Shown here: one piece after another, positions 1-64,000 of the stretch | Layout of the letters: every line of letters begins with the position of its first letter | Position numbering within the stretch: position 1 is the first letter of the stretch | From: Bartonella ancashensis | GTDB taxonomy: Bacteria; Pseudomonadota; Alphaproteobacteria; Rhizobiales; Rhizobiaceae | DNA length: 64,000 bases | NCBI RefSeq assembly: GCF_001281405.1 | Contig: NZ_CP010401.1 | Coordinates: forward strand, 520,001 to 584,000 | Reading direction: 5' to 3' | Position numbers and translations under genes: made by a program | The notes under the pieces: model-generated | Database searches by the model: none | Told to the model about the DNA's origin: nothing | Seen by the model: the letters and a program-made list of their open reading frames with translations, nothing else

Positions 1-824
1 GTAATGAATGTTGGCACCAAAGGAACCTTACCAATCACGCTGAAAATGCTCCCAATAAAAATCCCCACGGAAGAAGGTATAGATATCACCACCTTATTCC
101 TGTAAATAATTTTGAGTATATTTTCAATGATGCGCCGGACTGTAATGACTGTAGGGCCACCAAGGTCATAGTCTTTTCCAAAAGGAATTTCCCCATCCAA
201 GGCTCGTATAACAAATTTGGCAATGTCACCAACGTAAACAGGCTGTATTTTGTTTTGCCCACCGTTAAAAAGCGGTATAATTGGTAAAGTACAAGATATT
301 TTTGCTAAGCGATTGAAAAAGCGATCCTCAGGTCCAAAGATGATAGAGGGACGCATAATAATTGCTTGAGGATTTTTATCGCGAATGATTTGTTCACACA
401 TAAATTTAGTACGAGCGTAAAGGAGAGGTGTAGTTTCATTAGCAAGTAACGTCGATGCATAGATAAGAGGAATACCTGTTTCAGCTGTTAACTCAGAAAC
501 GTTTTGTGTGCCTTCTATCTGGATTGTTTTAAAACGAGATTGATGCGCTTGCGTTAAACTTCCAGGTAAAAAGACTGCGCCATCTGCTCCTAATAATGCA
601 CGCGCGACAAGGGTGCGATTCTTCACATCTGTTGCACACATTTGAATTTGACTAACATCACCTATCTGCTGCATATAATAAGCTTTTTGAGGGTGACGTA
701 CAGCAACACGGACACGATAACCCCGTTTGGTTAGGGTTTCAACAACGTGCCGCCCCACAAAACCGGAACCACCAAAAACAGTAATTAACTTAGGATGTTG
801 ATAGAGAGAACGATCAAGCTTCAT
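1..824 (-). CDS. NAD(P)-dependent epimerase/dehydratase, NDUFA9-like (3' end outside window)
   Basis: Atypical short-chain dehydrogenase of the kind annotated as complex I NDUFA9-like or NAD-dependent epimerase. The frame is open from an ATG at 822-824 to the window edge (274 codons visible), so the C-terminus is missing. A Rossmann dinucleotide site GGSGFVG lies at residues 18-24, a serine-rich strand (YASTL) near 122-126, and a YARTK segment at 136-140 fits the YxxxK motif of extended SDRs. Further on, RPSIIFGPEDRF matches the substrate-domain signature of this group. It follows folC on the same strand after 43 bp, so it may be the last gene of accD-folC-epimerase. In relatives these proteins are linked to respiratory complex I or quinone metabolism; that role is an inference here. 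Confidence 0.85.
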   Translation of the reverse strand, partial: MKLDRSLYQHPKLITVFGGSGFVGRHVVETLTKRGYRVRVAVRHPQKAYYMQQIGDVSQIQMCATDVKNRTLVARALLGADGAVFLPGSLTQAHQSRFKTIQIEGTQNVSELTAETGIPLIYASTLLANETTPLLYARTKFMCEQIIRDKNPQAIIMRPSIIFGPEDRFFNRLAKISCTLPIIPLFNGGQNKIQPVYVGDIAKFVIRALDGEIPFGKDYDLGGPTVITVRRIIENILKIIYRNKVVISIPSSVGIFIGSIFSVIGKVPLVPTFI

Positions 825-867
825 GATATAAAATTCTGTCTATTAAAACTCTGTGCATGGCCGGTTT

Positions 868-2172
868 CTAACACGGTGGTGTTCCATTGTCACGTAGAAT
901 GTTTCCCGCCAGATAAAGAGAACCACTAATGAGGATTACGGCATCTCTATATTCTAAATTTATTGTATGAAGAGCTTCTTGAAGATCTGTTTGTGGGATA
1001 GCTATTAATCCTGCTTTCTGGGCTGACTGTGCTAAAATTTTAGGACAGATTCCTGCATCGTTAGGAATCAAAGGAATAGTATAAACGGCTTTTACAAGAT
1101 TTGCTAAGGGCCGAAAATAATTTGTGCTGTCTTTTGTGTTGAGCATGCTTGCAATCATAACAATTGGGCGGTTTGATTTCTTTTTCCATTGAATAAGCTC
1201 TTCTGCTATTGCTTTTCCCGCTGCAGGATTGTGACCCCCATCTAACCATAAATCCATGGTGGAAGGTAATTGATCAACCAATCGACCATGAGTAAGATGT
1301 TGCATTCGTGCAGGCCAGTAAATATTGCGTAAAGCTTCACTTATCGTTTCTTCTGAAAGTTGAAAACCTGCTTGATAAACTGCTTCAATAGCAGCCCCAG
1401 CGTTGGTAATTTGATGTGCTCCGATGAGATTTGGAAGAGGAAGATCCATTAGTCCGCGGTCGCTTTGAAATACCATACGTCCGTATTCGGCATAACTTTG
1501 ATAATCTTGGCCAAAAATAGAATAAGGTGCTTTATTTTTATCGGCGAGAGTACTGAGAACAGAGAGAGTAGTATCGTATTCTTGTTTTCCAATAACAACA
1601 GGAACATTTGGTTTGATAATACCTCCTTTTTCAAAAGTAATTTTTTCGATACCGTTGCCTAAAAAAGTTACATGATCATAATCAATAGGCATAATTAAAG
1701 ATACCGCTGGTTTTGGAATCATATTTGTAGAATCAACACGTCCACCCAATCCAACTTCTAAGATGATTGCATCAGATGGATGTGTATTGAATAAGGTAAA
1801 TGCTGCTGCTGTCAGAATTTCAAAAATGGTGATTGGTTCTTGGCGATTAATTTTTGTAATATGCTGAATTACTTCAGCAAATTGGTGATCCGTTATAAGT
1901 TGACCGTTGAGCCGGCAACGTTCATTCCAGTTGACTAAGTGTGGAGAGCTATAAACATGAACGTGGTAGCCTGCATGTTCTAGAAGGGAACGACAAATAG
2001 CCGAAGCTGATCCTTTTCCATTTGTTCCAGCAATATGAATAACAGGCGCAAGGTTGAGATGTGGATCACCGAGATGCTTTAGGAGACGGGTGATACGATC
2101 TAAAGATAAATCGAATTTTTTAGGATATTCCTTCAGTAAATCATCAACAATTTTTTGTACAAAACTCTTCAT
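868..2172 (-). CDS. folC: Bifunctional folylpolyglutamate synthase / dihydrofolate synthase
   Basis: Adds L-glutamate to dihydropteroate (making dihydrofolate) and extends the polyglutamate tail of folates, using ATP, in the cytoplasm. At 434 aa it has normal FolC length. The Mur-ligase-type P-loop GTNGKGS is at residues 49-55. Other family blocks are YSSPHLVNWNERCRLNG, EVGLGGRVDSTN, the DYDHVTFLG metal and nucleotide region, and LDGGHNPAA in the C-terminal domain. It starts 17 bp behind accD on the same strand. The accD-folC pairing is standard in Alphaproteobacteria, though the trp genes that often precede accD are absent. Start chosen at the ATG giving MKSFVQK; no strong ribosome-binding site is visible. 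Confidence 0.95.
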   Translation of the reverse strand: MKSFVQKIVDDLLKEYPKKFDLSLDRITRLLKHLGDPHLNLAPVIHIAGTNGKGSASAICRSLLEHAGYHVHVYSSPHLVNWNERCRLNGQLITDHQFAEVIQHITKINRQEPITIFEILTAAAFTLFNTHPSDAIILEVGLGGRVDSTNMIPKPAVSLIMPIDYDHVTFLGNGIEKITFEKGGIIKPNVPVVIGKQEYDTTLSVLSTLADKNKAPYSIFGQDYQSYAEYGRMVFQSDRGLMDLPLPNLIGAHQITNAGAAIEAVYQAGFQLSEETISEALRNIYWPARMQHLTHGRLVDQLPSTMDLWLDGGHNPAAGKAIAEELIQWKKKSNRPIVMIASMLNTKDSTNYFRPLANLVKAVYTIPLIPNDAGICPKILAQSAQKAGLIAIPQTDLQEALHTINLEYRDAVILISGSLYLAGNILRDNGTPPC

Positions 2173-2189
2173 TATTATTTAAAATTGCA

Positions 2190-3101
2190 TTAGTTTTTGA
2201 GAGGAGTATCCGTTGGGTCTGTGTGTTGTGAATTAAAAAGAGAAACAGTTTCAGGGTGTTTCATCATCAAACGTAGGAGTCGTGCAATAGTTTCTTTCAG
2301 TTTTAAGCGCGATACAACCATATCAACCATACCGTGATCAAGAAGATATTCACTGCTTTGAAAATTTTCTGGCAAAACTTCTCGAATCGTTTGCTGAATA
2401 ACACGTGGCCCTGCAAAGCCAATCATTGCTCCAGGTTCAGCAATGTGGACATCACCAAGCATAGCATAAGAGGCTGTGACACCACCAGTGGTAGGATTTG
2501 TCAGGACAACAATGTAGGGAAGATTTTCTTCTTTCATCATTTCAACAGCTACTGTTGTACGAGGCATCTGCATCAGTGAAAGTGTTCCCTCTTGCATTCG
2601 TGCTCCACCTGAGGCAGCAAAAAGAATTAAGGGACATTTATCTGTGATAGCAGTCTCAAATGCTTTAATAATAGCCTCTCCTGAAGCCATACCAAGTGAT
2701 CCACCCATGAATGCAAAATCTTGAACAACTGCAATAATTGGTAAATTTTCAATTGTACCTCGTGCGCTTAGGATATTATCATCAACGCCAAGTTTTGAGC
2801 GATAATCCTTCAGCCGGTCAATATAGCGTTTGGCATCACGAAATTTTAATGGATCGGTTACAACTTTTGGATTTTCAAGAGGTGTATAAACACCATTATC
2901 AAAGAAATGCGAAAGACGTTTTGCAGCATTAATGTACATATGATGACCAGAGGTCGGAATAACATATTGATTGGCTTCCAGATCTTTATGAAAGACCATC
3001 TCACCGTTTGTGGGGTCTTTGATCCACAGATTGTCTGGAATTTCACGACGGCCTAAGATGGAATTAATCTTCGGTCGGACGTAGTTTGTAATCCAGTTCA
3101 T
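2190..3101 (-). CDS. accD: Acetyl-CoA carboxylase carboxyltransferase subunit beta
   Basis: The beta half of the carboxyltransferase moves CO2 from carboxybiotin to acetyl-CoA to give malonyl-CoA for fatty acid synthesis. It works with AccA, which is not in this window. 303 aa with crotonase-fold motifs: [12 protein letters not shown], the oxyanion region [12 protein letters not shown], and [12 protein letters not shown] followed by [16 protein letters not shown] strong ribosome-binding site (complement of 3112-3120, AAGGAGAGG) precedes the ATG. The N-terminal zinc ribbon that carries four cysteines in E. coli AccD is degenerate: between residues 24 and 56 ([13 protein letters not shown] to IPTSGHHM) there is no cysteine at all. 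Rhizobial AccD proteins are already divergent here. Confidence 0.96.
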
Positions 3102-3693
3102 TTTTATGGCCTCTCCTTAAAATTTATGTACTTGATATAGTTCAAGGGGATACAAGACTCAATAATTGTGGTCTATTATGCTAATTGGGCAGTGCTTCAT
3201 TTAATTCTTTTATTGGTGCATGTACAGTTTTAATTATCTTCCTCTATGTAGCAAATAAAACATAACTTACTCAAATAGGAATCATATTTTAGAAGACTTG
3301 GTGACAATATTCTGTCTATTCTATGAGATCATATTTTTACAAAGAAGATTAAACCGTATGATTATTCGCAATGAGAGCTAGGATATTTTTATCTTTGCAA
3401 GGGAAATATAGCAGGTAGGTTTAAATTTACAAAATTTGAACGGTTATAATATCCCTATGTTTTAAAGCATATGATAGATAAATGTTAATTTCGTTGTTAT
3501 AGATATTGCGAGCAAAGTACGCATTTTTGTGCAATTTAGGAATTTTTTTAAGGTATTGAATTAGTGAAGTAAAGGAACTTCTTCGAAGTGCAGTGCAATT
3601 AAATTTTGGATTTTTAACAAATATTCTCAAGCACAGCAAAAAACCCATCATGATTAATTTGAAGGTTTCTGTTTTATACAATCAAGGCCATCA
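3102..3693. other. Intergenic region upstream of accD
   Basis: 592 bp of AT-rich DNA between accD and the CysZ-like gene. Apart from the accD ribosome-binding site I see no conserved element. The only open frame, 84 codons on the minus strand (3427-3681), is compositionally biased, has no recognisable motif and no good ribosome-binding site, and is probably not a gene. In many relatives trpFBA sit upstream of accD; no remnant of them is visible. Confidence 0.6.
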
Positions 3694-4413
3694 TTATTTT
3701 TCTGAAACACTTGCAAAAGTGCGATGAGAAAGCGTTTTGTATAAATGTGTCATAAGGGCTGTTGCAAAAAGTGGCGTTATCAAATTAAAAATAGGAACAG
3801 AAACAAAAAGTGCGATGAGCACACCTGCACCAAATACTGTCATGCAATGGGTGCGTAAAGAAATGCGAGCTTCTTGTTCGGATTGAAAACGGTATGCTGT
3901 AAACAAAAAATATTCACGACCCAACAGGTAACCATTAATAACATAAAAAGCGACAAAATTAACACCTGGTATAAAAAACAAAATGAGGGCAATTCCATTT
4001 CCAAAGAGGCTGAGAATTAAAAATTTCAATGAAAGGACAACAGATCGACCAAATGGCATAGCCCGTCCGATAGGTTCATCAGGATAATCTTCCTTTTCAA
4101 TAATTTCAGCTGCATTATCAACGAAAAAACCACCAATCATCGCCGTAATGGGAGCAATTAAGAAGGCCATAACGAAAACAAGACCAAGATTAAAAATAAT
4201 CAGTGCACTTAACCCTAACCATCCCACTACACTGGAAGAATGAGGAAAAAAATGAATAATCCAGGGCCAAAAATAAGATACAAAGAGTTTGTATACAGAT
4301 AGCCATATAAGCATGACACAGGCGCAAGAAAATCCAAAGACTCCCAATACCATAGAACGATATTGTGAAGTGAAAATACGTTGCAGGGCTCTATAAGCAG
4401 CAGAAAAAATCAT
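3694..4413 (-). CDS. EI24/CysZ-family integral membrane protein
   Basis: Polytopic inner-membrane protein of about 239 aa with four or more hydrophobic segments and the central block IAPITAMIGGFFVDNAAEIIE, which I recognise from the EI24 domain (formerly DUF540) shared with the sulfate permease CysZ. Sulfate transport is known for CysZ of E. coli; for the rhizobial branch the substrate is not established, so I do not assign it. The frame is open to a TTG at 4440, but the ATG at 4411-4413 giving MIFSAAYRALQRIF matches the usual start of the family better, and no ribosome-binding site supports the TTG. A perfect 24-bp palindrome lies 35 bp upstream of this ATG and may control the gene. Confidence 0.8.
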   Translation of the reverse strand: MIFSAAYRALQRIFTSQYRSMVLGVFGFSCACVMLIWLSVYKLFVSYFWPWIIHFFPHSSSVVGWLGLSALIIFNLGLVFVMAFLIAPITAMIGGFFVDNAAEIIEKEDYPDEPIGRAMPFGRSVVLSLKFLILSLFGNGIALILFFIPGVNFVAFYVINGYLLGREYFLFTAYRFQSEQEARISLRTHCMTVFGAGVLIALFVSVPIFNLITPLFATALMTHLYKTLSHRTFASVSEK

Positions 4414-4448
4414 AACCAGTAAAACAAAAAATAATTTCAAACATTTTG

Positions 4449-4472
4449 CGATCGTTATTATAATAACGATCG
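4449..4472. promoter_or_regulatory. Perfect 24-bp palindrome upstream of the CysZ/EI24 gene
   Basis: Both strands read CGATCGTTATTA then TAATAACGATCG: 12-bp arms with no spacer and no mismatch. Distance to the ATG at 4413 is 35 bp. Such symmetry suits a dimeric repressor operator or an RNA hairpin in the 5' untranslated region. It is not followed by a T run in the direction of the gene, so a terminator is unlikely. Confidence 0.5.
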
Positions 4473-4858
4473 TAGTAAGTATAGATCAAATTTTAAAAAA
4501 ATATAAAATAATTTAAATTATACATAGTTTTAATACTAGTGATATATAGTATTTCTGAATATTCTAGTTGAATAAATTATTAATTTACTATTAAATGTGT
4601 TGCTTATGGAGAATAGGATATTTGCAATTAAGATGGTATTGTTGGTCATTAATTATAAATATTTCAGCTAAATTTTTTAAAAGATAGAAAGTATTTGAAT
4701 TTTTTTTGTGGGATTTATTACTGAAAAAATGATTTTATCCAATAAACCGTGTGCTTAGATATTTTTATACAAATGTTGGGAGTGTTAACGTAACAATACA
4801 TTCTATCTATTAGTTAAAGCGAATATAAAACATCCGTCGTTCTTGAAAAAGAAAAGTT
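4473..4858. other. Intergenic region between the CysZ-like gene and coaBC
   Basis: About 390 bp, very AT-rich, lying downstream of coaBC and upstream of the CysZ-like gene (both on the minus strand). It presumably holds the promoter of the latter. No gene, no clear intrinsic terminator and no repeat other than the palindrome at its edge was seen. Confidence 0.5.
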
Positions 4859-6262
4859 TTACTCATCCCTATTATCGGAAGAAGATGAGAAAAATGAAAC
4901 AATAATATTAGCCAATTTTTGAGCAACTTGTTTTTTAGTCATAAGTGGCCATTTATCGACAGTCTCTTTACTGATAAGGTAAATTGTATTGCTGTCAGAA
5001 TCCATAACAGTTGTGCCATCAGCACGAAGTGATATATCATTTGCAAGAATGAAGTCTGCATTTTTTTGAACACATTTTTTTTGAGCATTAACAATAATAT
5101 CACATGTTTCAGCAGCAAAACCGATCACAAGTGGAGGACGATTTGAAGCATAGCCGATTGTTGCCAAAAATGTCAGGATTTTCCACCATTTGTAAAGATG
5201 GTGGTATAGCATTGTCCTGTTTTTTATTTTTTTCAAAGAATGTGTTTTACAACGCCAATCACAAACAGCAGCGGCAAAAATAGCACCATCAGCAGGTAAA
5301 GCTGCTTGAACAGCGTGGAACATTTGCAAAGCTGTTTCGACATGAATAGTTTTTACTCCTGGAGGATTAGGCAGATTAACAGGACCACAAACAAGTGTAA
5401 CTTCAGCCCCTAGGGCAGCTAGAGCTGTTGCAATTGCATGCCCCTGTTTTCCTGATGAACGATTGGTTAGGTAACGAATAGGATCAATTTGTTCACGTGT
5501 GGGACCAGAAGTGACAATAAAGTGACGGCCAGAAAGAGATTTATTACACTTTTCAAGAAGCGTTTCCGCAAAAGCTACAATAGTTAATGGTTCACTCATG
5601 CGTCCATATCCAGCTTCGTTTTTTTCGGCCATTTCACCATTTTCTGGTCCGATGATATGAACTCCATCTTCTCGTAATTGGGTGATATTACGGACAGTTG
5701 CAGGGTGCGTCCACATGGTAGGATTCATAGCTGGCGCAATTAAGAGCGGGCAGCGGGTTGCTAGAAGAACACAATTAGCCAAATCGTCTGCAATGCCAGT
5801 TGCTATTTTTGCGATACGGTTTGCAGTAGCAGGTGCTAGAATGATGAGATCTGCATTACGCGCTAACCGAATATGGCTAATGTCGAGTTCTTTTTCGCAT
5901 GAAAATAAATCACTATATACAGTTCCATTGGTTAAAGCTTCGACCACTAAGGGAGTAATAAATTTTTGAGCTGCTTGTGTTACAATAACGTTCAAATATG
6001 CTCCACGTTCTTGCAAACGGCGAATTAAATCAAGAGCTTTATAGGCTGCAATTCCACCACCAATAATGAGAAGAATTGATGTTGATTGCAATGACTGCAT
6101 GTTATTTGCATTTGCTCGATAAAGTGGTTCAAATGGTTTAGTAAGATTATTTAAGAGGTGGCGCGTTGCTGCTTCTTCTAAGGTAATTCCTTTTTTTGTA
6201 GCATATGTACGCAAAAATTCCTCAGCTTCAGATGAAAGATTACGAATAGTAATACTGGTCAT
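4859..6262 (-). CDS. coaBC: CoaBC (phosphopantothenoylcysteine decarboxylase / phosphopantothenate-cysteine ligase) with N-terminal ribbon-helix-helix extension
   Basis: Makes 4'-phosphopantetheine from phosphopantothenate and cysteine in CoA synthesis. From the ATG at 6262 there are three parts. Residues 1-47 resemble a FitA-type ribbon-helix-helix domain (MTSITIRNLSSEAEEFL). The CoaC flavoprotein domain has GGGIAAYKALDLIRRL, the histidine in DISHIRLA and PAMNPTMW; the position of E. coli Dfp Cys158 lies in EMAEKNEAGYGRM, without cysteine. The CoaB domain has SGPTREQIDPIRYLTNRSSGKQG and GFAAET. Odd point: between 5225 and 5166 about 18 codons are read out of frame. One added A and one removed T restore KKQDNAIPPS then LQMVENPDILATIG, the family sequence. 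As given, the KxKK ligase motif is KIKN. Last gene of ubiE-ubiB-coaBC. Confidence 0.92.
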   Translation of the reverse strand: MTSITIRNLSSEAEEFLRTYATKKGITLEEAATRHLLNNLTKPFEPLYRANANNMQSLQSTSILLIIGGGIAAYKALDLIRRLQERGAYLNVIVTQAAQKFITPLVVEALTNGTVYSDLFSCEKELDISHIRLARNADLIILAPATANRIAKIATGIADDLANCVLLATRCPLLIAPAMNPTMWTHPATVRNITQLREDGVHIIGPENGEMAEKNEAGYGRMSEPLTIVAFAETLLEKCNKSLSGRHFIVTSGPTREQIDPIRYLTNRSSGKQGHAIATALAALGAEVTLVCGPVNLPNPPGVKTIHVETALQMFHAVQAALPADGAIFAAAVCDWRCKTHSLKKIKNRTMLYHHLYKWWKILTFLATIGYASNRPPLVIGFAAETCDIIVNAQKKCVQKNADFILANDISLRADGTTVMDSDSNTIYLISKETVDKWPLMTKKQVAQKLANIIVSFFSSSSDNRDE

Positions 6263-6324
6263 AAAATACATCCAAAAAGTGGGCCGATTTCATATTGTGC
6301 ATCCTCTTTAGCATACTAGATAGG

Positions 6325-7911
6325 TTAAACAAGGTGAAAGAGTTTCAGAGTAACAAAAATACAGCAAAAAGCGATTATAATTAGGCTGTAACGACCGTAA
6401 CGATTGATACGGCTTTGTTCTGAGGCAAGTTTTTTAAGAGTGAGAGGAGAAAGACAAAGTCCTGTTTGTGTCATTTGATAGAGATTTTCTTCTATACGTT
6501 GGAAATTTTGTACCAACTGTGGTGTTTGACGTATCAGTGAAAATAGTGTTTGTGCACCATCATTAAAATTTTTAATGACGCCGACAGGACCCAAGTTTTG
6601 GGTAATCCATTCTTTAACAACAGGTTCCGATGCTTTCCACATATTGAAATCAGGGTCCAATGTACGTGCGATGCCTTCAACGATAACCATTGTTTTTTGC
6701 AGCAGCAATAATTCAGGTCGTGTTTGCATATCAAATAATTCAGTTACTTCAAATAAAAGCGTGAGTAACTTTGCCATGGAAATACTTTGTGCTGATTGCC
6801 CATGAATAGGTTCACCAATAGCTCGGTTTGCTTGAGCAAAACTCTCAATACTGTGATATGCTGGTACATAGCCTGCATCAAAATGAGCACGTGCTACTCT
6901 GTGGTAATCACGTGTAATAAAACCGTAAAGAATTTCAGCGAGAAAATGTTGTTCTTTTTTGCCAAGACGTCCTATTATTCCCAAATCAACAGCTACAATA
7001 CATCCATTTTCATCTACAAACAAATTACCAGGATGCATATCTGCATGGAAAAAACCATCACGTAATGTATGACGAAGAAAGGATTGAATGAGGACTCTTG
7101 CCAAAGCCTTCAAATCAAAACCAGCTTTTTTGAGTGCTGAAACATCAGATATTTTTATACCATCAATCCATTCCATTGTTAAAACATTGCGTCCAGTTCG
7201 TTCCCAATTGACGGTAGGGACTCGAAAATCTGCATCATTTTTGATATTTTCAGCCATTTCTGACATAGCAGCTGCTTCTAAGCGCAAGTCCATCTCTATT
7301 TTAGTGATTTGAGCTAAAGTCTCAACGACACTGACAGGACGTAGGCGCCTAGAAGAAGGCATATAACGCTCTTGTAGATGAGCAATCAGGTAAAAGTCGT
7401 TCAAATCTCGAGCAAAGCGTGCTCTAACATTGGGACGAATGACTTTTACAGCACATTTTTTTTTACGCCCTTCTTCATCATGATACTCAGCTGGATGGAC
7501 TTGGGCAATGGAGGCAGCAGCAATGGGGGGATGAAATTCTACAAATAAATCACTGAGGGGGCGTCCAAGTGAATTTTCAATCTGAGCAACTGCTTCTGCA
7601 TGAGGGAACGTTTGTACACGATCCTGTAACTGTGATAATTCTATTGCAATATTACGTCCGACAACATCAGGTCGAGTAGCAAGGAATTGGCAAAGCTTTA
7701 TATAGGAAGGACCAAGTTTGTTGATGGCGTGTGATATATTTTCAAAGCGTTGCTTTTTTTTTGTTTTACGTCGAGCCAAAAATCCTGCTATGCGATGGCA
7801 TGCGGCCGGAAATCCTTGAAGACCATCGTTGGGAAGAGTACTTATAACTCCCTCACGTATTAGCGTCCATCCCACGCGTATAAGTCTGAAATAAGTAAAG
7901 ATTTGTACCAT
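6325..7911 (-). CDS. ubiB: UbiB, ABC1/ADCK-family atypical kinase for ubiquinone biosynthesis
   Basis: Membrane-associated atypical kinase/ATPase that assists the later steps of ubiquinone synthesis. 528 aa, the usual length, with two hydrophobic C-terminal helices (RYSLIIIAFCCIFVTLKLFHLV region). Visible motifs: the A-rich loop region AAASIAQVHPA, the lysine in CAVKVIRP, the catalytic segment FFHADMHPGNLFV and VAVDLGIIGRL. The family hallmark KxGQ is written here as YIKLCQFLATRPD: the glycine codon is TGC (7690-7692), a one-base change from GGC. It starts 3 bp behind ubiE and sits 62 bp ahead of coaBC, so it is the middle gene of an operon. Confidence 0.95.
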   Translation of the reverse strand: MVQIFTYFRLIRVGWTLIREGVISTLPNDGLQGFPAACHRIAGFLARRKTKKKQRFENISHAINKLGPSYIKLCQFLATRPDVVGRNIAIELSQLQDRVQTFPHAEAVAQIENSLGRPLSDLFVEFHPPIAAASIAQVHPAEYHDEEGRKKKCAVKVIRPNVRARFARDLNDFYLIAHLQERYMPSSRRLRPVSVVETLAQITKIEMDLRLEAAAMSEMAENIKNDADFRVPTVNWERTGRNVLTMEWIDGIKISDVSALKKAGFDLKALARVLIQSFLRHTLRDGFFHADMHPGNLFVDENGCIVAVDLGIIGRLGKKEQHFLAEILYGFITRDYHRVARAHFDAGYVPAYHSIESFAQANRAIGEPIHGQSAQSISMAKLLTLLFEVTELFDMQTRPELLLLQKTMVIVEGIARTLDPDFNMWKASEPVVKEWITQNLGPVGVIKNFNDGAQTLFSLIRQTPQLVQNFQRIEENLYQMTQTGLCLSPLTLKKLASEQSRINRYGRYSLIIIAFCCIFVTLKLFHLV

Positions 7912-7914
7912 TAT

Positions 7915-8697
7915 TTAAATTTTCCAGCCTGAATGTAACACTGCAATGGCACCTGTAAGATTATGATAGGATATTCGTGAAAAGCCCGCATAACTGATCA
8001 TGGAAGCAAAATCGTCTTGTTTTGGAAATTTACGAATGGATTCAACCAAATAACGATAGGCGTCGCTATTTCCTGCAACAAATTGACCTAGCCGAGGAAT
8101 AGCGTGAAAAGACCAAAGGTCGTACATTTTGTCGAGAAATGGTGTTTCGACATTTGAAAATTCTAGACATAGAAAGCGTCCACCTGGCTTTAAAACACGA
8201 AAAGCTTCAGAAAGAGCTTTATCAATGTGTGGTACATTACGAATTCCAAAAGCAATTGTATAAGCATCAAAACTTTGGTCTTCAAAAGGGAGCTGTTCAG
8301 CGTTAGCTTCAATAAAATCAATGAAAGGGGAAAGAGCATTTGTTTGTGCGCGTTTTTCACCAACTTTTAGCATTGAAGCGTTGATATCAAGAACTACTGC
8401 ATGTGCTTTTTTGCGTGAGGCGTTGATAATGCGAAAAGCAACATCACCAGTACCTCCAGCAACATCTAAGACTTTCCATCCAGATATTGCTGGTGGTGAT
8501 AACCGCGCAACCATGGCATTTTTCCACATACGATGCATTCCGAAAGATAGAATATCGTTCATCTTGTCATAATTTTCAGCGACAGAATGAAATACATCAT
8601 CAACCAAAGATTGCTTTTGTGTTTCATCAACTCTTTGAAAACCAAAAGAACATTCCATGCCACCTTCAATTCCCACACGTCCTGTTTTAGTTGCCAT
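7915..8697 (-). CDS. ubiE: UbiE, demethylmenaquinone / 2-polyprenyl-6-methoxybenzoquinol C-methyltransferase
   Basis: SAM-dependent C-methylation of the quinone ring in ubiquinone biosynthesis. 260 aa, with the class I methyltransferase motif [14 protein letters not shown], the UbiE signatures [22 protein letters not shown] and [25 protein letters not shown], and LEFSNV. The ATG in GGTTACATCCATG is used, with an AAGG element about 9 bp upstream. It is the first gene of the ubiE-ubiB-coaBC unit; mutM, often next to ubiE in relatives, is not present here and gyrB lies upstream instead. Confidence 0.96.
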
Positions 8698-8807
8698 GGA
8701 TGTAACCTTTTTTATTTTTGATCGTTACCAAAGAGTAGAAGGGCACTTAATGTAAAAAACATATGAAACAACAAAATACCTATATGGTTTAGAAAAAGGA
8801 AGAGATT

Positions 8808-11240
<2,433 letters not shown>

Positions 11241-11505
11241 TTAATCCATTTCTTTCACTTTATGATCTGTCAGCTCTTTAAAAGGCTTATTATCTCTCAA
11301 ATGTATGCTATTTGCGTAAAATAGTTGCAATAGCAATTATTTACCGCATATTATGCAGATGTTCAACACTTGTCCGTATAGAACCTGTCCGTACGAAATT
11401 GGAGTGGTTTGAGTGCGCGTATATTAAATGATATTTTTCTAGTTTTATTAAAGCTTTTTTCTGCCGTTTAAAACAAGAGAAATTCACCAATCCCGCGCAA
11501 GTATT

Positions 11506-13038
11506 TTAAATTTGCATTCGTAATTTTTCATTTCCTAATCGATAAGAAATTGCTTCTGCAAGATGGTGACGTGAAAGGTGATGTGCTTCGTCAAGATCGG
11601 CAATGGTTCGTGCAACTCTCAAAATACGATGATAGGCACGCGCGGAAAAGTGCATTTTTTCGCTTACTTCTTGCAATAACGCAGCTGCTTTTTGATCGGG
11701 GATAGAAATTTCTTCAATAATTTTTGCAGGACAATCACTGTTGGTACGAATATGGGGAAGATTTATGTTAGTAAAGCGTTTAGCTTGGATAGCACGAGCC
11801 CGTGCAACACGTTTTGCGACATCGCAACTTTTCTCCGATAATTCTGGTTGCATGAGGTCTATTGTTGTCAAAGAGGGAACATCAATACGCATATCAATTC
11901 GATCGAGTAAAGGGCCTGATATACGGGCTTGATAATCAGTTTGGCAACGTATACCTTTAGCACAAATATAACCTTCCTCACCGGCCATTCCGCATCGGCA
12001 AGGGTTCATGGCAGCAATGAGTTGGATACGTGCAGGGTAGCTAATATGGTGGTTAGCACGGGCAATAATACATTTTCCGCTTTCCAAAGGTTGACGGAGG
12101 GAATCAAGAACTCGTGGAGAGAATTCAGGAAGTTCATCAAGAAATAACACACCGTTATGAGCAAGAGATACTTCTCCTGGTCGTCCCTTAAGGCCACCTC
12201 CAATCATTGCGGCCATGGATGCAGAATGATGTGGGGCGCGGAAAGGACAATGGAGTGATAAGGCCTTAAGAACTGTTTCTCCTGCGATGGAAGCAATCAA
12301 AGACACGTCTAGCAATTCACGGCTGTCAAGGGGTGGTAAAATGGATGGTAAACACTGAGCTAACATAGATTTTCCTGCCCCAGGAGGGCCAACAAAAATA
12401 AGATTATGTCGCCCAGCTGCGCAGACTTCTAAAGCACGTTTAGCGATTTTTTGTCCTTTAATTTCGCAAATATCTGGGAAATCAGTATGGATCGTATATT
12501 GTTGTGGTTGTGGTCTTTTTTGAATTTGAAATCCCCTAAAATGATTAATTATGGCAAGAAGGGTATTTGGTGCAAGAATATCTATATCTGCGTGTGCCCA
12601 TGCAGCCTCAGGTCCACATTTATGAGGGCAAATTAATCCTTTATTTAGCGATAAAGCCGTTATAGCTGTTGGCAGAACACCGTTGACAGCAGTGATAGAT
12701 CCATCTAGCGATAATTCTCCTAGAATAACGTAATCTTGGGCTATCTTGTGAGGAAGAATTTCCATTGCGATCATTAAACCAATAGCAATGGGGAGATCAT
12801 AATGTGATCCTTCTTTTTGTAGATCGGCGGGTGCAAGGTTAATAGTAATGCGTTTATTGGGCATTGAAAGTCCGCAAGCGTGAAAAGCTGCTTGCACGCG
12901 CTCACGGCTTTCTGCGATGGCTTTATCGGCTAATCCAACAATAGCCATTCCTATTTTGCCAGAAGAAATCATAACTTGCACATCAACAGGAATCGCCTCT
13001 AAACCACGAAAAGCAACTGTTGTAATATGGGCAATCAT
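11506..13038 (-). CDS. comM: ComM/YifB-family AAA+ ATPase (Mg-chelatase-like)
   Basis: In Vibrio, ComM is a hexameric branch-migration helicase that helps integrate transformed DNA; many bacteria without competence keep it, and its role in Rhizobiales is unclear. 510 aa. The N-terminal Lon-protease-like fold includes GLADKAIAESRERV and KRITINLAPADLQKEGSHYDLPIA. The AAA+ core has Walker A GPPGAGKSML, PFRAPHHSAS, Walker B GVLFLDELPEF and the arginine-rich sensor region. The four cysteines of a zinc module appear in AMNPCRCGMAGEEGYICAKG and the following IRC. Divergent from tamA across about 400 bp. Confidence 0.93.
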   Translation of the reverse strand: MIAHITTVAFRGLEAIPVDVQVMISSGKIGMAIVGLADKAIAESRERVQAAFHACGLSMPNKRITINLAPADLQKEGSHYDLPIAIGLMIAMEILPHKIAQDYVILGELSLDGSITAVNGVLPTAITALSLNKGLICPHKCGPEAAWAHADIDILAPNTLLAIINHFRGFQIQKRPQPQQYTIHTDFPDICEIKGQKIAKRALEVCAAGRHNLIFVGPPGAGKSMLAQCLPSILPPLDSRELLDVSLIASIAGETVLKALSLHCPFRAPHHSASMAAMIGGGLKGRPGEVSLAHNGVLFLDELPEFSPRVLDSLRQPLESGKCIIARANHHISYPARIQLIAAMNPCRCGMAGEEGYICAKGIRCQTDYQARISGPLLDRIDMRIDVPSLTTIDLMQPELSEKSCDVAKRVARARAIQAKRFTNINLPHIRTNSDCPAKIIEEISIPDQKAAALLQEVSEKMHFSARAYHRILRVARTIADLDEAHHLSRHHLAEAISYRLGNEKLRMQI

Positions 13039-13441
13039 TAATTAGTTTTCTCTCCCCTTTGAACTGTGGAAAGAAGATCATATTTATACATAAAAATCAA
13101 GAAGCGTTTATATAGCCATTTGCTAGTGGAAAAGTCTATTGTATAGATAGGGTTCATAGTGTGCTTATAGAGAGCGGTTTATATAAATTAACTATGACGA
13201 CATCCAGTTAAATAAACATTGTTAGATGTATCAATGCATGTGTTAAGAGGAGAACGTTTTATTCGACAGTGGTTCGTGTTTTTCTAATCATGTCCTGAAA
13301 TTTTGAGTGGTACGCGCTGCAAAAAAAGGCGGTATTTCACGGGGTGAAGAGTTTGCCACGAGAATCAAAATAGTAGGGATGTTCTTTTTATACTTTAGTG
13401 GAAAAAGTATAATAAAAAGCCTGCTGAGGTATCCTAATTTT
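13039..13441. other. Divergent intergenic region between comM and tamA
   Basis: About 400 bp holding the promoters of two divergent genes. The tamA reading frame is open upstream of the chosen ATG as far as a GTG at 13307, but this stretch lacks a ribosome-binding site and would put charged residues ahead of the signal peptide. No RNA or repeat was recognised. Confidence 0.5.
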
Positions 13442-15409
13442 ATGATGTGCTGGATAAGGATTTTGCTATGTTTTGGGGCTACACGTGGTGTATGTGTGGT
13501 GTTGTTTTTTGTCTTTTTTTCATCAAAGTTGTCGGTAGCATTTGAGCTTTTTGGAGTTCATCTCTTTGGGAAAAAAGAACTACGTCCCTCTTCATACCAT
13601 GTAGATGACACAAAAAGGTCATATACAGTTGAAATTGTTGTGCCGCAAGGAGCTCCATCAGAAGGCCTTAAAATAGCGAAAGCGGCGTCCTCTCTTATTG
13701 CTGATCAAGATCAGATAATTTCCAGCTCTTCTAGTTTACTAGCTAAAGCCCGCTCAGACTATCGTGCCATTTTGTTTGCTCTTTATTCTGATGGGCGTTA
13801 CGGTAGCACTATTAGCATTAAGATCAATGGTCTGGAAGCTGCAGAGTTATCTCCTGTTACTCAATTGCCAGTTCGTTCTGCTATTGTCATTACAGTTGAT
13901 GCTGGCCCACAATATATCTTTGGTGATGTACATATTGATCAAGCTACCTCATTCGCTAAATACAAGACAAGGAAAACACTTTCAGTTGAAGATTTAGGAT
14001 ACAAAATTGGGGCAATTGCAAGGTCTGACATTGTTCTTAAAGCAGAGCAGTGGGCAATTGCAGGGTGGCGTCGACAAGGCTATGCAAAGGCAGAGATCAG
14101 TAGTTATGATATCGTTGTTGATCATGTTGCACGTACTGTCCGGGCGCGAATTTCCATTGATCCTAAACAAAAGGTCTATTATGGCCCTTTAGATGTGCGT
14201 AATATCAGTAAACATCCACGTGTAGATTCAGATTATATTGCGTGGATGACAGGATTGAAAGTGGGGCAACAATATAATGCTGAAGACTTGGATAATGCGA
14301 ATAAAAGGGTGACACGACTGGATATTTTTCACGCTGTGGATATTCATGAAGCCGATACGGTAAGCGGCAATGGCTATCTACCGCTTTCACTAATTGTGGA
14401 AGAGCGTAAGGCGCGGCGTTTTGGTATTGGTGGAAATTATTCAGTGTTAGATGGTATGGGTTTTGAAGCTTACTGGATGCACAGAAATCTTTTTGGTCGT
14501 GCAGAACGTTTAAAAATTGAAGCCAAAATAAATGGTGCGAGTAATCATCATCAAGAAAAATCAAATTACTTAGAGAACTTTGATTATCTTCTAGGGGCAG
14601 AATTTATCAAACCTGGCATAATCACACCAGATACAGCTTTTGAAGCACAATTGAAAATACAAAGGGATGGTTTAGGCGACTATATTACAACGGCCATCAA
14701 AGGAAAAGTGGGTATTATACATGCTGTCAGTGATGATTTATCAGGGCAGGCTGCTGTGTTGGTCTACAGTGGTCACACACTCGATAATTATCATGGAGAT
14801 CGTCACTTCGCAACGATTGGGTTACAAAGCGGTATCGTTTACGATAGTCGTAATAACAAGTTTAATGCTATAAAGGGCGCGTATAGTGAGGTAACTATCA
14901 ATCCGTTTTACGAAACGAAGTTTAATCACTTTATGACAAAGATAGTTGCAGAGGGTCGTTCTTATTGGGCATTTGATAAGAAAAATCGTTTTATTTTTGC
15001 GACACGTGCAAAATTTGGCACAATTATTGGACGTGATGTTGCTTTATTGCCCCAGGATATGCTCTTTTTTTCTGGTGGTGGTGGATCTGTTCGCGGGTAT
15101 GCTTATCGCAATATCGGTATTAAAACAGAAGATGGTTCCGTTGCGGGTGGGTATGTACTTGCCGAAGGTTCTGCAGAACTACGTTTTTCTTTGGGTGAGA
15201 AAATAGGATTTGTTAATTTTATTGACGGTGGTTATGTTGGGGAAAGAATTCACTTCGGCCTTTCACAAAAAATTAAATGGGGTGCTGGTTTTGGAGGACG
15301 CTATATGACAAATTTTGGTCCTTTACGATTCGATATAGCGTGGCCTCTTCAGCGTGAAAATGGTGATCCTAAAATGGGGTTCTATGTAGGTATAGGGCAA
15401 GCATTCTAA
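13442..15409 (+). CDS. tamA: TamA-like outer-membrane Omp85 protein (translocation and assembly module subunit)
   Basis: Omp85-family outer-membrane beta-barrel that, with TamB, helps insert outer-membrane proteins and, in recent work, supports phospholipid transport. 655 aa from the ATG at 13442, which has GAGG about 12 bp upstream and gives a hydrophobic signal peptide (MMCWIRILLCF to SSKLSVAFE). The periplasmic part has POTRA-like repeats (GPQYIFGDVHID; VYYGPLDVRNIS). The barrel carries the Omp85 signature GGGGSVRGYAYRNIG and ends in a C-terminal phenylalanine (YVGIGQAF), as expected for BAM substrates. Its stop codon overlaps the tamB start by one base. Confidence 0.92.
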   Translation: MMCWIRILLCFGATRGVCVVLFFVFFSSKLSVAFELFGVHLFGKKELRPSSYHVDDTKRSYTVEIVVPQGAPSEGLKIAKAASSLIADQDQIISSSSSLLAKARSDYRAILFALYSDGRYGSTISIKINGLEAAELSPVTQLPVRSAIVITVDAGPQYIFGDVHIDQATSFAKYKTRKTLSVEDLGYKIGAIARSDIVLKAEQWAIAGWRRQGYAKAEISSYDIVVDHVARTVRARISIDPKQKVYYGPLDVRNISKHPRVDSDYIAWMTGLKVGQQYNAEDLDNANKRVTRLDIFHAVDIHEADTVSGNGYLPLSLIVEERKARRFGIGGNYSVLDGMGFEAYWMHRNLFGRAERLKIEAKINGASNHHQEKSNYLENFDYLLGAEFIKPGIITPDTAFEAQLKIQRDGLGDYITTAIKGKVGIIHAVSDDLSGQAAVLVYSGHTLDNYHGDRHFATIGLQSGIVYDSRNNKFNAIKGAYSEVTINPFYETKFNHFMTKIVAEGRSYWAFDKKNRFIFATRAKFGTIIGRDVALLPQDMLFFSGGGGSVRGYAYRNIGIKTEDGSVAGGYVLAEGSAELRFSLGEKIGFVNFIDGGYVGERIHFGLSQKIKWGAGFGGRYMTNFGPLRFDIAWPLQRENGDPKMGFYVGIGQAF

Positions 15410-18400
15410 TGAAGAAGTTATTTTATGTAACAGGAGGGGTATTCGGGATTCTTTTTTTCTCAATAAGTTTTTTTATGCTTATTCAAAAAAACAATTTGCC
15501 CTTTAATTGGATAGCGATTGGTGATCAATCGTGGCTTGTGTCTTTTATTGAACGTAAAATTTCAACATCTGATCGACAGATTCGTCTGCATAATGTGCGA
15601 GGAGTATTTTCATCTCAGTTGTCAGTGGAGACAGTTACGGTTAGTGATCGCAAGGGTACTTGGCTCGAAATTACTCATGCCAAAATCGATTGGAATCGTC
15701 TAGCCTTGTTTAAGGGAATGATTGATATTAATAAGCTATCAGCAGAGCGGATCGCTTTTTTACGTAAACCACAGAAATCTTCGTCCAGCTCTCTTTTTAA
15801 GTTTAGTGATTTTTCTATACCCAATGTACCTCTGCCCATTTCTATCAGTGAATTTATCGCTGAGCGTGTAATTTTTAAGCATAGCTTTTTTGGTCTTTTT
15901 GCAGATATGTCGCTAAAAGGACGTGTAAGCTTGAATATGGATGGTTTTGACGCCGATGTTGTAGCTCGCCGCCTAGATGCACCAGGCCATTTATCTATTT
16001 TGACAAAAATATCCAAAAGCAGTCGTATAGCCCAAGTGAATATTAATGTTGATGAGCCCAAAAATGGTATTTTAGCACATATCCTTTCTATTGAAGGATA
16101 TCCTGAGTTAAATTTTGCTATGGAGGGTAATGGTAATTTTGATGATTTGGTTGTTAAAGTTCTTTTAGAGACAAATCGTCAATCTATTTTAGATGGTAAG
16201 ATTATTTTTACTGGTACTGAAGAAGGTCATCATCTTTCTGCTCAGTTGGATGGTATGATTATTCTTTTAATGCCCTTACAATATAGAGATTTTTTTGATC
16301 CTGATATAAAGCTAAAAGCAGAAATGGTAATGACAAAAGAAGGTGTAATGCGCCTTGATCAGATGGTTATCCAAGGAGAAAGAATTAATGTTACTTCGCA
16401 TGCTGAAGTAGCTAGTGACGGGTTTTTACGGCGCCTTTTTGTTAACGGTAATATGAAGTTCAATGAAAATCGTGAATCAGCACATTTATTGTCATCAGAG
16501 ATAGAATATGCAGATAACCTTGCTTTGACTATTGATTATGGTCGCGAAGGAGAACAAACTTGGAAAGGACAGCTTCGTTTTCATAATTTGGGAAATAAGA
16601 ATATTTATATTCGTGATGCAGTTTTTGATATGGGGGGCGTAAGCGAAAATCTCGATGATGTTGGGTCTCGTCATGTGGGTATTCAAGTTGGAGGGGTTTT
16701 GCAAGGAGTGAGAAACACAGAGAGCATGATGACCAATGATTTGGATCAAACAATTCATGTGCATGTTGATGCGGATATTTTGGCTGGGAAATCAATCTCT
16801 ATTCATAACTTTGATATAAATGCTCAAGATTTTTCTGTTTGGTTGAAAGGGAAGATAGATAATTTTATTTTTAAAGGAGATCTTGGATTAAAAGCGCAAA
16901 ATTTAGTTCCATTAGGCTTTTTGAGTTCACGACCGCTGTCTGGTGGTGCAGATATTGAGGCTAAAGGAACGGTAAATTTAGTTAATAATTTTTTTAATCT
17001 TAAATTGTCAGGAATGGTTGATAATTTAACAGTGGGGACTACAATTGTTGATCATTTATTAAGGGGAAATCTGACTTTTTCAGGCGCGGTTATTCAGGAT
17101 GTTGCGGGTGTAACAGTTCGTAACTTAAATTTAAATAACCAATACGCTTCTTTAAAAGCAAATGGTTATTATTCAGATATGAATGCGGAAATGGATTTTT
17201 CTGCTAGGGTATCTGATATTTCTATGTTGGATTCGAGAATGGATGGTGCAGTTGCAATAAAGGGTACTGTTAGGGGATCTAATGGTCCTATTGAGATTAA
17301 TACTCGTATTCATGCCTCTGAAGCATTTCTGATAGAAAAAAAACTTCAGGAGATGACATTTAATATTCATACATTTGTAGATAATACATCACCGGAGATT
17401 CCTCATTTTACTGGTTTTATAAAAGGAGAAGGGATTTTAGCTGAGAAGCCATTGAAATTATCTGTTTCTTTTAACAATTCTGAGCATTTTTGGAAATTTC
17501 AGGATATAAATATTAAAGGAGGGGATGCGGAAATAACAGGTGATTTTGCGAGAACATTTGAAGGTTTTTTAGAAGGATCCTTGCATGTTGATGCTGATGA
17601 CATCACAATATTTTCTGCATTATTATTACAGGATGGGCGCGGAAGTGTGAAAGGAGATTTTCTATTTAATGAGCAAAATAGCAAACAGAGGGTTAATTTA
17701 AAGGCTGATGTTGATCAGTTTATATTTGCGAGCAATGAAATAGGAAAATTAAATATATCAGCTGATATATTTAATCCTTTTAAGGCAATAGAGTTTGAAG
17801 GATTTGTTGATGCAGAGAAGATTCAAACCCCACTGATAAAAATCAATCACCTAACTGTTCGTGCCAACAACAATGATGGGCAAACAGCGTTTAATATTCA
17901 GTCGGTATTGCATGATGATATAAACGCGCAACTTTCTGGTTTTGTGGTAACAAAAGGGTTGCAGTTAGGTGTAAGACAGCAGGTATGGCTTGAAACTGTA
18001 GATGTTAAAAAATCAGATTTTCATGCAACATTATTAAAATCAGCGGCTATTATTTTTGGTGAAGAGAAAGTCATAGTGAGTGAATTAGGATTTTCTGTCA
18101 ATGACGGCCGGATTATCTTTGCAGGTGATTTTCAGGATATTTTTAATTTGCATATTACAATGAATGCGATGCCAGTTGATTTGGCTAATTTATGGAAACC
18201 TGATCTTGGTGCTACTGGTGAGTTGGAAGGGAAAATTACAATTCGTGGGCATTTGGAAAATTTTGATATAACCTATGATGTAGAGGGTAAAGGTTTGACA
18301 ATTGCTTCTTTTCAGAAAGTAACAGAACCTTTTACGCTTCATACTTCAGGTAAGATGGTTGATAATGTTCTTACTGTCGATGCAAGTTTAAAAGGGGGTG

Positions 18401-20046
18401 GGGGGCAAATGCAAGCGCAAGGAGATATCTCCTTGAATACTCACGAACTTGATTTGCATATTGATTTGAAAAATTTTCCTGCGCGTTTAGCTAATGTTTT
18501 TATCAAGAGGCAAGTCCCAGAAGGAGTAATTGGAGGTAAAATTAATGTTGGTGGGATGTTGAATAATCCATCAGTTTATTTTGAACTTTCTGGTCAAAAT
18601 TTAACAATCGATAAAGGGGTGGTGTCGGCTAATGTAGATATCCGCGGCCTTTATGAGCAATCAATGTTTCGTATTGAGCATATGATTGCAAAAGGATCTA
18701 AAGAATTAAACCTTGCTGCCAAAGGTTCCATTTCCCTGAAAGATACGAATGTCGAGTTAAATGTTGAAGGTACGATGCCGTTAGTTTTCATGGATCAATT
18801 TTTGGCCGAACGTGGGGCACATATTGCAGGGATAGCCAAAATAAATGCTGCTGTTAGCGGGGCTTTATCCCAACCTCAATTAGTGGGACAATTTTCTGTG
18901 GTAGATGGTAGCTTTATTGATACACAGACAAATTTAGGATTACGTAACGTGACGTTGAAGGGTGTATTAAATGGCGATCATATGGTTTTAGAATATGCTC
19001 ATGCACTTGCACTTGGTGGTGGAGATATTTCTGCCTCAGGACGTATTTTCAATAACCTACAAACAGATTTAGTACTTCACCTTGATCATGCCAATTATAA
19101 CAATGGATCCATGATTTTTGCAACGTTAATGGGTGATATGACAGTAAGCGGTCATTTTTTACAAAATCTTGTTATAGGTGGTGATATCACAGTTGAAAAA
19201 GCTGAAATTTTAATACCTAATCATTTTCAAAGTACTATTTTTCTTAATATTAAACATGAAAGTCTGACACAATCAATTCAGAAAACACTTGAATATGCCA
19301 ATATTGAAATTGATAGTCATGCACGTGCTATTTCTGAAAAGCCACCTTCTATCGTGCGGTTGAATGTACAAGTTAATGCACGTAATCAGTTTTTTGTGCG
19401 TGGTCGAGGCTTAGATGCTGAGTTAGGAGGACATATTAATTTAACAGGTTCTCTAGATGACATGCATCCAGTTGGCGAGTTGCGTATGATTCGCGGGCGT
19501 TTTGATATTCTCTCACAGCGCCTTAGTTTTGATACAGGACAGGTAAACTTTAACGGTAATCTTAATCCTACAATTTATTTTATTGTCAATAGTGACAGTG
19601 GCGATATTTCTGTTACTGTAAAAGTGAGTGGAACCTTTGATAATCTTGATATTCAATTTACTTCACAGCCTATTCTTCCACAGGATGAAGTATTGGCACG
19701 TTTGATTTTCAAACGGTCTCTTAATGAATTATCACCTTTCCAGATTGCTCAGCTTGCTGCTGCTGTGGCGGAACTTGCTGGTGCAGCTAATGCGTCTTTA
19801 TTAAGTGCTTTACGGGAAAAAATAGGTCTTGATGATCTTGATGTCATCATTGATGAAAACGGCAATACAGGTTTGCGTATTGGGCGTTATATTCGTGATA
19901 ATGTTTACTTAGGTCTTGAAACTGGGTCAGATAAAACTGCAAAGGGGATGGTTAATTTAGATATTTCACGTTATCTCAAAGCAAAAAGTGTTATAGGAAC
20001 AGAAGAAAATTCTAATTTTGGCTTATTCTATGAGAAAGATTATTAA
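15409..20046 (+). CDS. tamB: TamB-like inner-membrane-anchored AsmA/DUF490 protein
   Basis: Very long periplasm-spanning protein (1545 aa) anchored by one N-terminal helix (LFYVTGGVFGILFFSISFFML). The rest is repetitive beta-rich sequence typical of the bridge-like lipid-transfer group, with recurring strand patterns such as LSGxVDNLTVG and GxITIRGHLENFDI. The C-terminal TamB/DUF490 domain includes GRFDILSQRLSFDTGQVNFNG, LPQDEVLARLIFKRS and NTGLRIGRYIRDNVYLGLE. It begins on the last base of the tamA stop codon (TAATG), so translation is probably coupled. Confidence 0.93.
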   Translation: MKKLFYVTGGVFGILFFSISFFMLIQKNNLPFNWIAIGDQSWLVSFIERKISTSDRQIRLHNVRGVFSSQLSVETVTVSDRKGTWLEITHAKIDWNRLALFKGMIDINKLSAERIAFLRKPQKSSSSSLFKFSDFSIPNVPLPISISEFIAERVIFKHSFFGLFADMSLKGRVSLNMDGFDADVVARRLDAPGHLSILTKISKSSRIAQVNINVDEPKNGILAHILSIEGYPELNFAMEGNGNFDDLVVKVLLETNRQSILDGKIIFTGTEEGHHLSAQLDGMIILLMPLQYRDFFDPDIKLKAEMVMTKEGVMRLDQMVIQGERINVTSHAEVASDGFLRRLFVNGNMKFNENRESAHLLSSEIEYADNLALTIDYGREGEQTWKGQLRFHNLGNKNIYIRDAVFDMGGVSENLDDVGSRHVGIQVGGVLQGVRNTESMMTNDLDQTIHVHVDADILAGKSISIHNFDINAQDFSVWLKGKIDNFIFKGDLGLKAQNLVPLGFLSSRPLSGGADIEAKGTVNLVNNFFNLKLSGMVDNLTVGTTIVDHLLRGNLTFSGAVIQDVAGVTVRNLNLNNQYASLKANGYYSDMNAEMDFSARVSDISMLDSRMDGAVAIKGTVRGSNGPIEINTRIHASEAFLIEKKLQEMTFNIHTFVDNTSPEIPHFTGFIKGEGILAEKPLKLSVSFNNSEHFWKFQDINIKGGDAEITGDFARTFEGFLEGSLHVDADDITIFSALLLQDGRGSVKGDFLFNEQNSKQRVNLKADVDQFIFASNEIGKLNISADIFNPFKAIEFEGFVDAEKIQTPLIKINHLTVRANNNDGQTAFNIQSVLHDDINAQLSGFVVTKGLQLGVRQQVWLETVDVKKSDFHATLLKSAAIIFGEEKVIVSELGFSVNDGRIIFAGDFQDIFNLHITMNAMPVDLANLWKPDLGATGELEGKITIRGHLENFDITYDVEGKGLTIASFQKVTEPFTLHTSGKMVDNVLTVDASLKGGGGQMQAQGDISLNTHELDLHIDLKNFPARLANVFIKRQVPEGVIGGKINVGGMLNNPSVYFELSGQNLTIDKGVVSANVDIRGLYEQSMFRIEHMIAKGSKELNLAAKGSISLKDTNVELNVEGTMPLVFMDQFLAERGAHIAGIAKINAAVSGALSQPQLVGQFSVVDGSFIDTQTNLGLRNVTLKGVLNGDHMVLEYAHALALGGGDISASGRIFNNLQTDLVLHLDHANYNNGSMIFATLMGDMTVSGHFLQNLVIGGDITVEKAEILIPNHFQSTIFLNIKHESLTQSIQKTLEYANIEIDSHARAISEKPPSIVRLNVQVNARNQFFVRGRGLDAELGGHINLTGSLDDMHPVGELRMIRGRFDILSQRLSFDTGQVNFNGNLNPTIYFIVNSDSGDISVTVKVSGTFDNLDIQFTSQPILPQDEVLARLIFKRSLNELSPFQIAQLAAAVAELAGAANASLLSALREKIGLDDLDVIIDENGNTGLRIGRYIRDNVYLGLETGSDKTAKGMVNLDISRYLKAKSVIGTEENSNFGLFYEKDY

Positions 20047-20075
20047 AAAAGGAATACTCAAAAAGATTTACAGTT

Positions 20076-21842
20076 TTAGGATTTTTGTTTCTTGAATTGT
20101 ATATGGTGAAGCTTTTTATAAAGGCTGTCTTTTTTTGATAACAGTTCCAATTCCGTTCCTTGCTCGATGAGGCGTCCATTTTGCATTACAACAATTCTAT
20201 GAGCATGTGCAATTGTTGAAAGGCGATGGGCAATTACAATAGCGGTACGTCCTTTCATGAGGTGATGAAGTGCATCATTAATTTGAGCTTCAGTGTGCGA
20301 ATCCAAAGAGCTTGTTGCTTCATCAAGAATCAAGATTTGGCCATCATGAAGCATAGCCCTAGCAATAGCAATACGCTGTTTTTGCCCACCGGAAAGGTTA
20401 TTACCGTTATCGCCTATTTGTGTTTCATAACCGTCAGGAAAATCCATAATAAAATCATGAGCATTCGCTGCTTTTGCTGCTTTTATGATGTCATCATCAC
20501 TAGCTCCTTCTTTTCCAAGTTTGATATTGTATTTGATGGTTCCTTGAAATAGAAAGATGTCTTGTCCCACATAGGCTATGAGTTTTCTGAGGGAACTAAA
20601 TTTAAGGTAGCGTATGTCTTGATTACCAATTAATATACGCCCCTGTGTTGGGTCATAAAGGCGCATAATGAGATTGATGAGGGTTGATTTTCCTGCACCA
20701 GATGGTCCCACTAATGCTGTCATTTTTCCAGCTTCTATTTCAAAGTTTATATCATTTAGTATTGTTTGACTATTCTCATATGCGAAAGAGACATGTTCAA
20801 AACGGATAGAATGTTGTGTTTTATGAAAATCCTTAGCGTTTTCATGTTCTACAATAGTTAGAGGATGGTCAAGTATCTCAAACATCGTGCGGAGACTTAC
20901 TAAACCAGATTCAATTTTAACGCGTACATTTGCTAGTCTTTTTGCAGGTTCATAGGCTAAAAGTAAAGCTACAATGAAAGACATTAATTCACCTTGAACG
21001 CCCGTGCGTTGGGTTGCGAGATAACCAGAAAAGCAAATGACAATTGCAATTGCGATTCCAGCGAGCGTCTCCATAATTGGACTCATGGCGGCTTCAAGAG
21101 TGGCAATATTGTTAGCTTTTTGCTCAACATCACCAACAGCTTCATTCATGCGTTTTTTCATTAATTCTTCAAGTGCAAAAGCCTTAATAACTCGAATACC
21201 GGTGGAAGTTTCTTGCATTATTTTAATAATCTTTCCAAGAGAAAGAAGTTCTTTTTCCATGAGATTGCGTACACGTTTTAGGGTTATTCGAATCCCGAAT
21301 AGAGCCAATGGTCCAACAAACAAGGTAATAGCAATGAGTGTGAAATTTTGAATAAACATCACAAGCAAGAGGCCGATGACAGAAAGTAAATCACGTACAA
21401 AAGTTGTAATAATTGTATTGATAATATTGCGGGCTTCTATTGCGTTGTGGGTTATACGAATGAGAAGATCAGAGGAAGCATTATTTTGATAAAAAGATAC
21501 CCCTTGTTGCATGAGACGTGCATAGATCTTACGCTGTTGTTCGGCCACAATACTGTTTCCGGCTTTGTTTAAGAAGTAGGTTTGTGCAAAAGTTGCTATT
21601 CCTTTGAGAATAAAAATAAAAGCAATGATGCTAGAAATGAGAACAATCATATTAAGATTATGCGCATCAATGATATGATTAACAACATCACGCATAATCC
21701 ATGCACTAGTTGCAGTGGTTATGGAAATGATAATCATTGAGGCAATGGCAGCGCTATACCAATGTATATGCTTACGAAAATTTTCTTTTAAAAGACGAGT
21801 GATTAAGTGTCTATCGGAAGAGGAAATTAATTTTTTGATCAT
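20076..21842 (-). CDS. MsbA-like ABC exporter (fused membrane and ATPase domains)
   Basis: 588 aa half-transporter that would act as a homodimer. The N-terminal six-helix membrane domain spans residues 30-320. The ATPase domain has Walker A GPSGAGKST, Q-loop YVGQDIFLF, signature LSGGQKQR, Walker B ILILDEATSS and H-loop AHRLSTI. It belongs with the lipid A/lipid flippase-like exporters; Rhizobiales have several paralogues, so the substrate is not certain. Convergent with tamB, 29 bp apart. Its upstream region holds a 14-bp inverted repeat separated by 64 bp. Confidence 0.9.
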   Translation of the reverse strand: MIKKLISSSDRHLITRLLKENFRKHIHWYSAAIASMIIISITTATSAWIMRDVVNHIIDAHNLNMIVLISSIIAFIFILKGIATFAQTYFLNKAGNSIVAEQQRKIYARLMQQGVSFYQNNASSDLLIRITHNAIEARNIINTIITTFVRDLLSVIGLLLVMFIQNFTLIAITLFVGPLALFGIRITLKRVRNLMEKELLSLGKIIKIMQETSTGIRVIKAFALEELMKKRMNEAVGDVEQKANNIATLEAAMSPIMETLAGIAIAIVICFSGYLATQRTGVQGELMSFIVALLLAYEPAKRLANVRVKIESGLVSLRTMFEILDHPLTIVEHENAKDFHKTQHSIRFEHVSFAYENSQTILNDINFEIEAGKMTALVGPSGAGKSTLINLIMRLYDPTQGRILIGNQDIRYLKFSSLRKLIAYVGQDIFLFQGTIKYNIKLGKEGASDDDIIKAAKAANAHDFIMDFPDGYETQIGDNGNNLSGGQKQRIAIARAMLHDGQILILDEATSSLDSHTEAQINDALHHLMKGRTAIVIAHRLSTIAHAHRIVVMQNGRLIEQGTELELLSKKDSLYKKLHHIQFKKQKS

Positions 21843-21852
21843 ATGTTTTTTT

Positions 21853-21944
21853 ATCTTTTATCATTGTAGTATGCAAGATAGGGCTGCACACCGCAGAGAG
21901 GCTTTTCTGCTCCGAGAAACACCTTGTCTGCAATGATAAAAGAT
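21853..21944. repeat. Long stem-loop: perfect 14-bp inverted repeat with structured interior
   Basis: Arms at 21853-21866 (ATCTTTTATCATTG) and 21931-21944 are perfect complements. The 64-bp interior contains a smaller hairpin, GCAGA ... TCTGC. No T run follows on either strand in the position needed for an intrinsic terminator. It sits between infC and the ABC exporter, directly ahead of the exporter's ATG at 21842. It could be a 5' untranslated structure, a small RNA or a miniature repeat. Function unknown. Confidence 0.45.
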
Positions 21945-22069
21945 TCTGTACGCCAACTATAGCAATGGGCATTCAATACTACACCTTGCTCATACTATGG
22001 ATGTCACCATCCTTTTTAGTAACATCCTTAATATCTTTACTAAATAACAGATGATTCGCCAGCCACAGA

Positions 22070-22606
22070 TTATTTAGGCGCAATCACCATCATCATTTGG
22101 CGACCCTCAAGTTTAGGTTCAGATTCAATTTTAGCAATTCCTTCTGTATCTTCCTTGACTCGTTGAAGAAGTTTTACTCCAAGGTCTTGGTGTGCCATCT
22201 CACGACCGCGGAAACGCAAGGTAATTTTCACTTTGTTTCCATGATCAATAAAACGATGGATAGCCTTGAGCTTAACGTCATAGTCATGGATATCGACATT
22301 CGGTCGCATTTTAATTTCTTTAATTTCAATAATCTTTTGCTTTTTGCGCGTCTCAGCCGCTTTCTTTTGATTTTGATATTTTAGTTTACCAAGATCAACA
22401 ATCTTACACACAGGAGGTTCTGCATTCGGCACAATCTCAACAAGATCAAGTCCAGCATCAGTAGCCATAGCAAGTGCTTCCTGTATTGCAATGACACCCT
22501 GATTTTGTCCTTCATCATTAATCAATTGAACATAAGGGACTCTAATTTCCTGATTTGAACGTGGCCCATCCTTTTGATCGGGCGTCATTTTAAATGGTCG
22601 ACGAAT
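22070..22606 (-). CDS. infC: Translation initiation factor IF-3 (non-canonical ATT start)
   Basis: IF-3 binds the 30S subunit, keeps subunits apart and proofreads the initiator tRNA and start codon. From an in-frame ATG at 22588 the protein would be 172 aa. Six codons upstream an ATT (22604-22606) follows AAGGAG (22615-22620) by 8 bp and adds IRRPFK, which matches the usual N-terminus MRRPFK of rhizobial IF-3. I therefore take ATT as start (178 aa). Motifs: NDEGQNQGV, the linker rich in lysine ([15 protein letters not shown]), [17 protein letters not shown], and FRGREMAH. The rpmI-rplT partners lie elsewhere, near 50 kb, as is common in this class. Confidence 0.95.
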
Positions 22607-22620
22607 GATTAATGCTCCTT
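22604..22620 (-). promoter_or_regulatory. infC ribosome-binding site and ATT start codon
   Basis: On the minus strand AAGGAG, eight bases, then ATT. The downstream ATG has no Shine-Dalgarno sequence (AGTCGACCATTTAAA-like context). An AUU start is known from E. coli infC, where IF-3 represses its own translation by discriminating against non-AUG codons; the same autoregulation is inferred here. Confidence 0.75.
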
Positions 22621-22758
22621 AATTTTAGTTTATCTGAATGAACCTAAATATACAATTACGTGTAGAAAAACAACAAGAATTAGTACCTCATCTATGGTTG
22701 TATTAGTAAATGTTTTGTGATCTATTGTTGACAGTATTCTTAATTGGAAGGAGACTAG

Positions 22759-23523
22759 ATGGATCAAGATGTTTTTTGCCAGTTTTTTTCGTTTAACGGT
22801 ATAACTCTTGCGGTGCGTCATAGAAAAGGTGCTTGTTCTCCTGGTTTAGTCGTGTTGCCTGGTTATCGTGCTAATATGCTGGGTGATAAGGCGACAGCCA
22901 TCGATTCTTTTGCGAAAAAAATAACTTATCTTGTTTGCGTTTTGATTATTCTGGCCATGGTGAATCGGGAGGAGATTTTTTTTCAAGGGACGATATCTCG
23001 TTGGGTGGAAGAAAGTTTAGCAGTGTTTGAAGCGTATTGTGAAGGACCTCAAATTTTAATTGGGTCTTCTATGGGTGGGTGGATTGCTATGAGACTTGCC
23101 ACGCTGCTCGCGCAGCAAGGTAAAGAGATTGCTGGTATAGTTTTGATTGCACCTGCGACCGATTTTACGGATGCTTTGATTAAACCAGTTTTAAAAGAAG
23201 TTGAATTGAAAGACTTAGAAGAAAAAGGTTATTGTGAAGTGCCTTTAAGCGAGCAATCAGAGCCACTGCCGTTTACAAAAATATTGCTCGAGGATGGAAA
23301 AAACAATAGCATCATGAATGGTTGTCTTGATGTTAAGTGTCCGATTCATATTTTACAAGGGATGGAGGATGAACCGGTTCCTTACCAACATTCAATGGAT
23401 TTGCTTGATCATCTTCCTTTAAATGATGTTACCTTGACACTCGTTCGTGATGCAGATCATAATTTTTCGCGTCCAAAGGATTTGGATTGTCTTGAAAGAG
23501 TAATAATGTCTCTAATTAATTGA
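22759..23523 (+). CDS. Alpha/beta hydrolase, with an out-of-frame internal segment
   Basis: Serine hydrolase-fold protein, 254 aa; substrate unknown. VVLPGYRANMLGDKA starts the core, GSSMGGW holds the nucleophile serine, and DADHNFSRP provides the catalytic histidine near the C-terminus. Between an A7 run at 22915-22921 and a T8 run at 22976-22983 the translation is KITYLVCVLII then LAMVNREEIFF, which fits no hydrolase. Adding one A and removing one T gives KNNLSCLRFDYSG then HGESGGDFF, the conserved strand and HG loop of the family. As given, the protein would lack that loop and probably not fold properly. The stop-free frame is kept because the two shifts cancel. The gene runs ahead of the YgjP-type metalloprotease gene by 48 bp. 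Confidence 0.8.
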   Translation: MDQDVFCQFFSFNGITLAVRHRKGACSPGLVVLPGYRANMLGDKATAIDSFAKKITYLVCVLIILAMVNREEIFFQGTISRWVEESLAVFEAYCEGPQILIGSSMGGWIAMRLATLLAQQGKEIAGIVLIAPATDFTDALIKPVLKEVELKDLEEKGYCEVPLSEQSEPLPFTKILLEDGKNNSIMNGCLDVKCPIHILQGMEDEPVPYQHSMDLLDHLPLNDVTLTLVRDADHNFSRPKDLDCLERVIMSLIN

Positions 23524-23571
23524 GATTATGTAAAGCTAAAGATAAAGTCTCTCTGTTGTGAGATATGATAT

Positions 23572-24300
23572 ATGGCTGTTTATGAGCAAAGTTTCATTTT
23601 CGCTGATTATGTTGTTCCCTTACGAGTGAAAGAGCATAGGCATGCTCGTCGTTTGACGTTACGCGTTGATGCAAATGGGGAAAAAATTGGTTTGACAGTG
23701 CCACCAACAATAAATCGCTGTGTTGTACAACGTTTTATAGAGACGCATCGTCCCTGGATTGAAGAGCGTCTTACTCATATATTTGAATCCTGTGAAAATT
23801 TTCATCTCAAGGAAGGTACGAGGATTCCGTTATTGGGTGTTTCTCATGTCATCAAGCATAGAGAGGGGCGAGGGATAGCTGAGATTGTTTTGGGAGATAT
23901 AGGACAAGAACCACAAATTGTTGTTTATGGCCAATTAGCACATTTACCAAGACGAGTGATGGATATTCTGAAAAAACAAGCTGAGATTGTGATAACGCCG
24001 CTAGTGGCACATTACGCACACAAGATAAAGCGTAAAGTTAAGTTAGTGCGTTATAGAGATACTAAGAGCCGCTGGGGATCATGTGCAGTTGGTGGTCATT
24101 TATCTTTTTCATGGCGCCTTGTTATGGCTCCAAAAGAGGTCATTGAGTATGTCGTTGCACATGAGGTTGCTCATCTTATTGAAATGAATCATGGAATAAA
24201 ATTTTGGGATTTGTGCAAACGACTTTGCCCTGAGTATAAAATTCACCAAGATTGGTTAAGGAAAAATGGTCATTTGTTACAGAAAATAAACTTTCGCTAA
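23572..24300 (+). CDS. YgjP-type zinc metalloprotease (M48-like, DUF45)
   Basis: 242 aa protein of the YgjP/WLM-like group of predicted metallopeptidases. The zinc site HEVAHLIEMNH (HExxH followed by a third histidine after five residues) is intact, preceded by the typical RYRDTKSRWGSCAVGGHLSFSWRLVMAP. In bacteria this family is widespread but its substrates are not known. It follows the alpha/beta hydrolase on the same strand and may share its transcript. Confidence 0.88.
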   Translation: MAVYEQSFIFADYVVPLRVKEHRHARRLTLRVDANGEKIGLTVPPTINRCVVQRFIETHRPWIEERLTHIFESCENFHLKEGTRIPLLGVSHVIKHREGRGIAEIVLGDIGQEPQIVVYGQLAHLPRRVMDILKKQAEIVITPLVAHYAHKIKRKVKLVRYRDTKSRWGSCAVGGHLSFSWRLVMAPKEVIEYVVAHEVAHLIEMNHGIKFWDLCKRLCPEYKIHQDWLRKNGHLLQKINFR

Positions 24301-24430
24301 CTTCAAATTACAGTACTGCGTTATGTTGTATATTTACTTATGAAAAATATTAGAATCTCAACATAAAATATTTTCTTTATCTTTTACCAGTATTGGCTTA
24401 GTATTGTCGAAGTATTTTCGCTAGATTGGG

Positions 24431-25612
24431 ATGGCACTTATGCTCACCCTTACAGATCCTGTCCAATTATTACAGGCACTTGTTCGTTGTCCTTCTGTTA
24501 CGCCTTGTGAAGCTGGTGCTTTGTCAGTTTTGGAACGGTGTGCAAAGCAGATGGGGTTTAGTGTTGAACGCCCTGTTTTTTTCGATAAAAATACAGATGA
24601 TGTTGAAAATTTCTATGCCAAAATAGGCCACAGTGGGCCGCATCTTATGTTTGCAGGCCATAGTGATGTAGTTTCACCTGGTAAATTAGAGAGTTGGACC
24701 TATCCTCCCTTTGAGGGTGTGATAACTCAGGGGAAGTTATATGGGCGGGGCGCTGTTGATATGAAAGGTGGAATTGCTTGTTTTATAGCAGCATTGGCTC
24801 GGGTATTTGAAGAAAAAGCTATAAGAGGGAGCATAAGTCTTCTGATTACAGGTGATGAAGAAGGTCCTGCTATTAATGGTACAATAAAACTTTTGAAATG
24901 GGCAGCGCAAAAAGGTGAAAAATGGGATGCAGCTATTGTTGGTGAGCCGACAAGTATAAAGGTTGCAGGTGATGTGGTAAAAATTGGCCGCCGGGGATCG
25001 ATTTCTGGAGTTATTACAATTAAAGGGCAGCAGGGGCATGTTGCATTTCCTGAGCGAGCAGCGAATCCATTGCCTTTGGCAAATAAACTTATTCAAGCCT
25101 TAACGCAGACAGCTTTAGATCAAGGAACAAAAAATTTTCAAGCAAGTAATTTAGAACTAACAACTATCGATACAGGAAATTCCTCTGTTAATATTATTCC
25201 AGAACAAGCAATTATTCGTTTTAATATTCGTTATAACGATCTCTGGACAAAAGAAAGCCTTACTGAAGAAATAGAAAGGCGTCTTTCTTCAGTACAATTG
25301 AAAGGTGATATAGGTCAATTACCTTGTTATTATCTCGAATGGATACCAAATCTAGGAGATGTTTTTTTAACTAATAATGATCAATTGATTAAAATGATAT
25401 CAAATACTATTGAAAGTGTGACAGGGAATAAGCCTGAATATTCAACTTCAGGCGGTACTTCGGATGCGCGGTTTATTAAGGACTATTGTCCAGTTGTTGA
25501 GCTTGGTTTACCAGGACACACCATGCATATGGTAGATGAGTATGTTACTCTTGATGCCATAGAAAATCTTACGGCTATTTATGAGCGTTTCATCATTGAT
25601 TTTTTTGCGTAG
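24431..25612 (+). CDS. dapE: Succinyl-diaminopimelate desuccinylase
   Basis: Zinc enzyme that hydrolyses N-succinyl-LL-diaminopimelate to LL-diaminopimelate and succinate in lysine and peptidoglycan precursor synthesis. 393 aa M20-family protein. Metal ligands and catalytic residues are visible in [34 protein letters not shown] and the C-terminal [14 protein letters not shown]. The dimerisation domain includes [14 protein letters not shown]. It is unlinked from dapD, which lies 17 kb away on the other strand; in several relatives the two are neighbours. Start at ATG 24431. Confidence 0.95.
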
Positions 25613-25656
25613 GCAATGCTTATGAGTGTTATGAGGGGGAAGAGGTTTCAGAAACT

Positions 25657-26844
25657 TTAATATGTTAGTTGATTAACGATATAATTGAGAAAGATGCGCC
25701 CTGTACTTGTTACTTTTAAGCGCTGATTATTGGTAATTTCTACTAACCCTTGTTGTTGTAAATCAGTGAGTTTTAGTGGTGATAGGCTTTTCGAGCGTAA
25801 GGTATTGTAACGTGTAAGATCAAGTCCTTCTGAGAGTCGCAAACCCATGAGCAGCATTTCATCGGCCTGTTGTTCTTTTGTTAATTCCTCTGTCTCAATG
25901 CAACCATGACCTGTAGTTTCTACGAGCTTGAGCCAGCGTTCAGGATTTCTCTCATTCATTGTGACATGACGTGTTTCATTTAAAAGAATTTCAGATAAGG
26001 AATGATAATCCTTGGATGAATGTATTATGAAGCGTCCATGTGCCCCTGGACCAAATCCTGCATATTCATGATAGCGCCAATAAAGCAGATTATGGCATGA
26101 TTCTGCGCCAGGAATCGCATGATTTGAAATTTCATAAGCTGGAAGATTATGTTTAGTAGTTATTTCTTGAGTAAGATTATAAAGATTTGCTGCCAATTCT
26201 GGTGTAGGGAGAATCAATTTTCCTGCAGCATGGAGTCGTTTAAAAAGGGTGCCATTTTCAATAGTGAGTTGATATAGGGAGAGATGGTCTGCTGCTAAAT
26301 CAATGGCTTGAGAGAGTTCATTTTTCCATCGTTTGAGTGTTTGTTTTGGACGGGCATAAATCAAATCAAAAGAAATACGTGGGAAAATTTTACGTGCTAA
26401 AGTAATCGCGTGGAGAGCTTGTTTAACATCATGAAGACGGCCAAGTTGTTTTAAATCTTCATCATTGAGTGCTTGTATACCTAAAGACAAACGATTGACA
26501 CCTGCTGTGCGGTAACCATAGAAGCGATCCGCTTCCACGCTGGAGGGATTTGCTTCTAATGTGATTTCAGTTTGATCATCAACGGTCCAATTTTTTGCGA
26601 CAGCTTGTAATAAGGCACTTACGGTGTGAGGTGTCATAAGAGAAGGGGTTCCACCACCAAAAAAAATACTCGTAATATAGCGTTGTCCTATTGCATTATA
26701 CTGAGTTGCCATTTCGCGTTCAAAAGCAGTTATGAAACGTTGTTGATCGACATTATTTATGCGAACATGTGAATTAAAATCACAGTAAGGACATTTAGCT
26801 GCACAAAAGGGCCAGTGAATGTAAATGCCAAATGGTTTAGTCAT
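25657..26844 (-). CDS. hemW: HemW, radical SAM heme chaperone (coproporphyrinogen III oxidase-like)
   Basis: 395 aa radical SAM protein with the cluster motif CAAKCPYC close to the N-terminus ([17 protein letters not shown]), [17 protein letters not shown] and the family marker [14 protein letters not shown]. HemW proteins lack the fourth cysteine of HemN and deliver heme to respiratory enzymes rather than oxidise coproporphyrinogen. The C-terminal HemN domain is present ([10 protein letters not shown]). Its start overlaps the rdgB stop by 4 bp (ATGA), so the two are translationally coupled. Confidence 0.93.
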
Positions 26845-27494
26845 TTGCTCACCAGAATGTTGTCTGCAAAAAGTTTGAAAGCGCGTGAACGGTGAGAGAG
26901 AGGAGTTTCATTTTCATTATTGAACTTCCAGCCGTGTTTTTGTTTTGCAGACATTTCTCCGAAGCTTTTTTCATGTCCATCTGGTAAAAAAATGGGGTCA
27001 AAACCAAAACCTTTATCTCCACGAGGTGGCCAAATGAACGTTCCCTCAACACATCCACGAAAATAATCTGCATAACCATCAGGCCATGCGATACAGATAA
27101 CGGATATAAAGCGGCATCTTCGATGACTTTTTTTTAAGGCTCCAACTTTTTGGAGTTCATTTTCTATTTTTTGCATGGCTTTTAAAAAATCACGCGTACC
27201 ATCAGGTTGAAGTGCCCAATCAGCTGTATAAACTCCTGGAGCTCCATTTAAGGCATCAATTTCCATGCCAGAATCATCTGCTAAAGCAGGAAGGCCTGTA
27301 ATTTTTGAAGCTGCAAAGGCTTTGATGTATGCGTTTTCTTCAAATGTTGTGCCAGTTTCTTCGGGTTCATGAAGATTAAGTTCTGCAGCTGACTGTATCG
27401 TAAAATCAAAAGGGGCAATCAATTCAGAAATTTCACGTAATTTTCCGGTATTGTGTGTGGCAATAACGAGTTTTTTATCAGGTATGCATCTCAT
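26841..27494 (-). CDS. rdgB: RdgB/HAM1 non-canonical purine NTP pyrophosphatase
   Basis: Hydrolyses dITP, ITP and XTP to the monophosphates, keeping deaminated purines out of nucleic acids. 217 aa with the signature [30 protein letters not shown], the catalytic [18 protein letters not shown], and [13 protein letters not shown] ribosome-binding site AGGAAGA lies ahead of the ATG. In most Rhizobiales rph lies between rdgB and hrcA; here the gap to hrcA holds no gene. Confidence 0.95.
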
Positions 27495-28034
27495 ATCTAT
27501 TCTTCCTAAAAACGAGAATTAATTTTTAATAAAATTTTTATCGTGGCATGATGATAAGCTAAGAAATATCAATATTAACAAAAGAACAAGAACGGTATCA
27601 CCAAAAATTCTTTTTAACATTCACAAAAATTTTCTAGACCGTTATAATATTATTGACGATGGTTTTTAAATTATCCTTATACGTTAATGGTGTATTCTGT
27701 ACGAATCGTGAACATTAAAAATATTGAAGTATGTTATTGAGAGATGTGCTCTTCTGTATTTTCAGCTAGTCTAGGTTATTGTAAATATGAATATTACGGG
27801 ACTCTATAAAATTAAGATATCTCTGTAAATTTGCTCATTAAAGTATTTATAGAAGGATGTTTAAGTTTTATGAGAGAGTAAAGATCGGAAAATACATTAA
27901 GAGTTTTTTGGTAGAAAGAATATCTTTTGAGGTAAATTACACAATATGTTGATAGAATGAATAAAAGTAGTTTGGTCAAGTTTTGATGGAGCTTGTATTT
28001 TTTATTAAGAAAAAAATATTATTAAAGTGGTAAT
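27495..28034. other. Divergent intergenic region rdgB/hrcA; expected rph absent
   Basis: 540 bp, strongly AT-rich. I translated both strands by eye and found no RNase PH fragment, tRNA or CIRCE element (TTAGCACTC-type repeat). It must contain the promoters of rdgB-hemW and of hrcA. Confidence 0.55.
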
Positions 28035-29114
28035 ATGAAGGTGACAAAACAGATCTCTATTGCAGATGGATTGAAGGGGCTTGATGAGCGTTCACGCGAT
28101 ATTTTTCGCCACATTGTTGAAGCTTATCTCAGTGATGGTGAACCAGTGGGATCACGCAATCTTTCGCGTCTTTTACAGCAAACACTATCACCTGCAACGA
28201 TCCGCAACGTTATGAGTGATCTTGAGCATCTTGGTTTAATTTATGCACCACATGTTTCTGCGGGACGTATGCCAACACAACCAGGGTTACGATTTTTTAT
28301 AGATGCTTTTATGGAAGTGGGTTGTTTACCACCAGAAGAGCGTGAAAATATTGAAGCTCAAATAAAAGAAGCCGATCATACACAATCCGCTGAACATTTT
28401 TTGGTTCAAGCTAGCCAAATCCTTTCAGATCTTTCACGCGGAGCTGGGTTAGTTTTAGCAATGAAACATGAGGGTACGTTAAAGCACATCGAATTTGTGC
28501 GCCTTGACAACCAAAATGCTCTCGCAATTTTAGTAACGCAAAGTGGTGAAATTGAGAACCGGATTGTTCATTTGCCAGAAGGTGTGACACATTCGCAAGT
28601 AGTGGAAGCAACAAATTTTCTTAATGCTCATATTCAGGGGCGCACACTCAGAGAAGCTAAGATAGAGATTGAGCATCTATGTGCAGAAACACGAGATGCA
28701 CTTGATCAATTATCCCATCGTCTTGTTAAAATGGGTCTAGCCCTTTGGGGGGGAGAAGATGAAGATCGTAAGATGCATTTTATTGTTCGTGGACGGAGCA
28801 ATTTGTTAGAAGATGTGAAGGCGGAAGAAGATTTAGAGCGTTTGAGGTGTTTGTTTGACGATCTTGAAACGCGTGAGAGTATGGCACAATTGCTTAGTTT
28901 AGCTGATGAAGGTTTAGGCGTTCGCATTTTTATAGGTTCAGAGAATAAATTATTTTCACTTTCTGGTTCTTCTTTAGTGGTAGCGCCTTATTGTGATACG
29001 CAGCAAAAAGTGGTTGGTGCTTTAGGTGTCATTGGACCAACACGGCTTAATTATGCAAGAATTGTACCTATGGTTGATTACACAGCTCAGCTTATGTCTC
29101 AGCTGTTGCGTTGA
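28035..29114 (+). CDS. hrcA: Heat-inducible transcription repressor HrcA
   Basis: Winged-helix repressor that binds CIRCE operators and senses free GroEL. 359 aa with the N-terminal DNA-binding block (GSRNLSRLLQQTLSPATIRNVMSDLEHLGL, then APHVSAGRMPTQPGLRFFID) and the C-terminal HrcA domain ending VMVD-like: ARIVPMVDYTAQLMSQLL. No CIRCE sequence is visible anywhere in this window, so its targets (classically groESL) must be elsewhere. grpE follows on the same strand after 115 bp. Confidence 0.96.
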   Translation: MKVTKQISIADGLKGLDERSRDIFRHIVEAYLSDGEPVGSRNLSRLLQQTLSPATIRNVMSDLEHLGLIYAPHVSAGRMPTQPGLRFFIDAFMEVGCLPPEERENIEAQIKEADHTQSAEHFLVQASQILSDLSRGAGLVLAMKHEGTLKHIEFVRLDNQNALAILVTQSGEIENRIVHLPEGVTHSQVVEATNFLNAHIQGRTLREAKIEIEHLCAETRDALDQLSHRLVKMGLALWGGEDEDRKMHFIVRGRSNLLEDVKAEEDLERLRCLFDDLETRESMAQLLSLADEGLGVRIFIGSENKLFSLSGSSLVVAPYCDTQQKVVGALGVIGPTRLNYARIVPMVDYTAQLMSQLLR

Positions 29115-29165
29115 TGTATCTTAGGTGTTTTTGGATGTTCATTGTGCTAGGATGAAAAAATTCCT

Positions 29166-29194
29166 CTTGATTTTTGGGTATAAAATTTCGATAT
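29166..29194 (+). promoter_or_regulatory. Possible heat-shock (RpoH-type) promoter of grpE
   Basis: CTTGAT (29166-29171), 17-bp spacer, CGATAT (29189-29194), 35 bp ahead of the grpE ATG. This resembles the alphaproteobacterial RpoH pattern (CTTG near -35 and a C-rich/TAT -10). Judged by eye only. Confidence 0.4.
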
Positions 29195-29229
29195 CGGGGG
29201 TAGCAAATCTTATGAAGGGATAGAATTTT

Positions 29230-29871
29230 ATGTTTGACGAAAAAAGCAAATTTACGGATGTTTCATGTGAAAACCAAGAAAATTCTGATACTCTCGAGCA
29301 AGCTGTGGGTGATGATGTAGAAGCACATAAGGAAGAAGTTTGCACGGGTGTTGAAGAAGAAAAAAGTGAATCTATAGATCCTTTAACTGCTCTGCAGGAC
29401 GAGAATAGGAAACTGAAGGATCAAATTTTGCGTTTTGCCGCGGATATGGAAAATCTTCGCCGTCGTACGATGCGTGATGTTGCCGACGCAAAGGCCTATT
29501 CAATTGCCAGTTTTGCTCGTGATATGTTATCTGTTTCTGATAACCTTAATCGAGCTTTAGAAGCTATTCCAGAGGGCGCACGTGAAAATGACGCTGGTTT
29601 AAAGGCATTGGCTGAAGGTGTTGAAATGACTGAGCGTGCCATGATGTCAGCTTTAGAACGTCATGGGGTGAAAAAAATATGTCCAGAGGGACAAAAATTT
29701 GATCCTAATTTTCACCAAGCAATGTTTGAGATTGCCAATTCTGATGTTCCAGATAACACGATACAACAGGTTGTTCAGGCAGGTTATACTATAGGGGATC
29801 GTGTTTTGCGTCCTGCAATGGTTGGTGTTGCGAAAGGAGGAGCGCGGGAGGCTTCTACTGAAAGTAATTAG
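29230..29871 (+). CDS. grpE: GrpE nucleotide exchange factor
   Basis: Exchanges ADP for ATP on DnaK and acts as a thermosensor. 213 aa. An acidic N-terminal region (residues 1-50) leads into a long coiled coil ([26 protein letters not shown]) and the C-terminal beta domain with [22 protein letters not shown] and [29 protein letters not shown] precedes the ATG by 8 bp. It lies 4.5 kb upstream of its partners dnaK and dnaJ. Confidence 0.96.
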
Positions 29872-30029
29872 GCATAGATTGTCTTCAAATTATCTTGTGT
29901 ACGACACTGTCTTTTTTTTAGTTAGAAAAGATCTTGAAGAAGATGATGCTCGTGGAGCATTGAAGTCGTTTTAGAGGTGGCGAAAAATAGATTTTGTAGG
30001 TACTGTATATATTCATTGGAATGAAGGTG

Positions 30030-31805
30030 CTATTTTATAAGAGGTAACATAATAATAAAGCGTGCGCCAGTTCTGCCATTTTCAAGGGTGGAGTCAGTGA
30101 TATTTTCAGCTGTGAGGGTTCCGTTGTGAGCTTCAATAATTTGTCTGCTGATAAAAAGACCCAATCCAGAGTTTTGTCCAAATGTATCTTCGTGCGGCCT
30201 GTCTGTGTAAAAGCGTTCAAAGATATGGTCAATACTCTCTAAACGAATGCCAGGGCCATTATCTTCAACGGTTAAGATGAGTGTTGAGTCTCTATTTTGC
30301 ATAGTAACGCAAATCTTTCCATCGTTTTGAGGAACAAAAGAGCGTGCGTTTGCAAGGAGGTTAGAAATGACCTGCCCCAGTCGGAGTTCATGTCCTAAAA
30401 CAAGATAACGTTTACTATAGGTATTGGGAATGATATCCAAGCTAACATCTATTGTTTGCTGATTGCGGTACACTTCACATACAGCACGAATGAGGTTCTC
30501 TAAGAATATTTCCATGTCAACAATTTGTGCGGTTTCACGGGCAAGCTCTGCATCAAGACGTGAAGCGTCAGAAATATCGGTAATTAAACGGTCAAGGCGA
30601 CGTACGTCATGTTGAATAATTTCACATAATTTTTTTTGTGCTGCTTCATTTTTGGTGAGTGGCAATGTTTCAACAGCACTACGTAGTGAAGTAAGCGGAT
30701 TTTTTAGTTCATGGCTTACATCCGCGGCAAAGCGTTCAATAGCTTCAATACGTGTATAGAGAGCGTTCGTCATATCACGTATAGATGTTGAAAGGTGACC
30801 AATTTCATCTTCTCGGTCTGAAAAATCTGGAATCTCCACACGTTTATTTTTTCCATGACGCACACGGTTGGCATAGATAGACAATCTACTTAGCGGATAA
30901 GCAATAGTATGGGCCAAAAGTAAAGAGAGTAATAAAAGTACACTGCCGACAATTGCAAAGACTTTGAAAATAACAAGTCTTTGTCCCTTCACTATGTTAT
31001 CAATATCCGAACTGACAGTTGAAAGAAGAAGAGCTCCCACTACGGCACGATAACGTTGAACAGGAACAGCAACTGAAACAATTAATTGACCTTGTTTATT
31101 ACGTCGCTTAGCTGTTGCAGAAGAACCGTGCAATGCCTTATAAATTTCTGGATGGATGTCTTCATAACCTTTTGCATATTCCTTATCAAGGGTAAGGCCA
31201 CCACCGTGCAGTGTATTTGAAAACCACGAATATAATCGATTCCATAACAGGTGTTTTTTAGTTTCTAGAGGTGGTAAATCGTAGCTAAAAACCTCACCTC
31301 CAGAGTAGAGAACACGTGAATCGAGGAGCAGAGTAGCATCACGATCATAAATTCGTGCTCTTGTTGCTTTAGGTGTGATGATTCGACGTAAAAGTGGTGC
31401 AACCAACTCAGAATTAATAGGAAAATCCCAGGTATCAGTTGATTGAGGCGCTGGCGTAATGCTTTCTCCAGCTTTTAATTCCAGAAGTTTTTGAGGATCA
31501 ATTAGAGCAGGATTTGTATCTACTGTTGCGGAGTCGGCAATAGCTTCAGCAATAATTTTTCCCTGAGTGCGCAAACTTTCAATTTTTGTTTCAATTAAAC
31601 CATCACGAAATTGGTTTAGATAAAGAATACTTGTAACCAAAACACAAAGAGCAGCCAGATTTAAAATGACAATACGACGTGTCAAGCTAGAAAAAAACAG
31701 CTGTCTGAAAAGACGTTTCATCCGAGAATACCAATAGGTTAGCACGGAAAACCATGCTGGGTGAATATCATTTGGTAATCTTTTGAGTTGAATATCTCTT
31801 GTCAT
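30030..31805 (-). CDS. batS: BatS/BvrS/ChvG-type sensor histidine kinase
   Basis: Membrane sensor kinase, 591 aa. A TM helix near residues 43-62 and a second near 275-300 flank a periplasmic domain of about 210 aa. HAMP follows, then the phosphoacceptor H365 in FAADVSHELKNPLTSLR, the N box (GQVISNLLANA), DNGPGI and GLGLFISRQIIEAH. The periplasmic part contains GGGLTLDKEYAKGYEDIHPEIY, which I know from the ChvG/BvrS group. In Bartonella, Brucella and rhizobia this pair responds to host-like pH and controls envelope and virulence genes. Starts 39 bp behind the regulator gene. The hprK/ptsH genes often found next to chvG are not present; grpE is convergent. Confidence 0.93.
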   Translation of the reverse strand: MTRDIQLKRLPNDIHPAWFSVLTYWYSRMKRLFRQLFFSSLTRRIVILNLAALCVLVTSILYLNQFRDGLIETKIESLRTQGKIIAEAIADSATVDTNPALIDPQKLLELKAGESITPAPQSTDTWDFPINSELVAPLLRRIITPKATRARIYDRDATLLLDSRVLYSGGEVFSYDLPPLETKKHLLWNRLYSWFSNTLHGGGLTLDKEYAKGYEDIHPEIYKALHGSSATAKRRNKQGQLIVSVAVPVQRYRAVVGALLLSTVSSDIDNIVKGQRLVIFKVFAIVGSVLLLLSLLLAHTIAYPLSRLSIYANRVRHGKNKRVEIPDFSDREDEIGHLSTSIRDMTNALYTRIEAIERFAADVSHELKNPLTSLRSAVETLPLTKNEAAQKKLCEIIQHDVRRLDRLITDISDASRLDAELARETAQIVDMEIFLENLIRAVCEVYRNQQTIDVSLDIIPNTYSKRYLVLGHELRLGQVISNLLANARSFVPQNDGKICVTMQNRDSTLILTVEDNGPGIRLESIDHIFERFYTDRPHEDTFGQNSGLGLFISRQIIEAHNGTLTAENITDSTLENGRTGARFIIMLPLIK

Positions 31806-31844
31806 CGATTCTGTTATTGTTTAACCTGTTGCAGCACGATAGCC

Positions 31845-32567
31845 TTATGCTTCATGGAAACGATAGCCAACACCATACAGTGTTTCGATCATTGCAAAAT
31901 TATCATCCACTTGTTTAAATTTTTTACGCAACCGTTTGATGTGACTGTCAATGGTTCGATCATCTACATAGATTTGATCATTGTAGGCAGCATCCATCAA
32001 AGCATCGCGGCTCTTAACCACTCCGGGTCTTTGTGCTAGAGTCTGAAGAATTAAAAATTCTGTAACTGTCAAAACAACAGGCTTATCTTTCCATGTACAA
32101 GTATGGCGTTCCTGATCCATCACAAGATCTCCATGCTTGAAAGAGGAAGCAGGTAATGTTCCTGCCGAGATTGGTTGGTTTCGCGCATTTGAACGGCGCA
32201 GAATAGCCTTGACTCTTTCGATGAGAAGGCGTTGAGAAAAGGGTTTTGTAATAAAATCATCTGCTCCCATCTTAAGTCCGAAAAGCTCATCAATCTCATC
32301 GTCTTTGGAGGTAAGAAAGATGACAGGGATGTCAGATTTTTGACGAAGTCGACGCAAGAGCTCCATACCATCCATCCGAGGCATTTTAATATCAAAAATG
32401 GCTAGATGTGGGGGATGCATTGTCAGACCTTTAAGTGCAGAAGCTCCATCCGTATAGCTTTCAACACGATAGCCTTCTGTTTCGAGTGCAAAAGATAAAG
32501 ATGTCAAAATGTTGCGATCATCGTCAACAAGTACGATTGTTTGGGTGATCGGTTGAGTATTTTTCAT
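31845..32567 (-). CDS. batR: BatR/BvrR/ChvI-type response regulator (OmpR family)
   Basis: 240 aa two-domain regulator. Receiver: acidic pocket VLVDDD, phosphoacceptor D59 in [14 protein letters not shown] switch residues in FLTSKDDE and [11 protein letters not shown]-terminal OmpR-type winged helix: [33 protein letters not shown] and YGVGYRF. First gene of the batR-batS unit. In related genera the gene divergent to it is pckA; here that side is empty. Confidence 0.95.
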
Positions 32568-33203
32568 GATCTCTTGAACCTTTCTATTGCTTTAATAAAA
32601 AATGCCTACACTTAAAATTTTGTAGAGATTTATGTTTTTTTAAAACAAATATGGTGCAAATTGTGGCAAAGGCAAAACACCCTTATATTTACTAGCGCGA
32701 AGACACCCTTATTCTTGTAGTTTTTGAATATCTTTAAAGTTATGTTTTTTACTACGGTATAATATTCTTATTGCAATATTTTTCTATTAAAATTGACAAA
32801 AATTTTGTACAAAATATAGACAAAATATGTCTCTATTTACCCATGAGGGAGGTTTTGAGGGATTTTTAACCTTGTTGAAACCGTCATGGATAGCATTTGC
32901 CATTATAAATGAAAAAATAGTGATTCTAAAATGTAAGATTTGTTTCAATGAAAAACTAATATTCAGGTTAGGGAAGAGTCAAATTAAAAGACAAAAGAAT
33001 ATTTAGAAATATAGTTTTTTATCATCAATACGAGTTAACAAAGTGGTGATCGGTTTTAATTGTGGAAAGTACCTCAAACGATCTTTGAGAACTTTGTTCA
33101 ATGAGCCACTTGTACTTCAGGGGAGGCATTATCCAAAATTTTACATAAAATGCAATACAAACCGATTTCATGTTTTTATCGTATAACGAGAAATGAAGAC
33201 AAC
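32568..33203. other. Intergenic region between batR and the copper chaperone gene
   Basis: 636 bp. It contains the batR promoter and, pointing away from batR on the plus strand, a promoter-like element with an embedded palindrome (32793-32820), with no gene behind it. No coding remnant of pckA, the usual divergent neighbour, was recognised in the remaining 380 bp. Confidence 0.5.
32793..32820 (+). promoter_or_regulatory. Promoter-like element with palindrome, no downstream gene
   Basis: TTGACA (32793-32798), 16-bp spacer, TATAGA (32815-32820). The spacer is almost filled by the perfect 14-bp palindrome ATTTTGTACAAAAT (32802-32815). The arrangement looks like a promoter with an operator. The plus strand downstream has no ORF of note up to the next gene, which is on the other strand. 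Confidence 0.35.
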
Positions 33204-33725
33204 TTAATGATGATGGTGAGATTCAGAAGATGGTGCTTCTTTCATAATATCTGCTACAGTGAAGTCAATATCTACAACACCTGCTTTTTCAAAAACCAGT
33301 CTTGCGTGAATTTTATCACCTCTTTTAAATGGTTGTGAAAGACCCATAAACATAACATGGTTTCCACCACGCTTCAGTTTAGTTTCGCCATAGCCTGGAA
33401 TTTCAATACCATGAGTGAGCTTTTCCATTTGCACAATGTCATTATTCGCTGACAAGGAGTGAATCTCTGTTGTTTGCACCCCATCTGTTTCAATAGAGAT
33501 AAGCCAGTCAGGAGTTGGACCATGGTTAATTATGTGAAAATAACCACTGTTTGTTCTTGCATTCTTGAGTGTTTCGCGTGTCCAAGGTCGAATAATTTCT
33601 ATATCACCAATATTGTACTTATTGGCATTGACGGGTGAAGCAATAAGAGCAAAAATAAATGCATAAAAAGCACAAATAATAACATTCCTGCTAGCAAATT
33701 TTGTGTGAGGAGCATATGTAAGCAT
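33204..33725 (-). CDS. Periplasmic copper chaperone PCu(A)C
   Basis: 173 aa secreted protein. A signal peptide (IICAFYAFIFALIASPVNA) precedes the cupredoxin-like domain. Copper ligands follow the H-M-H-M pattern: the His in TEIHSLS, the Met in IVQMEKL, and GGNHVMFMGL. The C-terminus ends in a run of four histidines that could bind metal too. In other bacteria PCu(A)C passes Cu(I) to the CuA site of cytochrome oxidase. It stands alone, with long non-coding DNA on both sides. Confidence 0.88.
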   Translation of the reverse strand: MLTYAPHTKFASRNVIICAFYAFIFALIASPVNANKYNIGDIEIIRPWTRETLKNARTNSGYFHIINHGPTPDWLISIETDGVQTTEIHSLSANNDIVQMEKLTHGIEIPGYGETKLKRGGNHVMFMGLSQPFKRGDKIHARLVFEKAGVVDIDFTVADIMKEAPSSESHHHH

Positions 33726-34409
33726 AACGCTCTCCGTAGGAAACTAGAATTACAATTTTTCTTACTTTCGGTGTTAAGTGAATTTCACAAAGAAAAGTTC
33801 CTAATTACATAGGCATAAAGAGAAAGTGTAATTCAAATAATACAATATAAAGACAATCCAAAAATTAAAGTAATTTTTTACATGTATCTTCGATGACAGA
33901 GATGAATATATACAAGTATACGTATAAGTAAAGGAAAAGTTCTATTCGATATTTTTAAATGTTTTTAATTATATAAAAAATTATTTTAGCTATTAAACAC
34001 TGTTCGGAATTTATGTATAATTGATATTTTATATGTAAAAATAGTTTTTGAAGAAATTTTTCTGAATTATGGCGCATAATTTTGGGAAAGAAGACACCAA
34101 GAGGGCGTAAATAATAATTTATTAATTTTCTCAATATTGATGATATTGCCTATGTTAAATATTAATGTTTATGGTGTTTATTAGAGACATGATTCCTTAA
34201 AGTTAATGCATGTTTAAAAAAATATTTTAGGAAAATTTCTCCCTTGTAGGGATAAGAAGCTGCTCTTATATACCAGGTAACAGCAATTTATTATGATTTT
34301 TGAGTTATTTCGTCTGAAATTGGGTTACAGACTATGAATGTGAATAAGGAGCTGTTTTAAGAAAATGCTTAGTAACGGTTTGAACAGCTTGCTGAATGGA
34401 GATTAAAAT
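33726..34409. other. Long AT-rich region upstream of dnaK
   Basis: 684 bp between the divergent copper chaperone gene and dnaK, containing a heat-shock-like promoter at 34243-34271. No ORF, tRNA or CIRCE element was seen. The dnaK leader would be about 130 nt long if the promoter is right. Confidence 0.5.
34243..34271 (+). promoter_or_regulatory. Probable RpoH-type promoter of dnaK
   Basis: CCCTTGTA with CTTG at 34243-34246, then 18 bp, then CTTATAT (34265-34271). This fits the alphaproteobacterial RpoH consensus (CTTG plus CYTATNT-like -10). It lies about 140 bp ahead of the dnaK ATG. Confidence 0.45.
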
Positions 34410-36296
34410 ATGGTGAAAGTAATAGGGATCGATTTGGGGACAACTAACTCTTGTGTTTCTGTCATGGATGGTAAGAGTGCGAAGGTTATTGAGAATTCAG
34501 AAGGGGCACGGACGACGCCTTCCGTTGTTGCATTCACTGATAGTGATGAGCGGCTTGTAGGCCAACCTGCTAAACGTCAGGCTGTTACCAATCCTGAAGG
34601 AACTGTTTTTGCGGTTAAACGCTTGATTGGGCGTCGCTTTGATGATCCTATGGTTGAGAAAGATAAAACTCTAGTACCTTATAAGATTGTCAAAGGTGAT
34701 AATGGTGATGCATGGGTTGAAGAGGCTGGCAAAAAATATTCCCCATCACAAATTTCAGCTATGATTTTGCAAAAGATGAAAGAAACCGCAGAGTCTTATC
34801 TTGGTGAGAAAGTAGAGCAGGCGGTCATTACTGTTCCTGCTTATTTCAATGATGCACAACGTCAAGCAACTAAGGATGCTGGTAAAATCGCTGGCCTTGA
34901 GGTGTTGCGGATCATCAATGAACCTACAGCTGCTGCCTTAGCGTATGGTCTGGATAAGAAGGATGGAAAAACAATAGCTGTTTACGACCTTGGTGGTGGC
35001 ACGTTTGATATTTCTGTACTTGAAATTGGAGATGGTGTTTTTGAGGTTAAATCGACCAATGGGGATACATTCCTCGGTGGTGAAGACTTTGATATGCGTT
35101 TGGTAAGTTATTTTGCGGACGAATTTAAGAAGGAACAAGGAATTGATCTAAAAAATGATAAATTAGCTTTACAGCGTTTGAAAGAAGCAGCAGAAAAAGC
35201 AAAAATTGAGCTTTCTTCTTCGCAGCAAACCGAAGTTAATTTGCCGTTCATTACTGCTGATCAATCTGGTCCTAAGCATTTAACCATGAAGTTAACTCGG
35301 GCGAAATTTGAAGCTCTCGTTGAAGATTTAGTGCAACGTACTATTGAACCTTGTAAGGCTGCATTAAAAGATGCGGGATTAAGTGCTAACGAGATTGATG
35401 AGGTTGTTCTGGTCGGTGGTATGACTCGTATGCCCAAAATTCAGGACGTAGTGAAAAAGTTCTTTGGTAAAGATCCTCATAAAGGTGTTAACCCTGATGA
35501 AGTTGTAGCTATGGGTGCTGCCATTCAAGGAGGGGTTTTGCAGGGTGATGTGAAGGATGTGTTGCTTCTGGACGTTACACCTTTGTCTTTAGGTATTGAG
35601 ACATTGGGTGGAGTGTTTACACGTTTGATTGAACGGAATACCACTATTCCAACGAAGAAGTCGCAAACTTTTTCAACAGCGGATGATAATCAGAGTGCAG
35701 TTACTATTCGTGTTTTCCAAGGTGAGCGCGAAATGGCCAGTGACAATAAATTATTAGCCCAATTTGATCTTGTTGGCATTCCACCTGCACCGCGTGGTAT
35801 GCCTCAGATTGAAGTTACATTTGATATTGATGCGAATGGTATCGTAAATGTTTCGGCTAAAGATAAGGGTACAGGTAAGGAACATCAGATTCGTATTCAA
35901 GCGTCAGGTGGTCTAAGCGATGCTGATATTGAGAATATGGTGAAGGATGCAGAAGCGCATGCGGCTGAGGACAAGAAACGTCGCGAGGGTGTAGAAGTTA
36001 AGAATCAGGCGGAATCCCTTATACATTCAACGGAAAAATCGCTGACTGAATATGGCGATAAGGTATCGACGGATGACAAAAGTCAGATTGAAACAGCAAT
36101 AGCTGATTTGAAAACTGCGCTTGGAGGGGATGATACTGAAGAAGTAAAAACAAAGATGCAAAAATTAGCAGAAGTTAGCATGAAGCTTGGACAGGCTATG
36201 TACGAAGCGTCGAATGCGTCTGCAGAGACTACTGCTAGTGATAGCGAGAATGTTGTTGATGCTGATTTTGAAGAAGTTAATGACAAAAAGAAGTAG
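34410..36296 (+). CDS. dnaK: Chaperone DnaK (Hsp70)
   Basis: ATP-driven chaperone working with DnaJ and GrpE. 628 aa. Actin-like ATPase: [65 protein letters not shown] and [12 protein letters not shown]. The interdomain linker is [16 protein letters not shown]. The substrate domain and the acidic C-terminal tail ([14 protein letters not shown]) are complete. GGAGA lies 8 bp ahead of the ATG. A terminator-like hairpin follows, then dnaJ. Confidence 0.98.
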
Positions 36297-36324
36297 TTGA
36301 AGTTAGTGCATTGATAGGCTGATA

Positions 36325-36357
36325 AACCCAGTCTGTGGAATATAGGGCTGGGTTTTA
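36325..36357 (+). terminator. Hairpin between dnaK and dnaJ
   Basis: AACCCAG (36325-36331) pairs with CTGGGTT (36348-36354) across a 16-nt loop and is followed by TTATT. A weak or partial intrinsic terminator, which could lower dnaJ expression relative to dnaK. Confidence 0.5.
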
Positions 36358-36454
36358 TTCTGAGGGGTAGTTGTTATTCTGGTATTGACACAACATAGGT
36401 CGAAAACGGCTGCTATCTTAGAATGGATAACGGAGAATTTATCAGGAATACATG

Positions 36455-37600
36455 ATGAAAATTGATTATTATGAAGCTCTTGGTGTAACGCGTGACTGTG
36501 ATGATAAAAAGCTGAAATCTGCTTTTCGCAAGCTTGCAATGCAATATCATCCTGATCGTAATCCAGGGGACAAAGAAGCGGAACGAAAATTTAAAGAAAT
36601 CGGTGAAGCCTACGAAATTTTAAAAGATCCTCAAAAGCGGGCTGCTTATGATAGATTTGGTCATGCAGCTTTTGATAATAACAACCGTGGAGGAACAGGT
36701 CCGTTTAGTGGTGGCTTTTCTACAAGCGGTGGTTTTTCAGATATTTTTGAGGATTTTTTTGGCGATATAATGGGTGGTGGGCGCCGTAGGCGCAGTGACG
36801 GTCATGAACGTGGTGCAGATTTAAGCTACAATATGGAAGTGACATTGGAGGAAGCATTTGCAGGGAAGACTGCCCAAATTAATATTCCAAGTTCTGTTAT
36901 GTGCAGTGTTTGTGAGGGTTCGGGGACCAAAAAAGGTTCTAAACCACAGGCATGTGGAATGTGTCACGGGGCAGGACGTGTGCGTGCTTCACAAGGATTT
37001 TTTTCCATTGAGCAGACATGTCCCAAATGTCATGGCCGTGGTGAAATAATTACAGACCCATGTTTAAAATGTCATGGTACAAGACGTGTGGAAGAAAATC
37101 GTTCATTACGTGTTAATATTCCAGCGGGGATTGAAGATGGAACTCGTGTTCGCCTTTCCGGTGAAGGTGATGCTGGTATTCATGGTGGTTCTTCCGGTGA
37201 TCTTTATATTTTTCTTTCCATTAAGCCACACGAATTTTTCCAACGAGAAGGAGCGGATCTTCATTGTAGTGTTCCTATTTCAATGACAACAGCTGCCTTA
37301 GGAGGGGAATTTGAAGTCATTGATCTTGAAGGAGTTAAAGCACGAGTTAAAGTTCCGGAGGGGACGCAAAACGGTCGTCAATTCCGCCTTAAAGGTAAGG
37401 GAATGCCCTTATTGCGTCAACAAGTGAGGGGCGATCTTTATATTCACATTACAATTGAGACACCACAAAAATTGACATCGGAACAACGTGAGCTTTTACA
37501 GAAATTTGATCAACTTTCAAATCATGAAAATTCACCACAATCCTACGGGTTTTTTTCACGCATGAGAGAATTTTTCGACAATATTTCTGGCCATAATTAG
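36455..37600 (+). CDS. dnaJ: Co-chaperone DnaJ (Hsp40)
   Basis: Delivers substrates to DnaK and stimulates its ATPase. 381 aa. J domain with YHPDRNPGD (HPD motif), a Gly/Phe-rich segment ([19 protein letters not shown]), four zinc-binding repeats ([32 protein letters not shown]) and the C-terminal substrate domain. Two ATGs are adjacent; the second (36455) is 7 bp from AGGA and gives [10 protein letters not shown], so I prefer it. Confidence 0.97.
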
Positions 37601-38079
37601 TTTTCTGTATGTGCAGATAGGGGATGATTGTAAAAAACAGAGTAATTTTTTAGAAAATGATGCATTAATGAGATCTGGGAGGTAAAGGTTTTTAAGAGAT
37701 TGTTAAGAAATCTCCTAAAATGCAGAAGATATGGATATAGTTTATAATTTCATGGAGCTTTTGGCATAGATGACAAAAGCGGAGTGCCATGAAGGTCTAT
37801 TTATAATAGGTGTATCAATTAACTTAAATTATGCAATTATGAAGAATTTGTCTCATAATACTTTATTGAATGTTTCGTAACAGTGCGTTTATCGGCGATT
37901 GTTACATGTAAATGAAGTAATGTTATTTAGCTACTGTTGAAGTAAGAGGGGTATATTATTTTTTTATTTAACAGAGATTTTGGGCATATTTTAAAATAAA
38001 CAAAGATTATTCTAGAATTTTCTTTTACTTTTTCTAAATTTCGTTAAGAGAGGGTAAAGATGGTTAGGAGATTCTTTTG
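37601..38079. other. Intergenic region between dnaJ and argB
   Basis: About 480 bp of AT-rich DNA without an ORF. A short hairpin (GAGATT ... AATCTC near 37698-37716) is the only structure noticed. engB (yihA), which precedes argB in many Rhizobiales, is not present. Confidence 0.5.
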
Positions 38080-38985
38080 ATGGATAACATTGCGGATGTT
38101 AATGGAGATGTTTTGGAAAAACAAGCAGCATTTTTATCATCTGCTTTACCTTATATGCAGAAGTATGAAAATAAGACGGTTGTTGTAAAATATGGTGGAC
38201 ACGCTATGGGTGACCCTGCTTTGGGTCAGGCATTTGCGCGTGATATTGCTTTATTAAAACAGTCGGGTGTTAATCCCATTGTTGTGCATGGCGGAGGTCC
38301 ACAAATTGCTAAGATTCTTAAAAAAATGGGCATTGAATCGCGGTTTGAAAATGGATTACGCGTGACGGATGAAAGAATCATTGAAGTTGTTGAAATGGTA
38401 TTAGCAGGTTCAATTAATAAGGAAATTGTTGCTCTTATCAATGCTGAAGGAGAATGGGCGATTGGCCTTTGTGGGAAAGATGGCAATATGGTTTTTGCTG
38501 AAAAGGCTCATAAGACTGCGATTGATCCTAATTCACATATTGAACGTGTTTTAGATTTAGGGTTTGTAGGTGAACCTGTTGAAATTGATAGAACATTGCT
38601 GGATCTTTTGGCTTGTTCTGCAATGATTCCAGTCATCGCTCCTATTGCTCCAGGTCGTGATGGTAAGACCTACAATATTAATGCTGATGTTTTTTCTGGA
38701 GCGATTGCTGGAGCTTTAGAGGCTAAGCGTCTTTTGTTTTTAACAGATGTTCCTGGTGTTTTGGATAAAGAGGGTAGGATTTTGAAGGAATTAACAATTA
38801 CTGAGGCTAAAAATCTCATTAGAGATGGAACAATTTCAGGTGGTATGATTCCAAAAGTTGAAACATGCATTAGAGCTATTCAAAATGGCGTAGAAGGTGT
38901 GGTTATCTTGAATGGTAAAACTCCTCATTCTGTTTTGCTTGAGTTATTCACTGAGCACGGAGCTGGAACACTCATTGTTTCATGA
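38080..38985 (+). CDS. argB: N-acetylglutamate kinase
   Basis: Phosphorylates N-acetyl-L-glutamate, the second step of arginine synthesis. 301 aa amino acid kinase fold: [23 protein letters not shown], the ligand loop [42 protein letters not shown] and LTDVPGVLD. Start at ATG 38080 with AGGAG 9 bp upstream. No other arginine gene is in the window. Bartonella species are thought to lack a full pathway, so this may be a lone retained gene; that is an inference. Confidence 0.95.
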
Positions 38986-39019
38986 AATGTGTGAGGCAAA
39001 TTTGAAATGGGGTTTTTTC

Positions 39020-39931
39020 ATGATTCAAACAAAGAGATTTCGATTTCCTTTATTGAGTAAGCAGGAGTTAGCGTTATTTTTTGTAACAATGCTTTGGGGA
39101 GTTACATTTTTAATTGTTCATATTGCGGTACGCTACAGTGGTCCTCTTTTTTTTGTGGGATTTCGTTTCGTTCTTGCAGCATGTGTAGTGGGATTAATAT
39201 TTTTGCGATCGATGAAAAATTTCACTATTCATGAAATTTTTGCTGGTCTAAGTGTCGGTCTGGCAATGTTCCTTGGTTATGTTTTGCAAACAGCAGGGCT
39301 GCAGAGTATTGTCAGTAGCCAGTCGGCTTTTATTACGGCGCTTTATGTACCGATGGTTCCTATATTGCAGTGGATCTTTTTGAAAAGGCTCCCTCGTCTA
39401 ACGACTTGGATTGGTGTTGTTTTTGCCTTTGTTGGGCTTATGTTCGTTTCTGGACAGGGGATAGAAGGTATTAGCTTTTCAGTAGGAGAAATTCTCACTA
39501 TTTTAGGAGCTTTAGCAATAGCCGGAGAGATTATTTTGATAGGATTTTTTGCTGGAAAAGTCGATAGCCGGCGTGTTACAGTTTTGCAGTTATTTTTTGG
39601 AGGAATGTTCTCATTTTTTTGTATGCCTGTTGTGGGTGAATCTATACCTGAGTTTTCATGGGTATGGTTAAGTTCTGGTATGGGATTGGCAATGATGAGT
39701 GCTGTGATTCAGTTGACAATGAATTGGGCACAAAAGTCTATTTCACCTACACGAGCAACATTGATTTACGCAGGAGAACCTGTGTGGGCTGGTATCGTTG
39801 GGCGCCTAGCAGGAGAGCGTTTATCTATGTTGGCTTTATTGGGGGGAGGATTTATTTTAATTGGAATTATAATATCTGAGTTACAACCTTCGCAGTGGCG
39901 CAAAAAGGATAAAGTAATTTCTGAAAATTAG
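39020..39931 (+). CDS. EamA/DMT-family transporter
   Basis: About 303 aa with ten predicted hydrophobic segments in two EamA repeats (MLWGVTFLIVHIAVRYSGPLFFVGFRFVLAA; NWAQKSISPTRATLIYAGEPVWAGIVG). This is a drug/metabolite exporter-type carrier; substrate unknown. The frame is open back into argB, but the ATG at 39020 with GGGG 8-11 bp upstream gives MIQTKRFRFP and is the better start; an ATG at 38987 is an alternative. Confidence 0.85.
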   Translation: MIQTKRFRFPLLSKQELALFFVTMLWGVTFLIVHIAVRYSGPLFFVGFRFVLAACVVGLIFLRSMKNFTIHEIFAGLSVGLAMFLGYVLQTAGLQSIVSSQSAFITALYVPMVPILQWIFLKRLPRLTTWIGVVFAFVGLMFVSGQGIEGISFSVGEILTILGALAIAGEIILIGFFAGKVDSRRVTVLQLFFGGMFSFFCMPVVGESIPEFSWVWLSSGMGLAMMSAVIQLTMNWAQKSISPTRATLIYAGEPVWAGIVGRLAGERLSMLALLGGGFILIGIIISELQPSQWRKKDKVISEN

Positions 39932-40339
39932 ATAATTTTTTATGAATTTATTATTTGAGAAAAGTTAGTTGGTTGCAGTCACGCAATATCGACGTAAAAT
40001 AGAGAGATTTTGATGGACGTTGCATGCTTAATTTTTAGTTGATGATTGTTACCCTACGATGTTGTTGGATGGTACGAGTATGCAATTACTTTTAGTCTTT
40101 TTAAAATGGAAGAGATTAGAAGTATCAATCAAGGTAATTTTTGTAATGAGGTTTTTTCTCACGATTGAGCGTAAAAATTACAGTATGTAAATACTGAAAA
40201 AGTAAGAGATAAAAAAATTACGCTCTTTTTTGATGATTTTTTAAATTCAAGATTATTGAGTTTCTTTACGAAAATTCTCAAAGGTAAATACATAATTGGT
40301 CTTTGCGTTTTGTATTATTCTTTGCTACATCGCTTATCT
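39932..40339. other. Intergenic region upstream of lepA
   Basis: About 400 bp. It contains a nested stem-loop followed by T6 (40167-40231), described separately. The lepA frame is open up to a TTG at 40256, but the first 28 codons from there do not resemble LepA. Confidence 0.5.
40167..40231 (+). ncRNA. Nested hairpin ending in T6, possible small RNA or leader terminator
   Basis: GAGCGTAA (40167-40174) pairs with TTACGCTC (40218-40225), which is followed by six T. Inside is a second perfect hairpin, CAGTAT-GTAA-ATACTG (40181-40196). The layout looks like the 3' end of a small RNA or an attenuator ahead of lepA. No family assignment. Confidence 0.35.
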
Positions 40340-42145
40340 ATGATAATAAATCGTAGTTATATTCGCAATTTCTCCATTGTAGCTCATATTGATCACGGAA
40401 AGTCAACTTTGGCTGACCGCTTGATTCAAATAACAGGAGGTCTCGATACGCGTGAGATGAGGGATCAGGTCCTTGATTCTATGGATATTGAGCGCGAACG
40501 TGGAATCACCATAAAGGCACAAACAGTGCGTTTGCGCTATGAGGCGAGAGATGGTGAAATATATATATTAAATCTCATAGATACGCCTGGTCATGTTGAT
40601 TTTGCTTACGAGGTATCGCGCTCATTGGCTGCTTGTGAGGGTTCATTATTGGTGGTAGATGCAAGCCAAGGGGTAGAGGCACAAACATTAGCAAATGTGT
40701 ATCAAGCCATTGATAATAACCACGAGTTGATTGTTGTGCTCAACAAGATTGATCTTGCTGCGGCGGAGCCTGAGCGTGTCAAAAAGCAAATTGAGGACGT
40801 CATCGGTATTGACACCTCTGAGGCTGTGGAAATCTCTGCAAAAACGGGCTTGGGTATTGTAGATGTTTTAGAAGCAATTGTTACGAAATTGCCTCCTCCA
40901 CATATTGGTGAGGTTGAAAAGCCTTTAAAGGCGATGCTTATTGATAGTTGGTACGATACTTACCTTGGTGTGATAGTTCTCGTTCGAGTAATAGATGGCG
41001 TATTAAAAAAAGGCCAAACTATTCGCATGATGGATACGGGGGCGAAGTATCCGGTTGAACGAGTTGGGGTATTCACCCCAAAAATGCTTCAAGTTGATGA
41101 ATTGGGGCCAGGAGAGATAGGTTTTATAACGGCTTCCATTAAGGAAGTAGCTGATACACGTGTTGGAGATACTCTGACTGAAGAACGCCATCCTTGTGAG
41201 GATGCTTTACCTGGTTTTAAACCTGCTCAGCCAGTTGTTTTTTGCGGCCTTTTTCCAGTTGATGTAGCTCAATTTGAAGATTTACGTGTAGCTATGGGAA
41301 AGTTGCGTTTAAATGATGCGAGTTTTTCTTTTGAGATGGAAACATCTGCGGCTTTAGGTTTTGGTTTTCGTTGCGGTTTCTTAGGGCTTCTTCATCTCGA
41401 AATTATTCAAGAGCGATTAGGGCGTGAATTTAATCTTGATTTAGTTGCAACAGCTCCTTCCGTTATTTATCGTATTAATATGAATGATGGCTCTGTTAAA
41501 GAATTGCATAATCCAGCAGATATGCCTGATGTCGTCAAAATTATCTCTATAGAGGAGCCGTGGATTCGGGCAACAATTATGACTCCAGATGATTATCTTG
41601 GGTCAATTCTAGAATTGTGCCAGGAGCGTCGTGGTTTGCAAATTGGCTTGAGCTATGTTGGAACACGCGCTATGGTGACGTATGATTTACCCTTGAATGA
41701 GGTTGTATTCGATTTTTATGATCGTTTAAAATCTATTTCAAAAGGGTATGCTTCTTTCGACTACCAAATGACAGATTATTCTGAAGGTGATTTGGTAAAA
41801 ATGTCTATTTTGGTGAATGGGGAATCAATTGATGCACTATCAATGCTTGTGCATCGCAGTATAGCAGAGAAGCGTGGACGCTCTATGTGTGAAAAATTGA
41901 AAGATCTTATTCCACAACATATGTTTCAAATTCCAATTCAAGCTGCAATTGGTGGTAAAATCATTGCTCGTGAGACGATTCGCGCATTACGAAAAGATGT
42001 AACTGCAAAATGTTATGGTGGTGACGTTACCCGTAAGCGCAAACTTTTGGAAAAGCAAAAAGAAGGAAAGAAACGTATGCGTCAGTTCGGAAGGGTGGAG
42101 ATTCCTCAATCAGCTTTCATTGAAGCTTTAAAAATGGGTGATTAA
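40340..42145 (+). CDS. lepA: Elongation factor 4 (LepA)
   Basis: Ribosome-bound GTPase affecting initiation and back-translocation. 601 aa from the ATG at 40340, giving [21 protein letters not shown] motifs: AHIDHGKST, the switch region [23 protein letters not shown]-terminal LepA block: [24 protein letters not shown]. Start chosen to match the family; the ribosome-binding site is weak. Confidence 0.97.
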
Positions 42146-42153
42146 TTGGAAAT

Positions 42154-42176
42154 AAAACCTTCAAAATGGAGGTTTT
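42154..42176. terminator. Bidirectional terminator between lepA and dapD
   Basis: AAAACCTTC (42154-42162), loop AAAAT, GGAGGTTTT (42168-42176): nine pairs with one G-U. A and T runs at the ends serve both strands. It overlaps the first base of the dapD stop codon on the minus strand. Confidence 0.6.
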
Positions 42177-43024
42177 CAATCGCGCAAAAGATCATTGATA
42201 GATGTTTTTTCTCGTGTTTTTTGATCAACCCGTTTAACGATAACGGCGCAATAGAGGTTAGGTCCTGCTTCACCATTTTGCAACGGTTTTCCTAGTAAAG
42301 AACCTGAAATGACAACTGAGTAAGCTGGTACTTCACCCATAAAAATTTCACCTGTTGTACGGTCAATGATCTTTGTGGATTTCCCGATGAAAACTCCCAT
42401 TCCCAAGACTGCGCCCTCGCGGATAATACAACCTTCAACAACTTCAGAACGTGCACCAATAAAACAGTTATCCTCAATGATTGTTGGATTTTCTTGTAGT
42501 GGTTCCAAAACACCACCGATGCCAACACCACCAGATAAATGAACGTTTTTACCAATTTGTGCGCAAGAACCCACAGTAGTCCATGTATCAACCAAAGTTC
42601 CTTCACCGACATGAGCTCCAAGATTGACAAAGGATGGCATGAGTATGACATTGGGTGCAATGTAGGCGGAATGACGCACAATGGCTCCAGGAACTGAACG
42701 AAAACAAGCCTGTTCGAAGTCATTTTCTTTCCAACCAGAGAATTTTGAAGGTATCTTATCCCACCAATATGATTCATTCATGCCGCCAGAAATGGTACGC
42801 ATAGGGTTAAGCCGAAAGGACAAAAGCACAGCTTTCTTTAACCATTGGTGAGTTTTCCACTGACCATTTTCTTGGCGTTCTGCTACACGAATTTTACCAT
42901 TGTCGAGAAGGTTTAGGGTATGCTCAACACTATCGCGGACTTCTCCTTTTGTTTTTGTGTTAAGGGAATTACGATCAATAAATGCTTTTTCAATAATTTC
43001 TTGAAGCTGTATTAAGTTAGTCAT
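42176..43024 (-). CDS. dapD: Tetrahydrodipicolinate N-succinyltransferase
   Basis: Transfers succinyl from succinyl-CoA to tetrahydrodipicolinate in the lysine/diaminopimelate pathway. 282 aa, left-handed beta-helix protein built of hexapeptide repeats ([26 protein letters not shown], then [16 protein letters not shown]). The ATG at 43024 ([15 protein letters not shown]) matches the family; a frame seven codons longer exists but is less likely. Divergent from the LOG-family gene across 117 bp that contain a palindrome. Confidence 0.95.
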
Positions 43025-43073
43025 TGTCGAAGTTCCATTGAGCAAGTTGAAAGTAATGAGCCCTTGGTCATTT

Positions 43074-43089
43074 TACGGTTTATACCGTA
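43074..43089. promoter_or_regulatory. Inverted repeat between dapD and the LOG gene
   Basis: TACGGT (43074-43079), four bases, ACCGTA (43084-43089). The symmetrical site lies in the short divergent promoter region, so it could be an operator for one or both genes. No known regulator is matched. Confidence 0.3.
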
Positions 43090-43141
43090 TGTAGTCAATA
43101 ATGGTGTGCGATAAATATATTATGGGGATCATAGAGATAAT

Positions 43142-43966
43142 ATGAAAAAAAAGATTCTTAATGAAGATATGATGGAACAAAGGACGAGTTGTGGAACATA
43201 TGATACATTACAGACACGTTCACCCGCGTATCGTTTGGCGCATGTAGATGAAGAATTCATGATGCGCTCTGAATTACGTTCACAGCGTATTGGCCTTGAA
43301 TTTTTGAAGTCAGAGATCATGCTTCAGGAAAGTGGAATTGAGTCAACAGTTGTTTTGTTTGGCGGAGCTCGTATTCCTGAACCTGGGAAAACAGCATGGG
43401 CAGCAAAAAATGCAATACAGGAGAAAAATTTGCACACTATGTCTCATTGTTATGATGTGGCAAGAGAGTTTTCACGTTTATGTTCACTTTATTCTGCTAC
43501 AACTGAGTACCGTGAATTTGTGATTGTGACAGGGGGAGGTCCCGGAGTGATGGAAGCAGGAAATCGTGGTGCAGCTGATGTTAATGCACCAACGATTGGG
43601 TTAAATGTTGTTCTACCCCATGAGCAATATCCCAATAGTTACGTGACACCACATTTATGTTTCAATTTTCGATATTTAGCGGTGCGTAAAATGCATTTTT
43701 TAATGCGGGCGAAAGCATTGGTGATTTTTCCTGGGGGATTTGGTACTTTAGATGAACTTTTTGAAGCGCTGACTCTAGTACAAACGGAACGTATAAAACA
43801 GATTCCTATTTTGATATTCAACAAAGAATTTTGGAAAAATGTTGTCAATTTTGACTATTTATCTGCACAGGGCATGATTTCTCCTTCTGATATTGATCTT
43901 ATAACATTTGTTGAAACAGCAGCAGAAGCTTTTGAAAAAATTCGATCTTTTTACAAACTGCCTTAG
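43142..43966 (+). CDS. LOG-family protein (TIGR00730)
   Basis: 274 aa Rossmann-like protein. Contains TGGGPGVMEAGNRGA and the LOG signature PGGFGTLDE, with the catalytic-type Arg/Glu pair. LOG proteins are cytokinin-activating phosphoribohydrolases in plants; bacterial ones act on nucleoside 5'-monophosphates, and the physiological role in this lineage is unknown. About 80 residues precede the core, as in the longer alphaproteobacterial type. Confidence 0.88.
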   Translation: MKKKILNEDMMEQRTSCGTYDTLQTRSPAYRLAHVDEEFMMRSELRSQRIGLEFLKSEIMLQESGIESTVVLFGGARIPEPGKTAWAAKNAIQEKNLHTMSHCYDVAREFSRLCSLYSATTEYREFVIVTGGGPGVMEAGNRGAADVNAPTIGLNVVLPHEQYPNSYVTPHLCFNFRYLAVRKMHFLMRAKALVIFPGGFGTLDELFEALTLVQTERIKQIPILIFNKEFWKNVVNFDYLSAQGMISPSDIDLITFVETAAEAFEKIRSFYKLP

Positions 43967-43983
43967 ATTTTTCAAAAGAGCGT

Positions 43984-44727
43984 TTAATAGTCTATTTTGA
44001 CTAAATAAAGGCCTGAAGGAGGTGCAACAACACCGCATAATGCACGATTTTTGGCATGGAGAGCGATCACAAGATCTTGAGCTGTTCGGCGTCCTATACC
44101 AACTTCCATAAGGCTTCCTGCAAATGAACGTATTTGGTGATGCAAGAAAGAGCGAGCTCGTGCATAAATAAAAACTTCATCTCCGTCTCTACGAATGTCT
44201 AGACATTCAAGAGTGCGTATGGGGCTTTTAGCTTGACAATGTGCTGATCGAAAAGTTGTGAAATCATGTTTACCGACAAGTCTCTGAGCGGCTTCATGCA
44301 TGGCACTAACATTTAAAAACTTTGGTACCCACCATACGCGCTTGGTATCTAAAGCCGGTGGTGCACGGCGATTAAGAATTTTAAAAAGATAATGACGCTT
44401 TATTGCGCTGAATCGTGCATCGAAGCTATCAGGGACGTTTTGCACATCCAAGATAGAAATATTTTCATTTTGTTGACGCAGGTGAGCGTTAAGTGCATCG
44501 TGCACGGTGTTTACATGCCAATTTTTCATGAAGTCGACATGAACAACCTGTCCTGTTGCGTGTACACCAGCATCAGTTCTTCCTGCTGTTGTAACAGTTG
44601 TTTGCTGGCCACAGAAGCAAAAAATAGCGTTCTCGAGAGCACTTTGTATCGTACGAAGATTTTTTTGGCGTTGCCAACCAGCATAATTTGATCCGTCATA
44701 TTCGAGGGTAAGTTTGAAACGTGCCAT
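43984..44727 (-). CDS. truA: tRNA pseudouridine(38-40) synthase TruA
   Basis: Modifies U38-U40 in the anticodon arm of tRNAs. 247 aa with the catalytic aspartate in AGRTDAGVHATGQVVH, YDGSNYAGWQRQ near the N-terminus and SFLHHQIRSFAGSLMEVG. It begins one base after the fmt stop on the same strand, as in def-fmt-truA operons of relatives. Confidence 0.96.
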   Translation of the reverse strand: MARFKLTLEYDGSNYAGWQRQKNLRTIQSALENAIFCFCGQQTTVTTAGRTDAGVHATGQVVHVDFMKNWHVNTVHDALNAHLRQQNENISILDVQNVPDSFDARFSAIKRHYLFKILNRRAPPALDTKRVWWVPKFLNVSAMHEAAQRLVGKHDFTTFRSAHCQAKSPIRTLECLDIRRDGDEVFIYARARSFLHHQIRSFAGSLMEVGIGRRTAQDLVIALHAKNRALCGVVAPPSGLYLVKIDY

Positions 44728-44728
44728 A

Positions 44729-45658
44729 TCAAAAAATCGCAGAAATGTTTGCGCCGCGTAAAAATGTTAAACTATCCAGAACTTTTCCACCTGCTCGCTG
44801 AAGATGGGTTATTTCTATACGTCCCTGACCGCAATGGACAATCAAATTTTCGGGTTCTATTCGACCAACCTCAAGAGATTGTCCAGCTACTAAGCGGCTT
44901 TTAAGAATTTTGACACGCTCTTGTTTGTCTCCAATAGTCATCTTACACCAACAACCAGGATATGGTGAGAGAGCACAAATATGCTTATGAATTAATTCTG
45001 CGGATTGTGTCCAATCAATCTGAGTTTCTTCTTTTTTTATTTTAGAAGCGTAAGTTACTCCTTCTTGTGACTGTGGGATCAACTTGAGAGAGCCTTTTTC
45101 TAGGGAAGACAGAGTTTCTACGATAAGTTCTGCCCCTATATGTGATAATGTGTTTGATAACTCATGCCCTGTGACATCATCAGCTATAGTAATAGAGCGA
45201 GATAAAGCAATAGGACCTGTATCAAGCCCTTCATCCATTTTCATAATCATTATTCCGGTTTTTTTATCACCTGCCATTATTGCACGTTGAATAGGTGCTG
45301 CTCCACGCCAACGTGGTAATAGTGAGGCATGGACATTAAAACAACCGAAATTTGGCGTTTCGAGGATAGCTTTTGGTAAAAGTAATCCGTAAGCAACAAC
45401 AACAGCAACATCAATAGATAACTCTGCAAATTGTGCTTGTTCTTCATGTGTTTTGAGAGTTTGAGGCGTAAAAACAGGAATACAACGCTCTTGCGCAGCT
45501 CTTTGAACAGGCGAGGCAACCAGCTTAAGGCCACGCCGCCCTGCTGGGCGTGGAGGTTGGCTATAGACTGCTGCAACATTATGACCGACATCTAACAAAG
45601 CATGCAAGATGGGAACCGCAAAATCAGGTGTTCCCATAAAACCCACTCGTAACGTCAT
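44729..45658 (-). CDS. fmt: Methionyl-tRNA formyltransferase
   Basis: Formylates initiator Met-tRNA. 309 aa. [13 protein letters not shown], the formyl-folate site [20 protein letters not shown] (Asn, His and downstream Asp of [10 protein letters not shown]) and the C-terminal OB-like domain are present. Its start lies inside the end of the def reading frame (35-bp overlap). Confidence 0.96.
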
Positions 45659-46181
45659 TACAAAATTTCTTCCGTGTTATTTTTTCTTTCTTTTTAAATT
45701 TGCGTATTACCATATCACGCTTAATTTTTGAAAGATAATCAACGAAAAGACGGCCATTCAGGTGATCAATTTCATGTTGTAAACAGGTTGCTAAAAGACC
45801 ATCAGCTTCGATTTCTGCTTCTTTGCCGTTACGGTCTTCATAGCGAATACGAAGACATTTTGGACGCTCAACTTCTGCAAAATATTCAGGAATAGAAAGA
45901 CAACCTTCTTTACAAACATTACGTTCGTCTGATAGCCACAAAATTTCTGGGTTAATAACCACAAGCGGATTGCTAGGGGTATCTGGCTCACGGATGTCTA
46001 CAACCAACAGGCGCAATGGAATACCAACTTGAACAGCAGCAAGACCAATACCATGGGCGTCATACATGGTTTCAAGCATATCATCAATTAGATTTTGGAC
46101 AACAGAATCAACGCACGCAACAGGTTTTGAGACCTCACGCAACATTGGATTTGGCAAAGTAATTAAAGATTTTATAGGCAT
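45624..46181 (-). CDS. def: Peptide deformylase
   Basis: Removes the formyl group from nascent proteins. 185 aa. Metalloenzyme motifs [27 protein letters not shown] and [14 protein letters not shown] are intact. The last 20 residues after [10 protein letters not shown] are unusual and overlap fmt. If an A6 run at 45681-45686 were one base shorter, the frame would end at a TAA about 20 bp before fmt, which is the commoner layout. Confidence 0.94.
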
Positions 46182-46340
46182 GAGGATAGTTAATAAATGG
46201 TTCGTTATTGGTCAACAATTAATTGGTTAATTTAAAGTCTTTTTTTACAATAAAGTCGCTATATTACTTTTCATGCTAGATTTATTTTTTTCTTTGGAAT
46301 TTTTAAATAGGAACTTAAGTGGAATTGCAGCTATATTTTT

Positions 46341-47450
46341 TTGGTTGCTTTAGCCATTTTTGTATCTGTGTGTCATTACCGAAAAAAAGGATTTTTGAAG
46401 TATGAGCTGGTTAAGCACTCTCACGAGATGCAAATGCAAATGGCTGCATTATTAAAAACGCAAGCTGAAATGCAGGGGCGTATGCAAATGATGGCTGAAA
46501 TCTTTGGGCAAAGACAGGCTGAATTGAATCAATCTATTTGTGAAAAACTTAATGGAATGACAACCAGTATAGATCAAACTCTCCAAGTACAGACTCGATC
46601 TACTTATGAAAATTTAATACGTTTACAAGAACGTTTGGCTGTAATTGATGCTGCACAAAATAATATTCAATCGCTTACCGGACAGGTGATTCAATTACAG
46701 ACTATCCTGAATAATAAACAAACACGTGGTTTGTTTGGTCAAAAACAAATGGAGGCAATTATTGCGGATGCTTTGCCTTCTAATGCGTATGTTTTTCAAG
46801 CAGTTTTATCAAATGGAAAACGTCCAGATTGTCTCATTTATATGCCTAATAAGGCACCTGCTCTTGTTGTTGATGCTAAATTTCCTTTGGAAGCATGGAA
46901 TGCAATGCGCGAAGCATCATCATCTCGTGAGCGCAAGGAAGCTGAACGACAATTTCGTTCTGATATGGAGACTCATATTAGTGATATTGCGCAAAAATAT
47001 TTAATTCCTGGTGAAACACACAATACAGCCTTCCTTTTTGTACCGTCGGAATCAATTTTTGCAACAATTTATGAAAATTTTGAATCTTTGGTACAAAAAG
47101 CTAATCGCTCGTACGTAGTTATTGTGTCACCATCTTTATTAATGTTGTCTGTTCAAGTTATTCAAACGATCATGAAGGATGCAAAGATGTGTGAACAGGC
47201 GCATTTAATTCAATCGGAGGTATCAAAATTAATAGAAGATTTTGGGCGTATGGACGTACGCGTTCGCAATTTACACAAACATTTTTGTAAAATGGGTGAT
47301 GATATTGAAGCAGTCTTAACATCATCCTCAAAAATTATGAAACGCGCTAATCGTATCGAAGCTTTTGAGTTAAAAGAGGAGATCTCTTCTGCACCATCAA
47401 TGATGGTACAGGTACAACAAAATATATTGCATTCGGTTGATGAAAAGTAA
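46341..47450 (+). CDS. rmuC: RmuC-family DNA recombination protein, 5' end possibly frameshifted
   Basis: RmuC proteins limit recombination at inverted repeats; nuclease-like fold, often with an N-terminal membrane anchor and coiled coil. 369 aa here, with the coiled coil (residues 25-110) and the core VVDAKFPLEAWNAMRE, ISDIAQKYLIPGETHNTAFLFVPSESIFATI. The frame begins only at a TTG (46341) inside a T7 run. Upstream an ATG at 46273 opens MLDLFFSLEFLNRNLSGIAA in another phase. One extra T in the T7 run (46336-46342) would join it to this frame and complete the usual N-terminal anchor. Confidence 0.88.
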   Translation: MVALAIFVSVCHYRKKGFLKYELVKHSHEMQMQMAALLKTQAEMQGRMQMMAEIFGQRQAELNQSICEKLNGMTTSIDQTLQVQTRSTYENLIRLQERLAVIDAAQNNIQSLTGQVIQLQTILNNKQTRGLFGQKQMEAIIADALPSNAYVFQAVLSNGKRPDCLIYMPNKAPALVVDAKFPLEAWNAMREASSSRERKEAERQFRSDMETHISDIAQKYLIPGETHNTAFLFVPSESIFATIYENFESLVQKANRSYVVIVSPSLLMLSVQVIQTIMKDAKMCEQAHLIQSEVSKLIEDFGRMDVRVRNLHKHFCKMGDDIEAVLTSSSKIMKRANRIEAFELKEEISSAPSMMVQVQQNILHSVDEK

Positions 47451-47555
47451 AAATTAAGATTTTTAGTGTAAATAATGTTTTCATGATTTTTATATTAGTA
47501 AAAATTTTTAGGTATCCGTTGGATGTTTTGTCTGTTAATAAAGGGGGGTAAGACC

Positions 47556-48143
47556 GTGTGGCGTTTTTTGTTCTTAGGAGTAATTCCGCTTTTTTTGGGC
47601 GGTTGTATAACAACAGCTCCTACGCATACAAATAATGCTTGTTCTGTTTTAGAGCAGAAAGATGGTTTTTTTGAAAATTGGAGAAAATCTGCTAAAAAGG
47701 CAGAGGCTCGCTATGGGATACCTATGCCAATTATTCTTGCAACTATCCGCATGGAATCAAATTTTCGTCATAATGCACGCCCATCACGGAAAAAACTTCT
47801 TGGCTTTATTCCGTGGAAGCGTCGTTCGACAGCTTATGGTTATTCTCAAGCACTTGATGGGACATGGGAAACATATGTTCGTTCCACAAAGCGGTCTTCA
47901 GCGCGGCGTACTAACTTTGCAGATGCTGCTGATTTTGTCGCATGGTATCATTACCAAAGTGTTTTACGCAATGGTGTTAATCGCAATGATGCGCACAACC
48001 TTTATTTGAATTATTACATGGGACATGGTGCTTATGCTCGCAATAGAAGTGCCCCTAGTGCGGCAATTGCTAATACTGCACAAAGGATGGAAAGAATGGC
48101 AATACTCTATGATCAGCAATTAAGAGAATGTGGAAAACGTTAG
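47556..48143 (+). CDS. Lipoprotein with lytic transglycosylase SLT domain
   Basis: Peptidoglycan lytic transglycosylase-like lipoprotein, about 195 aa. The GTG at 47556 has AAGGGGGG seven bases upstream, a far better site than the in-frame ATG at 47523. A signal peptide ends in the lipobox LGGC. The SLT core has the catalytic glutamate in IRMESNFRHNA and AYGYSQALDGTWETY. Such proteins cut or remodel the cell wall, here from the periplasmic face of a membrane. Confidence 0.85.
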   Translation: MWRFLFLGVIPLFLGGCITTAPTHTNNACSVLEQKDGFFENWRKSAKKAEARYGIPMPIILATIRMESNFRHNARPSRKKLLGFIPWKRRSTAYGYSQALDGTWETYVRSTKRSSARRTNFADAADFVAWYHYQSVLRNGVNRNDAHNLYLNYYMGHGAYARNRSAPSAAIANTAQRMERMAILYDQQLRECGKR

Positions 48144-48383
48144 AAAGAAGCATATACATGAAGGAGACCCCAAGGTCAGGTGTGATATGCCGTAAATTAT
48201 GTGCTGAAATGAACATCAAGAGAGATTATACAATTGTGAGTTAGCAATATATTTTCTAAGTGGTAAAAAGGCACAATTACTGGAACAAAAGGTCCTGTTA
48301 CGAAAGCACTTAATGAATAAACAAGGTACATCCCTACCAAAGTTTTACAACATAATTCAAAAAGTTCTTTATTAGGATATCTA

Positions 48384-48635
48384 TTAATGCAATGTTACAA
48401 TCTGTAATTCATGCTCATTGGCACCTGCGAGAGCAATAGAGCGTTCATCAGATAGAATAATCGGATAACCCGTTTCGCCAAAAAGAGCCCATATTGTCAT
48501 GCCTGGTATCATTGGAGGGAGATCTGGGAATTTTTTAGCCAAATCATCTGTGCAAATTTTTCGTAGATAAGCAATCCGTTCTCCTTCAAAGAGGGTAAGG
48601 TCTCCCAATGAAAAAAGTTGTCTATGTTCTCCCAT
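48384..48635 (-). CDS. DUF1150 family protein
   Basis: 83 aa small soluble protein of a family confined to Alphaproteobacteria. RIAYLRKICTDDL, PGMTIWALFGETGYPIIL and SDERSIALAGANEHELQ match it. AAGGA precedes the ATG by about 8 bp. In many Rhizobiales it directly follows the small heat-shock gene hsp20 (ibpA). Here the 500 bp upstream hold no intact hsp20. Confidence 0.88.
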   Translation of the reverse strand: MGEHRQLFSLGDLTLFEGERIAYLRKICTDDLAKKFPDLPPMIPGMTIWALFGETGYPIILSDERSIALAGANEHELQIVTLH

Positions 48636-49143
48636 TTTATTATTCCTTTATGCGTTAATATTCATCATTTTTCGCTGCAGGTTTTGTTGGAGTTAGTCTT
48701 ATCTTCATTTCATTCACGAATAAGATTAATGGATGAGGGGCTATTTTTCAACTTAGGGATCAGAATATGTATATTTTACGAAGAAAAAAACCTACAAACC
48801 CAAAATGATCAACTTGCAACTCAGTAGCAAGAGAATCTTACCGTTTATCGACAATCACTTCTTGAAGGTGCCGAGATTATCAATTCAAACAAACAACCAT
48901 CAAAGTTATGCCACGGCCTTTGTTATCACTTCCTCAAAAATTGCCACTCCCACAATCTAGAGGAAAATTCTAACAACTTTGATAATTCATTGCAATGTTT
49001 TTTGCATCGTTTTAATTTATACATTAAGAAACAGAAAGAACACGCTATAGTACCGTTGTAAAATGGTTGTTTGATAAAGTTCTAAGAGGTACTCGTTTTG
49101 TCCCTATATAGCAGACGGACAGTGATTCTTTGTAGATCAGATA
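48636..49143 (-). pseudogene. Possible heavily degraded hsp20 (ibpA) relic upstream of DUF1150
   Basis: 508 bp with no intact gene. On the minus strand short stretches in changing frames resemble an hsp20 gene in the right order: DSLATELQVDH against the ASLxNGLLxVDL block, then TPTKP against IPEAxKP, then QRKMMNINA against the C-terminal RRIEINA just before DUF1150. Each is weak alone; position relative to DUF1150 is the main argument. It may equally be plain non-coding DNA. Confidence 0.25.
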
Positions 49144-49899
49144 ATGATAGAAAATTTAATGGCTGAAAAAGTAAAAAAATTACTAGACATTCAGAATACG
49201 GCAAAAATATCTTACAACAAAGATGAAATTACAGAGATATTTTATCGCTTTTCTATACAACGTCCCACTCCTAAAAGTGATCTTGTATACACTAATGTTT
49301 TTACTCTTTTAGTGGCAGTTATCCTATCTGCTCAATCTACGGATGTTAGCGTTAATAAAGCAACACAAAAATTATTTTGTCTAGCGGATCAGCCAGAAAA
49401 AATGATTGCATTGGGAGAAGATGGTATCGCATCTTACATCCGTACAATTGGTCTTTGGCGTGCAAAGGCTCGTAATATTTATGCTCTTTCTGGTGTTTTA
49501 ATTGATCTATATGGTGGCAAAGTTCCTGACAATCGTGAAGCACTTATGGCTCTTCCCGGTGTAGGACGTAAGACTGCTAATGTTGTTTTAAATGTTGCTT
49601 TTGGCCAATCTACTATAGCTGTGGACACTCATATTTTTCGCCTGGGAAACCGTCTTGGTTTGGCACCAGGAACAACGCCAGAGATTGTTGAAAATAAATT
49701 TGTTAATATTATCCCTGATCCGTATAAACGTTATGCTCATCACTGGCTTATTTTACATGGTCGCTACGTTTGTAAAGCCCGCAAGGCATGCTGCACTCAA
49801 TGTATTATTGCTGATCTTTGTAAAGCAGAGATTAGGACAAACGCGATCCCAGCTCCCCTAATTGAAGTTAAAGACAATGGAGAGCCAATTTTTTCTTAG
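49144..49899 (+). CDS. nth: Endonuclease III
   Basis: Base-excision repair glycosylase/AP lyase for oxidised pyrimidines. 251 aa. Helix-hairpin-helix LPGVGRKTANVVL with the catalytic lysine, catalytic aspartate in VDTHIFRL, and the 4Fe-4S cluster motif C-x6-C-x2-C-x5-C in CKARKACCTQCIIADLC. A second in-frame ATG six codons in (MAEKV) is possible. Confidence 0.96.
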   Translation: MIENLMAEKVKKLLDIQNTAKISYNKDEITEIFYRFSIQRPTPKSDLVYTNVFTLLVAVILSAQSTDVSVNKATQKLFCLADQPEKMIALGEDGIASYIRTIGLWRAKARNIYALSGVLIDLYGGKVPDNREALMALPGVGRKTANVVLNVAFGQSTIAVDTHIFRLGNRLGLAPGTTPEIVENKFVNIIPDPYKRYAHHWLILHGRYVCKARKACCTQCIIADLCKAEIRTNAIPAPLIEVKDNGEPIFS

Positions 49900-49939
49900 C
49901 ATAGCCTTGATATTTTGTGCATACTGGCTTATGAAGATT

Positions 49940-50022
49940 AGAGATTAGAGCCGCCCGGCAGGGCATGCCGTGGCCGCTTAGGTAGCTTAGCTTGCTCAAA
50001 CTTTGGTCAGTTTGAGCGTTTT
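49940..50022 (+). promoter_or_regulatory. Structured leader of rpmI-rplT
   Basis: A short GC-rich island (CGGCA-GGGCA-TGCCG hairpin) stands out from the AT-rich surroundings. It is followed by a perfect 9-bp stem, GCTCAAACT (49994-50002) / AGTTTGAGC (50009-50017), with loop TTGGTC and GTTTTAGG after it. Ribosomal protein L20 represses its own operon through leader structures in several bacteria; similar control is inferred, not shown. Confidence 0.45.
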
Positions 50023-50042
50023 AGGATGTGTGGAGTAGCAGA

Positions 50043-50246
50043 ATGCCCAAGATGAAGACCAAGTCATCCGCTAAGAAGCGGTTTAAAATCACTGCAGCAG
50101 GTAAAGTTAAAGCAGCTGCTGCGGGTAAGCGCCATGGTATGATTAAACGTTCTAATAAGTTTGTTCGTGATGCACGGGGAACGATGGTGCTTGCTGAGTC
50201 AGATGCTAAAAAAGTCATTCAATGTTATTTGCCAAATGGCCTTTAG
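50043..50246 (+). CDS. rpmI: 50S ribosomal protein L35
   Basis: 67 aa basic protein; [22 protein letters not shown] is diagnostic, as is [10 protein letters not shown]. Start at the ATG at 50043 rather than a GTG five codons earlier. Followed by rplT after 33 bp. Confidence 0.98.
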
Positions 50247-50279
50247 ACTTCGCGCTTTTGATTTTTAGGAGATTATTAT

Positions 50280-50681
50280 ATGGCACGTGTAAAAAGAGGT
50301 GTAACAGCTCACGCGAAGCACAAAAAAGTTCTCAAGCAGGCTGAGGGTTTTTACGGGCGTCGTAAGAATACTGTTCGTGCGGCTAAGGCAGCGGTTGATC
50401 GTTCAAAGCAATATGCTTACCGTGACCGTAAAAATAGGAAACGTACTTTCCGCGCTTTATGGATACAGCGAATTAATGCGGCTGTGCGTAGTGAGGGATT
50501 GACTTATGGACGCTTTATTGATGGCTTATCAAAGGCTGGTATTGAGGTTGATCGCAAAGTTCTTTCTGACATAGCAATTCATGAGCCTGCAGCGTTTACT
50601 GCTTTAGTAGCTTCTGCGAAGAAGGCTCTGGAATATTTGAAGAATACAACGCCTAATGCTTTTGAGAGTGCTGTTGGGTAG
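50280..50681 (+). CDS. rplT: 50S ribosomal protein L20
   Basis: 133 aa basic protein binding 23S rRNA early in assembly. [47 protein letters not shown] and [21 protein letters not shown] are the family pattern. Ribosome-binding site TAGGAG about 9 bp ahead. Cotranscribed with rpmI; in E. coli the protein also represses the operon. Confidence 0.98.
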
Positions 50682-50722
50682 GCCGGTAGCGTTTTCTTAA
50701 AGCTTGCGTTTATCTGGAGGTT

Positions 50723-50758
50723 CCGTACTGGTTGAGGCTAGTGCGGGCTTTATTTTTT
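50723..50758 (+). terminator. Terminator or attenuator ahead of pheS
   Basis: CCGTACTGG (50723-50731), loop TTGAGG, CTAGTGCGG (50738-50746), nine pairs with two G-U, then GCTTTATTTTTT. It ends the rpmI-rplT transcript or controls read-through into pheST, 20 bp downstream. Confidence 0.6.
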
Positions 50759-50777
50759 GAAATGATGGGCAGAAATT

Positions 50778-51851
50778 ATGAGCGATATCGAACATCTAGA
50801 ACAAGAAATTTTTTCAGCTTTGGAAGCTGCCAGTACTGAACAAGAACTGGAAGCTGTACGTGTTGCAGTGCTGGGTAAAAAGGGCAGTATTTCTGAACGG
50901 TTAAAAAAATTAGGGAGCATGAGCATTGATGAACGACATAAAGTTGGACCAGTGCTTAATGGATTAAAAAAACGTGTTTTAGAGTTATTAGCCCAAAAAC
51001 GTGATACTTTAAAGCGCCAAGAAACAGCGTTGCGTCTTTCTCGTGAGGTTGTTGATGTAACTTTACCTGTTCGCCCTTCACCTGTAGAACGAGGTCGTAT
51101 ACATCCGATATCACAAGTGATTGATGAAATTGTAGCTATTTATGCTGGTATGGGATTTTCTGTTGCAGAGGGTCCAGATATTGAGACGGATTATTATAAT
51201 TTTACGGCGTTAAATTTTCCTGAGAATCATCCAGCACGTGAAATGCACGACACCTTCTTTTTTGGTGAAGATGTAACGGGGAATCGGAAATTATTGCGCA
51301 CACATACGTCTCCTGTTCAAATTCGCGTCATGGAAAAGAGACAAGCACCGATACGAATCATTATTCCCGGTAAGACTTATCGTATGGATTCAGATGCAAC
51401 ACATTCGCCAATGTTTCATCAAGTAGAAGGATTGGTGATTGATAAGACTTCAAATATTGCTCACATGATGTGGTTGCATGAAACTTTTTGTAAAATCTTC
51501 TTTGAAGTATCTTCTGTAAAGATGCGTTTTCGCCCTTCATTTTTTCCTTTTACTGAACCCTCTATGGAAGTAGATATTCAGTGTGATCATTCTAGTTCAG
51601 GGATAAAATTTGGAGAGGGACAGGATTGGTTAGAAATTTTGGGATGCGGTATGGTACATCCTCATGTACTAAAGAATGTCGGTTTTGATCCTGATGAATA
51701 TCAAGGATTTGCATGGGGAATGGGTATTGATCGTGTTGCTATGTTGAAATACGGTATGCCAGATTTGCGCGCTTTTTTTGATGCGGATCTTCGTTGGTTG
51801 GATCATTATGGTTTTCGTTGTTTTGATATATCCGCTTTTTTACGTATTTAA
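50778..51851 (+). CDS. pheS: Phenylalanine-tRNA ligase alpha subunit
   Basis: Catalytic subunit of the alpha2-beta2 enzyme. 357 aa. N-terminal coiled coil binding tRNA, then class II motifs: motif 2 [39 protein letters not shown], and motif 3 [14 protein letters not shown]. 42 bp ahead of pheT. Confidence 0.97.
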
Positions 51852-51893
51852 GCAATATGTGATCCTAGAAGAGTTCTTATGTGAGGTTTTAAA

Positions 51894-54308
51894 ATGAAGT
51901 TTACACTGTCTTGGCTGAAGGATCACCTGGAAACAGACGCATCTTTGGATGAAATTTGTGATAAATTAACAGCTATTGGTCTTGAGGTTGATCATGTTAG
52001 TTGTCCTTCTTTAGATGGTTTTATCATTGCGAAAGTTTTGACGGCTGTTAAACATCCTCATGCAGATAAGTTACAAATTTTATCCGTGGATGTGGGATCT
52101 GAGATGCCTGTGCAAGTTGTATGTGGTGCGCATAATGCGTGCGCAGGGCTTGTTGGTGTTCTTGCTTTACCAGGTGTTTATGTTCCTGGTCTTGATACGA
52201 CCATATCTGTGGGTAAGATTCGTGACATTGACAGTTTTGGTATGATGTGTTCACGGGAAGAGCTTGGGCTTGCAGAGGCGCAGGAATGTGATGGAATTAT
52301 AGAGCTTCCAGAAGGTGCTCCTGTTGGGGAATCATTTGCGTCCTATGCAGGTTTGAATGATCCGGTGATTGATATTGGCTTAACACCTAATCGTTCTGAT
52401 TGTGCAGGTGTTCGCGGGATTGCACGCGATTTGGCTGCAACTGGAATTGGACGATTGAAAACATTATCATTACCAAAAATTGCAGCTTCTTTTGAAACAT
52501 CAACTCGAGTTCTTTTAGATTTTGCACCAGATACTTCGTTGTGCTTCGGTTTTTCTTGGTGCACATTGCGCAATGTGCAGAATTATGCGGCTCCTCAGTG
52601 GATGCAACAACGTTTGATTGCTATCGGTTTGAGACCAATCAATACGCTAGTTGATATTACAAACTATATCACTTTTGATCTTGGTCGTCCACTTCACGTA
52701 TTTGATGCGGACAAGGTTAAAGGAAATTTGGTAGTTCGTCGTGGTGTTGAGGGGGAGAAATTTTTAGCACTGAATGGTAAAACTTATAATGTAGGATCAC
52801 AAAATTGTGTTATTGCGGATGAAGAAGGGGTTGTTTCTCTTGCTGGTATTATAGGCGGTGAAAGAACAGGTTGTGATGATACGACACGTCATGTGATTAT
52901 TGAATCAGCGATTTGGGATCCACGAAATATTGCAAAAACAGGTCGCACATTGGGATTAATCAGTGATGCGCGTTACCGGTTTGAAAGAGGTGTTGACCCT
53001 TCTTTCATGGAACCTGGGTTAAAAATTGCGACAGAACTAGCATTAAAGCTCTGTGGTGGTGAAGCATCGAAAGTTCAGACTACTGGTTATCAGCAGTCAG
53101 AAAGGAAGCGGATTATTTTTCCCTTTTCTGAAATTAAGCGTTTGACTAATTTGGAAATAGAACGTGAACACGTTGTAACTATTTTGGATAGGCTTGGATT
53201 TAACATTGAAGGAAGAGGAGATAGTGTTACGGTTGAGGTACCTACGTGGCGTCCTGATGTTATTGGTAAGGCTGATTTGGTTGAGGAAGTGATCCGAATT
53301 TATGGGTTAGATAATATTGAACCTATGCCATTGGAAAATATGCAGGAGGGGAATGATAAAATTCTAATGTTTTCGCAAGTTTGTTCGCGGATTGTGCGTC
53401 GGGTTTTAGCTGATAGGGGTATGATGGAGGCGATAACATGGTCGTTTATTTCTGAGAATCAGGCACTTGCTTTTGGAGGTGGTCAAGCACAGCTAAAATT
53501 GGTGAATCCTATTGCTGCAGATATGTCTGTAATGCGTCCTTCTCTTTTACCTGGCTTACTTGCAGCGGCACAACGAAATGTTGATCGTGGTTTTTCAGAT
53601 TGTGCTTTATTTGAAATTGCAAATATTTATGAAGGTGATACTGCTGACGAGCAGCGTTTTGTGGTTGGCGGCATTCGTCGTGGAACAGAGAAATTTAATG
53701 GAGCCGGACGGTTTTGGACAGGAAATGCTCAAGCAGTTGATGTTTTTGATGCTAAGGCAGATGCATTTTCTGTTTTATCTGCGTGTGGTATAGATGTAAG
53801 TAAAGTACAGGTAGAAGTTGGAGCGCCTGGTTGGTATCATCCAGGTTGTTCAGGTGTCATGAAGTTAGGGGAAAAAATTACTCTTGGTTTTTTTGGCATT
53901 TTTCACCCCAATACATTAGAAATGTTGGATGTTAGCGGTCCATTGTGTGGTTTTGAAATTTTCTTAGACAAAATTCCTGAAAAGAAAAAAATGGCGAAAG
54001 TCCGTTCTGCTCTAAAAAAATTTCCTTTTCAGATGGTTCGGCGTGATTTTGCGTTTATTGTAGATAAAAAGGTTGCATCATCTCTCATTATTCGTGCTGC
54101 GAGTGGAGCTGATAGGAAGCTTGTGCATTCAGTGCAAATTTTTGATGTTTTTGAAGATCAAGCACTTGGTAATGACAAAAAATCTGTTGCGATTGAAGTG
54201 ATTATTCAGCCTATTGAACAAACTTTAACAGATGAAGATCTTGAAGCTCTTGCGCTGAAAATAGTGGAAAATGTTACTAAAATGACAGGTGCATACTTAC
54301 GCGGTTGA
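51894..54308 (+). CDS. pheT: Phenylalanine-tRNA ligase beta subunit
   Basis: 804 aa. N-terminal EMAP/OB-like tRNA-binding domain ([16 protein letters not shown]), B3/B4 editing region, B5 domain, and C-terminal FDX-ACB domain ([20 protein letters not shown]). Length and order are normal. Confidence 0.97.
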
Positions 54309-54571
54309 TCATTTTTGTGTGCAAAATGCATGATTGTTATTGGAAGTTTTACTGACTCAGCCCGTATCAGAGGGTTTGTTTCTGGGAAGTAGATCCGAAT
54401 TTTTCAAGTATTTTCAAGATAATTTTATATCATTATTAAAAGCCCATGGAAATTTAAATCCTTTTGATCCTCAAAAAGCCATCTTGTCATTAAAAAATAA
54501 TCTGTGTTGCAAGATTAGATGTTAATTGTTATTTATTGCTAATGCAAATAATTTGCAATTAGAAAGAAAAA
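54309..54571. other. Intergenic region upstream of sitA
   Basis: 263 bp, carrying the sitA promoter region and the TGCAAAT-type inverted repeat. A 63-codon frame from a TTG (54334-54525) has no recognised motif and no ribosome-binding site. Confidence 0.5.
54543..54557 (+). promoter_or_regulatory. Mur-type (manganese-responsive Fur-family) operator of sitABCD
   Basis: TGCAAAT-A-ATTTGCA, a perfect 7+1+7 inverted repeat ending 14 bp before the sitA ATG. In rhizobia and Brucella the Mn-sensing Fur homologue Mur binds TGCAAAT/ATTTGCA-like sites ahead of sit and mntH genes. Binding here is inferred from similarity and position. Confidence 0.6.
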
Positions 54572-55492
54572 ATGAAAATGAAGATAAGAATACAAGCGTT
54601 TTTGAGTATAGTATTTTGGGGTGCGCTTTTTATATCACCCGGTTCTATTTTAGCTGCAGAAAAGTTTAAAGCTGTTACGACATTTACTATTATTGCCGAT
54701 ATGGCACGTAATGTAGCTGGGGATGTTGCCGATGTTGAATCTATTACAAAGCCGGGGGCAGAAATTCACGAATATCAGCCCACTCCTCGTGATCTGATGC
54801 GAGCACAAGGGGCAGACCTTTTATTATGGAATGGGTTGGATTTAGAGCTCTGGTTTGAGAAATTTTTTCAAAGTCTTGAAGGTGTTCCTAGTGTCATTGT
54901 GTCGGAGGGTATTATTCCTATAGAAATTGGTGAGGGTCCTTTTAATGGCAAACCGAATCCTCATGCATGGATGTCACCAGTTTCAGCCTTGATTTATATT
55001 GATAATATTCGTGATGCTTTCGTAAAATATGATTCCAAGAATGCAGATGTTTATAGGAAAAATGCTGAAGTTTATAAAGAGAAAATTCGTGCAACCATTA
55101 ACCCTATTAGGATGCAATTGGAAGGGTTACCGGAGCATAAACGTTGGCTTGTAACGAGTGAGGGTGCGTTTAGTTATTTGGCACGTGATTTTGGTTTGAA
55201 AGAGCTTTATTTGTGGCCTATTAACGCCGATCAGCAGGGAACTCCGCAGCAAGTTAAACACGTAATCGATAAGGTTAGAGAGCATAATATTCAGGCCGTT
55301 TTTTCTGAAAGCACTATTTCTGCTGCACCTGCTAAGCAGGTTGCGAAGGAGACAGGTGCGCGATATGGAGGTGTCCTCTATGTTGACTCACTTAGTGAGG
55401 AAGATGGTGAGGTGCCTACATATATTGATTTGTTGCGTGTAACAAGTTCGCGTATTGCTCATGCCTTATCAGATGGGTTTAAGGGGCAATGA
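54572..55492 (+). CDS. sitA: Periplasmic Mn/Fe-binding protein of the SitABCD transporter
   Basis: Cluster A-I metal-binding protein, 306 aa. A signal peptide ([20 protein letters not shown]) precedes the mature part. The four metal ligands of the SitA/YfeA group are visible: His in [10 protein letters not shown], His in NPHAWMSP, Glu in VFSESTIS and Asp in LYVDSLSEE. It captures Mn(II), perhaps Fe(II), for the membrane complex. Its stop overlaps sitB by 4 bp; the whole set sitABCD is linked by 4-bp overlaps. Confidence 0.95.
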
Positions 55493-56319
55493 CTAATTCT
55501 GGAATACTGGCTCATGGGATCCGCGTAACTTATCGTAACGGTCATACTGCATTGTACGATGTAAGCTTTGAAAGTCCAGTGCATTCGATCACTGCTTTAG
55601 TTGGGGTTAACGGTTCAGGAAAGTCGACTCTGTTTAAGGCAATAATGGGGTTTGTAAGGCCTTCAAAAGGAGAAATTCGTATTTTTGATTTACCTGTTGA
55701 TCAGGCCTTAAAGAAGAATCTGATAGCTTATGTACCTCAGAGTGAGGATGTTGATTGGAATTTTCCTGTTCTCGTTGAAGATGTTGTTTTGATGGGACGA
55801 TATGGTCATATGAATTTCTTTCGTTACGCTCGAGTACAGGACTATGAAGCTGTTTATGCTGCATTAGAGCGTGTTGATATGCTGGCCTTTGCTAAACGTC
55901 AAATTGGTGAGCTTTCTGGTGGACAGAAAAAGCGTGTTTTTTTAGCACGTGCTCTTGCGCAGCAAGCGAAGGTAATCTTACTTGATGAACCATTCACAGG
56001 AGTTGATATCAAGACAGAAGATAAGATTATCATGCTATTGGAAAGTTTACGTGAAGAGGGTGCCGTGATTTTGGTTTCGACCCATAATTTGGGTTCTGTT
56101 CCTGAATTTTGTGATCGTACAGTCTTAATAAAGGGGACAGTTTTGGCTTGTGGATTAACAGAAGAGATCTTTACGCAAGAAAATCTTGAAAGAACTTTCG
56201 GAGGCACTTTGCGCCACCATATTTTTGATTTTAAGAATACAAAAAAAGACGATGTCGTTGCGGAGAATAGGGGTTCTTTATTTTCGGACTGCAGTCAGAA
56301 GTCGGGGCATGTTGTATGA
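55489..56319 (+). CDS. sitB: Mn/Fe ABC transporter ATPase
   Basis: 276 aa ATPase: Walker [11 protein letters not shown]-loop [13 protein letters not shown] (typical for metal-type transporters), signature LSGGQKKR, Walker [11 protein letters not shown], and THNLGSV as H-loop. The C-terminal 45 residues extend past the usual end. Drives uptake through SitC/SitD. Confidence 0.95.
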
Positions 56320-57182
56320 TTTCTTTGTTGCTTGAACCATTAAGTTATCAATACATGGTTAATGCGATATGGGTTTCGGGATTAGTGGGGTGTGTCTGTG
56401 CTTTCCTTTCTGCTTTTCTAATGTTAAAGGGATGGTCTCTAATTGGTGATGCACTTTCACACTCAATTGTGCCGGGGATAGCAGGGGCATATCTTCTAGG
56501 ATTGCCTTTTTCTTTAGGGGCATTTTTTTCTGGTGGATTAGCTGCGGCAGCGATGTTGTTTTTTCATCATCGAACAAAATTGAAAGAGGATACTATTATT
56601 GGTTTAATTTTTTCTTCTTTTTTTGCTCTTGGATTATTTCTTAAGTCGTTAAAGCCGATGGCCGTTAGTATTGATACGATCGTTCTTGGGAATGTTTTAG
56701 CTATTAGCTCATCAGATATCGTACAGCTAGCCTGTATAGGTTTTGTTTCTTTATTTATATTGCTTTTGAAGTGGAAAGACTTACTGGTTTCTTTATTTGA
56801 CGAGAACCATGCACGCGCTATTGGGTTAAATGTGCAGTTTACAAAAATTCTTTTTTTACACTCCTGGCTGCGTGTACCATTGCTGCTATGCAGACAGTGG
56901 GGGCTTTTTTTGGTCATTTGCCTTGTAGTAACACCAGGAGCTACAGCGTATCTCTTGAGTGATCGTTTTGTAAATCTTTTAATAATTGCGGTACTGATTG
57001 GAACATTAACAAGTATGTTTGGTGTTTATGTAAGCTATTTCTTAAATGCACAGACTGGTGGTGTTGTTGTTCTTTTTCAAGCACTTTTATTCGTGATCGC
57101 TTTCATTTTTGCTCCTAAACATGGTTTCATTGCTGCGCGTCTGCGTGTAAGAAAAGCAAAAAAGGATGCAGTAATATCATGA
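56316..57182 (+). CDS. sitC: Mn/Fe ABC transporter permease SitC, with an out-of-frame internal segment
   Basis: ABC-3 family permease, 288 aa, with about eight hydrophobic segments; [21 protein letters not shown] and [14 protein letters not shown] are family landmarks. Between a T7 run (56851-56857) and a second T7 run (56905-56911) it reads [11 protein letters not shown] then CRQWGLFL, charged and unlike a permease helix. With one T more in the first and one fewer in the second the same bases give [10 protein letters not shown] then [10 protein letters not shown], the expected helix. As given, one membrane helix would be disrupted, though the overall frame is kept. Confidence 0.88.
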
Positions 57183-58084
57183 TCGATCAGTTACTTCTTC
57201 CTTTTCAATTTTCGTTTATGATCAAAGGAATGATCATCACTATCATTATCGCTGTTCCGATGGCTATGCTTTCTTGTTTTCTTATTTTAAAGGGATGGGC
57301 TCTTTTAGGAGATGCGATTTCGCATGCTGTTTTTCCTGGTGTCGTTGTTGGGTACATAATGACGCCGTGGGTAGTGGCTTTATTGTCTTTTCTACCATTT
57401 GCGTGGTTTAAAGGTATCCGTCAAGTTAATGTTACTATGGTTTTGATCACATTTGGTGCCTTTATTGCCGGTATGTTGTGCGCTCTTTTTACGGGTTTTT
57501 TAGGAAGGAATAGTCGTATCAAACAAGACACAGTTATGGGGGTCGTTTTTTCGTCGATGTTTGGTTTTGGGCTTGTTTTGGCTACGACTATTAAGAGTAA
57601 TTTAGACTTGAATCATATTTTATTTGGTAATCTCTTAGGGGTTAATTGGCTTGATATTATGCAGACAGCACTGATTGCAACAATTGTTACTCTGGTTTTG
57701 GGTGTGAAGTGGCGTGATTTTATGCTTTATGTTTTTGATTCAGTTCAAGGCCGTGCAATGGGGTTACGGATATCGTTGCTTCATTATACCCTTTTAACGC
57801 TAATTTCTTTGACTATTGTTGCGGCTTTGAGTGCTGTCGGGATTATTTTGGTTATTTCTTTATTAATTGCGCCTGGAGCTATAGCTTATCTCGTTAGTAA
57901 GCGGTTTATTTCCATGTTGTGGATTGCCATATTTGTTTCAGCTTTTTCTAGTTTTCTGGGCATTTATCTAAGTTTATTTATTGGTTCTGATTCTGCTTCA
58001 ACAGTTGTGCTGATTTTAACACTGATTTTTATTTCTATTTTTATATCAACTTTTTTACGCCGGGGTGCAGTGCAAGAAATTTAA
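57179..58084 (+). CDS. sitD: Mn/Fe ABC transporter permease SitD
   Basis: Second ABC-3 permease, 301 aa, overlapping sitC by 4 bp. CFLILKGWALLGDAISHAVFPGVVVGYIM, NSRIKQDTVMGVVFSSMFGFGLV, and LLIAPGAIAYLVSKRF are typical. After YIM there is an insertion of about 24-31 residues (from TPWVVALLSFLPFAW to TMVLITF) before the expected GAFIAGMLCAL. No frameshift explains it, so it may be a lineage feature. Confidence 0.93.
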   Translation: MIDQLLLPFQFSFMIKGMIITIIIAVPMAMLSCFLILKGWALLGDAISHAVFPGVVVGYIMTPWVVALLSFLPFAWFKGIRQVNVTMVLITFGAFIAGMLCALFTGFLGRNSRIKQDTVMGVVFSSMFGFGLVLATTIKSNLDLNHILFGNLLGVNWLDIMQTALIATIVTLVLGVKWRDFMLYVFDSVQGRAMGLRISLLHYTLLTLISLTIVAALSAVGIILVISLLIAPGAIAYLVSKRFISMLWIAIFVSAFSSFLGIYLSLFIGSDSASTVVLILTLIFISIFISTFLRRGAVQEI

Positions 58085-58119
58085 GTAAGGTAAGGACTAT
58101 GCATAGCAGCCATGCGTTT

Positions 58120-58272
58120 TTGTATATTGTCTTTCGTGCCTCTTTTTATTAGAAAGTAAGGCACTGGGCCATTTTCCTCCTAGCGCCCTGTGGGTGGGTG
58201 CAGTATTTTCTCCTCCCAACACTGCATTCACATTTAGAAAGGCTGCACGGTATGTCAGTGCAGCCTTTTTAT
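58120..58272 (+). ncRNA. Predicted anti-Shine-Dalgarno small RNA with intrinsic terminator
   Basis: Three hairpins in a row. First: CACTGGGC (58162-58169) with GCCCTGTG (58185-58192), one U-U mismatch, loop containing TTTTCCTCC. Second: TGCAGT (58199-58204) with ACTGCA (58221-58226), loop ATTTTCTCCTCCCAAC. Third: GGCTGCAC (58241-58248) with GTGCAGCC (58258-58265) and T5, a perfect terminator. Both loops expose anti-Shine-Dalgarno runs (CCUCC, CUCCUCCC). Alphaproteobacterial small RNAs of the CCUCCUCCC-motif (cuckoo/CcsR-type) and AbcR groups share this plan and block translation of many mRNAs. A possible -10 (TATATT) is at 58123-58128; the 5' end is uncertain. It could also be a processed 3' end of the sit transcript. 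Confidence 0.65.
58241..58270 (+). terminator. Intrinsic terminator behind sitABCD and the small RNA
   Basis: Eight perfect pairs (GGCTGCAC/GTGCAGCC), 9-nt loop, then TTTTT. Preceding AAA can extend the pairing into the T run. One of the strongest terminators in the window. Confidence 0.9.
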
Positions 58273-58428
58273 TTAGAAGAAGTGTGATTTCTTAGATATT
58301 CAGCCTATTGATGCAAATTATTTTCTACTTTAGAAGATATTTATTTGATAGAAGTAGTAATATTTCACAATGGTTATGTGCAAGTAGGGAATTATTAGTG
58401 ATACTGTCTCAGTTGGAAAAAATGATAA

Positions 58429-58815
58429 ATGGTAAAAAAATATTCTAGGATGTCTCGCCCTTTGCGGATTTTTTATTCTGTGTTAGGTGTAGGGACGTTA
58501 ATTCTAGGTTCCATAGGTCTTATTTTACCTATTATGCCATCAGTACCTTTTTTATTAGTTTCTTCATGGTGTTTTTCTCGCTCATCACCAAATTTTCACC
58601 GTTGGTTACATAATCACCGAATTTTTGGTCCGCCTATAAAAAAATGGGAAGAGAATAGGGCTATTTCACCCTTTTTGAAAGTGGTTGCGGTAGTGAGTAT
58701 GTTATGCTGTTTTTTATCATTTTTGATTATTGTAGGTCCCGCATTTTGGTTTGCTGTGCTGATCTTGATTATTATGTCTGCAGTGGCCGTTTACATTATA
58801 ACACGTCCATCTTAG
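58429..58815 (+). CDS. YbaN-type inner-membrane protein (DUF454)
   Basis: 128 aa with three hydrophobic segments. VLGVGTLILGSIGLILPIMPSVPFLLVSSWCFSRSSPNFHRWL and FGPPIKKWEENRAI are typical of the DUF454 family. No function is established for the family. An alternative ATG lies seven codons in. Confidence 0.85.
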   Translation: MVKKYSRMSRPLRIFYSVLGVGTLILGSIGLILPIMPSVPFLLVSSWCFSRSSPNFHRWLHNHRIFGPPIKKWEENRAISPFLKVVAVVSMLCCFLSFLIIVGPAFWFAVLILIIMSAVAVYIITRPS

Positions 58816-59182
58816 TCATAAGTTTATGAGAGTGATGAGGTGATCTGCATCCAGTATAATTTTTGCTTTGTATGTAAAAAATGTAAGAACCAAAATTATC
58901 TAGAAAACCCTTAGTTTAGTCAGATTTTCTCTGGATTTATGTACTCTTTCTGATACTAAAAGAGTATATTTTATCAAAAAGTGTACAATTTTGATAATGA
59001 AAGCTTTTTACCAATAAAAAAATATATATTGCTGAGTTTTATTAAAACAGTCGGCTAAACTGATTACACAAACACAATTTTTTGTGTGGTTAAGAGTGAT
59101 GATAAGTATTCACAGGTGATTATTATGGGGTATGTGTGACTTGTCTTGTTGTTAAGTGTTTTTGAACTAGAAAAGAGGATTT
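58816..59182. other. Convergent intergenic region between the DUF454 gene and pncB
   Basis: 367 bp of AT-rich DNA. No clear terminator hairpin, RNA or ORF was recognised; a short frame with a good ribosome-binding site begins at 59185 but ends after 12 codons inside the pncB 3' end. Confidence 0.45.
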
Positions 59183-60457
59183 TCATGGCTGAAAAATATT
59201 TAAGTAATGCTGTACTTCTTTAGAGTTCCCAATAATTTTTTCAGGATTATCTGAAATTTTTACGGTTGCTCGACCATTAGCCTGAGTAGCTTTGCAAACA
59301 AGAGAAAGAGCATCAATATTTTTTATCTTTTGAGGTGCGCAATCTGCAAGGTCATTCGTTAGGTGAGTTCCCCAACCAAAACCCAGTCGGACTCTGCCGT
59401 GAAAATGGTGGTAGATTTTTTCAATAGTTTCCACATCAAGTGCATCAGAAAAAATCAACAATTTTTCGCGAGGGTCTTTTCCTTGTTCTTTCCACCATTG
59501 AATAATTCGTTCACCTCCTTCTATGGGAGGAGCACTATCTGGTCTAAATCCTGCCCAATCTGCTACCCATTGTGGTGCCCTACGCAGAAACGCTTCTGTG
59601 CCGAAAGTGTCTGGTAAAACAATCAAGAGATTGCCTTCGTAATAACGGTTCCAACTTTTTAAAACTTGATAAGGTGAGTTGCGCAAATCATTATCACTGT
59701 TTGTGAGTGCAGCAAGGACCATGGGTAGTTCGTGTGCATTTGTACCAATAGCTTCTAAATCTGTATCCATGGCCAAGAGAACATTAGATGTTCCCATTAA
59801 AGAGTCACAAATTCCTTCTTTTAGAGCTTGGACACACCAGCGTTGCCATAAGAAAGAGTGGCGACGTCTAGTTCCAAAATCGGATATCTTGATATCAGGA
59901 AGTTTTTTTAGACGTTCAATTTTTTCCACATTTTTGGCTTTAGCGCGAGCATAAAGGACATCGAGTGCGAAACAGCTGAGATCTTTCATGGCAGCACGTG
60001 AGCGCAGTTCACTAATAATCGTTAAAGAAGGAATTTCCCACATAGAACTATATGCCCAAGGACCATGGAAGTGAAGAATGTACTGGCCATCTTTGCGGGA
60101 AAGCTCATAGTCAGGAAGTTTGAATTGTTCGAGCCAATGAAGAAATTTTGGTTTAAAAATTTGCTTGTGACCGTAAAATGTATTACCGGCAAGCCAAATG
60201 ATCTCTTTCTTAGTAAAGCGCAAGCTAAGAGCATGATCAAGTTGGGCACGTAATTCATTTTCATCAATGTCATCAGCAAGACGAATTGTCTTTGTGCGGT
60301 TAATGATGGAAAAAGTTACATTGACATCAGGATAAAGCCCCCAAATCATTTGAACCATGAGTAATTTGTAAAAATCTGTGTCGAGAAGTGAGCGTACGAT
60401 AGGATCAAATTTCCATGTATGTCTGTAGACATGCCCAGCAATATCAGTGTCATTCAT
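59183..60457 (-). CDS. pncB: Nicotinate phosphoribosyltransferase
   Basis: Joins nicotinate and PRPP to nicotinate mononucleotide in the NAD salvage route. 424 aa. Contains [51 protein letters not shown] with the catalytic histidine, and the PRPP region [10 protein letters not shown] and [12 protein letters not shown]. It lies next to the cyclic glucan synthase gene, 181 bp away on the same strand. Confidence 0.96.
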
Positions 60458-60638
60458 AATTTTTGTCTTTAATATTTAAAAGATATTGAAAACTTACAGT
60501 ATGCGGGCATCACTAGCATAAAAGATAGTAAAAATGTAATGATTTTATAATCTTAAGTTTGATAAAAATTTTTTGTTTCGTGTATCACTCAAGATTTTAT
60601 AGTTCGCACGATCTTGTGATGCCCTGTTTTTTGGAGTT

Positions 60639-63600
60639 TTATTCCTGTATCAACAGCACATTTTTGACCATTAAAACTAAGAGTATCTTCCTTTGTTTTT
60701 TTACTTGGATAGTATAGATAGCGTCATAATATTTTATTGTTGCTTCATATCCTGGCCAAGAGGACGGCAGATGTGGGCGTAAGAGTAATTGATTAGCTTT
60801 ATGGTAGATACCGAGGATAGCTTGTGTTGCTGTGTGATAAAACCAACCTGCCGATCCTGTGTACCATGTCCATCCACCTTGTCCACGACGTGGTTCAACA
60901 GTGTGAATGTCTGCAGCCATAACGTAGGGTTCAACACGGTATTTTGTGGGATTTTGACCGTGGGTTATGGGGTTTATTGCAGAAAACAAGTTATAGGCTT
61001 TATCTGTTTCTCCTATTTCAATAAGCGCCATAATTGCCCAAATGGCACCATGAGTGTATTGGCCACCGTTTTCTCGAGTTCCTGGTGGGTATGCTTTTAT
61101 ATAACCTGGTTCAAGAATGCTTTGATTGAAAGGTGGCCAAAAGAGACGTAGAAGTCCGGCTTTTTCATCGTATAAATGGTCAAGCATTGATGCTATAGCT
61201 TGCTTTTGACGGTTGGATGAGGCCATTTTAGAAATAACGGCCCAGGATTGAGCAATGGCATCAATTTGACACTCAATATTTGTTTGGGATCCAAGAGGAG
61301 TTCCATTATCAAAATATCCTCGTCGATACCATGCGCCATCCCAGCCATTTTTTTCCAAGGCTTTTGTGAGTTTCTCAAAGTGTAGGCTCCAAGATTGAGC
61401 GTGTTTATGGTCACCACAACTTTTAGCAAGAGGGATAAATAACTGTAAGGTAGTGCCAAGGAACCATCCCAGCCAAATACTTTCACCTTTTCCTTCAATA
61501 CCTACTAAATTCATACCATCATTCCAGTCACCACCTAAAATGAGTGGAAGACCATGTTGGCCGCAGCGTTTGATAACGAGATCTAAAGCTAAAGCACAAT
61601 GTTCATAAACAGTCGCGATTTTTGAAGATTGCTTAGGTTGAAAATAGGCGTCATGCTGTCCTTCTTTCAAAGGGTCTCCTTCGATGAAGGCAACAGGGAT
61701 ATCAAGAAATGAGTTGTCGCCTGTCACATTGACATAAGTGGCTACACCATAGGCAAGCCATACAATATCATCGGAAATGCGTGTGCGGACGCCGGTATTA
61801 GTTTGGGGAATCCACCAGTGTTGCACATCACCTTCGATGAATTGATGAGCTATAGCGTTTAATAATTGTTCATGTGCAAGACATGGTTTTAGCCACAGTA
61901 AAGATAAGCTATCTTGTAACTGATCACGGAAGCCGAATGCTCCACTGGCTTGATAAAAAGCTGCACGTGCTACTATACGGCATCCATAAATTTGATAGGG
62001 CAGCCAATGATTAACCATGATATCAAAGGAGGAATCAGGTGTTTTGACTTGTAGAGGAGAAACAAAATCATTCCATTGCTGTTTTTGTTGTGTGAGAATA
62101 ACTTCAAAACTATCTTTACTTATTTGGCTTAACAATTTTTGAGATTCTTGCATATTTTCGGTGCTGCCAAGATAGAAGATTATTTCCTTTGTTTGGTTTG
62201 GAAGTAAGTCGATGTCGTATGCAAGAGCTGAACAGGGATCGCAACCTGCTTCAATTGTATTTGAAAGCGCTTCTGCTTTACGGATGGCGCATGGATGTTG
62301 AATTGTTCCCGTTGCTCCGATGAATTCTGCACGATCAGTGGTAAAGCTTGTTGGTGGTTCGGAGGCTGATAAAAAAGTAACTTGTTGTGATTCTTCAATA
62401 TGGTAAGGGTTCTGAATAAAATATGCCCCACATTTGGAATCATAATGAGGAATTATGAAAGGAGCGTATTTTGTACGAGCATTACCTAAAACCCATTCAA
62501 CATAGTTATAAAGTCGTAAATTACGTGTTTTTTTACTTTCATTTTTTATGATAAGACGGGAGAGACGAACAGGTTTTTCGCAGTCAACAGTGTGAGTGAG
62601 TTCTAGAGAGATACCTGAGTGAGTGGACTTAAAAGTTGAAAATCCAAAACCATGGCAAGTTTCATAAATAGCATCATCATCGCACTCAACAGCAGAGACT
62701 GGTGAGAAACATTTTAGAGATACACGGTCAACAAGATAAAGGGCCTCTCCTGGACGGTTAGAGACGGGGTCGTTCGTCCAGGGGGTAATTTGATAATCAC
62801 GACTATTATTTGCCCAGGTAAAAATTGCTCCTTCGGCTGAGACATGAAAACCAAAATTGTGATTTGCAATAACATTAATCCATGGTTGAGGTGTTGTAGT
62901 GCTACCTTTAAGATGCGTTACATAATAGTTGTTAGAATCAAAACCACCGTAACCATTCCAGTGTTTTAGATCTTTTTCATCTATCAGAGAGTGCAGAGAT
63001 TTTTGTTTTTCGATAAGATAAACAGAATCAACATGATTATTTCTAATTAGTTCTTCTTTATACTTTCCTGTTTCTTGTTTTTTGTCACTAAAAGGATGTT
63101 TTAATTTTTTATTTTTGCTATGAGAAATTTGGTCAAAATTGATGTTTTCCAAATGTTTAAGTTGTTCAGATAAAGACCCATTGTGAGCGTAAAGAATGAT
63201 ACGTGCTGATGCAAGAAGCGTTTTAAAACTTTGCTCACTCATTTGATCGCGTTGAAGAGTAAAGATATGCGGTTTGTCGTTTGTTTCTTTAGAGGAGGAG
63301 TGACAAGAACGTCTACATGCCCATTCAATTGCACGCTGAGTATTTTGTATATAGGAAAGTGCGTGTTCATTCAGAATAACAAGATCAACGATTAGTCCGC
63401 GCGTACGCCAATATTCATGAGCTTTTAATAGTTCATGTAGTACGTTTATATCGGCTTCATTATTTAATCTGAGGAGACAGATAGGATAGTCTCCAGAGAT
63501 AGACATCGGCCAGAGATCAGATTGCTTTCCAAGGGTATTTTTTAGTATTGTGTAGGGAAGACGCCATGTTCGCTCAGGATAGATGAGTGGTGTTGCGTAT

Positions 63601-64000
63601 TTTTGGTAAATAGTGGCTTCTCTGGGATTGATGTTGTTTTGGTGTAATAAGATGCGTGAATGCATCCACGTCATTGAAAATTCTTGTTGAAACATATTAG
63701 GTTGCTGATAATGTTCAATATAGCTATGCAGTGCTTCTTTCGAGTGAGCGGCAGATGTCCAAAAGGTTAGTTCTACTGTTTGATGAGCTGGAATTTTTGC
63801 ATAACAGCGGATAGAGATTATAGGGTCTAGGACATAACCTTGGCTATTTTTAAAGTAAGAATGTTGATCAAACGCAGCAGGCCGATAAATAGATCGACCA
63901 CGACCTATGAAAAGACGACGATCCGTTTCAGCTTCTGCTTTTTGGATGATCCCCATCGTGTCTGTAACGAAATGAGCAATATGTATACGAGGATCACGAG
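60639..64000 (-). CDS. ndvB: Cyclic beta-1,2-glucan synthase (C-terminal part; 5' end outside window)
   Basis: Large membrane enzyme (about 2800 aa in rhizobia) that makes periplasmic cyclic glucans used in osmotic adaptation and host interaction. The window holds about 1120 codons of the C-terminal half, and the frame remains open to the window edge (RDPRIHIAHFVTDTMG), so the true start is beyond 64000. The visible part is the GH94-type phosphorylase region that fixes chain length: GYGGFDSNNYYVTH, QLQDSLSLLWLKP, GGDWNDGMNLVGIEGKGESIWLGWFL with the catalytic-type aspartate, and GARENGGQYTHGAIW-like TRENGGQYTHGAIW. The glycosyltransferase and membrane part are not visible. Gene symbol used by homology to rhizobial ndvB/cgs. 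Confidence 0.93.
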   Translation of the reverse strand, partial: RDPRIHIAHFVTDTMGIIQKAEAETDRRLFIGRGRSIYRPAAFDQHSYFKNSQGYVLDPIISIRCYAKIPAHQTVELTFWTSAAHSKEALHSYIEHYQQPNMFQQEFSMTWMHSRILLHQNNINPREATIYQKYATPLIYPERTWRLPYTILKNTLGKQSDLWPMSISGDYPICLLRLNNEADINVLHELLKAHEYWRTRGLIVDLVILNEHALSYIQNTQRAIEWACRRSCHSSSKETNDKPHIFTLQRDQMSEQSFKTLLASARIILYAHNGSLSEQLKHLENINFDQISHSKNKKLKHPFSDKKQETGKYKEELIRNNHVDSVYLIEKQKSLHSLIDEKDLKHWNGYGGFDSNNYYVTHLKGSTTTPQPWINVIANHNFGFHVSAEGAIFTWANNSRDYQITPWTNDPVSNRPGEALYLVDRVSLKCFSPVSAVECDDDAIYETCHGFGFSTFKSTHSGISLELTHTVDCEKPVRLSRLIIKNESKKTRNLRLYNYVEWVLGNARTKYAPFIIPHYDSKCGAYFIQNPYHIEESQQVTFLSASEPPTSFTTDRAEFIGATGTIQHPCAIRKAEALSNTIEAGCDPCSALAYDIDLLPNQTKEIIFYLGSTENMQESQKLLSQISKDSFEVILTQQKQQWNDFVSPLQVKTPDSSFDIMVNHWLPYQIYGCRIVARAAFYQASGAFGFRDQLQDSLSLLWLKPCLAHEQLLNAIAHQFIEGDVQHWWIPQTNTGVRTRISDDIVWLAYGVATYVNVTGDNSFLDIPVAFIEGDPLKEGQHDAYFQPKQSSKIATVYEHCALALDLVIKRCGQHGLPLILGGDWNDGMNLVGIEGKGESIWLGWFLGTTLQLFIPLAKSCGDHKHAQSWSLHFEKLTKALEKNGWDGAWYRRGYFDNGTPLGSQTNIECQIDAIAQSWAVISKMASSNRQKQAIASMLDHLYDEKAGLLRLFWPPFNQSILEPGYIKAYPPGTRENGGQYTHGAIWAIMALIEIGETDKAYNLFSAINPITHGQNPTKYRVEPYVMAADIHTVEPRRGQGGWTWYTGSAGWFYHTATQAILGIYHKANQLLLRPHLPSSWPGYEATIKYYDAIYTIQVKKQRKILLVLMVKNVLLIQE

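Follow-up and report, generated by a model that had tools for sequence, protein, structure and literature searches.

Paired homopolymer shifts in the recorded coaBC gene of Bartonella ancashensis are most likely an artefact of the deposited sequence

Results

The coaBC locus

We analysed a 64,000-nucleotide stretch of the B. ancashensis genome (positions 520,001 to 584,000 of NZ_CP010401.1), referred to here as the window. Close to its start lies coaBC (Table 1), whose predicted product is a bifunctional decarboxylase/synthetase, a normally essential coenzyme A enzyme. The protein scores 384.1 bits with the equivalog model TIGR00521, above its curated cut-off of 219.7, over residues 63-457. 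This range takes in both domains, the flavoprotein domain PF02441 at residues 65-232 and the DFP domain PF04127, which is CoaB, at residues 246-433. The recorded protein thus resembles bacterial CoaBC (Dfp) in having both domains over their length, but it differs in the last lysine of the K-x-K-K motif and in the stretch that follows, up to ENPDI. Solved relatives are 6TGV (CoaBC) and 1U7U (the CoaB domain of E. coli). A genome search found the CoaB domain in a single copy, coaBC being the only PF04127 match in B. ancashensis; a back-up CoaB domain for a damaged copy was sought in the same genome and none was found.

Residues 6-35 (window 6167-6256), ahead of the two domains, extend the protein at its N terminus and resemble a FitA-like ribbon-helix-helix domain. 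The match to PF22513 there scores 19.5 bits, below its cut-off of 27. Counted by hand in the protein table described below (120 proteins listed from 8,000 scored), PF22513 precedes CoaBC in 118. A literature search for phosphopantothenoylcysteine decarboxylase together with ribbon-helix-helix found no match among the papers searched. The extension might take part in regulating CoA genes.

Table 1 Features of coaBC and of the other paired genes in the window
Feature	Position in window	Strand	Basis
coaBC ORF, 470 codons	4859-6271	minus	ORF list; TIGR00521, PF02441 and PF04127 matches
A6 run, second half of the A7-T-A6 tract; -1 exit from the family frame	5220-5225	minus	Sequence and frame-aware alignment
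49-base stretch out of the family frame, after KIK of K-x-K-K up to ENPDI	5171-5219	minus	Alignment, frame comparison
T5 run; +1 return to the family frame	5166-5170	minus	Sequence and frame-aware alignment
Alpha/beta hydrolase ORF	22759-23523	plus	Frame-aware alignment
Shifted stretch of the hydrolase, between A7 and T8	22915-22983	plus	Frame-aware alignment
Metal ABC-3 type permease ORF	56316-57182	plus	Frame-aware alignment
Shifted stretch of the permease, between two T7 runs	56851-56911	plus	Frame-aware alignment

A shifted stretch in the CoaB domain

In the reading direction, coaBC runs through an A7-T-A6 tract and, 49 bases past the A6 run, reaches a T5 run. The initial annotation had described the A run as one base too short and the T run as one base too long for the family sequence, with the family peptides reappearing in the shifted frame. 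Inspection of the sequence and comparison of frames bore out the runs, the opposite shifts and the peptides. Between the two runs the recorded ORF frame reads NRTMLYHHLYKWWKILT, and the other frame of the same 49 bases reads QDNAIPPSLQMVENPDI, which is the family sequence; about 17 amino acids of the recorded CoaBC look scrambled. When compared with the reference genomes G004 and G022, the family-frame peptide matches at 14 and 15 of 19 residues and the ORF-frame peptide at 1 of 19 with each, so the match in the family frame exceeds chance.

The recorded motif is KIKN, as first described. K-x-K-K is absent from the ORF frame, but these bases do encode it when read in the other frame. Two of its three lysines are unchanged and the last alone becomes asparagine, a point that the initial annotation did not stress. 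An excerpt of PMC7794376 reports that in the M. smegmatis enzyme every lysine of this motif contacts the CTP triphosphate, directly or via water, and that the motif is widely conserved across bacteria with few exceptions.

Comparison with other coaBC loci

We searched 36 same-genus genomes for coaBC and aligned 29 loci from them with five named Bartonella records, which may duplicate some of the 29 genomes, three loci from outside the genus and the window, giving 38 loci. Outside this alignment are G006, G007, G008 and G021 (matched, locus not cut), G025 (split), G012 (fragment) and G018, for which the search returned no coaBC match. K-x-K-K and NPDI are present in all 37 other aligned loci, and the window's coaBC alone lacks both. 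None of the other Bartonella genes aligned shares the window's residues, a comparison to which the initial annotation had pointed: all 29 genomes and all five named records carry K-x-K-K and NPDI. We therefore rejected a variant shared across Bartonella. In G025, coaBC (C1 41115-42502) occupies two frames and is split near residue 229, at a different place from the window's shift.

A wider protein table comprised 120 relatives listed of 8,000 scored, the window's own protein included. All 120 have the first motif lysine, 119 have the second and 118 the third. At this last position the window has asparagine and P0067, a broken record that ends soon after, has serine. The residues of ENPDI occur in 113 (E), 116 (N), 115 (P), 117 (D) and 117 (I) of the 120 listed; this segment is not absolutely fixed, with one change there in each of P0040, P0044 and P0048. 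P0064 and P0067, two other Bartonella coaBC records, both from short contigs, lose the frame at the same A-rich coaBC tract, do not return to it and end early. The intact P0003 and L004 are 96.6% and 98.6% identical to P0064/P0067 over 351 residues. The coaBC tract is thus troublesome in other records as well.

Genome-wide screen for paired shifts

We screened for similar pairs with reference ORFs from G004 (1,200 of 1,596 kb) and G022 (800 of 1,625 kb) and an aligner permitting frame changes; G004 and G022 aligned to each other served as controls. The screen covered 864 of the 1,468 kb of the B. ancashensis genome, the other 603,695 of its 1,467,695 bases lying outside it, and counts only genes with an ortholog in those portions of the two references. 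We excluded alignments with less than 55% identity or less than 80% coverage (92 of 352, 48 of 237, 47 of 560 and 27 of 536 in the stricter run), as were stretches with long N runs and reference ORFs longer than 900 amino acids (one run) or 1000 amino acids (stricter and looser runs). Shifts within 40 residues of an end under the stricter penalty, or 30 under the looser one, were left out; apparent shifts near ORF ends were set aside as start or end differences.

Under the looser penalty, five B. ancashensis genes showed a -1/+1 pair within 120 nt, and the same five emerged with both references (262 gene comparisons with G004 and 189 with G022). In four of the five pairs both shifts lie in runs of at least five, all eight shifts falling in runs of 5-8. 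Such run-to-run pairs, with both runs of at least five, were absent from the controls (0 of 513 and 0 of 509 gene comparisons). If the four were distributed at random over 1,284 comparisons (262 + 513 + 509, with overlapping gene sets), the chance that all would land in B. ancashensis is about 0.002. The controls did contain opposite pairs, two in one G022 gene and seven in two G004 genes, none with both runs of at least five. Unpaired internal shifts in runs of at least five were few everywhere: three in two B. ancashensis genes with the G004 reference or one with G022, and three and three in the controls. Under the stricter penalty three pairs remained, all within the window.

Besides coaBC, the paired genes of the window are those for the hydrolase and the permease (Table 1). 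The remaining two lie outside it, at about 661.5 and 663.8 kb of the genome, and judged by eye resemble genes for a peptide ABC permease and an ABC ATPase. Of the five, coaBC alone is encoded on the minus strand and the rest are on the plus strand; in the reading direction, -1 precedes +1 in every one. The window makes up 46.1 of 267.5 comparable kb yet holds three of the five pairs, a clustering above expectation for which uneven read depth or uneven finishing is the best explanation we can offer.

Two further cases turned up in the B. ancashensis record itself (G000). Near C1 59716 there is one internal shift in an A7 run against the G022 reference, possibly a record error, and near C1 789500 a low-identity gene shows several shifts of the same sign against the G004 reference, again possibly record errors.

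Age of the shifts

Against both references, the other-frame peptides of all five stretches match relatives at a level similar to or above that of the remaining gene, and the match of the ORF-frame peptides is slight or absent. In the hydrolase, 18 of 20 and 18 of 21 residues match in the other frame and 1 and 2 in the ORF frame; in the permease, the other frame matches at 16 and 17 of 18 residues and the ORF frame at 2 with each reference. For the genes outside the window, one has 5 of 6 residues matching in the other frame and 2 in the ORF frame, the second 4 of 5 and 0.

Differences from relatives, sorted by codon position of the family frame, number 18/8/56 inside the stretches (137 codons) and 675/347/1558 outside them (3,679 codons). 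The wobble pattern of the family frame is therefore intact inside the shifted stretches, with no sequence drift. Differences that fall mostly at third positions imply selection on the family frame up to the present, so that the shifts would be either brand-new or absent from the DNA. This pattern fits a sequencing error; an extremely young mutation would show it too.

Sequencing history of the record

The genome of B. ancashensis 20.00 (CP010401) was assembled with Newbler from Roche 454 reads only, and its completion relied on a restriction map together with PCR and 'open reading frame annotation'. According to PMC4645191, the strain was accepted by ATCC and DSMZ for archiving. The record is one contig of 1,467,695 bases, 1,647 bp longer than the published length of 1,466,048 bp. 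A B. ancashensis-specific PCR described in a 2017 paper places its amplicon at nucleotides 673839-674636 of CP010401 (PMC5382735, in excerpt). Its primers lie in the record at 673839-673865 and 674611-674636, exactly as published, each with one additional exact match elsewhere in the genome. Because these coordinates agree exactly, the length difference would lie past about 674 kb.

Excerpts of two papers describe the weakness of 454 in homopolymers: the technique copes poorly with runs of more than 5 or 6 bases (PMC10688829), and 405 differences between 454 and Solexa data attributed to homopolymers were corrected in another bacterial genome (PMC2793016). The 454-only B. ancashensis assembly likewise shows one-base miscounts in A/T runs. 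Unlike the errors described in these excerpts, however, the B. ancashensis shifts come as opposite pairs, 15-61 nt apart, and the ORF stays open, a pattern suggestive of an extra finishing step. A literature search for 'ancashensis' together with 'homopolymer' found no match among the papers searched; 'ancashensis' and 'frameshift' occur together in one, PMC9414547.

Discussion

The paired shifts in coaBC are very probably a sequencing or finishing artefact of the deposited sequence and most likely do not exist in the organism. We favour this explanation because the data are 454-only, five pairs occur in one genome, the controls contain no run-to-run pair, the wobble pattern is intact and the CoaB domain is single-copy. 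The loss of frame at this tract in P0064 and P0067, beside intact near-identical relatives, adds to the case. The initial annotation had left a choice between wrong base calls and an altered enzyme; this evidence strongly favours the former and speaks against the latter. Its description of a destroyed CoaB region is true of the record and probably not of the organism, whose DNA probably carries the family coaBC sequence and encodes a normal CoaBC.

Such an artefact would begin with a 454 miscount at the A run that puts the recorded coaBC out of frame. A second miscount, or an edit, at the T run 49 bases on would restore the frame, and the recorded ORF would stay open and pass annotation. Given an artefact, we lean slightly towards ORF-guided finishing as the source of the second shift. 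The first shift on its own would lead to a stop, and in each of the three window genes the frame returns at the final run of at least four before that stop, at distances of 38, 34 and 14 nt upstream. These positions and the mention of ORF annotation in the published account make it likely that some frames were closed at the wrong run during finishing. A variant of the same explanation, whose probability is contained in that of the artefact, has 454 simply miscalling both runs, and no ORF-guided editing step. In the four strongest pairs every one of the eight shifts is in a run of 5-8, and an excerpt of PMC10688829 notes that the related Ion Torrent technique may over-call as well as under-call runs. 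Independent errors would nevertheless give mostly singles, and here five pairs exceed the three or one unpaired shifts found, depending on the reference; the order of -1 then +1 in every pair, on either strand, also sits badly with independent miscalls, and we consider this variant possible but rather doubtful. The excess of pairs over unpaired shifts in runs of at least five counts against an artefact more generally, since independent miscalls give more singles and an extra step is needed, either ORF-guided editing or, if the changes are real, selection. The clustering in the window, the opposite pairs outside runs in the controls and the mismatch between the recorded and published genome lengths count against it as well.

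A real change would mean that the loss in the A run and the gain in the T run were fixed very recently, leaving a rewritten CoaB loop in an enzyme that still works or of which little activity is needed. The scarcity of single shifts would fit selection, the frame is restored with the ORF open, the motif retains two of its three lysines and, since the excerpt of PMC7794376 mentions a few exceptions in bacteria, the motif is not absolute. Weighing against a real change are the occurrence of five pairs within a single lineage, none of whose stretches shows signs of age, the lack of run-to-run pairs in the controls, the loss of a near-invariant stretch (K, N, P and D in 118, 116, 115 and 117 of the 120 listed) from the only CoaB domain and the 454-only data, which together make it very unlikely. 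We regard as similarly improbable the broader scenario in which replication slippage gave this small-genome pathogen several such indel pairs in quick succession, each promptly put back in frame, so that the genes stayed open while stretches were replaced in the CoaBC active-site loop, the hydrolase and the transporters. The least credible explanation couples real indels at the A/T runs with polymerase slippage that restores the frame in part of the transcripts, yielding some normal CoaBC or variable expression. A and T runs do lie at both ends of the stretch, and in endosymbionts slippage is known to rescue genes with long A runs; the coaBC runs, however, are short (6 and 5), and slippage at one run alone would break an ORF that is already open, so that two opposite slippages per transcript would be needed. 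The wobble and control evidence weighs against it in the same way.

As an artefact of the record, the paired shifts in coaBC are ordinary as biology but deserve to be flagged as a data-quality problem. B. ancashensis is a human pathogen, and the record is its published complete genome and represents the type material of the species. Paired shifts leave frames open and so escape checks for broken genes, even when, as here, an active-site loop is rewritten. Drug-target or structural work on the recorded CoaBC would begin from a false sequence. The paired-shift test, which looks for opposite shifts in runs and compares frame and wobble with relatives, is usable on other 454-only genomes.
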